From the NCBI GenBank assembly GCA_020725805.1, contig DYEF01000005.1:1-36683 (forward strand): a stretch of DNA of 36,683 nucleotides, in the 5' to 3' direction. Made by a program: the position numbers and the translations under genes. The notes below the pieces were generated by a model. It saw only the letters and a list, made by a program, of their open reading frames with translations. It made no database searches and was not told where the DNA came from. The DNA is from Bdellovibrio sp. (lineage in GTDB: Bacteria; Myxococcota; SpSt-1050). Within the stretch, counting starts at the first letter, position 1; every line of letters starts with the position of its first letter. Shown piece after piece: positions 1-36,683 of this stretch.

Positions 1-67
1 TTATTCCGGCTCCGTCCCCACAACCCCTCAATCACACTGAAATACTCCTCGTAATGTCAAACCTGAG

Positions 68-448
68 TTGAATGTGCTGTATGCATTGACGTATAGCGCA
101 AATCCGGTAAGACTGTCCAGATGCATTCTGACTGATAACCCCTGTGCCACGGATGCTACAAAGTGGCAGAGGGAGACGCTGTATACCAGCAACACATTGA
201 AGATGGTATCATCGGGGAGTGCCATTCAGAGATTCAGGTTGGTGGCGATCGCGAGGGATTCGGATAAGGCTCTCGTTACACTTGCTAATTCTCCGAGACA
301 GAGTAGCGGATGGTTTACTGTTACGCACTCTTCTGCACCTGCCGTGAGAGACGGTTCGAATAAATATTGCATCGGTTGTTGTAAACGAAAGAGCCTATGT
401 GATGTATATGTCGGTTTCGCCTTTCAATGCGGTAATCAGGATGTGTGA
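68..448 (+). CDS. Frameshifted 5' part of a large repeat-rich secreted protein
   Basis: This reading frame is the upstream part of the large gene that follows, not a separate protein. It contains one copy of the same C-x(n)-C-x(5)-W motif (RC...PC...KW, about residues 19-34) repeated through the downstream frame. Coding character in this frame lasts until about base 360. After that the sensible reading moves to the frame used by the next entry, where NIASVVVNERAYVMYMS reads smoothly into it. The frame is also open upstream of the TTG used here, back to base 41, where a TGA (38-40) interrupts it; bases 2-37 again look coding in this frame. The gene therefore starts left of the window. One in-frame stop and one indel suggest a decaying gene, but assembly errors could produce the same picture. 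Confidence 0.5.
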   Translation: MNVLYALTYSANPVRLSRCILTDNPCATDATKWQRETLYTSNTLKMVSSGSAIQRFRLVAIARDSDKALVTLANSPRQSSGWFTVTHSSAPAVRDGSNKYCIGCCKRKSLCDVYVGFAFQCGNQDV

Positions 449-2999
449 TACCGATTCTCTCTGTGATACCGAATCGGACTGGCTGGGTTACAATCTGGAT
501 TCGGATGTGTCTTTTGCGTTCAAGGGGAATTCACCGGCACTTGCCACAGACAATAATTATCTCTGGGCGGCGTATATCAATCACAATAATTCTGATGTAT
601 ATGGAATAACCCCGGGTCCGAACAGACTGGTAATAGCCAGATGTACTCAGTCTTCCTCTCTTTGTGATGCTGAATCTGACTGGACAAAATATACACTTCT
701 TGATTCCTCAAATAATGTTATTACCTCCTCTGTTCTTAATCTGAACGTGAGCGGAAAGTATCTGATACTTACCTACAACGATAAGACGGGGGGAAAGGCC
801 CGCCACCTCAGGTGTGATATTCAGGCAACAGGTTGTGATTCGTCAACGGACTGGTTTGAGGAGTATGATGATGCCGATTCATATCCGACCCCGCAACTGA
901 TTCTGGATGAAATAAGTTCAAATCCCTATTTCAGGCCGGCAGCTGCAGCGCAGAACGGGGATGTCTGGTATTTTGCAGACAACGGTTCTTCAGCTTCGAA
1001 ATATGCGGGTCCGGTTCTTCCGGTGCCTAACAAATTTGTAGTAACACCGAAAGACAATCAGATATCCGTAAACTGGGATACGGTAGCACTTTATGATACG
1101 ACCTGCGACGGATATACGGTGTACAGGGGGAGCAGTTCGAGGAATTATACCGTAAAGAATAAGATCAATTTCAGGGCACAGAACAGTTTTGCTTACGGTA
1201 TGAGTTCGGACCTGACGGAGTATGTGGCTGTCTCTTCGGACCGCAGTGATGCGAGCTCGAATTATTCAAGTGAATACAGGGCCAGCCCGTTTAATGTACT
1301 GACCGTCACAACAAATGGAAAGATGGAGGCAAATGGATTGTTTGCAGCGGTAGGCGGACAGAGTAATTCTGCCAGAAAAGCAGTTGTGTGGTGGGGAACG
1401 GACAACAATGTATATGTCAGGGCCTGTTCAGGCAGCTGCGATAATCCCGCAAACTGGGCGCCGGCCGCATCTCTGGGTAATGTGCCCGGGCTCAGATCGC
1501 TATCTATTACTTCCGGCTCGAGCAGCAGTTCTCCAATGATGATTGTCTGGTCCAGTAATAACGGAATCTATACAATGATCTGTCCGGGACCATCGAATCA
1601 GTGCAAGACAGCCGCCGACTGGGGAGGTACCCCCAGACAGATAAAGTCTACCAGTCAGTTTATGAATATCAACGGAATGTCCGATGATTATGAGCACGTT
1701 GTTGTGGGGTGTAAGTTATCACCTTACTATTTTACAGGTTCAAACGGAGAGGCCTATCCAACAGGGTATTCGAGCAATCAGTTTGATATAAAGACAAATT
1801 CGCTTGGCTGGGGGGCTTCGGGAAAACTGTTTGAAATCAGAAATTCGACTCTTGGGAATAATGGTTTGTATTATGTTTCGAACGTAAATATGGGCAATGA
1901 GAAAATTCTGACTTTGCAGACGATGAGCGGCGGAGCCGTTTCTCTTGCCAAAGAGACGAATCTGCAGTTTGCTCTCTACAGCTGGTCTCAATGGAATACA
2001 AATATGCAGGGAACCGGTGGTTATTTTAATTCGGGGGTAGGAGGTTCTGTTTACAATGATTTCAGAACATATAAAACACTCGATGCCAGCTGGGTATCAG
2101 ATTACTATCTTGTTGCAAGAGGGGCTACACAGACAGGTGTCTATTATATCGACCAGATTGTGGATACAGCAAACGGAATTATGCTGGTCAGAAATCTGGA
2201 CGGCACAGTACCTACTTTTACAACAGAGGTTGCAACATGGGCTATCGTCAGCGCTTCAACCGGAGATGTTGTAATGGATTACTGTAAATTTGGTTCCAAT
2301 GACTGCACTGTTCCGTCGAACTGGGTGAGGGATGTTACTGTGATGGACAGAAGTTGTGATATTGCGAAGAATTATAGCACTTACAGAAGCGATCAGGCTA
2401 TGGTATATGCAAAGAACGGCGAATATTATAATAAGATGTACTTCTACGGAACCAGTTTTGTCACTATGTGCTGGTGGAACTATAACTGTGAGACCTCCGG
2501 ATTTACAGCGAAGACAGATGTAGGTCCTTATTCCGGCGGAGGAAAGACCGGTCTTGGTGTCTATGCAAACTACGGAGGTGCCAATTATTTCTGGATGCCA
2601 TCGACCAACAACGATTTCTACGCCGTTGTATCGGCTTTTATGAACTCATCATGGGCAGGACATGATAAACAGGATTATCAGTTTGTATATATTGACAGAC
2701 TCAACTATGCTACCGATTCTCCGATAATGCTCAGAAGCAGCGCTAATCCGCCGGATCTGTACTATATTTTCAAGAGTGGTTCCAAGCTTTATCTGATGCA
2801 GTGCAGATATAACTGCCTGAATCCGGAGAGCTGGAAGTACGGTACTATAAGTGACAATCCTGATATGATAAGATTCCACCCCGCGGCACAGGCTCCGGCA
2901 TTTATATCCTCTGCTGACGACAAACTTTATATTCTGGAAGGTAATTCAAACGGGACAATAATACTGCATATAGGAGGGGTGCTGAAGGAAGGTTATTGA
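399..2999 (+). CDS. Large extracytoplasmic protein with C..C.....W repeats and an FN3-like domain (5' end frameshifted)
   Basis: The 866-residue frame is the bulk of a secreted or surface protein of unknown function. At least seven copies of a motif with two Cys and a Trp (C-x(3-8)-C-x(5)-W) end near residues 28, 95, 152, 353, 408, 642 and 812, with a degenerate copy near 690. Each is followed by beta-rich sequence, which suggests repeated blades or sandwich units. Residues about 204-294 look like a fibronectin type III domain (PVPNKFVVTPKDNQISVNW, then GYTVYRG). The start at 399 is an artificial GTG: the frame is open upstream to about base 348, and the real N-terminus lies in another frame and outside the window. 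No catalytic motif was recognised. Asn, Ser, Tyr and Gly are abundant, as expected for an exported protein. It converges on the broken symporter gene, and the two ends overlap by a few bases. Confidence 0.75.
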   Translation: MMYMSVSPFNAVIRMCDTDSLCDTESDWLGYNLDSDVSFAFKGNSPALATDNNYLWAAYINHNNSDVYGITPGPNRLVIARCTQSSSLCDAESDWTKYTLLDSSNNVITSSVLNLNVSGKYLILTYNDKTGGKARHLRCDIQATGCDSSTDWFEEYDDADSYPTPQLILDEISSNPYFRPAAAAQNGDVWYFADNGSSASKYAGPVLPVPNKFVVTPKDNQISVNWDTVALYDTTCDGYTVYRGSSSRNYTVKNKINFRAQNSFAYGMSSDLTEYVAVSSDRSDASSNYSSEYRASPFNVLTVTTNGKMEANGLFAAVGGQSNSARKAVVWWGTDNNVYVRACSGSCDNPANWAPAASLGNVPGLRSLSITSGSSSSSPMMIVWSSNNGIYTMICPGPSNQCKTAADWGGTPRQIKSTSQFMNINGMSDDYEHVVVGCKLSPYYFTGSNGEAYPTGYSSNQFDIKTNSLGWGASGKLFEIRNSTLGNNGLYYVSNVNMGNEKILTLQTMSGGAVSLAKETNLQFALYSWSQWNTNMQGTGGYFNSGVGGSVYNDFRTYKTLDASWVSDYYLVARGATQTGVYYIDQIVDTANGIMLVRNLDGTVPTFTTEVATWAIVSASTGDVVMDYCKFGSNDCTVPSNWVRDVTVMDRSCDIAKNYSTYRSDQAMVYAKNGEYYNKMYFYGTSFVTMCWWNYNCETSGFTAKTDVGPYSGGGKTGLGVYANYGGANYFWMPSTNNDFYAVVSAFMNSSWAGHDKQDYQFVYIDRLNYATDSPIMLRSSANPPDLYYIFKSGSKLYLMQCRYNCLNPESWKYGTISDNPDMIRFHPAAQAPAFISSADDKLYILEGNSNGTIILHIGGVLKEGY

Positions 3000-3330
3000 G
3001 AATAAACAGGATTATTTGTCCGGGTCCGTGAGAAGTAAATAATCGGTAGCCACCCTAATACAAAAAGTGGCATCAGAAACCAGTCGTTCAGGTAAGCCAT
3101 TGTGGATGAAAAGCCATAACTGAAACCGACAGCAGAGTATTTAATGAAACTGTAAGAGGCAACAGTTGTGGCTATACAACTCATAGCAATGAGCCACCAG
3201 CTGAATCTCTGTCCTCCGAAGAAGAAGTCCCTTGTAGTCCGGGAGTATCTGCCAAAGAGAAGACCAATCCAAGGATACCGACAAAATAAATCAGGATGAT
3301 AAGAATATCCAGTTTTGTTCCGTAGACCAT
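2993..3330 (-). pseudogene. Truncated, frameshifted sodium:solute symporter (SSS family)
   Basis: From an ATG at 3330 the minus strand reads MVYGTKLDILIILIYFVGIL, a first membrane helix. After one frameshift near base 3262 it continues FGRYSRTTRDFFFGGQRFSW and then WLIAMSCIATTVASYSFIKY, ending at YLNDWFLMPLFVLGWLPIIY. This order (helix 1, the R-x-x-x-DFFFGG loop, helix 2 with S.IAT.....F) is the N-terminus of sodium:solute symporters. Family members are usually 450-600 residues; only about 110 remain. After about base 3025 the sequence stops resembling the family and runs to a TGA-proximal stop beside the convergent gene, so the 3' part was probably lost by deletion. The ATG overlaps the end of the small membrane gene upstream (TAAAATG), so the two were translationally coupled. 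The family and the breakage are clear; the original substrate is not. Confidence 0.8.
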
Positions 3331-3331
3331 T

Positions 3332-3534
3332 TTATGCCCCGGCTGCTATTATCATAACAGAGTGAAGAAGCATCATTGCCAGAAAACCGCCGGCGAGTTG
3401 TATAAGTGTGCGGCGCCCGTAGGCAGACTTTATATCGACAGCACTTTATGAACGGAAATAAAGATGCCTGCCAGAAAAACAATACCACTGATAGAATACT
3501 GATATAAAAAAGGTACCCACGGAGAAGAATCCAT
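3332..3534 (-). pseudogene. Small two-helix membrane protein with one frameshift, upstream of the broken symporter
   Basis: From an ATG at 3534, with GAGG about eight bases upstream, the minus strand reads MDSSPWVPFLYQYSISGIVF and then LAGIFISVHKVLS. A frameshift near 3437-3445 follows, and the frame resumes DIKSAYGRRTLIQLAGGFLA and MMLLHSVMIIAAGA before a TAA one base ahead of the symporter ATG. The repaired product would have about 67 residues with two membrane helices separated by a short basic loop. The length of the interval is not a multiple of three, which fits one indel. Its position suggests an accessory subunit or partner of the symporter; that is inference from context only. I do not recognise the family. 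Both genes of this unit are broken, so the unit is probably non-functional unless the indels are assembly errors. Confidence 0.55.
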
Positions 3535-3660
3535 AGTAAAAACCTCGGCAAATACATAAACGTCTGTGTGGATAGTATAACCGGCTTAATCATAAATCAA
3601 TATTATTTAAGTTTGGTGTTAAGTTTTTCATGCCGATATACAAATGGCAATAACCAGAAT

Positions 3661-3684
3661 CCGGTCGCGCATTATTCTGACCGG
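3661..3684. repeat. 6-bp inverted repeat, 3' of the CBM9-like gene
   Basis: CCGGTC (3661-3666) and GACCGG (3679-3684) form a perfect inverted repeat around a 12-base loop. It lies about 80 bases past the stop of the minus-strand CBM9-like gene. There is no T-run, so it is not a convincing intrinsic terminator. The rest of 3535-3759 holds nothing else I can identify. Confidence 0.3.
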
Positions 3685-3759
3685 CACCATTATGGTTGCG
3701 AGAAGAGAATGTAGTAATAATTTCAACGGGTTGGATTGCGGGTCAAAACGTGGCCGGTA

Positions 3760-4497
3760 CTATTCGAATATCATATATCCCCAGTCCTTCAAAGAATGAA
3801 AGTCCCAGTTTGGTGTAGGGAATAGTGCGTGGGCCTCTGTTATCCTGTTCCTTTCCGGCCTCTCGAATCTAAACATATCAATTCTGTATCTCGTCCCTTT
3901 TGCAGGTCTGGGTTTGTTGAACTTTTCAAACGGAATCATCATTTCAACAGTATACCCCTTATCAACATCGTCCCGCTTATTTAATGTGCCATCCACATAT
4001 ACCGCACTGAGAAAGCCGCTATTGTAACTCATTGCCTTTTTCAGATCCGACCTGTGATATTCAAAATAGGCGTCAAAATGCACATTTGCGGGGCTTACCT
4101 GAAATTCGAAGTATGTCTGATTGTCATCTTCGGGGTCAGCAAAGAACTCCACAACCTCTTCATTGTAAATCGGCTCGTCATCTTTAGTATATCCGCTCCA
4201 TACATCCGGGTCTTCTACGTCGAAGGCTATATAAAGATTCTTCTCGTCATAAAAGACTGCAGCCCGGGTCTTAAATCTCGGTGGTGCAGGGTCTCCGTTT
4301 GCAAGCCCGAAATAGGGAGTCCACTTTGCCTTCTTGTATACCTCTTCGTCAAGTTTCCCGTCAATCTTAATTGGCACATCAATATAGACGGCTCTGACTG
4401 CATTTTCATCTGCATAGTATTTCTCTGCACATCTGGTACAGGAGGTAATACAAAGTGATATAAGAAGAAAAATCAAAACAAGCAATAATTTCGGCAT
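3760..4497 (-). CDS. Lipoprotein with a CBM9-like carbohydrate-binding domain
   Basis: The 245-residue product starts with a lipoprotein signal peptide: a short basic start, a hydrophobic stretch, and a lipobox ending in Cys20 (CITSC). It is probably anchored in the outer membrane. From about residue 36 to the end it resembles the carbohydrate-binding family 9-like domain: VPIKIDGKLDEEVYKKAKW at the start, then FYDEKNLYIAFDVEDPD, EEVVEFFADPEDD, FEFQVSPAN, and a C-terminal strand ending W....LKDWGYMIFE. These are the usual conserved blocks of that fold. Such proteins bind polysaccharide or assist degradative systems; no catalytic residues are implied. A Shine-Dalgarno GGAG precedes the ATG by six bases, and a good promoter lies about 30-55 bases upstream. 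It appears to be a single-gene unit. The ligand cannot be read from the sequence. Confidence 0.82.
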   Translation of the reverse strand: MPKLLLVLIFLLISLCITSCTRCAEKYYADENAVRAVYIDVPIKIDGKLDEEVYKKAKWTPYFGLANGDPAPPRFKTRAAVFYDEKNLYIAFDVEDPDVWSGYTKDDEPIYNEEVVEFFADPEDDNQTYFEFQVSPANVHFDAYFEYHRSDLKKAMSYNSGFLSAVYVDGTLNKRDDVDKGYTVEMMIPFEKFNKPRPAKGTRYRIDMFRFERPERNRITEAHALFPTPNWDFHSLKDWGYMIFE

Positions 4498-4526
4498 ATA
4501 AGTCTCCGCTCAAAAAAGTTAAGGAG

Positions 4527-4554
4527 ATTATATTTGCTAAAAAGTAGTATTCAA
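4527..4554 (-). promoter_or_regulatory. Sigma70-type promoter for the CBM9-like lipoprotein
   Basis: On the minus strand a -35 TTGAAT (4549-4554) and a perfect -10 TATAAT (4527-4532) are separated by 16 bases. Transcription would begin about 20 bases before the lipoprotein ATG at 4497, leaving room for its GGAG ribosome-binding site. Confidence 0.6.
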
Positions 4555-4733
4555 GCAAAATTCTGCAAATTTAATATGTATTTATCTGATATTTATATTG
4601 TACCTGACAGCTAAATTTTGTTTTAAAGAGAAAGTTTAATAATATCAATGGGTTAGAATGTGCTTGACACCAAAATCGACACCAGAAATCATACCAAGCA
4701 GAATCATACATTATAAAGTGTTTTAATATTCAG

Positions 4734-5369
4734 TCAGTTATTTATCAATTCACAACTTTTCCTCTCTTTATTACATCTTATATTCTGATTTGTTTTACAA
4801 TCCATTCTCTTCTTCTCACACTTTATTGCCCCATCAAAACAATGTGAATTAAGTCCATTCTCATCAACATTACTATTGTTCATCTCAAAATCACAATCTA
4901 AATCTTTAGGTACATAACAGTAATAATCAAATTTATAATTTGCCTGTCCAATAGCATTTGCATTATATTTGTTTATAGCTTCTTTACAGGAGATGGAATA
5001 TTTATTTATTGCTCTTGGACAAATTGTAAGACATTCAGATAAATCACCACACTCAGATATTATACAGTCACTATCATCATTACAGCTTGTATCTAAACTA
5101 TCAAAAATATAGTCAAACTTTCCCTTTTCTAAATCACAGCTTACTATTTTGTAGGTTTTATTGCAAATATCAACAGGGTCTTTCTTGTTTATACTATCTT
5201 TGCACTCCTCAATACTTATATTTAGTAAATTATCTAATAAAAAACCATAATTTGTTGATACCTTTTCCACACAACGATCGTTTTCACATGAATCTGACCT
5301 ACAAGACATGAAAAAGCTAAGAGCCATTAAAATGATTAAAATGTTAACTCCTACTTTATAATTCTTCAT
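4734..5369 (-). CDS. Cys-rich lipoprotein of unknown function
   Basis: The 211-residue protein has an N-terminal hydrophobic stretch and a probable lipobox at Cys23 (FFMSC), so it is probably a lipoprotein. The mature part has about twenty Cys, many in short-spaced pairs such as CENDRC, CNDDSDC, CGDLSEC and CEKKRMDC. This suggests a disulfide-rich extracytoplasmic fold resembling the many Cys-rich lipoproteins of Deltaproteobacteria. I recognise no family. The ribosome-binding site is an excellent AGGAGGT seven bases before the ATG. The stop of the preceding gene (5386) is only 16 bases away, so the two are co-transcribed. Base and codon use is visibly richer in A and T than in the genes to the right (Lys, Asn, Ile codons ending in A/T), which fits recent transfer. 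Confidence 0.65.
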   Translation of the reverse strand: MKNYKVGVNILIILMALSFFMSCRSDSCENDRCVEKVSTNYGFLLDNLLNISIEECKDSINKKDPVDICNKTYKIVSCDLEKGKFDYIFDSLDTSCNDDSDCIISECGDLSECLTICPRAINKYSISCKEAINKYNANAIGQANYKFDYYCYVPKDLDCDFEMNNSNVDENGLNSHCFDGAIKCEKKRMDCKTNQNIRCNKERKSCELINN

Positions 5370-5385
5370 ATTTGCTACCTCCTAG

Positions 5386-6228
5386 TTACCAAGTAGCAGG
5401 TGAAATCCTTGTCTCTGTATAAATCTCGCCTGTTTTACTAATCTTTGTAATATCAATTGAGTACACAATCACTAATCTGTTATCTACTATTTTGTAAAAT
5501 ATTCCCGGGCTTGAAATTTCTATTGAATCTAAATATTCTTCTTCCTTTTGTATTATCTTACCAATAAATACTGTATAAACATCACTAAAAGATAATAATT
5601 TTTTCATTTCACCAGTACCAACTTCTTTTATAAGCGTTGAAGTTATAGTCCAGACCTGTCTATCAGGGTATATAAAAAAACACAGTCTGCCTTTGTTCAT
5701 TCCAATAGGAATGTCACTTATGTGTTGAACAAAACACGATCTCACAAAAGCTACTCTTTCGTCAACCTTAGAATGTGCATGTTTTTCTATAACTTTGCTT
5801 TTCGCAATATCAATCTCTGTAAGTCTCAGATCAATTCCGTCAATTCCTTTAACTTCTTTAATTAGCTTGTTAGATATATCAACAATTTCTTCTTTTGATA
5901 ATGGCAAGTAACTACCATAAGCAAAAGTCTTCTCTCTGTTTTTCGTTACAACCCATTTACTCTGGTCTTCTAACTTTCCATAAATAATATTATCGTAATA
6001 ATTTACTTTATAATAAGACTTAAAAGAAGGTATATCCTTACCATATACTAATTTTACAAGTGAATAGACAAATTGCTCTGAGTAATTTGTTAAGGGCTCT
6101 ATCTTTATGTCTGTTAGTATTTCTTCATAAGGAGTAATTGTGGGTAGTTTATCACTGAATCTGACATCCATAGAGAAAATATTAAACGAAAACAAAAAAA
6201 AGACCACAACAAAATATATCCTATTCAT
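5386..6228 (-). CDS. Exported protein of unknown function
   Basis: The reading frame encodes about 280 residues with an N-terminal signal peptide (MNRIYFVVVFFLFSFNIFS) and no further membrane helix. The body is a mixed alpha/beta sequence with many Lys, Glu and Ile, and no catalytic motif I know. An upstream ATG at 6234 directly abuts the Shine-Dalgarno AGGAGG (6235-6240) with no spacer. The ATG at 6228, six bases from that site, is therefore the more likely start. It is followed after 16 bases by the Cys-rich lipoprotein, so the two may form an envelope pair. The region is AT-rich compared with the rest of the window. Function unknown. Confidence 0.6.
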   Translation of the reverse strand: MNRIYFVVVFFLFSFNIFSMDVRFSDKLPTITPYEEILTDIKIEPLTNYSEQFVYSLVKLVYGKDIPSFKSYYKVNYYDNIIYGKLEDQSKWVVTKNREKTFAYGSYLPLSKEEIVDISNKLIKEVKGIDGIDLRLTEIDIAKSKVIEKHAHSKVDERVAFVRSCFVQHISDIPIGMNKGRLCFFIYPDRQVWTITSTLIKEVGTGEMKKLLSFSDVYTVFIGKIIQKEEEYLDSIEISSPGIFYKIVDNRLVIVYSIDITKISKTGEIYTETRISPATW

Positions 6229-6247
6229 TGTCATCCTCCTTCTATAA

Positions 6248-6403
6248 TTATTGGTTAATTATATTACATTGCTGTTTACCATTGCAGTTTTCCCAGTAAA
6301 TATAGCACATATATTGCCAGTTTGTAGCATCACTTGAATACCAATTACTATCTTCCCAGTTTTCATTATCAAGTCTATATGCACAATAACTCGGTGAATA
6401 ATC
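6248..6403 (-). pseudogene. 3' remnant of a Trp/Cys-rich gene
   Basis: On the minus strand about 50 codons are open before a TAA at 6248-6250. They read DYSPSYCAYRLDNENWEDSN and then WYSSDATNWQYMCYIYWENC. The composition, with repeated NW and C, looks like the end of a real secreted protein, but the frame closes upstream at a TAA (6407-6409) with no start codon. It sits directly ahead of the Shine-Dalgarno of the exported-protein gene, where an upstream operon member would end. I read it as the leftover 3' end of a deleted gene. The remaining bases to 6564 are AT-rich and show no gene. Confidence 0.35.
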
Positions 6404-6564
6404 GGGTTATAATGTATCTGGCACTTTTAATTTGGATAATCATAATATTAAAGTAAAATACTTGTTGATATTACAAAATCGAAACCTTCTTCTTAACAGT
6501 TTTGACCGGTTTTCGGAAATTGCAAATTTGCTCAATTCTATGGTAATTTACAAAAATTGTTGTT

Positions 6565-6588
6565 AGACCATATGGATATGTATGGTCT
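6565..6588. promoter_or_regulatory. 24-bp dyad (8-8-8) upstream of the aminotransferase, possible operator
   Basis: AGACCATA (6565-6572) is repeated in perfect inversion as TATGGTCT (6581-6588) around an 8-base spacer, 48 bases ahead of the aminotransferase start. Nested inside is the palindrome CCATATGG (6568-6575). No T-run follows, so a terminator is unlikely. A regulator-binding site or a leader-RNA hairpin is possible. Confidence 0.45.
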
Positions 6589-6636
6589 GTTTGCTGCATT
6601 GTGTATAGGGTTCTGTGTGAACAGGAGCAGGATTTT

Positions 6637-7821
6637 ATGAACTCACTTGCAAAAAAATGGTTTCTTGACAATAAAATTACCTTTCTGAATCACGGCTCCT
6701 TTGGTGCCTGTCCGAAAGAAGTGTTGTCCTTTCAGAACAGAATACAGAGACTTTTGGAGAGAGAGCCTGTGTATTTTATGACGGAGATTTATGAGAGCTA
6801 CCTGAATGAATCAAGAACTGAGCTTGCAAAACTAATAAATGCCGATGAAGAAGGTATCGTCTTTCTGACAAACGCCACAACGGCGGTAAATACTGTACTC
6901 AATTCAATACCTTTCAGAGCAGGCGATGAAATAGTCATTACGAATCACGAATACAACGCCTGTAAAAATGCCGTGATGTTCTATGCCGGCAATAAACATC
7001 TGAAGGTGAGAATTGCACAGGTTCCGTTTCCGCTCAGAAATTCACAGGAAGTAATAGACGCTATCGGCAAGGTGATTACAAAAAAGACCCGTTTTATTCT
7101 TATTGACCATATTACGAGTGCAACTGCACTGGTCTTTCCGGCAGAGGAGATTGTCAGGAGGTTTTCGGATAAGAATATTGATATTATGATTGACGGTGCA
7201 CATTCGGTCGGTCAGATTCCACTGAACTTAAAATCTTCCGGTGCCCATTATTACACATCCAACTGCCATAAATGGCTCTTTGCCCCTAAAGGAGCCGCAT
7301 TTTTATATGTGAGAGAAGACAGAAGACAAAATATCAATCCGCTTGTAATTAGTCACGGCTATAACTCAGAGAGAAGGGACAAGAGCAGATTTCACCTGCT
7401 CTTCGACTGGACAGGGACTCAGGATTTTTCACCTTTTATATGTGTAAAGAAGGGGATAGAATTTGCAAAAAGGATAAAAGGTAGTCTAAGGAATCTGATT
7501 CGGGAGAATCACATTAAAGTTATAGAAGGAAGGAATATCATTCTTGATGCACTTAACCAGAAGAAACCGGCACCGGATGATATGCTGGGTTCGATGTCGA
7601 GCATAATATTACCAGAAAAATTCATTAAATTTGGCAATACCGGTAGAAACAACAAGATACATCTGCAGAATATCCTCTTTAAGAAATACAGAATTGAAGT
7701 GCCGGTGATAAGATTCTCTGAAGAAGAGTTGCTGCTGCGAATATCTGCTCAGGTCTATAACTCAGTCAGCGATTATGAGTATCTTGCAGAGTCTCTGCTA
7801 AAAATCTTGTCTCGGCGATAA
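6637..7821 (+). CDS. Class V aminotransferase-fold PLP enzyme (isopenicillin N epimerase-like)
   Basis: The product (394 residues from ATG 6637) is a fold-type I PLP enzyme of the aminotransferase class V / isopenicillin N epimerase-like group. Visible motifs are FLNHGSFGACP near the N-terminus, the phosphate-binding segment FLTNATTAVNTVLNS, the PLP-ring Asp in DGAHSVGQ (Asp186), and the Schiff-base Lys in SNCHKWLFAPKG (Lys212). The length suits the family. An earlier in-frame GTG at 6601 exists, but AGGAG at 6623-6627 sits nine bases before ATG 6637, and the extra residues are not family-like. Relatives act as racemases/epimerases, cysteine desulfurases or lyases; the substrate cannot be decided here. 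It is not close to IscS/SufS in sequence, and no Fe-S assembly genes are adjacent. It stands alone, flanked by long intergenic regions. Confidence 0.85.
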   Translation: MNSLAKKWFLDNKITFLNHGSFGACPKEVLSFQNRIQRLLEREPVYFMTEIYESYLNESRTELAKLINADEEGIVFLTNATTAVNTVLNSIPFRAGDEIVITNHEYNACKNAVMFYAGNKHLKVRIAQVPFPLRNSQEVIDAIGKVITKKTRFILIDHITSATALVFPAEEIVRRFSDKNIDIMIDGAHSVGQIPLNLKSSGAHYYTSNCHKWLFAPKGAAFLYVREDRRQNINPLVISHGYNSERRDKSRFHLLFDWTGTQDFSPFICVKKGIEFAKRIKGSLRNLIRENHIKVIEGRNIILDALNQKKPAPDDMLGSMSSIILPEKFIKFGNTGRNNKIHLQNILFKKYRIEVPVIRFSEEELLLRISAQVYNSVSDYEYLAESLLKILSRR

Positions 7822-7914
7822 GAATATCTGCTCCTGACTTTGTTGTCTGCAATTGTATTATAATGTACTTATCAATTAGAGATTAATAACTTTTCACCAG
7901 AATTCAAAACAAGC

Positions 7915-7943
7915 TTGACATTATCTGCCAAATATGTTAGGAT
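7915..7943 (+). promoter_or_regulatory. Sigma70-type promoter of the Cys-repeat lipoprotein
   Basis: A perfect -35 TTGACA (7915-7920), a 17-base spacer and -10 TAGGAT (7938-7943) precede the lipoprotein. Transcription would start near 7950, just before the AAGGAGGA ribosome-binding site. This rules out the in-frame ATG at 7934, which lies inside the promoter. Confidence 0.7.
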
Positions 7944-7972
7944 TGCTACCAATTGTTTTTCAAGGAGGATTT

Positions 7973-8452
7973 ATGAAGAGAATGCTGTTTGTTTCCTTTT
8001 TCTTTGTTTTTATCCTTTCGTTTATGGGATTTGGTTGTGATTCTAGCGGGGATACAGGAAATTCTGATGCCGCTACAACCGCTGACACCGGAGGAAATAA
8101 TACAACGCAGGATACAGGGACTGGTTCAAATTCGACCTCCTGTCAGGAAGAGTTGTGTCCGGAATCCTGTCCAGCAGGCTATTGTAAATCCTGTATTTCA
8201 ACAGGTCAGTGTGTAAATGATTGTTCTGGAAGTCATTGCACTATGGAGTGTAAGAAAGATGGGGATTGTCAGTTTAGCTGCAGCGGCGGATCCTGCACAA
8301 TTAACTGCTCTGGAAACTCCAATTGTGAAGCAAGCTGCTCAGGTGGCAATTGTAAATTCAATTGCACTGAAAATGCAAACTGCGTATTCTCCTGCTCAGG
8401 TGGGAATTGTACACCAAACTGCAATACAAAAGGAACCTGTGAAAATATCTAA
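7973..8452 (+). CDS. Small lipoprotein with four 19-residue Cys repeats
   Basis: The 159-residue protein has a lipoprotein signal peptide with the lipid-anchored Cys at position 22 (GFGC). A low-complexity Asp/Thr/Gly/Asn linker follows to about residue 57, then a Cys-rich domain. From Cys80 to residue 155 the domain consists of exactly four 19-residue units of pattern C-x(3)-C-x(4)-C-x(3)-C-x(4). The last three centre on SCSGG(S/N)C, and the domain closes with C-E-N-I. Shorter Cys clusters (CPESCPAGYC, CKSC) precede it. The start at 7973 follows AAGGAGGA (7962-7969) at the right distance. It is a monocistronic unit with its own promoter and terminator. Function unknown: a disulfide-rich surface protein is likely, and metal binding is possible. 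The linker and Cys style is common in deltaproteobacterial lipoproteins, but I know no named family with this unit. Confidence 0.8.
   Translation: MKRMLFVSFFFVFILSFMGFGCDSSGDTGNSDAATTADTGGNNTTQDTGTGSNSTSCQEELCPESCPAGYCKSCISTGQCVNDCSGSHCTMECKKDGDCQFSCSGGSCTINCSGNSNCEASCSGGNCKFNCTENANCVFSCSGGNCTPNCNTKGTCENI
8210..8437 (+). repeat. Four tandem 57-bp units encoding 19-residue Cys repeats
   Basis: Four head-to-tail units of 57 bases lie at 8210-8266, 8267-8323, 8324-8380 and 8381-8437. Cys positions 1, 5, 10 and 14 are invariant in every unit. The last two units share nearly identical DNA around TGCTCAGGTGG(C/G)AATTGT, which points to fairly recent internal duplication. Confidence 0.8.
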
Positions 8453-8486
8453 ACTTTCCATTAATTAATACAAAATATATAATCAG

Positions 8487-8516
8487 GGCATTCCGAATTA
8501 AACGGAGTGCCTTTTT
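8487..8516 (+). terminator. Intrinsic terminator of the Cys-repeat lipoprotein
   Basis: GGCATTCCG (8487-8495) pairs with CGGAGTGCC (8503-8511) with one G-T pair across a 7-base loop, followed by TTTTT and a second T-rich stretch. It lies 35 bases past the stop codon. Confidence 0.85.
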
Positions 8517-8533
8517 GCTTTTTCTTTAATTTC

Positions 8534-8567
8534 AAAAAGATACATCGTTACAAACGCAATTAACGAT
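8534..8567 (-). terminator. Possible terminator of the copper efflux operon
   Basis: ATCGTTA (8544-8550) and TAACGAT (8561-8567) form a perfect 7-bp stem with a 10-base loop. Read on the minus strand it is followed five bases later by TTTTT (8534-8538). It lies about 110 bases beyond the end of cusA and has few G-C pairs, so it is only a candidate. Confidence 0.4.
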
Positions 8568-8675
8568 AAAGATAGGGACAATTTCCCCAAGTTGGAATGT
8601 CCGTGGTCCAACATATAATATACTGTGATTATAGTTTTGGTTTTAGTATTTAAATAGAACTCTATATTAAAACAA

Positions 8676-11600
8676 CTACATTACTTGCATTCTCCCGATT
8701 TTCTTTAATTTGCGGTATTTTACATACATAAAAATCACAGGAATTATTTCAAGAGTCAGAAAGAGTGAGGTAATCAACCCACCGACCATCGGAAGTGCGA
8801 GTCTTCTCATTACATCAGCACCGCTACCAGTTGCCCACATTAGTGGCACAAGCCCTATAAAGGTCGTAAGCACAGTCATCATCTTTGGCCTGACCCTTAA
8901 AACCGCCCCATCCAGAACAGCATTTAATAGGTCATCTTTATTATTTATGAGACCATTTTTTTCTCTTTCATCATATATAATATTGAGATATAAGAGCATA
9001 ACAATCCCTGTCTCAGCCGAAAGACCAAGAAGGGCAATAATCCCTACAATCGTAGCGGTAGAGATATTGTAATCAAACAACGACATAGCCCATACACTTC
9101 CGACAAGTGAGAAGGGCAAAACAAGCAGCACGGTAAACACATCAATAAAATTCTTAAAGTTGATATAAAGCAATATAATTATCAGGATAATTGTAACTGG
9201 CACTACAATCTTCATTCTCTCGTACATTTTCTCCATCAATTCATACTGACCAGTCCACTTTAGAAATGTGTTTGGTGGAAGTTTTATTTTATCTTTTACC
9301 TCATTTTTTGCAGCAGCGACAAAAGTCCCGATATCAGTAACGGATTCATCTACATCAATATAGACATAACCAACAAGCATACCGTTTTCATTCTTTATCA
9401 TTGGCGGACCTAAAGCAATTTTTATATCGGCAATATCCGAGAGCCTTATGTATGCCTTCTCAAATTCACTTTTTCGGACAATACCCTCCGTGTTTGTCCC
9501 GTCTGTAGTGTTCATGTTCATCTCCGACATACTGCCTGTTTTTACTTGTGACGGGGCAGCTACCTGTGATTTATCCTGATTCCGGAAAAATGATATGGGA
9601 ATTGGTATATTTTTAATTGAATCTATATCGTTCTTTATGTCATCTGCGAGCCTAACGTTTACGCTATATCTCTCCCTCTCCTTGATTATTGTGGTAATCT
9701 CCATCGCACCGAGAGATATCTCAATATAACCTAAAACATCTTCTATCCTCAACCCATAACCGGCGAGTCTCTCTCTAAAAGGAATAATATCCAGATAATA
9801 ACCGCCTGTATTTCTCTCTGAATAGATTGTCCTGAGTCCATCAATGTTCTTCAATACCTTTTCAATTTCCTCTCCTGTCTTTTCAATCTCATTCAAATCA
9901 TTGCCAAAAATCTTAATCCCTATTGGTGTTCTTATCCCCGTTGAAAGCATATCAACTCTTGCCTTTATCGGCATTGTCCAGGCATTTGTAAAGCCGGGAA
10001 GCTTAAGGGCATCATCTAATTTTGCAATTAGTTCATTATAACTAATTTTTCTCTTCTCGGGCCAGAAAGAACCGAGAACCGGCTTGAAAAATTGTGGCAC
10101 AAAATCCGAATACCATCTCTTTACTTCAACCTCTCTCCACTCGCTTACCGGCTTGAGTCTTACCACTGTTTCTACCATTGATAAGGGTGCCGGATCCGTG
10201 GCGGTAGAGGCCTTCCCGACTTTGCCAAGGACACTCTCAACCTCCGGGAATTCCTTTATTATTCTGTCCTGAATATTTAATAACCTTTTAGATTCTTCTA
10301 TGGAGATATTCGGAAATGTCGTTGGCATAAAGAGTATATCTCCTTCATAAAGTGGCGGCATAAACTCGCTCCCAATCCTTAAAAACAGAGGGATTGCAGA
10401 CAGAATCGCAAATAATCCTATCAGGACTGTGGAAATTGGATTTTTGAGGGCTACATACATAAAAGGTCTATAAAGTCTGATAAGAAATTTTGATATTATA
10501 TGTTCTGACTCAGGAATTATTTTGCCCTTAAGAACATATTTTATTATTGACGGGGTAAACGTAACCGATAGCAGTGCTGCAAAAAACATTGCAAATGTCT
10601 TCGTAAATGCAAGCGGCCTAAATAGTCTTCCAGACTGTCCCGTGAGAGTAAATATGGGGAGAAATGCTATTGTTATTATAAGGAGTGAATAAAAGATTGA
10701 AGGCCCGACCTCTTTGAGTGCATCAAGAATTATCTCACCCCTCTTCTCCTTTGTATCCGCGTGTTCAAGTTTTTTATGGACATTCTCAACGAGTACAATT
10801 GACGCATCTACCATAGCACCTATAGCAATTGCAATCCCGCCAAGACTCATAATATTGCTGTCAATCTTAAATAAATACATCGGGATAAAAGAGAGAAGGA
10901 CCCCTATAGGCAGGGTAATTATAGGCACTAATGCACTTCTTATATGGAGAAGAAAGATTATAATAACAATACTTACTACAATTATTTCTTCAAAAAGGGT
11001 CTTTTTTAAAGTCTCAATAGCCCTTTCAATAAGAGATGACCTGTCATATACAATCTTAATCTCCAAACCTTTCGGTAGCGAGGGTTTTATCTCCTCAATC
11101 TTCTCTTTTACCCTGTTTATAACATTTAAGGCATTCTCACCATATCTCATTATAACTATTCCACTTACCACCTCTCCATCTCCGTTCAAGTCCGCAGCTC
11201 CCCTTCTGATATCCGGAAGTATAGACACACTGGCTATATCTCCAACTTTTACTTTAGATGAAGGATTAATTGTCTTAACAACAATATTCTCAATATCCTC
11301 TACAGATTTTATATATCCTTTACCTCTTATATAATATTCTCTACCAGAAATCTCAATAGTTCTCGCTCCTATTTCCCTATTGCTCTTTCTGATTGATTCT
11401 GCCACATCATTTATATCAATTCCGTAGGAATAGAGAAGCTCGGGTCTGAGTTTTACCTGATATTGTTTCCTAAAACCTCCCACTGTCGCCACCTCTGCGA
11501 CTCCATGGACACTCTGCAAGGCATATTTGAGATAATATTCCTGAAAAGAAGTAATATCCTCAATCCTGTTCTTCCCACTTCTATCTACAAGGGCGTATTG

Positions 11601-12020
11601 AAATACCCAGCCAAGCGATGTTGCATCAGGGCCAATTACCACCTTTGCATCTCCGGGAAAAATCTCTTTTGAGGACGCAAGATACTCATTTATCCTTGAG
11701 CGAGCCCAATAGATATCGGTCCCTTCCTCAAATATTACATAAACAAACGCCATAGAAAACATCGAAAATCCTCTAACAGCCGTAACTCTGGGGGCTCCAA
11801 GAAATTTTGATACCATCGGATAGGTAATCTGGTCCTCAATCAGTTCAGGCGAGCGGCCCATCCATTCTGCATAAATAATTACCTGCGTATCAGAGAGGTC
11901 AGGTATTGCATCAAGTGGGATACTTCTAATTGAATATATTGACCCCAGAAGTGAAAGGAGAACTCCCGTTATTATCAGAAAAGGATTTTTATAGGAATAT
12001 TCAATAATTTTAAGAATCAT
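8676..12020 (-). CDS. cusA: CusA-type Cu(I)/Ag(I) efflux RND pump
   Basis: The 1114-residue protein is an inner-membrane heavy-metal RND transporter that drives proton-coupled export through the CusB/TolC-like conduit. The helix-4 signature AIGAMVDASIVLVEN, with the proton-relay Asp405, is of the Cu/Ag class; Zn/Co/Ni pumps have a DFG...DGA type instead. The three methionines that bind metal in E. coli CusA are all conserved: Met565 (LFMPTT), Met615 (APLSMVET) and Met691 (DMLSTGI). The hydrophobic segments fit twelve membrane helices with two large periplasmic loops. An unusual insert of roughly 35 residues around 815-850 contains a Met-rich stretch at 830-837 (SMSEMNMN). A strong AGGAGGAG site precedes the ATG, and cusB ends 11 bases upstream. 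It is the last gene of the operon. Confidence 0.95.
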   Translation of the reverse strand: MILKIIEYSYKNPFLIITGVLLSLLGSIYSIRSIPLDAIPDLSDTQVIIYAEWMGRSPELIEDQITYPMVSKFLGAPRVTAVRGFSMFSMAFVYVIFEEGTDIYWARSRINEYLASSKEIFPGDAKVVIGPDATSLGWVFQYALVDRSGKNRIEDITSFQEYYLKYALQSVHGVAEVATVGGFRKQYQVKLRPELLYSYGIDINDVAESIRKSNREIGARTIEISGREYYIRGKGYIKSVEDIENIVVKTINPSSKVKVGDIASVSILPDIRRGAADLNGDGEVVSGIVIMRYGENALNVINRVKEKIEEIKPSLPKGLEIKIVYDRSSLIERAIETLKKTLFEEIIVVSIVIIIFLLHIRSALVPIITLPIGVLLSFIPMYLFKIDSNIMSLGGIAIAIGAMVDASIVLVENVHKKLEHADTKEKRGEIILDALKEVGPSIFYSLLIITIAFLPIFTLTGQSGRLFRPLAFTKTFAMFFAALLSVTFTPSIIKYVLKGKIIPESEHIISKFLIRLYRPFMYVALKNPISTVLIGLFAILSAIPLFLRIGSEFMPPLYEGDILFMPTTFPNISIEESKRLLNIQDRIIKEFPEVESVLGKVGKASTATDPAPLSMVETVVRLKPVSEWREVEVKRWYSDFVPQFFKPVLGSFWPEKRKISYNELIAKLDDALKLPGFTNAWTMPIKARVDMLSTGIRTPIGIKIFGNDLNEIEKTGEEIEKVLKNIDGLRTIYSERNTGGYYLDIIPFRERLAGYGLRIEDVLGYIEISLGAMEITTIIKERERYSVNVRLADDIKNDIDSIKNIPIPISFFRNQDKSQVAAPSQVKTGSMSEMNMNTTDGTNTEGIVRKSEFEKAYIRLSDIADIKIALGPPMIKNENGMLVGYVYIDVDESVTDIGTFVAAAKNEVKDKIKLPPNTFLKWTGQYELMEKMYERMKIVVPVTIILIIILLYINFKNFIDVFTVLLVLPFSLVGSVWAMSLFDYNISTATIVGIIALLGLSAETGIVMLLYLNIIYDEREKNGLINNKDDLLNAVLDGAVLRVRPKMMTVLTTFIGLVPLMWATGSGADVMRRLALPMVGGLITSLFLTLEIIPVIFMYVKYRKLKKIGRMQVM

Positions 12021-12031
12021 ATTCTCCTCCT

Positions 12032-13477
12032 TTAGTGCCCATTATGAGTATCAGAGCCACCTTTGAATGCCGACTGAATTGACCCTTCTGAATCAATCAG
12101 GAAATTGCCATTAAGCACTATTTTATCTCCATTCTTCAATCCTTGGGTTACTTCATAATATTCACCATATTTTTGGCCTACTTTTACTATTGTTTTTTCG
12201 AAAACCCCGTCACTCTTAAACTTAAAAACATAATTATTATTACCAGAAAATACAACAGCATCTCTTTCAATAAGCAACCTCCTCTTCTTCCCCAGAGAAA
12301 TAATGACCTTTCCAAACATACCCTCCTTTAAAATCCCCTTTTCGTTTTTTAAAATCGCCCTCGCCTTTATCACCCTTAGATTGTTTTCAAAATATGGATT
12401 GATTGTATCAATCTTACCCTTAAACAGAATCTCATCCGTTGCCTCAGGATAGAAGATTACCTCAATGCCCTTTTTGACCTTAAGTGCATCTTTCTCAAAA
12501 ATGCTTATTGAAAGATAAACACTCTTCGTATCGACTATCTCAAACAGTTCAGTAGAAGATGAGATATATTCTTTACCCGAGATGGACTTTTTTATTATAT
12601 ACCCGCTAAAATCCGAATATATATCAATCTGTTCATACGCCCTCTTTTCTTCCCTAAGCCTTTTTATCTCCTTTTCATCTATCCCAAGAAGGACAAGTTT
12701 CTTTTCAATAGATTTAATTGCTTCCTGATTAAGGGACAGGTCAACTCCGCTCTTTAATAGAAATACATATTCGCTCTCAGTCTGAAAAAGTTCCTGACTA
12801 TAGATTCTGTAAAGTCTTTCTCCTCTGGATACAAAATCACCCTCCCTCTTATAGACCTCCTCAACAAATCCGCTCACTCTTGAATGCAATCTCCTCCTCC
12901 TTGAGTCATCAAATGTGACAAAGCCATAAGCATTTATTCCATCATCTACCTCTCTCTCCACAGCCTCTGTATAAGTAATACCAATTTTCTGAATACGGTC
13001 TATCGGGATATGAATCTCCTGATTGAGGGCAGCAGCTGTATTATCTCCGACGTTAGAAGAATGATCATTTATGAGATGTTCATCCTTAAAAGTTACTTTA
13101 TCCGACTTAACAAGCTTCATTTTACAAATCGGGCAACGTCCTTCAGTCTCGGATATTATTTCCGGATGCATCGGGCAGATATAGAATAACTTATCAGATT
13201 TACTCCCCGACGATTTATCAATGATAGTTTGATATCGCTTAGTATTATCAGTTCTCCCGGCATCTTTTATCTCGACAAGAGTCATTCCACAGATAGGGCA
13301 GTCGCCCGGTTGCTTTGAGATAAAGGTTGGATGCATAGGACAGGTATAGAGAGTTTCTGAGCCAGATGAACCATAAAAGAACAAAAAACTAATAAACACA
13401 TAAATAGCCGCGATAAAAACAATCCCAAATATTGCCCATCTTATAAGAGAGGCGATCTTAATCTCACTATTATTCAT
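12032..13477 (-). CDS. cusB: CusB-type periplasmic adaptor with two heavy-metal-binding (HMBD) modules
   Basis: The 481-residue membrane-fusion protein links the RND pump to the outer-membrane channel. An N-terminal hydrophobic anchor spans about residues 14-35. Two CPMHP modules follow: residues 45-69 (Cys46, His49, then CPICGM) and 100-123 (Cys101, His104, then CPICKM), both of the heavy-metal-binding domain type often fused to CusB or copper ATPases. The remainder has the adaptor layout: barrel-sandwich (GITYTEAVEREVDDGINAYG, SRVSGFVEEVYKREGDFV), an alpha-helical hairpin near residues 225-275, and beta-barrel and membrane-proximal parts to the end. Its start overlaps the end of cusC by eight bases, so translation is coupled. 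Having two metal modules in one adaptor is less common than one. Confidence 0.93.
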   Translation of the reverse strand: MNNSEIKIASLIRWAIFGIVFIAAIYVFISFLFFYGSSGSETLYTCPMHPTFISKQPGDCPICGMTLVEIKDAGRTDNTKRYQTIIDKSSGSKSDKLFYICPMHPEIISETEGRCPICKMKLVKSDKVTFKDEHLINDHSSNVGDNTAAALNQEIHIPIDRIQKIGITYTEAVEREVDDGINAYGFVTFDDSRRRRLHSRVSGFVEEVYKREGDFVSRGERLYRIYSQELFQTESEYVFLLKSGVDLSLNQEAIKSIEKKLVLLGIDEKEIKRLREEKRAYEQIDIYSDFSGYIIKKSISGKEYISSSTELFEIVDTKSVYLSISIFEKDALKVKKGIEVIFYPEATDEILFKGKIDTINPYFENNLRVIKARAILKNEKGILKEGMFGKVIISLGKKRRLLIERDAVVFSGNNNYVFKFKSDGVFEKTIVKVGQKYGEYYEVTQGLKNGDKIVLNGNFLIDSEGSIQSAFKGGSDTHNGH

Positions 13478-14747
13478 TGCTATCCTCCTTTTTGATAAAT
13501 GAAGATTTGAGAGATAATCCGCAACACCTCAAAAGGTCTATGTATGTCATTATATATTCTGATTTAACTTCAAGATATTCCTTCTTTGCTCCAAACAATT
13601 CCCTCAATGTATCAATAAGATTTATATATGTAGTCTGATTCTTTTCATACATAGAGAGCTCATTACTCAGAGTATGCTCCTGAATTTTTATCATTTTTTC
13701 GAGATTTCTGATAATGTCATAAAGCCCGTTAAGTCTTGTTATGAGAGAGTATATTTCCTGAGCTGACATATTTATTTGGTCCCTGTACATCTCCTCGTTC
13801 TCCAGATACATCTTTTCCTCCATTTTATACTCGTATTCATTCTTTTTATTAAACCAGGGAATACTAATACTGACCATAAAATATAGACCATCCTGCATCA
13901 TCGGACTTAGCTGATATCCTCCTGCAACCATCAGGTCCGGCATATACATCGAAATATTTCTAAACTTTTTTATTGCATCCTTTTTTTTCAATTCCATCTC
14001 AACAATTTTGACCTCTGGTCTAAGTGTTATAAGAGTCTTTACAGCCCTCTTATCTGTTTCCGGCCTTTCTATTTCATAATCTGACGGCGGTGGTAGTTCT
14101 TCTTCCCCATCTTTGCCCAGCAAATAATTTATCTCCGACCTGATATTCACATACTCATTATGAAGATTTATCAGTTCATTCTCTACCATCAAAATTTCAT
14201 AGTCGTTCTTAAACACATCTGTCTGCATCAGCTGGGAGGCGATGTATTTACCTGCAATAATATCTCTTAATTGTTTCAGATACTTCAGCTCCTCGTTTAA
14301 GATCTTCTTTTTATAAAAGTTGTAGTGATATTTATAAAAAAGTGTAAATATTCTCAATTCGAGGTCAAGCTCTGTCTTATCTAAGACAAGTTTAATTCTT
14401 TTTTGTTCATACTCTTCTATCTTTGTCCGTGCATTCAATTTCTGTGGCAAAATAATTTCCTGCTCTATTGCAAACATATACATATCGGTGCCCATAAAAT
14501 CATAAGGTCTGGTGACAGGTAATCTCTGGATTTCAAACTTAAGCTTTGGCTCCATCAGACTTTTTGCGGATTCTTTTGAATACTCACTTGCAGCCTGCCT
14601 GTAACTGAGGGCATTGAGCATCGGGTTATTCTTTTTTGCCCGGACAAACAGCTCATCGGGTGTAATTGTTTTTTCCTGCGGGGGGATTTCCTCAGCATCT
14701 ATGTAAAACGAGATAAGAAGAAAAAATATTATATGATGAAATTTCAT
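13470..14747 (-). CDS. cusC: TolC-family outer-membrane channel of the copper efflux system
   Basis: The 425-residue protein begins with a signal peptide (about residues 1-18) and then shows the outer-membrane efflux protein pattern: two long alternating alpha-helical repeats with short beta segments (for example MFAIEQEIILP and LYFMVSISIPWFNKK), matching the barrel strands of TolC-like channels. The Cys-acylation site of E. coli CusC is absent, so it is not lipid-anchored. GGAGG lies a few bases before the ATG. It is second in the operon, 58 bases after the small Cys-rich gene, and overlaps cusB by eight bases. The family is certain at the outer-membrane efflux level; assignment to copper comes from the neighbouring CusB and CusA. 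Confidence 0.88.
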   Translation of the reverse strand: MKFHHIIFFLLISFYIDAEEIPPQEKTITPDELFVRAKKNNPMLNALSYRQAASEYSKESAKSLMEPKLKFEIQRLPVTRPYDFMGTDMYMFAIEQEIILPQKLNARTKIEEYEQKRIKLVLDKTELDLELRIFTLFYKYHYNFYKKKILNEELKYLKQLRDIIAGKYIASQLMQTDVFKNDYEILMVENELINLHNEYVNIRSEINYLLGKDGEEELPPPSDYEIERPETDKRAVKTLITLRPEVKIVEMELKKKDAIKKFRNISMYMPDLMVAGGYQLSPMMQDGLYFMVSISIPWFNKKNEYEYKMEEKMYLENEEMYRDQINMSAQEIYSLITRLNGLYDIIRNLEKMIKIQEHTLSNELSMYEKNQTTYINLIDTLRELFGAKKEYLEVKSEYIMTYIDLLRCCGLSLKSSFIKKEDSNE

Positions 14748-14805
14748 ACAAACCTCCTGTGAAACAAGCTTGTTCAGAAGATATTTGTTGTTTTTTTTGT
14801 AAGGA

Positions 14806-15168
14806 TTAAATAATAAAGTGATTGACTTCTTTGTATCGGGGGAGTTTTAGTATTCCTCCATATCTGGGAGGAATATCGGTGTCTGTTATATTCTCTTCAC
14901 CGCCTGTTGCCTCTTTTATAATGACATCAACATACAGATTGACATTGATTTCATACTTAAGATTTACTGTATAATAGCTTTTCTGATTGTCCCTCTCTTT
15001 ACTGCAACAGGAACATTCTGATTTGATTGAATCTGGTTTTGAATTCTTAACGCAGCAACTACTCTTAAAAACCGCCCTTGAACAGTCGAAACATTTATGA
15101 GCAAAAACAGGGATTATTAAATTGCATACAAATATTACAGCGATTATTGTAGAGAGAAACCACCTCAT
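14806..15168 (-). CDS. Small exported Cys-rich protein, first gene of the copper efflux operon
   Basis: The 120-residue product has a signal peptide (about residues 1-23, cleavage after VFA). Its mature N-terminus is dense in possible metal ligands: His24, Cys26, Cys29, Cys38, Cys39, Cys52, Cys54 and Cys55. A C-terminal half with no Cys follows and ends HFII. As the promoter-proximal gene of a Cu/Ag efflux operon it could be a periplasmic copper-binding partner in the place CusF holds in E. coli, but it is not CusF-like in sequence. I do not recognise the family. No Shine-Dalgarno site precedes the ATG, and the promoter -10 ends only six bases upstream, so the mRNA is probably leaderless. No other Met occurs in the N-terminal region that could serve as a later start. 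Confidence 0.75.
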   Translation of the reverse strand: MRWFLSTIIAVIFVCNLIIPVFAHKCFDCSRAVFKSSCCVKNSKPDSIKSECSCCSKERDNQKSYYTVNLKYEINVNLYVDVIIKEATGGEENITDTDIPPRYGGILKLPRYKEVNHFII

Positions 15169-15174
15169 AACTAT

Positions 15175-15202
15175 ATATTATGCCTTAAACCACATTTGTC
15201 AA
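15175..15202 (-). promoter_or_regulatory. Promoter of the copper efflux operon (leaderless geometry)
   Basis: On the minus strand TTGACA (15197-15202), a 16-base spacer and TAATAT (15175-15180) form a near-consensus promoter. The expected transcription start is at about 15168-15169, which is the A of the first ATG. Confidence 0.75.
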
Positions 15203-15479
15203 CTTTTATAATTTAGCAAGGCGAGGCTTTGGTGTTGTTTGGGTATATATGGATAGTTGGGGTTTTCGAATGCCTGATGAAGATTATACAAGAATTCCTG
15301 GGAGATTATTATACTGAGTAAATAATGATTGTTCGGAGACTTGTCAAAAATTTTGTGCTTGAACATCGGAAAACCTCTATTTTATATCTATCTCAGACAA
15401 AAAAATTAAATCCGGATAAAGACTATTTTTTGACAACCCACTTTTACAAACGGCACTATAGGCAAGTTAATATTTGTTT
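15203..15479. other. Intergenic region between the kinase and the copper operon; no gene seen
   Basis: Together with the promoter just before it, this is a gap of about 310 bases. It is AT-rich, and the only plus-strand frame entering it (from 15325) overlaps the kinase antisense and has no protein-like character. TTTTTTT on the minus strand near 15400 lacks a clear preceding stem. No RNA gene or large repeat was recognised. Confidence 0.5.
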
Positions 15480-16964
15480 TTATTTTGCTACCGGTAGTAT
15501 TATCTCGAACTTTGTCCCCTTCTGCTCCACAGATTCTACGAATATTCCGCCGTTGTGCATCTCCACCGCTGTTCTGACCGAGAGCAGACCGAGGCCTTTC
15601 CCGTAGGATTTTGTGGTAAAGAAGGGCTCGAACATCTTCTTCTGTGTCTCCTTGCTCATTCCGCAGCTGTTGTCCTCAATCTGAATAAATGCATATTCAC
15701 CTTCCGGAAGGTTAGAAGATGTAAGATTCTCTTTCAGCTCTTCTGCCCCGAAAATTCTCCTTCCTGTCATAATAGTTATTTCACCGCCCCTGTTACCGAT
15801 GGCCTCGATCGAATTTATCAGAAGATTCATTACGATCTGCTGTATCCTCAGGTCAAATCCCGAGATGGTGATTCTTTCTTCCGAAGGTTTGAATATTACT
15901 TTCGTGTTCAATTTATGCCTCGGATTGACCCATCTTATAATCTCGCTGACAAGGGAATTGATTTCCACAATCTGTGGTTCCTCTGTCTTCCCCTCTACAA
16001 TCCTTACGAGTGAGGCCGAGAATCTCTGGATTTTTTCGATAGATTTTTTGGTCTGAGATAAATGTGGATTCTTCTCTGTCTCCTCTTCTGTAACCAGATC
16101 CAGTGAACCGGCCGCTGTCATTATAGCATTGTTGAGGTCGTGAACTATTCCGGGTATGACATTCTGTAATGATTCGACCTGCTGAAAGATGTGAATCTTT
16201 TCTTCGATGGATTTTTTAAGCTTTTCATAAAATAGTTGCTCTGAAATATCTCTGACTGTGGCAAGCAGAAAACTCTCGTTGTTAATCTCTATCTTTTTCA
16301 GGTGGACTATTGCGTCAATCGGATTTCCGCTGATATCGGTGTGCTGCCAGTAAAATTCCTGCTCTACACCGGACAGAGCCATATTTATAAGGCTGTTGCT
16401 CTTTTCGAATGAGTTACTTCCGTCGGGCTGAAAGAGAGGGGAGAAATCGGCAGGCCTTTTGCCTATTATATCTGACTTTTTGCACTTAAATATCTCCGCC
16501 ATACGGTCATTTGTATCGACGAAGATCTCCTTCATTATCAGTTGTCCGTCTTTTGATGTATTGAATAATTCCCTGAATTTGGATTCGCTCTCTTCGAGAT
16601 TCTTGATAAGCATTTTGTAATTTGTTATGTCTGTAGCGAGGTGGACAAAGCCGGTTATCTCTTCTTTTTCATCGATTATCGGGTCTACCGTTACCCTGAA
16701 GACCTTATCCTCAACCGCCATCTCCATCTCTTCTCTTTTTAAACTCTTCTTGGATTTTATCAGGGGGCATCCTTCAACGTGAAATCCCGTTCTGTGAACC
16801 ACTTCGAAACATTTTTTGCCGAGCACCTCTTCCTTATTCAGGTTGAAAATTGCAAGAAACGCCCTGTTGCAGTTGAGAATAGTGCCGTCTTTATCCAGAT
16901 AGAGCATCAGGTCGCTGGAGGCGTCAAAGAATTTTTCGCAGGGTTCACGGAATTTCTGCTGCAC
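15480..16964 (-). CDS. Soluble orphan histidine kinase (PAS-PAS-HisKA-HATPase)
   Basis: The 494-residue protein has no membrane helix or signal peptide. Residues about 8-115 form a PAS domain carrying a C...H...CP motif (KKCFEVVHRTGFHVEGCPL) that could bind a cofactor or sense redox state. Residues about 125-240 form a second PAS domain. The H-box is GIVHDLNN with phospho-acceptor His275. The HATPase part has N-box NLLINSIEAI, G1 DNSCGM, F-box FEPFFTTK and G2 GKGLGL. G1 has Ser where Gly is usual (D-N-G-x-G), a mild deviation. There is no response regulator beside it, so it is an orphan by context. It is separated from the copper operon by about 310 bases and is unlike the membrane-bound CusS, so a role in copper sensing is not supported. 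Confidence 0.9.
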   Translation of the reverse strand: MQQKFREPCEKFFDASSDLMLYLDKDGTILNCNRAFLAIFNLNKEEVLGKKCFEVVHRTGFHVEGCPLIKSKKSLKREEMEMAVEDKVFRVTVDPIIDEKEEITGFVHLATDITNYKMLIKNLEESESKFRELFNTSKDGQLIMKEIFVDTNDRMAEIFKCKKSDIIGKRPADFSPLFQPDGSNSFEKSNSLINMALSGVEQEFYWQHTDISGNPIDAIVHLKKIEINNESFLLATVRDISEQLFYEKLKKSIEEKIHIFQQVESLQNVIPGIVHDLNNAIMTAAGSLDLVTEEETEKNPHLSQTKKSIEKIQRFSASLVRIVEGKTEEPQIVEINSLVSEIIRWVNPRHKLNTKVIFKPSEERITISGFDLRIQQIVMNLLINSIEAIGNRGGEITIMTGRRIFGAEELKENLTSSNLPEGEYAFIQIEDNSCGMSKETQKKMFEPFFTTKSYGKGLGLLSVRTAVEMHNGGIFVESVEQKGTKFEIILPVAK

Positions 16965-17016
16965 TGCAATAGTCCTCCTAGCAAAAACTTTATAACAGCC
17001 GCCCTTTTCATTACTA

Positions 17017-17045
17017 AATATGAGACTTTTGATTCAATATGTCAA
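17017..17045 (-). promoter_or_regulatory. Probable promoter of the histidine kinase
   Basis: On the minus strand a perfect -35 TTGACA (17040-17045) is followed after 17 bases by CATATT (17017-17022), about 50 bases before the kinase ATG. Confidence 0.5.
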
Positions 17046-17136
17046 GCAAAAACTTTTTTGTGCCACAACAGGAGAGGAATGTAGCATCAATTAGGATAAG
17101 CAGATATGTGAACCTGTAATCTCCGGTATTTGTTTG

Positions 17137-17165
17137 TTGACTATAATCAAGACAGAATATATTCT
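17137..17165 (+). promoter_or_regulatory. Probable promoter of the large Cys-rich lipoprotein
   Basis: TTGACT (17137-17142), a 17-base spacer and TATTCT (17160-17165) lie about 60 bases before the lipoprotein ATG. It is divergent from the kinase promoter across a 262-base gap. Confidence 0.5.
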
Positions 17166-17227
17166 TAAAACGGTATCGTTTTCTGAATTACTTCTTTAAT
17201 CAGGGTTGTATTATAAAGGAGTATGAT

Positions 17228-19030
17228 ATGACAAGGATAATGGTGCTTATACTTATATTATCAGTGTTCGTTTGCGGTTGTATCCCGCGCTCCGAAATCG
17301 GAATGGAGAATGAAAGGTGTTTCGAGGACGGGACATGCCTGAACGGACTTGTCTGCAACGAGGATTTTAAGTGTGTGCCGAAGGATAGTATATCAGACGC
17401 GGTCTCTTCGGATGTAATTTATCCCGATACAACAGGTGATACGGGTGTTGTTATATGTTCAAATCAGGTATGTGCAGATGAAACCCCGTATTGTGATACG
17501 GTAGATGGCAAATGTGTCCAGTGTCTTATAAGTGAGCACTGCTCTCTTAATGCTACATGTAGAAACAATAGCTGTGAATGTCTGTCGAATTATCATAATT
17601 GCAACGGATTATGGTCGGACGGGTGCGAAACAGAATTTGGTACCCCTTCCGGATGTGGTACCAGCTGCAATAATATTAAGGATTGCAACCTGATTACGCA
17701 GAACGTAATGGCTGTTTATTGTATGAACGGGAGCTGCAGTTATAATTTTTGTAAGGACCAGTTTGAAGACAGTGATAAAAATCCTGAAAATGGCTGCGAG
17801 ATACTCTCATTCTTTCCCAGAATTTACAATGATTTCTATGAGATAACGAAGGTTATCCGGGGTTTTGACAGTAAATATCTGTTCATCGGAAGATATAAGA
17901 ATAATTTCGGGGTCTACGGGGAGATGGAGGCGAACGGGAATATAATGTATGCAAAGGCCGGTGCTACCGGAGAGTATTTCTCTGATATATTCAGGATCGA
18001 TGAGAATAATTTTTTTGTAGCAGCGTATAATACTTCTGACGACAAAATCTATATTCTGCTCGACAGGAAGGATTCACAGGCGTTTAAGGATGTTGATGTT
18101 ATTGAGTATGACTGTACGGACTGCGAGACACTGAATATCACAAGGTATGGAAGCTATTATTATTTAACTGCCAGAAAGAGTCTTATGTTTACGGCTATGT
18201 TTGATAGAGATTTGGTTGTTAATAAGGCAATAAGGATTAATTTGCAGGACTACACCTTTTCCGCAGAGAAGATTCTGAATATTCTGGACAAGCCCCTTAT
18301 TTTCGGAACACTCAGTAATCAGACTGAGAAACAGATATTTATGTATTCGATATCGGATATTCTTGATAATTTAAAAGAAAGTGTGCGGATATACGGTTTC
18401 AAAAACGCCCAGAAACTTATTGTTAAAGATGTCCTGCCCGTAAAGAATGGTTACCTGATAGCTGCTTATATATATGACGGGAGCGCTCAGGGTGTCATTC
18501 TGTTATACTTTGCCGATAATCTGCTGAAATGGTATAAATTACTCAAAGATATAAACGTAGATGACGGAAAAGTAAATCTGTATCTCAATCCTTTAAACGA
18601 CCAGATATATGTCTTTATCGATGATTCGTTTACCTCGTCGGAAATAGCGCTCTCCTTTTCGGCTCAGAATAGTGGCTTTGATATCTCAGATATTCTTTAT
18701 GCCGGAAAGTATAATTATGTCAGGACCTCATCAGTCATTCACCACTATGAAGACCCGTTTTTTATCCTTTCAGGTTCATATCAGGGCAAGGGTTTTGTAA
18801 TGGCACTGAATGATAATCTCTCTGTATATTATGATTGTCCGTTTATCAAAACGGGAACGAACTCTTTAGTGTCAGATGCATATTTGTCCCTTAAAATTGA
18901 TTTTAATCTTCCAAATAGTATGGAGGTTGATGTTAATAACGTTATTGTCAATAAACAGAAAAGTAAAAGGACGTATAATATTATGGGATCCCCGGATCTG
19001 GGTTCGGTGCCTGTCTGTTTCAGTAAATAG
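17228..19030 (+). CDS. Large Cys-rich lipoprotein (deltaproteobacterial type)
   Basis: The 600-residue protein starts with a lipobox at Cys18 (VCGC). The mature N-terminus has Cys-rich segments typical of myxobacterial-type lipoproteins: CFEDGTCLNGLVC (about residues 31-43), a Asp/Thr linker, CADETPYCDTVDGKCVQC, then SDGCET and NGCEI motifs by about residue 192. From about residue 195 to the end the protein is Cys-poor, beta-rich and repetitive, probably a propeller- or sandwich-like domain on the cell surface. AAAGGAG precedes the ATG correctly; another ATG at 17223 is out of frame. No enzymatic motif is visible. It looks monocistronic: a 74-base gap with its own promoter-like sequence separates it from the next operon. 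The function is unknown. Confidence 0.8.
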   Translation: MTRIMVLILILSVFVCGCIPRSEIGMENERCFEDGTCLNGLVCNEDFKCVPKDSISDAVSSDVIYPDTTGDTGVVICSNQVCADETPYCDTVDGKCVQCLISEHCSLNATCRNNSCECLSNYHNCNGLWSDGCETEFGTPSGCGTSCNNIKDCNLITQNVMAVYCMNGSCSYNFCKDQFEDSDKNPENGCEILSFFPRIYNDFYEITKVIRGFDSKYLFIGRYKNNFGVYGEMEANGNIMYAKAGATGEYFSDIFRIDENNFFVAAYNTSDDKIYILLDRKDSQAFKDVDVIEYDCTDCETLNITRYGSYYYLTARKSLMFTAMFDRDLVVNKAIRINLQDYTFSAEKILNILDKPLIFGTLSNQTEKQIFMYSISDILDNLKESVRIYGFKNAQKLIVKDVLPVKNGYLIAAYIYDGSAQGVILLYFADNLLKWYKLLKDINVDDGKVNLYLNPLNDQIYVFIDDSFTSSEIALSFSAQNSGFDISDILYAGKYNYVRTSSVIHHYEDPFFILSGSYQGKGFVMALNDNLSVYYDCPFIKTGTNSLVSDAYLSLKIDFNLPNSMEVDVNNVIVNKQKSKRTYNIMGSPDLGSVPVCFSK

Positions 19031-19065
19031 CCGAATTACAATCTGATGTTTTATCTTAATTACCC

Positions 19066-19094
19066 TTGATATTTGGTATTTGATGTAATAAGTT
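19066..19094 (+). promoter_or_regulatory. Possible promoter of the beta-helix/barrel operon
   Basis: TTGATA (19066-19071), 17 bases and TAAGTT (19089-19094) end ten bases before the ATG at 19105. There is no Shine-Dalgarno sequence in between, so a leaderless or near-leaderless mRNA is possible. Confidence 0.35.
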
Positions 19095-19104
19095 ATTCCC
19101 GCAT

Positions 19105-20382
19105 ATGAAGGCATATATAATTCAGACAGACAGAAAGGTTGCGCCGTTTGGCAGGAGTACCGCAAAGATATATTCCCCTTTTGTAAATTTTGGAAATCTC
19201 CTGAAGGAGGAACTCTCCCTTTGCGGACTAAAAGTCAGAAATATCAGATTTGCGAATGAGATTGATACAGCAGAACCCTCCCTGCTTGTGCCGGATTATG
19301 TCTTTGTAACTGCTCCGCTCGTTAAGAAATTTCTTTTTCTCTGTAAGAATAATCCCGGCCGGATCCAGAGGTTATCCGTGGCAAGGTCGAAACTCACTGA
19401 TTACTATACACCGCTTATGGATATCGGGGAGTCGGAGTCAGACGGCGAGGCGAGACTTCTGTTCGATATATTTTATATACCCGCCGGACAGGATTTTGCA
19501 GGGGCGGATAACGAAGGGAATCTGATAGAGAAAATGCGAAGGGATTCTTCTGCTACAAAGGTAACCCAGACTTTCGGCATAAAGATAGAACGTTTGTCGA
19601 ATGTGTCGGGCAAACCTTACTTTGAGGAATTTCCGGTTACGGACGAAATCGCGGGTCATATCAGATTCTGGTTTCATTCTCTCCTTATGAATGTGTTGTA
19701 TCTCGGGCTTTTCAGAAGACGGCTTATGGAGGGTGATTACTCCTTCGGGTTTCTGAACAGAAAGAAGAATTTAAATAGCGGAAATGTCTACCAAAGCGTA
19801 ATCGGGAGCAATGTCTGGATTCACCCGACGTCTGTTGTGGAGAACTCTGTTATTGCAGACAATGTCCGTATCGGTGCAAAGACAATAATCAGGGATTCGG
19901 TCATTATGCGCGACTGCACTATCGGTGATAGCAATATTATCAAAAACTCCCTTTTCGGTGAATCTGTTACTTCACTTTCGAACTCACGGTTCAGGTGCTC
20001 TGTAATCTCGCCGCGCTCTACTGTCTCGAATCTGGGTTTTTGCTATTCTGTGCTCGGGGAGGGCTCCTTTCTTACTACGGCTGTCATTTTCCTCTACGAA
20101 GGAATCAGCTCGACAATAAAGATAAAGTATAACGGAGAGGAACTTGACACCAGAAGATTCTTTCTCGGGAGTGCCGCCGGTGAGGGAGCAGTTCTCGGTA
20201 CGAGGGCGATAGTCAGTCCCGGGCTTGCAATCCCGTCCGATACGGTGATAGTGCTGAGACCCGAGGAGGGGGTTATGAAGATTCCCGAACTCTCTGAATC
20301 TGACTATTATGTCTGGGATAATGCGACAATGAGAAAATTTGATGAAATCTTCGGTAATCTGGACAAGAATGATTTTTTGTAA
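19105..20382 (+). CDS. Left-handed beta-helix (hexapeptide-repeat) protein, paralog 1
   Basis: The 425-residue protein has a roughly 200-residue N-terminal domain without recognised motifs and a C-terminal domain of hexapeptide repeats (about residues 230-415; for example VIADNVRIGAKTIIRDSV and CTIGDSNIIKN). These repeats form left-handed beta helices, as in acyltransferases and GlmU-type enzymes. It has no signal peptide and is probably cytoplasmic. It shares layout and sequence with the next gene: the start (M-x-(A/V)-YI(I/L)-x-T), (Y/R)VFVT in the N-terminal domain, a PVTDEIAGH block, and a closing V(I/M)V(L/M)RP(E/D)E. The GlmU-type GxGxR nucleotide-binding loop is absent, so uridylyltransferase activity is unlikely. 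An acyltransferase or scaffold role is possible but unproven. No ribosome-binding site precedes the ATG, yet the paralog supports this start. Confidence 0.75.
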   Translation: MKAYIIQTDRKVAPFGRSTAKIYSPFVNFGNLLKEELSLCGLKVRNIRFANEIDTAEPSLLVPDYVFVTAPLVKKFLFLCKNNPGRIQRLSVARSKLTDYYTPLMDIGESESDGEARLLFDIFYIPAGQDFAGADNEGNLIEKMRRDSSATKVTQTFGIKIERLSNVSGKPYFEEFPVTDEIAGHIRFWFHSLLMNVLYLGLFRRRLMEGDYSFGFLNRKKNLNSGNVYQSVIGSNVWIHPTSVVENSVIADNVRIGAKTIIRDSVIMRDCTIGDSNIIKNSLFGESVTSLSNSRFRCSVISPRSTVSNLGFCYSVLGEGSFLTTAVIFLYEGISSTIKIKYNGEELDTRRFFLGSAAGEGAVLGTRAIVSPGLAIPSDTVIVLRPEEGVMKIPELSESDYYVWDNATMRKFDEIFGNLDKNDFL

Positions 20383-20398
20383 TATGTGAGGTAAAGAA

Positions 20399-21679
20399 AT
20401 GAATGTATATATACTCAGGACAGGGATAAAGACAGAACCTTTCGGTGATGAGCCGTTTCTCGCTGTATTCGGGACCGGGACAGTTCTGAGATATCTGACA
20501 GGTATGATTAAGTCGATGGGGCATACCCCTGTTATACTCGAGAACTCTTCCGGATTTTTAAGCGGACCCGGGGTTGTAATCTGTGACAGGGTATTTGTAA
20601 CCAAGAAGCTTCTGAACGATTTCTTAAAGAGTATCGACAAAAGCCGTGTAAATATGCTCGGTGTAATGCGGACGGTTACCTCCTCTTATACCCTTCCGGT
20701 TATGGATGCGGAGATAAACCGGCTCGGGGACGGGGGAGAAGGGATATTCTATTCCTGCTTCTTTCATCCTGACTGCTCGAAGCTGAAGGGATTAAGGATA
20801 GAGGATGTGGAGACAGTACTCAGGAGTCAGGCAAAACGGCACATAACAAAGACCCGCGAGATCACAATGGATATGAAACTCCCCTCGATAAAGGAGAAGC
20901 AGTATCTGTTGCGCTTCCCGATTACTTCTTCGGTGGCAGGACATATAAATCACTGGATTCATATCCTCAGGCTCAACCATCTGGCATTCGGGATTTTCTG
21001 GCTTGAGTATATCTATTCGCATATCCCTTCGACTGCTGCAATGGTCCTGAAATCACTGAAAAACGGATTCCCGTCGAGCCACCACGAAGTACTCAGGGAG
21101 ATGAATGTAATTGAGGAAGATACAGATATCCACAGGTCTGCCTATGTCGAGTCCTCTTTTGTGAAAAGGGGTGCAAAAATAGGTGCAGGTGCACTTGTGA
21201 GGAACTCATTCATCGGTGAGAATGCCGTCATAGGCGATGGCGCAACAGTCATCAACTGCACAATATCCGAGAATTCGTATATCTCCGATGCAACCGCGAT
21301 AATATTCTCGACAGTCTATCCCGACTCATCGGTCTCGAATGTCAAGATTCAGATGTCCGTAATAGGCAGGAATACCTTCATTCACCAGTGGTGTTCCTTT
21401 CTGGATGCAAGATTCGTGGGAGACGTAATGATATCACACAACGGTAAGACAATATCTGCGGGGAGCCCCTTTCTGGGAAGCTGTATCGGCCACAACTGCA
21501 GTATGGCAGGCAAGGTTCTGATTATGCCGGGCCGTACAATTCCGAACAATATCACAATGGTTATGAGGCCCGACGAAACGATATGGCATATTCCTGAGAA
21601 TCTGCCGCCGAACATACCGCTTGTGCGCGACAACGGGACACTTGTCCCTCTCTCTTCCCTAAAAGGAGAAAAACGGTGA
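20399..21679 (+). CDS. Left-handed beta-helix (hexapeptide-repeat) protein, paralog 2
   Basis: The 426-residue product is a tandem paralog of the preceding protein, of almost equal length and domain order. The N-terminal domain (about residues 1-225) shares conserved blocks with it: YILRTGIKTEPFG, RVFVTKKLL, FPITSSVAGHINHW. Hexapeptide repeats follow (about 235-410; SFVKRGAKIGAGALVRN, FIGENAVIGDGATVIN). His-bearing turns such as FIHQWCSF could be acyltransferase-like active-site positions, but I cannot assign them. A TGAGGT sequence serves as a weak ribosome-binding site, 16 bases after the previous stop. Its last codons overlap the start of the barrel gene (GTGA). Tandem retention of two divergent copies suggests a hetero-oligomer or two related substrates; this is inference. 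Confidence 0.75.
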   Translation: MNVYILRTGIKTEPFGDEPFLAVFGTGTVLRYLTGMIKSMGHTPVILENSSGFLSGPGVVICDRVFVTKKLLNDFLKSIDKSRVNMLGVMRTVTSSYTLPVMDAEINRLGDGGEGIFYSCFFHPDCSKLKGLRIEDVETVLRSQAKRHITKTREITMDMKLPSIKEKQYLLRFPITSSVAGHINHWIHILRLNHLAFGIFWLEYIYSHIPSTAAMVLKSLKNGFPSSHHEVLREMNVIEEDTDIHRSAYVESSFVKRGAKIGAGALVRNSFIGENAVIGDGATVINCTISENSYISDATAIIFSTVYPDSSVSNVKIQMSVIGRNTFIHQWCSFLDARFVGDVMISHNGKTISAGSPFLGSCIGHNCSMAGKVLIMPGRTIPNNITMVMRPDETIWHIPENLPPNIPLVRDNGTLVPLSSLKGEKR

Positions 21680-22518
21680 AGCAGATAATAATAATATTGC
21701 TCTGTCTCTCTCTTCTCTCTTCTCTCTATGCTCAGGAGATCGAAGGCTCGAAGCCTTTTTCGATGTCAGGGGCCTTTTCGGCGGCAGCAGGCACAAATGA
21801 CGCCCTCTTCCTGAATGCGGCTGGAATGTCTTTGTATCCGAACCGCTACAATATCGACCTCTTTCATACCTATAAAAACAGGGACGGATTCAATATCTCG
21901 ACTCTCTCTATTCTCGACTCGACTACCTTCCCGCTCGGTGCGGGTTTTGCATTCTCCTATATGTGGGGAGATGAGAATAATGCCGAAAAACAGGGGTACA
22001 GGATTGACCTTGGTTTTTCATACCCGTTCGCTGCAAGGCTGCTCTGGGGGTTTGATGTAAAGTATGTAAGACTTGACATAAACGACAGGGAGAATGCCAT
22101 CAATGCGGCAACCGCCGATACGGGATTTATCTTTGTCGCTGCAAAATGGGCAAGGGTCTCCGTTTACGGACAGAATCTCGTCTATATCGGCAGGGATGAA
22201 CTCCCTGTAAAATCCGGAGCCGGGGCAATGGTAGGTAATGAATCCTCCTTCTATGCGACTGAGGATACCGTTTTTACATTCTTAAGAAACGGCGACAAAA
22301 AGATTACACAGAGCGTAGGTGCAAATCTCTTTCTGGGAGAGATATTCTCGCTCTCGGCAGGGTACAAGTATGACCAGACGGGACTGAGTAATCATTACAT
22401 ATCGGCGGGGACCGGACTCTTTTCGAAGGCGGCGGGCATAGAGGCGGCATACAGGCAGTCCCTCGAGAAGAAAGATGATTTCAGCATTGTTGCATCAATA
22501 AAATTCTTTATGGAGTGA
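21676..22518 (+). CDS. Outer-membrane beta-barrel protein (PorV/FadL-like style)
   Basis: The 280-residue protein has a signal peptide (about residues 1-19, ending LYAQ). A mature N-terminus then reads GAFSAAAGTNDALFLNAAGM, resembling the hatch-like start of PorV/FadL-type barrels. The rest is alternating aromatic and polar beta strands ending with a Phe near the C-terminus (IVASIKFFME). The GTG start overlaps the TGA of the preceding gene, so the two are translationally coupled, which ties a membrane barrel to the cytoplasmic beta-helix proteins. The cargo or substrate cannot be inferred. The assignment to a named family is tentative; barrel topology is well supported. Confidence 0.7.
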   Translation: MKQIIIILLCLSLLSSLYAQEIEGSKPFSMSGAFSAAAGTNDALFLNAAGMSLYPNRYNIDLFHTYKNRDGFNISTLSILDSTTFPLGAGFAFSYMWGDENNAEKQGYRIDLGFSYPFAARLLWGFDVKYVRLDINDRENAINAATADTGFIFVAAKWARVSVYGQNLVYIGRDELPVKSGAGAMVGNESSFYATEDTVFTFLRNGDKKITQSVGANLFLGEIFSLSAGYKYDQTGLSNHYISAGTGLFSKAAGIEAAYRQSLEKKDDFSIVASIKFFME

Positions 22519-22521
22519 TGT

Positions 22522-23229
22522 ATGTGTAAAAAAATTACATTTCCGCTTATCATTGTTGCTCTTTTATTGCTTACAGGTAATGCAATATCCAATGAACAGA
22601 AACACAGGGTCAATGTCAAGATACCTATCGACTCCGAATGGAAGAGGCTTCCGCAATACTCCGGACCGGATATCTACTATAAGATTCTGAACGAGGACGG
22701 GATAAACTTTCTGAGGGCCCACTTCAAGCCCGAACTGAAGACCACAATATTCTATCGCAAACTTCCCAAGGTCCCGCCGAAGTATAAAAAACTGAAATTC
22801 AGGTGGAGGGTTTACAAGTTCCCCGAAGGTGCAAATGAGACAATTGAAGGCCGTATGGATGCCGCCGCATCTGTTTATCTCTTCTTCAAGGACGGTATAA
22901 AAAAGTATGTAATAAAATACATATTCAGTATGGCAAACAAGAAGGGGTTTAATTTCAGGGCTCAGGATTCGAACTTTCTCAACAAATTACATATAGTCGT
23001 TATCGAAGACAGGGTGAGTGAGGCGGGCAAATGGCTCGAATACGAGATAAATTTCTATGATGATTTCAAAAAGTACTTCGAGCGCGAGGACGTCCCGCAG
23101 TTTATGGGTATAGGAGTCCTCTCCGACGGAGACGGTACGAAGAAGGAAGTAATAGCAGACTATGCGGAATTCGTCCTGATTGATTCAAGCTGCCCCGGAG
23201 ACGAGAATCCCGAAGAGAATGCAGAATAG
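22522..23229 (+). CDS. Exported DUF3047-like protein
   Basis: The 235-residue product has a signal peptide (about residues 1-23). The body matches what I recall of the DUF3047 pattern: FLRAHFKP, KLKFRWRVYKFPEGANE, RMDAAASVYLFF, GKWLEYEINFYDDFKKYF and FMGIGVLSDGDGTK. Together these make a single beta-sandwich-like domain. Members are periplasmic or surface proteins of unknown role. The ATG lies three bases after the stop of the barrel gene, with GGAG in that gene's last codons, so it is co-translated. The Cys in SSCPG near the C-terminus is isolated. A function in an envelope process shared with the flanking barrels is likely from context only. Confidence 0.7.
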   Translation: MCKKITFPLIIVALLLLTGNAISNEQKHRVNVKIPIDSEWKRLPQYSGPDIYYKILNEDGINFLRAHFKPELKTTIFYRKLPKVPPKYKKLKFRWRVYKFPEGANETIEGRMDAAASVYLFFKDGIKKYVIKYIFSMANKKGFNFRAQDSNFLNKLHIVVIEDRVSEAGKWLEYEINFYDDFKKYFEREDVPQFMGIGVLSDGDGTKKEVIADYAEFVLIDSSCPGDENPEENAE

Positions 23230-23263
23230 ATAATTCGGGCAGAAGATTAAAGGGAGGAACATA

Positions 23264-24307
23264 ATGAAATATTATTCTTTTCTGACCGTTTTATTTTCTG
23301 TTGTCTCTTTTAGTATTTATTCCTTTGCAGGTGAAGGACAGAAGACTATTGCGATTCCGGTGGATACGGAGATAAAGGATGTGGCTGCTCTGCAGAAGAA
23401 GAACGGCTGGCTTCTTAAGGCGAAATCTGAGTTCGGAATCAATTACGGGCATAACAGCAATGTGGTTGGTCAGCCTGACGGTACGACACTCCTTCTGAAT
23501 CTCGGAATCGAATCGGGTTTCGATATGAAGAGTGGTTCGCATCAGTGGAGAGGTAATCTTCTTATCAGTGAAACTTTTACACAAACACCACTTATCGATG
23601 AGTTTATTAATTCACAGGACAGTCTGAAAATAGATACAATGTATCTTTATTATCTGGTAAATATGTTTGGGGTATATGGCCGTGCCGGAGCCGATATGCC
23701 TCTCTTTGCGCATTATGACTATCAGGCAGCACCGGTAGATTACTCTATTACCCAGAGGGACGGAACAGTCAACAGAAGGACGGATAAGAAGGTTCAGCTG
23801 ACAGAGCCTTTCTCGCCCCTGAATCTGTATGCCGGTGCCGGTCCGTTCTCCCGTGTCCTCTCGCAGAAATATGCAAATGCGGAGATAATGCTCGGAGTCG
23901 GGATGAAGAAGACGATAGTAGATGGCGGTGACCTTGTGGTAAACGATAATTCAGATACACCTGAGAGGGAACTGACCGAGATGAGCGATGTGATGCAATT
24001 CGGTGGCGAATCTATAATAAAATTCTGGGGTGAGCTTTCTGACGGGCGAATCCTTTATTCTGCACAGTCAGTCCTGATGTATCCTATATATGCCGACCCC
24101 GACCCCTCAAAGAGTAATCTCAGCGGGATGGAGATTCTCAGTGTCGACCTGACGGCAAAGGCTGAATTCAAAATCTTCTCCTTTATGTATCTCGGATATG
24201 AAATGAGGGCGGTAAGGGAACCGCTGCTTGTCGATATGTGGCAGGTACAGAATAATATCGTCCTGAAGATCAGTTTTGCCGGTGAAAAATTCATTGAAAC
24301 AAATTAG
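23264..24307 (+). CDS. Outer-membrane beta-barrel protein, last gene of the envelope operon
   Basis: The 347-residue protein starts with a signal peptide (about residues 1-22, SFAG) and continues with many amphipathic strands (KAKSEFGINYGHNSNVV, HQWRGNLLISETFTQ, LYLYYLVNMFGVYGRAGAD). It ends in a terminal strand pattern VLKISFAGEKFIETN. Strand content and Tyr/Trp girdles suggest a 12-16-stranded barrel similar to DUF3078-type proteins. GGGAGG precedes the ATG. It lies 34 bases after the DUF3047-like gene. Substrate unknown. Confidence 0.65.
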   Translation: MKYYSFLTVLFSVVSFSIYSFAGEGQKTIAIPVDTEIKDVAALQKKNGWLLKAKSEFGINYGHNSNVVGQPDGTTLLLNLGIESGFDMKSGSHQWRGNLLISETFTQTPLIDEFINSQDSLKIDTMYLYYLVNMFGVYGRAGADMPLFAHYDYQAAPVDYSITQRDGTVNRRTDKKVQLTEPFSPLNLYAGAGPFSRVLSQKYANAEIMLGVGMKKTIVDGGDLVVNDNSDTPERELTEMSDVMQFGGESIIKFWGELSDGRILYSAQSVLMYPIYADPDPSKSNLSGMEILSVDLTAKAEFKIFSFMYLGYEMRAVREPLLVDMWQVQNNIVLKISFAGEKFIETN

Positions 24308-24336
24308 GAAACAGATAAAATTTCTCTGGACTTGCA

Positions 24337-24361
24337 CCAAATTATTAATAATCCGATTTGG
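24337..24361. promoter_or_regulatory. Inverted repeat abutting the sdh promoter, possible operator
   Basis: CCAAAT (24337-24342) and ATTTGG (24356-24361) flank a 13-base spacer that itself overlaps the perfect palindrome ATTATTAATAAT (24341-24352). The right arm ends one base before the -35 box, a usual position for an activator or repressor. Confidence 0.45.
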
Positions 24362-24362
24362 A

Positions 24363-24390
24363 TTGACATAAAAAAAAACTTTGTTATAGA
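24363..24390 (+). promoter_or_regulatory. Main promoter of the sdh-suc-kor superoperon
   Basis: A perfect -35 TTGACA (24363-24368), a 16-base spacer containing an A-tract, and -10 TATAGA (24385-24390) lie about 40 bases before sdhD. It is the best promoter I see before the thirteen-gene operon. Confidence 0.7.
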
Positions 24391-24431
24391 GATTTTCGCA
24401 TCTTGGAGGGGGAAACAAACGGAGGAATAAG

Positions 24432-24779
24432 ATGAAGGTATCCTCACAGGCATTTAACTGGTTTATGCAGAGGATTACGGCACTGATAATTGCAGCGGGG
24501 CTGATAGTCCATTTTGTGGTTCTGCATTTTCTGATCGAAAGACCGGTTACCATTCACAAGGTGGCCGAACGTCTCCAGTCTTTCGGATGGGTTCTTTTCG
24601 ATTCGGTTCTTCTGATAGCCGTAGTATATCATGCACTTTACGGCTGCTATAACATCATAAACGATTTCAAACCGTCCGACAGGACGAAGGGATTTATGGT
24701 GGTCTTTCTCTGGGTAATTGGTCTGACTGCCACAATTGTGGGTATAGCAAATCTTCTTCCTTTTACAAAACCTATGTAA
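24432..24779 (+). CDS. sdhD: Succinate dehydrogenase/fumarate reductase membrane anchor, SdhD-like
   Basis: The 115-residue protein has three membrane helices (about residues 14-34, 54-75 and 87-107). The conserved RITA at the start of helix 1, His residues in IVHFVVLH and the helix-2 motif YHALYGCYNIINDFKPSDR resemble SdhD. One of these His is the likely axial ligand of heme b, and the loop after helix 2 would face the quinone site. GGAGG stands six bases before the ATG. It opens the operon and is followed after 16 bases by the SdhC-like anchor, to which it is visibly related in sequence. The direction of the enzyme (succinate oxidation or fumarate reduction) cannot be told from this subunit. 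Confidence 0.8.
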   Translation: MKVSSQAFNWFMQRITALIIAAGLIVHFVVLHFLIERPVTIHKVAERLQSFGWVLFDSVLLIAVVYHALYGCYNIINDFKPSDRTKGFMVVFLWVIGLTATIVGIANLLPFTKPM

Positions 24780-24795
24780 TAAAGGGGTTGTGACT

Positions 24796-25182
24796 ATGTT
24801 AAGTAAGTATCTGTACATAAAGGAAATCAGTCTCAACAGGAGTATCAATCTCTTTTCATTCCTTCTGATGCGTCTGACCGGTATTGCGCTCTCGGTCTTT
24901 CTCTTCCTTCATATCTGGACGGTTGGTCAGGTTCAGAAAGGGAACGACAGTTTCAATCAGGCAATGAGTGCATATAACAATCTCGCCGGCTGGATAATGG
25001 AATATCTGCTTCTTCTCGCCGTACTTTATCATATGTTCAACGGCCTGAGGCTGATTGCTGCCGACTTTTATAATCTGACGGAGAGACAGAAGGGGCTTCT
25101 GTGGATAGTAGTTGTAATCGTTGCGGTAATTGCATCGGCAAGCCTCTTTGTCTTCTTCCCGATACTTCCCAGAAATATTTAA
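24796..25182 (+). CDS. sdhC: Succinate dehydrogenase/fumarate reductase cytochrome b subunit, SdhC-like
   Basis: The 128-residue protein has three membrane helices. SFLLMRLTGIALSVFLFLHIW in helix 1 matches the SdhC S...R..G signature of the quinone site, and YHMFNGLRLIAADF in helix 2 matches the HxxxGxRH..xD region with the heme His. An in-frame GTG six bases earlier is only two bases from the AGGGG ribosome-binding site, so ATG 24796 is preferred. With SdhD, SdhA and SdhB it makes a four-subunit complex; separate C and D anchors distinguish it from the single large cytochrome b type used by Bacteroidetes and Wolinella. Confidence 0.85.
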   Translation: MLSKYLYIKEISLNRSINLFSFLLMRLTGIALSVFLFLHIWTVGQVQKGNDSFNQAMSAYNNLAGWIMEYLLLLAVLYHMFNGLRLIAADFYNLTERQKGLLWIVVVIVAVIASASLFVFFPILPRNI

Positions 25183-25201
25183 CAAGCAGAGGAGTAGCAA
25201 A

Positions 25202-26935
25202 ATGAGATATTTTCCTGTTATTGTTGTGGGCGGCGGACTGGCGGGGCTGAGGGCGGCGCTCGAAGTCAATATGCACAATATCCCTGTATGTGTTCTGTCG
25301 AGGGTTCACCCCGTCAGGTCGCACTCGCTTGCGGCACAGGGCGGTATAAACGGCGCCCTCGGAAATCACGTCAGAGGTTCTAATGACTCCGTCGAGAAGC
25401 ACGCCTTCGATACGGTAAAGGGCTCGGATTACCTTGGGGATCAGGACGCAATCATCAGGATGTGCAATGACGCACCGCTCAGAATCTATGAGATGGAACA
25501 CTGGGGCTGTCCTTTCTCGAGGACCTCAGAGGGTAAGATCGCACAGAGACCTTTCGGAGGCGCAGGTTTTCCAAGGACGGCGTATGCCGAGGACAAGACC
25601 GGACACGTGCTTCTGCACACCCTTTACGAACAGGTCGTAAGATTCGAACATTCCTCGGAAAGGGCGGACATTACCGTTCTGGACGAGATGCTTGTTACAT
25701 CGCTTGCAGTGGATGACGGCAGATGCACCGGTGTTATTGCGCTCAATCTCAAGACAGGTAATTTCGAGGCGTTTCAGTCTGATGCGGTAATCTTTGCAAC
25801 AGGAGGCTCAGGAAGGGTCTATTCCAACTCCACAAACGCACTGATTTCGACGGCTCTCGGGGCATATATCCCGTTTAAGGACGGTGCACCGCTCAAGGAT
25901 ATGGAGTTTATTCAGTTCCACCCGACGACACTTATCGGGACCAATATCCTTATGACAGAAGGGTGCAGGGGTGAGGGCGGATTCCTCGTAAACAACAAGG
26001 GTGAGAGATTTCTTGCCAACTACGAAGATTCGAAGAAGGCAATGGAGGTCGCGCCGAGAGATATCGTTGCGAGAAATATTCAGAGAGAGATAGACGCAGG
26101 CCGCGGGTTCGAAAATTCGTATGTCCATCTCGATATCAGGCATCTGGGAGAGAAGAAGATAAACGAGAGACTGCCGGGTATCAGGGACCTCTGCATAAAA
26201 TTTGCAAACATAGACCCTGTTACCGACCCGATTCCGGTTCAGCCCGGGCAGCACTACACAATGGGCGGCATCGATACGGATATAAACGGTGCATCGGATA
26301 TAAAGGGATTGTTTGCAGCCGGTGAGTGTGCCTGTGTCTCCGTCCACGGTGCGAACAGACTGGGCGGAAATTCACTCCTTGAGACGATTGTCTACGGGGC
26401 GATTGCAGGTAAGAGCTGTGCCGAATATGTCTCGTCTCTTGCACAGACAAAGACAGGTGCCGAGAAGGTAGAGGCAAAACTGAGAGATGAGGAGAGAAGG
26501 GCAAGGGAGATCGTCGCAAAGGACGGCGACTACCTTATATGTGATGTCCGGGACGAACTTGCCCAGACAATGGCTCAGAAGGTCGGACTCTTCAGGAAAG
26601 AGGACCAGCTCAGATCTGCGCTTGAGGATATTGAAAGGGCAAAGGACAAATTCAAAAAAGTAAAGTTTAACGCAAAGAGCAAATCATTGTCATACAACTA
26701 CGAATTTATCAATTACCTCGAGACCGAGGCAAGTATCTGCGTCTCGGAGGTGATAGTAAAGGGAGCACTCGAGAGGAAGGAATCAAGAGGTTCGCATTTC
26801 AGACTCGATTTCCCGAAAAGGGACGATGCAAACTTCCTGAAACACACAGTGGCCAGATATTCAAAAGAAGGTATAACCCTCTCATACAAACCCGTAAAGA
26901 TCGTCAAATGGGAACCAAAAGAGAGAAAGTATTAA
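25202..26935 (+). CDS. sdhA: Succinate dehydrogenase/fumarate reductase flavoprotein subunit
   Basis: The 577-residue protein carries FAD and the dicarboxylate site. The dinucleotide fold is VIVVGGGLAGLRAALE. His41 in RSHSLAAQGGI is the expected covalent FAD attachment residue. Downstream motifs are GEGGFLVNNKGERFL, QHYTMGGI and HGANRLGGNSLLE, the latter closing the FAD and substrate domain. An upstream in-frame start at 25130 lies inside sdhC and lacks a ribosome-binding site. AGAGGAG (25188-25194) seven bases before ATG 25202 settles the start. The length is typical. The reaction is succinate/fumarate interconversion with electrons passing to SdhB. Directionality is not visible from the sequence. 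Confidence 0.95.
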   Translation: MRYFPVIVVGGGLAGLRAALEVNMHNIPVCVLSRVHPVRSHSLAAQGGINGALGNHVRGSNDSVEKHAFDTVKGSDYLGDQDAIIRMCNDAPLRIYEMEHWGCPFSRTSEGKIAQRPFGGAGFPRTAYAEDKTGHVLLHTLYEQVVRFEHSSERADITVLDEMLVTSLAVDDGRCTGVIALNLKTGNFEAFQSDAVIFATGGSGRVYSNSTNALISTALGAYIPFKDGAPLKDMEFIQFHPTTLIGTNILMTEGCRGEGGFLVNNKGERFLANYEDSKKAMEVAPRDIVARNIQREIDAGRGFENSYVHLDIRHLGEKKINERLPGIRDLCIKFANIDPVTDPIPVQPGQHYTMGGIDTDINGASDIKGLFAAGECACVSVHGANRLGGNSLLETIVYGAIAGKSCAEYVSSLAQTKTGAEKVEAKLRDEERRAREIVAKDGDYLICDVRDELAQTMAQKVGLFRKEDQLRSALEDIERAKDKFKKVKFNAKSKSLSYNYEFINYLETEASICVSEVIVKGALERKESRGSHFRLDFPKRDDANFLKHTVARYSKEGITLSYKPVKIVKWEPKERKY

Positions 26936-26950
26936 TAAGGGAGAATTGCC

Positions 26951-27682
26951 GTGGACAGAGTAATTTTTGAGGTCTTCAGATTTATTCCCGAAGAGAAGAG
27001 TGAACCGCACTTTGACAGATTCGAGGTCCCCTATACGAAAGGGATGACAGTTCTGCAGGGACTTCTGTATATCCAGTCGAAACTCGACGGTTCACTCGGA
27101 CTCAGGTTTGCCTGCAGGGCAGGTATCTGCGGGAGCTGTGCAATGCATATCAACGGAGTCTACCGCCTCGCCTGTGAGACTCAGGTCTCGCTTCTGGGTG
27201 AGCATATAAGGGTAAGGCCGCTTGGGCACCTGCCGATAATAAAGGACCTTGTTGTGGATATGACGGAATTCTGGGAGAAATACAAACTCGTGAAGCCGTA
27301 TCTCATTCACAGCAAAAATGTCCCCGAGAAGGAGTTTCTGCAGTCGGTGGACGACAGGGAGAAGCTCACCAGAATCGTTGACTGTATTCTCTGCGGGGCC
27401 TGTTATGCCGCCTGCCCGGTAGTCGATACACATAAGGATTACATCGGACCGCACGCCTTTGCAAAGGCAAACAGATTTATCAGGGATTCACGTGATGACG
27501 GCACATTCGAAAGGCTCAGAATCATCGGCGGTGAAGACGGCGTCTTCAGGTGTCATACAGTCTTCAGCTGTCAGGAGGTCTGCCCCAAGGAAATCAATGC
27601 AAGCGGCTCGATTGCCGAACTCAAGATGCTTACTACAAAGGCGGCATTTACGGCATTCGACAGGAGCAAACTTAAAATGTGA
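26951..27682 (+). CDS. sdhB: Succinate dehydrogenase/fumarate reductase iron-sulfur subunit
   Basis: The 243-residue protein holds all three clusters. A [2Fe-2S] site is in CRAGICGSC...C (about residues 55-76), a [4Fe-4S] site in CILCGACYAACP, and a [3Fe-4S] site in CHTVFSCQEVCPKEI, the four-Cys groups closing each other's last ligand as usual. It carries electrons from SdhA to the membrane quinone. The start is GTG with GGGAGA upstream. It ends TGAGGT, in which the stop codon overlaps the ribosome-binding site of sucC. Confidence 0.95.
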   Translation: MDRVIFEVFRFIPEEKSEPHFDRFEVPYTKGMTVLQGLLYIQSKLDGSLGLRFACRAGICGSCAMHINGVYRLACETQVSLLGEHIRVRPLGHLPIIKDLVVDMTEFWEKYKLVKPYLIHSKNVPEKEFLQSVDDREKLTRIVDCILCGACYAACPVVDTHKDYIGPHAFAKANRFIRDSRDDGTFERLRIIGGEDGVFRCHTVFSCQEVCPKEINASGSIAELKMLTTKAAFTAFDRSKLKM

Positions 27683-27691
27683 GGTTGTTAT

Positions 27692-28855
27692 ATGAAACTG
27701 CACGAATATCAGGCAAAACAGTTATTCAGGGAATATCAGATACCTGTGCCGGATGGTCAGATGGCAAAGAGTCCGGAAGAGGCAAAGGATATTGCCCTAA
27801 GACTCGGCGGAGATAAGTTTGTCGTCAAGGCACAGATTCACGCCGGAGGAAGGGGGAAGGCCGGCGGGGTAAAGGTCGTATCGGATGCCGGGGAGGTCTT
27901 TAAGGCCGCACAGAGTATTATCGGAATGAGGCTGGTCAGCAAGCAGACGGGACCCGAGGGAAGGCTTGTAAAGAAGATTCTGGTCGAAAGAGGTGCCGAC
28001 ATAAAATCCGAGATGTATTGTGCATTTCTTATAGACAGGTCAAAGGAGCGGGTGAGCCTCATATTTTCGACAGCAGGCGGAATGGACATAGAAGAGGTGG
28101 CCGAGAAGTTTCCGGACAGGATAAAGAAGATACCTGTGGACCCCGTAAACGGGATACAGCCTTATATTGCACGCGAGCTCGTCTTTTCGCTCGGTCTCAA
28201 TCCGAATCTCTCTTCTTCCCTCTACAACCTGCTTTCGGGTATGTACAGACTCTTTACAGAGAAAGACCTCTCCCTTGTGGAGATAAATCCGCTCGTACTT
28301 ACTGCATCAGATGAGCTTCTGGCCGTGGATGCAAAGATAAATGTCGAGGAGAACGCACTCTTCAGACAGAAGGCCCTCTCCGAGATGAGAGACCCTGACG
28401 AGGAGGACCAGAGGGAGAGAATGGCACATCAGTACAATCTCAACTATATCTCGCTCTCCGGGAATATCGGCTGTCTGGTAAACGGTGCAGGACTTGCAAT
28501 GGCTACAATGGACATTATCAAGTATTACGGAGGAGAACCCGCCAATTTTCTGGATGTCGGCGGCGGTGCAAACAAGCAGGCGATTACAGAAGGATTCAAG
28601 CTGATTCTCTCGGATACAAGGGTCAGGGGAATTCTGGTCAATATATTCGGTGGTATTGTAAAGTGCGATGTGGTGGCACAGTCGGTAATCGATGCGGTCC
28701 GCGAAATGGGAATTTCCGTTCCTCTGGTCGTAAGGCTGGAGGGGACCAATGCAGAGCAGGCGAGGGAGATAATAAAATCCTCCGGAATAAAACTGCATTA
28801 TTGCCAGAGTATGGCAGAGGCTGCAGAGCAGATCGTCAGACTTGCAATTCAGTGA
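27692..28855 (+). CDS. sucC: Succinyl-CoA synthetase beta subunit
   Basis: The 387-residue ATP-grasp protein couples succinyl-CoA cleavage to nucleotide phosphorylation. It begins MKLHEYQAKQLF, typical of the family, with the nucleotide-binding loop IHAGGRGKAGGVKV and the C-terminal CoA-ligase part NIFGGIVKCDVVA and VRLEGTNAEQAREI. The length is normal (about 387). Whether it uses ATP or GTP cannot be judged. The ribosome-binding site lies over the sdhB stop, and sucD begins ten bases after it. Confidence 0.95.
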   Translation: MKLHEYQAKQLFREYQIPVPDGQMAKSPEEAKDIALRLGGDKFVVKAQIHAGGRGKAGGVKVVSDAGEVFKAAQSIIGMRLVSKQTGPEGRLVKKILVERGADIKSEMYCAFLIDRSKERVSLIFSTAGGMDIEEVAEKFPDRIKKIPVDPVNGIQPYIARELVFSLGLNPNLSSSLYNLLSGMYRLFTEKDLSLVEINPLVLTASDELLAVDAKINVEENALFRQKALSEMRDPDEEDQRERMAHQYNLNYISLSGNIGCLVNGAGLAMATMDIIKYYGGEPANFLDVGGGANKQAITEGFKLILSDTRVRGILVNIFGGIVKCDVVAQSVIDAVREMGISVPLVVRLEGTNAEQAREIIKSSGIKLHYCQSMAEAAEQIVRLAIQ

Positions 28856-28864
28856 GGTCGTTTT

Positions 28865-29740
28865 ATGTCTATACTTATCAACAGAAACACAAGGGTGATT
28901 GTTCAGGGCATTACCGGTGACAACGGTAAGTTTCACACATCCCAGATGCTCTCATATGGCACAAAAGTGGTCGGTGGTGTCACTCCCGGCAAGGGCGGAC
29001 AGAGCGTGGAGGGTGTCCCGGTATTCAATACCGTATCGGAGGCAGTAAAAAAGACCGATGCGGATGCCTCCATAATATTCGTGCCGGCACGTTTTGCCCC
29101 CGATGCAATCCTCGAATCCGCCGATGCAGGGCTCAGGCTTATAGTTGTAATTACAGAGGGTATTGTCCCCTCCGATATGCTGAAGGTAAAATATTCGCTG
29201 AGAGGGAAAAACGTAAGGATTATCGGCCCGAACTGTCCCGGAATAATTACGGCTGACGAGTGCAAGATCGGAATTATGCCCGGCTATATTCACAAAAAAG
29301 GAAAGGTCGGTGTTATCTCGAGGTCCGGAACACTTACCTACGAGGCGGTCTATCAGCTCACGAAGCTCGGAATTGGAGAGACCACCTGTATAGGAATCGG
29401 CGGTGACCCTGTGGTAGGGAGCACTTTTCTGGACCTGCTCGAGTTGTTCAACGGTGACGATGAGACAGAGTGTGTGGTAATGATAGGTGAGATAGGAGGC
29501 AGTGCGGAGGAGGAGGCGGCGGATTATATAGCAAAGCATTTCAGAAAACCGGTAGTCTCTTTCATTGCAGGGGCAACGGCACCGCCGGAGAAGAGAATGG
29601 GACACGCGGGAGCCATTATTTCCGGCAGGAAGTCTACGGCCCAGAGCAAGATGGAGTACTTAAGGTCGAAGGGAATAAAGGTTGTAGAAAACCCGTCACA
29701 GATTGGAGATACAGTATGGGAGATATTAAAAAAGAAGTAA
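28865..29740 (+). CDS. sucD: Succinyl-CoA synthetase alpha subunit
   Basis: The 291-residue protein has the CoA-binding Rossmann domain ([19 protein letters not shown]), the GPNCPGII block, and the phosphorylated active-site His247 in [11 protein letters not shown]. It forms the alpha-beta enzyme with SucC. Its last 25 bases overlap the start of korD in another frame, so kor translation is coupled to suc. This places the step that makes or uses succinyl-CoA directly before the oxidoreductase that produces or consumes it. Confidence 0.95.
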
Positions 29741-29976
29741 AGGGCAACATTACGACATACGAGGACGAAAGGACCAGAATAGTCATAAACACAAAGTGGT
29801 GCAAGGGGTGTGAATACTGCGTTGTTTACTGCCCCAAGAAAGTCCTCTCAATGGAAAGAAGCAAGGCAGTAGTTGTCGACCTCGCACAGTGCACGAGATG
29901 TATGCTCTGTGAAATGAGGTGTCCGGACTTTGCCATTGATGTTATCAAATTAGACGAAACAAAGGAGAACAGGTGA
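29716..29976 (+). CDS. korD: 2-oxoglutarate:ferredoxin oxidoreductase, ferredoxin-like delta subunit
   Basis: The 86-residue protein has two four-Cys cluster motifs, [14 protein letters not shown] and [14 protein letters not shown], for two [4Fe-4S] clusters. It carries electrons between the thiamine site on KorB and soluble ferredoxin. The ATG lies inside sucD, with GGAG about eight bases before it. The family usually has this small subunit next to korA and korB, as here. In the reductive direction the complex carboxylates succinyl-CoA to 2-oxoglutarate. Confidence 0.92.
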
Positions 29977-29977
29977 T

Positions 29978-31117
29978 ATGGCTGACATAAGATTTATACA
30001 GGGGAACGAGGCCTGCGCGCTCGGTGCGATTTATGCCGGATGCAGATTCTTTGCCGGGTATCCGATTACCCCGTCATCCGAAATTGCCGAGATGCTCTCG
30101 GAGGAACTCCCGCTCGTTGACGGTGCATTTATTCAGATGGAGGATGAGATTGCCGCTATGGCAGCAGTAATCGGCGGCTCACTTGCAGGCAAGAAATCGA
30201 TGACTGCGACCTCCGGTCCGGGTATGTCCCTCAAACTCGAAAACCTTGGATATGCCTGTATTACCGAGATACCCTGTGTCATTGTAAATGTACAGAGAGG
30301 CGGTCCGTCGACGGGGCTTCCGACTTCGCCGGCACAGGCGGATATTATGCAGGCAAGATGGGGAACCCACGGTGACCATCCGATAATCGCGGTATGTCCG
30401 TCCTCTGTCTCCGAGATGTTCACGGAGACAGTCAGGGCATTCAATCTTGCCGAGATGTTCAGGACTCCGGTAATTGTTCTCAGCGACGAGATAATAGGTC
30501 ATATGCGCGAAAAGATAGTAATACCAGAAGAGGGTGAGATTCCGATTGTAAACAGGAAGAAGCCAAAAGTAAGTCCCGAGGAATATAAACCTTTTAAGGG
30601 TGAAGAAGACTATGTGCCGCCGATGGCAGCCTTCGGCGAGGGATACAGGTACCATGTAACCGGTCTCTCCCACAATGAAGAAGGATTTCCGATTCAGAGC
30701 GGCGAACTGGTTCATCAGATGAACGTAAGGATGCACAACAAGATTTATAAGAATCTGGACAAGATTCTCAAAAACGAAGTCTATATGTGTGATGATGCAG
30801 AGGTGATAATCTTTGCTATAGGAGGGAGTGCGAGGTCCTCGAAAGGGGCAATAAGACACCTGAGGGAAGAGGGAATAAAGGCAGGACTCTTCAGGCCGCT
30901 TACTATATGGCCGTTTCCGGAGGATGAACTCAGGAGAGTCTGTTCGAAGGCAAAGAACGTCCTTGTAGTTGAGATGAATCTCGGACAGATAGTCTTCGAG
31001 GTGGAGAGGGTGCTCGGCTGCACAGGTGTCAGGGTCGACGGATTGTTTGACTCTTCAGGAGAGCCTTTTACGCCGCTCTCTGTTGCCAACCGCGTAAAGG
31101 AAATTATAAAGAGGTGA
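29978..31117 (+). CDS. korA: 2-oxoglutarate:ferredoxin oxidoreductase alpha subunit
   Basis: The 379-residue subunit has the thiamine-diphosphate pyrimidine-binding domain. GNEACALGAIYAGCRFFAGYP and ITPSSEIAEML are the usual start, followed by the catalytic-Glu region MEDEIAAMAAVIGGSLAGKK and TSGPGMSLKLENLGYA. The second half holds a transketolase C-terminal-like domain (EVIIFAIGGSARSSKGA). The specificity for 2-oxoglutarate over pyruvate or 2-oxoisovalerate is inferred from subunit order and from the sucCD neighbours. A single A separates the korD TGA from the ATG. Confidence 0.92.
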   Translation: MADIRFIQGNEACALGAIYAGCRFFAGYPITPSSEIAEMLSEELPLVDGAFIQMEDEIAAMAAVIGGSLAGKKSMTATSGPGMSLKLENLGYACITEIPCVIVNVQRGGPSTGLPTSPAQADIMQARWGTHGDHPIIAVCPSSVSEMFTETVRAFNLAEMFRTPVIVLSDEIIGHMREKIVIPEEGEIPIVNRKKPKVSPEEYKPFKGEEDYVPPMAAFGEGYRYHVTGLSHNEEGFPIQSGELVHQMNVRMHNKIYKNLDKILKNEVYMCDDAEVIIFAIGGSARSSKGAIRHLREEGIKAGLFRPLTIWPFPEDELRRVCSKAKNVLVVEMNLGQIVFEVERVLGCTGVRVDGLFDSSGEPFTPLSVANRVKEIIKR

Positions 31118-31121
31118 AAAT

Positions 31122-31943
31122 ATGGGAGTTAATTACCACGAGTATTTGAGAGAGAAGATGATGCCGCATATCTGGTGTTCGGGCTGCACCCACGGGATTG
31201 TGACCAAGGCACTGATAAGGGCAATCGATAAGGCAAAACTCGACAAGAACAAGGTTGTGGTTGTCTCCGGAATAGGATGTGCCTCGAGAATGCCGGGCTA
31301 TCTGGACTTCAACACACTCCATACGACTCACGGACGTGCCCTCGCATTTGCAACGGGGGTAAAACTCGCAAATCCGGATCTGCATCTGATCGTTGTGTCG
31401 GGTGACGGAGATGCCGTTGCAATCGGCGGAAACCACTTCATACACGCCTGCAACAGGAATATCGATATGACGCTTGTGGTCCTGAACAACAATATCTATG
31501 GTATGACAGGCGGGCAGAGGTCTCCCACGACTTACGAGGGAGATATCTCCTCGACGAGTGTTTACGGTTCGATAGGCAGTCCGGTAGATGTGGTGAATCT
31601 CGCCCTCGGTGCAGGCGCCACTTTTGTAGCCAGAACGACGAGTTATCACGTCCAGCAGCTGGAGAGTTACATATATTCCGGGATTGTGCACAAGGGATTC
31701 TCTGTTATCGATGCCGTCTCCGCCTGTTACACAGCCTACGGCAGGAGAAACAAGCAGAGGTACAAGAGTTCGGTCGATATGCTGAACTATATGAAGAACA
31801 ATTCCGTAAATATCTCGGCCGCAAGGGAGAAGAACCCGGATGAACTGAAGGGGAAGATTATTGTCGGGATATTCAGGGACAGCATAGAGCCCGAATATTG
31901 CGAAGAGTACAGCAAGATGGTAAACAAGATCAAGTCCAGATAG
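31122..31943 (+). CDS. korB: 2-oxoglutarate:ferredoxin oxidoreductase beta subunit
   Basis: The 273-residue subunit binds the diphosphate of thiamine through GDGDAVAIGGNHF with the following LNNNIYGMTGGQ, the GDG...N motif. The N-terminus has WCSGCTHGI, the CxxC segment usual for beta subunits, and GIGCASRMPGYLDFNTLHTT is the conserved oxo-acid-site stretch. A C-terminal tail of about 40 residues is richly charged. The ribosome-binding site GAGGTGA overlaps the korA stop codon. Confidence 0.93.
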   Translation: MGVNYHEYLREKMMPHIWCSGCTHGIVTKALIRAIDKAKLDKNKVVVVSGIGCASRMPGYLDFNTLHTTHGRALAFATGVKLANPDLHLIVVSGDGDAVAIGGNHFIHACNRNIDMTLVVLNNNIYGMTGGQRSPTTYEGDISSTSVYGSIGSPVDVVNLALGAGATFVARTTSYHVQQLESYIYSGIVHKGFSVIDAVSACYTAYGRRNKQRYKSSVDMLNYMKNNSVNISAAREKNPDELKGKIIVGIFRDSIEPEYCEEYSKMVNKIKSR

Positions 31944-31956
31944 AAAGGAAAGAGGT

Positions 31957-32493
31957 ATGTCTTCAAGATATGAGATTAGATTGTCCGGATCCGGTGGTCA
32001 GGGTCTGATTCTTCTGGGAATCATTCTGGGAGAGACCGCCTCCATATACGAAAACAAGAATGCCGTTCAGTCGCAGTCCTACGGTCCCGAGGCAAGGGGA
32101 GGAATGAGCAAGTCAGACGTCATTATATCGGATGAGGAGATTGACTATCCCAAGGCATATAATGTCGATTTCCTTCTTGCCCTGACCCAGCAGTCTTTCG
32201 ACCGCTACACCAGAGAGGTCAAAAAGGGAGGAATCGTCCTCTATGATTCGACACTCGTTCACTCGCCCAGGGAAGGTGATTACAGACTGATTGGCCTTCC
32301 CTTAAACGATACGGCAATAAAGGATATCGGCAAGTCAATGGTCATAAACATCGTCTCGCTCGGTGCAATAGTAAAGATTTCAAACATTGTTACAATCGAA
32401 AACACAGAGAAGGCTCTCTTAAAAAGGGTTCCCAAAGGGACCGAAGAGCTCAACAAAAAGGCATTTTATGCAGGAGTAAATCTGGCAAAATAA
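31957..32493 (+). CDS. korC: 2-oxoglutarate:ferredoxin oxidoreductase gamma subunit
   Basis: The 178-residue protein is the gamma domain of 2-oxoacid:ferredoxin oxidoreductases: [19 protein letters not shown] at the start and [18 protein letters not shown] in the middle are its fingerprints. It completes the four-subunit complex. It begins 13 bases after korB, and ndk follows after a 19-base gap with a good GGAGG site. Confidence 0.92.
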
Positions 32494-32512
32494 GAATTTA
32501 CCGGAGGTTTTT

Positions 32513-32935
32513 ATGCTGGAGAGAACACTGGGTATCGTCAAGCCGGACGGTATCAGAAGAGGACTGATTGGTGAAATCCTGAAACGAATCGAGGACTCGG
32601 GTCTCAGAGTTGTGGCTTTGAAAATGAAACAGCTTACGCGCAGTGAGGCAGAGGGTTTCTATTACGTCCACAGGGAGAAACCGTTCTTTAATGACCTTGT
32701 CGATTTTATGACGTCAGGACCCGTGGCGCTGTTCGTCCTCGAGGGAGAGAATGCCATCGAGAGATACCGCCGTCTGATGGGGGCGACCGACCCCAAGAAG
32801 GCCGAGAAAGGGACGATCAGATCAGACCTTGCCGAATCAATGCAGTGCAATACCGTACACGGTTCTGACGGACCGGATACAGCGAGATTCGAGATATCGT
32901 ATTTCTTCGCTGCAACAGAAATCGTCAAGAGGTGA
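32513..32935 (+). CDS. ndk: Nucleoside diphosphate kinase
   Basis: The 140-residue enzyme transfers the gamma phosphate between nucleotides. It shows [12 protein letters not shown] at the start, [17 protein letters not shown] and the phospho-His116 in NTVHGSD. In the first of these blocks Gly precedes ATDP where Asn is common, a minor change. The length is typical. Placement after the succinyl-CoA and oxoglutarate genes would let it equilibrate whichever nucleotide the synthetase makes. The stop is overlapped by the ribosome-binding site of rlmN. Confidence 0.96.
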
Positions 32936-32938
32936 GAG

Positions 32939-34057
32939 ATGAAACCTTCTATGATAAGACCGCCGGTACTCTCCGAAAAGAGAAATATCAAGTCGATGAC
33001 ACTCAGGGAAATAGAGAGGCTGATTACCTCGAAGGGAGAGAAGAGATTCAGGGCATCCCAGTTCTTCAAGTGGCTTCATTACAAGGGGGCACTCTCCTAC
33101 GACGAGATGACGGATATCCCGCGCGCCCTCAGAAATACGATAGCGGAATACAGCCCGATAACGAGACTCGAGACAGACAAGAAGGTCGTTTCGAAGGACG
33201 GGACGATAAAATACCGCTTTAAGACGGCCACGGGTCATTTTGTTGAATCCGTCTACATCCCCGAGAAAGGAAGACAGACGGTCTGTGTATCCACACAGGT
33301 AGGATGCAAAATGGGTTGTGATTTCTGTCTTACGGGGAAGATGGGCTTTGTCAGGAATCTCGGCACAGACGAGATTGTGGACCAGATAAGGGCGATAGCC
33401 TCCGACCTCAGGGCATCCGGTGCTGGAGCCGAAGAGTCACAGAAGAAGGTTCGTTCACCTCACAGGGGACTTATTACAAATGTAGTCTTTATGGGTATGG
33501 GCGAACCGCTCGACAACTTTGCCGAGGTAGTAAGGGCGGTCGAGATACTGACACACCCCGAGGGTTACGGATTCTCCCACCGTCATATAACCGTCTCCAC
33601 GGTAGGGCTCGTCCCCGAGATGATAAAATTTATCCACGAGGCAAATGCAAAACTTGCAGTCTCCCTCAATGCAACCACAGACGAGGTCAGAAGCAAGATT
33701 ATGCCGATAAACAACAAGTACCCCATTCAGATGCTTATAGATACCACACATCAGCTGCCGGTCAAGAGGGGCGACAGGATTACTATAGAGTATGTAGTCA
33801 TCAGGGATATCAATGACTCGGTTATGGATATGAAGAGGCTTGTAAGGCTTGTCTCGACATTCCCTGCAAAGATAAATCTGATTCCGTACAATCCGAATCC
33901 GCTCTCGCAGTATCAGGCACCGTCCAAGGAACTTATGATGAAGCTTCTCAGGATTCTGACAGATAACAATATAACAGCAATAATAAGGGCGAGCAAGGGG
34001 CAGGATATAATGGGGGCCTGCGGCCAGCTTGCCATAATGGAGGAGGGAAAAGAATGA
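32939..34057 (+). CDS. rlmN: Dual-specificity rRNA/tRNA adenine C2-methyltransferase
   Basis: The 372-residue radical-SAM enzyme methylates C2 of A2503 in 23S rRNA and A37 in some tRNAs. The radical-SAM cluster ligands are Cys123, Cys127 and Cys130 (CKMGCDFC). The GMGEPL motif and the resolving Cys361 in GACGQL are present, and Cys361 is the residue that takes part in methyl transfer in this family. ATG 32939 follows the ndk stop; an internal Met five codons later is less well placed. Its ATGA end overlaps mtnP by four bases. It has no metabolic tie to the rest of the operon that I can see. Confidence 0.95.
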   Translation: MKPSMIRPPVLSEKRNIKSMTLREIERLITSKGEKRFRASQFFKWLHYKGALSYDEMTDIPRALRNTIAEYSPITRLETDKKVVSKDGTIKYRFKTATGHFVESVYIPEKGRQTVCVSTQVGCKMGCDFCLTGKMGFVRNLGTDEIVDQIRAIASDLRASGAGAEESQKKVRSPHRGLITNVVFMGMGEPLDNFAEVVRAVEILTHPEGYGFSHRHITVSTVGLVPEMIKFIHEANAKLAVSLNATTDEVRSKIMPINNKYPIQMLIDTTHQLPVKRGDRITIEYVVIRDINDSVMDMKRLVRLVSTFPAKINLIPYNPNPLSQYQAPSKELMMKLLRILTDNNITAIIRASKGQDIMGACGQLAIMEEGKE

Positions 34058-34932
34058 GCAAAAATATTATCGGAGTAATCGGCGGAAGCGGACTCTATCA
34101 GATCGAAGGGCTGAAGGTAAAGGAAGAGAGAAAGGTAAAGACGCCGTTTGGCAGTCCGTCAGACTCGTATATCCTGGGTGAACTGAACGGGGTTGAGATG
34201 GCATTTCTGGCACGACACAGCAGGAAACACACAATCCCGCCGCACCAGATAAACTACAGGGCAAATATCTACGGATTCAAGCTTCTGGGTGTTACCAAAC
34301 TCATCTCTGTCTCGGCGGTAGGTTCGATGAGGGAGGATATAAAGCCATCGCATATGGTAGTCCCGTATCAGTTCTTCGACCGAACGCTGATGAGGGCGCG
34401 CACATTCTTCGAAGATGGAATAGTTGCACACGTATCGATGGCAGATGCTGTCTGCAAATCGCTTGCACACCTGATAGCGCATGCGGTTCGCAGGGAGAAT
34501 CTTACGGTTCACGAGGGAGGGACATATATCTGTATAGAAGGTCCTACTTTCTCAACAAGGGCAGAGTCTGAGATATTCAGAAAATGGGGAGTTGACGTAA
34601 TAGGAATGACAAATCTGCCAGAGGCGAGACTCGCCCGCGAAGCGGAGATCTGCTATGCAACACTTGCCCTCTCGACGGATTATGACTGCTGGTACGAGAA
34701 TTCAGAGGATGTAAATGCCGTTATGGTTATCGAGATAATGAAGAAGAATGTAGAGAACGCAAAGAGAGTCATCAAAAGGCTCATTACAGAGATAGACGCT
34801 GATGAGAATTGCAGCTGCAACAATGCACTTGCGAACTCTATAGTTACCTCCGAAAAGAATATCTCACCTGCGGTGTATAAAAGACTCAGACCAATAATCG
34901 GGCGGTACGTAAAACCTCAGAGAAAGAAATAA
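34054..34932 (+). CDS. mtnP: S-methyl-5'-thioadenosine phosphorylase family enzyme
   Basis: The 292-residue nucleoside phosphorylase shows GVIGGSGLYQIEG (phosphate loop), RHSRKHTIPPHQINYRANI, EGPTFSTRAESE, GMTNLPEARLAREAE and a late Asp in STDYDCW, all normal for the methylthioadenosine/purine nucleoside phosphorylase family. The usual role is cleavage of methylthioadenosine for methionine salvage. Because its neighbour is a UbiA-type prenyltransferase, cleavage of an aminodeoxyfutalosine-like intermediate in menaquinone synthesis is an alternative, offered as inference. It overlaps rlmN by four bases. Confidence 0.88.
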   Translation: MSKNIIGVIGGSGLYQIEGLKVKEERKVKTPFGSPSDSYILGELNGVEMAFLARHSRKHTIPPHQINYRANIYGFKLLGVTKLISVSAVGSMREDIKPSHMVVPYQFFDRTLMRARTFFEDGIVAHVSMADAVCKSLAHLIAHAVRRENLTVHEGGTYICIEGPTFSTRAESEIFRKWGVDVIGMTNLPEARLAREAEICYATLALSTDYDCWYENSEDVNAVMVIEIMKKNVENAKRVIKRLITEIDADENCSCNNALANSIVTSEKNISPAVYKRLRPIIGRYVKPQRKK

Positions 34933-34936
34933 CAAT

Positions 34937-35971
34937 ATGAACTTTTCAATGTGGAAGAAGGCACTCCTCGTAATCCCGAGGATTGAGCCCGAAGAATTCA
35001 GAAAACTCGATGTGGTTTCCAAGTGGCTGATTATCACAAGGGCGGCTGTTCTTATAATGACATTCACCTCTGCTGCCATAGGCGGGATTCTGGCGGCAAA
35101 AGACGGTATGTTCGACGGACTCTACTTTATAATCTGCACCATAGGACTGATTCTTGCACACGCCACAAACAATATGGTCAACGACTTTACAGACTATATA
35201 AAGGGGGTTGACAAGGATAATTACTTCCGTACCCAGTATGGTCCTCATCCGCTCGAACAGAATCTGATGGATAAAAAGGAGTTTATGCTCTATCTGGGCA
35301 TAACCGGCCTGATTGCCCTTCTGTGCGGGATTTATCTCGTATATGTGAGGGGGAATGTGGCTCTGTATCTGCTTCTTTGCGGCATATTCTTCGTCCTCTT
35401 CTATACATTTCCTCTCAAGTACATAGGTCTCGGGGAGATTGCGGTCCTTCTGGTATGGGGTCCGCTTATGACGGCGGGGACATATTTTATCACGAGCGGG
35501 AGTCTGAGTTACAATGTCGTGATTGCATCTATCCCCTATGCCATAGGGACGACAACTGTGTTATTCGGGAAACACATAGACAAGTATGAGATGGATAAGG
35601 CAAAGGGGATAAGGACGCTCCCTGTGCTGATAGGCGAGAATGCCTCGAGAAGGGCTGTTATATTCCTGATGGTATTCGAGATTTTCTTCGTAATCTATCT
35701 TGTACTCAATGGATATTTCTCCGTTATTATGCTCCTTGTCCTCTTCTCCCTCGGCACACTGAGAGAGGCGATAAAGGCATATCTCGAGCCGAAGCCGAAA
35801 GAGAGACCCGAAATATGTCCGCCGAATATATGGCCACTATGGTTTGTGGCAATTGCCTTTTATTTCAACCGTCGATTTGGTCTCTTATTTCTGGGCGGAC
35901 TTCTTCTCGACCTGATTCTTATAAAATCCGGAATCAGAACAGATATATATTCACTTAAAAGTTATTTTTAG
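34937..35971 (+). CDS. UbiA-family prenyltransferase (quinone or isoprenoid lipid synthesis)
   Basis: The 344-residue integral membrane protein has about eight or nine helices and both Asp-rich prenyl-diphosphate motifs: NDFTDYIKGVDKD (about residues 82-94) and DKYEMDKAKG (about 215-224). These identify the UbiA superfamily, which joins prenyl chains to aromatic acceptors such as menaquinone or ubiquinone precursors. The C-terminal ICPPNIWPLWFVAIAFYFNR is a variant tail seen in a side branch of the family. It starts four bases after mtnP with only a weak AGAGAAAGA site. As the last gene of the TCA operon it may supply the quinone for the Sdh complex. I cannot say whether it is MenA, MqnP or another member, so no symbol is given. 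Confidence 0.88.
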   Translation: MNFSMWKKALLVIPRIEPEEFRKLDVVSKWLIITRAAVLIMTFTSAAIGGILAAKDGMFDGLYFIICTIGLILAHATNNMVNDFTDYIKGVDKDNYFRTQYGPHPLEQNLMDKKEFMLYLGITGLIALLCGIYLVYVRGNVALYLLLCGIFFVLFYTFPLKYIGLGEIAVLLVWGPLMTAGTYFITSGSLSYNVVIASIPYAIGTTTVLFGKHIDKYEMDKAKGIRTLPVLIGENASRRAVIFLMVFEIFFVIYLVLNGYFSVIMLLVLFSLGTLREAIKAYLEPKPKERPEICPPNIWPLWFVAIAFYFNRRFGLLFLGGLLLDLILIKSGIRTDIYSLKSYF

Positions 35972-35984
35972 TCTCAAAGAAGAG

Positions 35985-36057
35985 AACACCGGGTCATCCT
36001 TCCCGGCGGTCCGCAAGTGTTAGCGTCTCTATGTAAGGCTGACTTTCACCCGGGGTT
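35985..36057. other. Structured intergenic element with long-range stem and competing hairpins
   Basis: The arms AACACCGGGT (35985-35994) and ACCCGGGGTT (36048-36057) pair at nine of ten positions across about 53 bases. Inside, GTTAGC (36019-36024) pairs with GCTGAC (36038-36043) with one G-T pair, leaving a 13-base loop. CCGGG (35989-35993) can instead pair with CCCGG (36002-36006) around an 8-base loop, which excludes the outer stem. The element lies between convergent genes. It has no T-run immediately after it, so a plain terminator is not obvious. I match it to no RNA family I know. Confidence 0.5.
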
Positions 36058-36100
36058 ATAATGGCAGGTGCAGATGTGGGAAAATCAAATTGCTTTTTTA

Positions 36101-36433
36101 TTACAATTCGAGCATATCTTCCTCAGATAAATCACCGCGAGTAGTATCGAAGCAGGAGCGGCAGAGATAAGTGCAGTAGTAGGATTTTTTATTTCTTATT
36201 GTGAGTTCGGCATATTCGGCAAGCCTGTTTGGTCCGCAGATTGTACATTTTGGAATAAATTGCTTTTTTGCAGCTATATACCAGCAATTATTCACGAAAT
36301 CGAAGACCTTCTTGAATCTGGTGGTTTTAATTTTCAGGTCTTTAATAATCTCTTCGTCTACAATATTGAAGTAGACCATATCTGTATTGTTGTCTGCCTT
36401 TATAATCTCAAACAATTTGTAATAGTGAATCAT
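36101..36433 (-). CDS. Small zinc-ribbon-like protein of unknown function
   Basis: The 110-residue protein has no signal peptide or membrane helix. Residues about 63-96 hold two Cys-pair knuckles, CTICG and CTYLCRSC, separated by about 25 residues, suggesting a zinc-binding or Cys-cluster domain. The N-terminal half (Lys/Asp/Val/Ile-rich, KLFEIIKADNNTDMVYFNIV) is not recognised. It has its own promoter and a GGGAGG ribosome-binding site before the ATG at 36433, and converges on the sdh operon. A DNA- or RNA-binding role is possible but unproven. Confidence 0.7.
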   Translation of the reverse strand: MIHYYKLFEIIKADNNTDMVYFNIVDEEIIKDLKIKTTRFKKVFDFVNNCWYIAAKKQFIPKCTICGPNRLAEYAELTIRNKKSYYCTYLCRSCFDTTRGDLSEEDMLEL

Positions 36434-36450
36434 CTCTACCTCCCGAAAGT

Positions 36451-36479
36451 ATTATAATATAATCATTCAAACAGTTCAA
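36451..36479 (-). promoter_or_regulatory. Promoter of the zinc-ribbon-like gene
   Basis: On the minus strand TTGAAC (36474-36479), a 17-base spacer and a perfect TATAAT (36451-36456) lie about 20 bases before the ATG. Bases 36480 to the window end contain no recognisable gene. Confidence 0.6.
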
Positions 36480-36636
36480 ACCGTAAAGTTCGTGTTTTGG
36501 AAAGCTATTAGTTAAAAAATATACCTTAAAAGCCAATTCGTTCGCTTTCTGCCATACAACTAATTTTTTGTAGTTCGACATAAGTGAGTTATTAACATTT
36601 GAATAAAAATAATCAATTGAAATAAATAACTTCAGT

Positions 36637-36677
36637 CTTCAGCACTGGAATAACTTTCGCCTTCCGCCTTCAGCACT
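36637..36677. repeat. Direct repeat near the window end
   Basis: CTTCAGCACT occurs at 36637-36646 and 36668-36677, a 31-base period, surrounded by a C/T-rich (TTC, GCC) stretch in otherwise AT-rich intergenic DNA. Two copies only; a longer array may continue beyond the window. Confidence 0.3.
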
Positions 36678-36683
36678 AATGAA

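Follow-up and report, generated by a model that had tools for sequence, protein, structure and literature searches.

A two-copy, stem-bounded repeat of roughly 70 bases in the genome of a Bdellovibrio sp.

The DNA analyzed here (hereafter, the window) is a complete contig of 36,683 nucleotides, C111 of a Bdellovibrio sp. genome of 3.29 Mb (115 contigs, 97.9% complete). On the + strand, a run of genes (29978-34932) begins with three 2-oxoacid:ferredoxin oxidoreductase-type genes (29978-32493), followed by genes for a nucleoside diphosphate kinase, an RlmN-like radical SAM protein and a PNP_UDP_1-family phosphorylase. The TCA operon named in a sequence-only reading of this region is thus mixed. 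Next comes a UbiA-family prenyltransferase gene, which matches the MenA-type and other prenyltransferase models of NCBIfam, none of them over the cut-off; the element that is the subject of this work starts 13 nt past this gene (Table 1). The 110-aa open reading frame (ORF) on the other side of the element has no match in Pfam (E <= 0.001) or NCBIfam (E <= 0.1); that it binds zinc via its CxxC pairs is a guess. Two other genes of the window also lack a Pfam match, namely an 866-aa ORF (399-2999, + strand) with recurring C..x..DW stretches and a 172-aa Cys-rich protein (7934-8452, + strand) in which a lipoprotein-like leader is followed by repeats of a CSGG-C pattern, both patterns having been recognized by eye. 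At the contig end (36637-36677), there are two copies of CTTCAGCACT (mean in shuffled sequences, 0.04), and this end also matches C5:340-366, which reads CCTTCAGCCTTCAGCACT, and C10:2088-2123 (E = 9e-4 and 0.002, respectively); a dispersed repeat at this point may have ended the assembly there.

Table 1 Coordinates of the element, its parts and the adjacent genes in the window.
Feature	Position	Strand	Remarks
UbiA-family prenyltransferase gene	34937..35971	+	Pfam UbiA, E 1.8e-32; immediately precedes the element
Terminator-like hairpin, 7 pairs, loop 8, T-rich tail	35975..36008	-	Terminator scan
Stem-bounded element, 73 nt, window copy	35985..36057	+	Sister copy G000:C70:40199-40271, minus strand
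Left arm of outer stem P1, AACACCGGGT	35985..35994	+	90% complementary to 36048-36057
Competing local hairpin, CCGGG (35989-35993) / CCCGG (36002-36006)	35989..36006	+	Window copy only
Hairpin P2	36001..36016	+	6 pairs in the C70 copy; 4 pairs and two mismatches in the window copy
Stem P3, GTTAGC/GCTGAC (36019-36024 with 36038-36043)	36019..36043	+	Conserved 13-nt loop GTCTCYATRTAAG
Right arm of outer stem P1, ACCCGGGGTT	36048..36057	+	Pairs with 35985-35994
110-aa ORF with two CxxC pairs	36101..36433	-	Convergent to the UbiA gene; element between them

The outer stem, which the sequence-only reading had described as near-perfect over 10 bp, is present, with 9 of the 10 positions of the two arms complementary and 53 nt between the arms, and so is the second stem that it had placed inside the first (P3). 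The local CCGGG/CCCGG hairpin was likewise seen in the window copy, where it and the outer stem are mutually exclusive because the left arm is common to both. As for the contrast in base composition that had been claimed for the block, the element is GC-rich (57.5%), but the next 120 bases (41.7% GC) are close to the window as a whole (42.9%), so that the flank on this side is ordinary and not specially AT-rich.

Taken by itself, the pairing of the window copy is at chance level. Folding of the 73-mer gave z = -0.09 on the + strand and z = -1.26 on the - strand (91 of 200 and 23 of 200 shuffles, respectively, were at least as good), and addition of 20 bases on each side gave z = -0.07 and -0.95. 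Pairs of 10-nt arms that form 9 or more Watson-Crick pairs across a distance of 20-100 nt number 128 in the window; at the exact spacing of the element, there are 3 such cases in 36,610 positions, the element included. The minus-strand hairpin with its tail (34 nt) appears better (z = -2.06; 14 of 500 shuffles as good), for a stretch that was picked after the terminator scan. The observation as a whole is partly confirmed, and it is the sister copy on contig C70 alone that makes the element more than a chance palindrome.

This copy is the one credible further match in a sequence search of the same genome (C70:40206-40264, minus strand; E = 3.1e-8, 80% identity over 59 nt); 12 more matches reach E <= 10, but these span 14-32 bases each and have E values of 0.69 or worse. 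When extended to 73 nt, the two copies align without gaps, and only the core is similar (47 of 59 positions identical, columns 8-66): the outer arm positions are identical in 2/7 and 1/7 cases, and the flanks in 15/60 and 19/60. Hence, the similarity stops inside the P1 stem, where the copies have no more than the innermost GGT/ACC and one additional pair in common. Nevertheless, the outer 7 positions of P1 form 6 Watson-Crick pairs in each copy, compared to 1 and 2 after the arms are swapped between the copies; pairing of 6/7 at the P1 spacing is reached by 57 of the 36,610 window positions. The CATCCT stretch at the putative junction and the loop of P3 are invariant between the two copies. 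These copies were used to build a structure model (R1), with which they score 96.6-97.3 bits (high by construction); the model detected no third copy in this genome at E <= 10, and core patterns allowing up to 3 mismatches detected none either (as a control, a reversed pattern produced 1 chance match). Given a shared core and arms that differ in letters yet are complementary at equal spacing, we conclude that there is a real but modest two-copy, stem-bounded element of roughly 70 bases.

Both copies are intergenic but their cis settings differ. The window copy lies 3' of a gene, whereas the C70 copy lies between divergent genes of the Ldh_2 and CinA families, in the same orientation as the Ldh_2 gene, whose start lies about 320 nt downstream. 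Close sampling is thin, with one congener (G001) and one order-mate (G002), and neither contains a copy by BLASTN, the structure model or the core patterns. In the congener, UbiA and Ldh_2 have conserved counterparts (proteins 78% and 88% identical, respectively), the DNA beyond these genes on the side of the element is unmatched at both loci, and the gene that follows UbiA differs from the 110-aa ORF. Since the similarity to the congener ends beside both copies, it reveals no clean empty site, a point against the mobile explanation, and no orthologous position either.

Searches of more distant genomes revealed no credible copy. BLASTN against 57 other relatives gave matches at E <= 1 in 32 of them; among those listed, the matches span 15-53 bases, with a best E value of 0.009, and were taken as chance. 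Similarly, among 96 other relatives searched with the structure model, 13 matched weakly at E <= 1 (25.7 bits and E = 0.013 for the strongest), and these matches were taken as chance without being aligned singly; 194 other genomes of the phylum (195 searched, overlapping the 96) had none at E <= 0.01; both of these model searches used stricter filters, under which weak matches may be lost. In species-representative contigs, a strict core pattern had 0 matches and a loose one 26 loci, none of which, by eye, carries the rest of the element. Four patterns run over viral contigs gave 0, 6, 7 and 2 loci (15 in all), none convincing to the model. The sole model match in the 26 loci and 6 viral loci taken together (L065; 17.4 bits, E = 0.084) was rejected, as was the one match over the last 9 viral loci (13.9 bits, E = 0.24). 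BLASTN with the window copy against plasmids and phages gave no match. Thus, among the genomes, viral contigs, plasmids and phages searched, the element is known from its own genome alone, and the recurrence that the sequence-only reading had asked about amounts to the minimum of one further copy, in that same genome.

The sequence-only reading had offered a structured RNA as one of two interpretations, and the comparison of the two copies bears directly on this possibility. A three-helix structure (P1, P2 and P3), drawn from the two sequences themselves, has 90.9% of its cells paired and five pairs changed on both sides, one in P2 and four in P1, that is, 4 of the 10 P1 pairs; when the partner is slid by 1-3 columns, at most 52.4% are paired, with one double-changed pair. 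Among shuffles, 22 of 500 attain the observed values, and two sequences permit little better. Covariation is therefore present in the outer stem, in an alignment of two sequences that is too small for statistics of the R-scape type. The RNAalifold consensus is better than that of column-shuffled alignments on the window + strand (z = -3.37, 3/1000; z = -3.21 in a first run), more so than on the - strand (z = -2.39, 24/1000; first run, z = -2.30), and the one change in P3, from G-C to G-U, retains pairing on the + strand. The C70 copy also folds well alone (z = -3.53, 1/500, for 73 nt; z = -2.63, 3/200, for 80 nt). These observations would fit a lineage-specific structured non-coding RNA, read from the window + strand as a three-way junction of P1, P2 and P3 with the 13-nt loop, and acting in trans.

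However, the significance of the consensus fold resides in P1, given that the signal disappears from the inner part alone (z = -0.64, 229/1000; z = +0.91 on the other strand). Furthermore, the two copies disagree in their ensembles. In the C70 copy, the standard pairs of P1 and P2 have probabilities of 0.75-1.0 on the + strand and P3 has only 0.08-0.09, whereas in the window copy P3 reaches 0.47-0.73 on the + strand, P2 is at most 0.04, and P1 is disfavored (0.07-0.15 alone, 0.00 with 15 or 40 flanking bases). This disagreement leaves P2 and P3 unproven and argues against an alternative-fold switch shared by the two copies. Because P1 and P2 of the C70 copy can be seen on the minus strand as well, the strand of a putative RNA is weakly decided. 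The element was also not found in the congener, the order-mate or Rfam, and has no fixed relation to neighboring genes. Its covariation in P1 is that between two copies of one genome, with no credible homologue in the 96 relatives or the 194 genomes of the phylum (overlapping sets). All told, we consider such an RNA unlikely, although not far-fetched. A more specific version, in which a lineage-restricted small RNA or an element recognized as single-stranded DNA would have a varying but paired closing stem, with the CATCCT junction and the GTCTCYATRTAAG loop as its binding surface, is a speculative candidate and appears distinctly improbable.

The proposal of mutually exclusive folds fares worse. 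The local CCGGG/CCCGG hairpin has a probability of 0.00 in the C70 copy, where it is not conserved, and the outer stem of the window copy drops out once flanking bases are included; a switching RNA is accordingly out. No credible Rfam match emerged at either setting: at the gathering threshold, 4227 models gave 0 matches over the whole window, and a permissive search with the two copies gave 1 and 2 matches, all far under threshold. The best of these, SNORD103 (21.1 bits vs 45, E = 0.046), is a snoRNA model and was taken as chance.

On the window minus strand, the local hairpin is stable in all contexts (probability 0.97-1.0 with 0, 15 and 40 flanking bases; on the + strand, 0.83 alone, 0.00 with 15 and 0.32 with 40). 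There, a terminator scan found a 7-pair site (36008-35987) with the tail TTCTCTTCTT, located downstream of the ORF at 36101-36433. The description of the locus as unlike a simple terminator is thus weakened by this hairpin and its T-rich tail, although the tail is imperfect, being interrupted by C. The anatomy suggests that this site probably ends transcripts of the 110-aa gene. Could it be that this is all there is, that is, a simple intrinsic terminator of that gene on the minus strand, with the outer pairing a coincidence? The likeness to intrinsic terminators extends to the hairpin and tail of the window copy, but leaves unaccounted for the conserved core and the copy on C70, where the hairpin does not form; in addition, the scan of the 884-base region yielded 2 sites compared to a shuffle mean of 0.7 (sd 1.0). 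We regard this explanation as unlikely.

The core might also be what is left of a formerly coding sequence or of a larger mobile one. Both copies share an 18-codon frame on the minus strand that ends in TGA, its differences at columns 34, 49 and 55 are, by eye, at silent third positions, and 9 of the 12 core differences are transitions. On the other hand, a stop just before the frame closes it in the C70 copy, most of the remaining core differences are non-silent, a 20-aa query had no match in plasmids, and the argument is post hoc and involves few sites. Such an origin is very unlikely.

A shared core with private, self-complementary arms fits an element that carries its stem or enters palindromes, as well as a structured RNA whose closing stem is free to vary. 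Between these, low copy number, inconsistent cis setting and absence in the congener favor a sporadic, repeat-like element, and the most plausible assignment is to a low-copy, probably once-mobile, stem-bounded repeat. Under this explanation, to which we tentatively attach a probability of roughly 0.45 in its full form, the two dispersed intergenic copies belong to a DNA repeat of roughly 70 bp that arose by copying or insertion and probably represents a small mobile palindrome of the non-autonomous type; the element would either carry its end stem, kept paired by compensating changes, or have been inserted into pre-existing palindromes, and would now be mostly inert, with the hairpin of the window copy serving as a terminator. 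Several observations count against this account. The copies are few for a mobile family, and it is the ends of the element that changed between them, whereas the ends of mobile elements are normally conserved between copies. No transposase link was found in a search limited to Y1_Tnp. The terminator step, moreover, is not common to the C70 copy and involves an interrupted tail. Of the ideas in the sequence-only reading, the mobile-palindrome-like one is modestly supported and a switching RNA is not; the interpretation as a whole is partly supported.

If the element is a minor repeat, this accounts for the odd GC-rich block and illustrates how a stem that looks like chance in one copy becomes recognizable through a single sister copy. 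If it proves to be transcribed as an RNA, a lineage of which few members have been sampled would have yielded a new, small class. For general biology, little follows until more genomes of the genus exist.

Several known systems invite comparison. Riboswitches can be set aside because the cis position differs between the copies (after a gene in the window, upstream of the Ldh_2 gene on C70); the core motifs of the hammerhead ribozyme were not seen by eye, and no tRNA or tmRNA was detected at either locus; a tRNA-like element was likewise rejected. MITEs have terminal inverted repeats of the same sequence across copies, at odds with the scant identity of the outer arm positions noted above. The C70 copy does have an exact 10-bp direct repeat at its ends (CACCTTAAGG; only 5 bp in the window copy), but the arm is self-palindromic, so that the repeat is no proof of target-site duplication. 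Integron attC sites are imperfect palindromes of 57-141 bp in which structure matters more than letters, with the R'/R'' consensus RYYYAAC ... GTTRRRY. The element is an imperfect palindrome of comparable kind, but no R'/R'' boxes were seen by eye at its ends. The search of this genome for an integron integrase gave 4 matches (frames of 299-300 aa, on C60 and C17; best, 77.4 bits vs a cut-off of 265), and has to be read as one that had no positive control, considering that matches turned up in all 14 control genomes without ever passing the cut-off.

REPs and REPINs resemble the element in being short, intergenic, hairpin-forming and dispersed within one genome. REPs are described as 20-40 bp in length with a terminal GTAG or CGTC tag (PMC3733652), and as usually exceeding 100 copies per genome (PMC2817692). 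The element, by contrast, is 73 bp long and present in two copies in 3.29 Mb, and neither copy has GTAG or CGTC at its ends (CGTC occurs in the window copy only internally, at 36024-36027 in the P3 region). As to an associated RAYT, the single Y1_Tnp gene found in the genome (on C60) lies in a 1926-bp locus that shares no 11-mer with the window copy. Another kind of dispersed sequence is the low-copy stem-loop families of bacterial genomes, described as defined within 40 genomes (Cozzuto et al. 2008, PMC2267715). The element has only two copies and is likened to these families by their description, not by sequence; as repeated intergenic sequences with a common predicted fold, they are, on that description, the closest known kind to the element.
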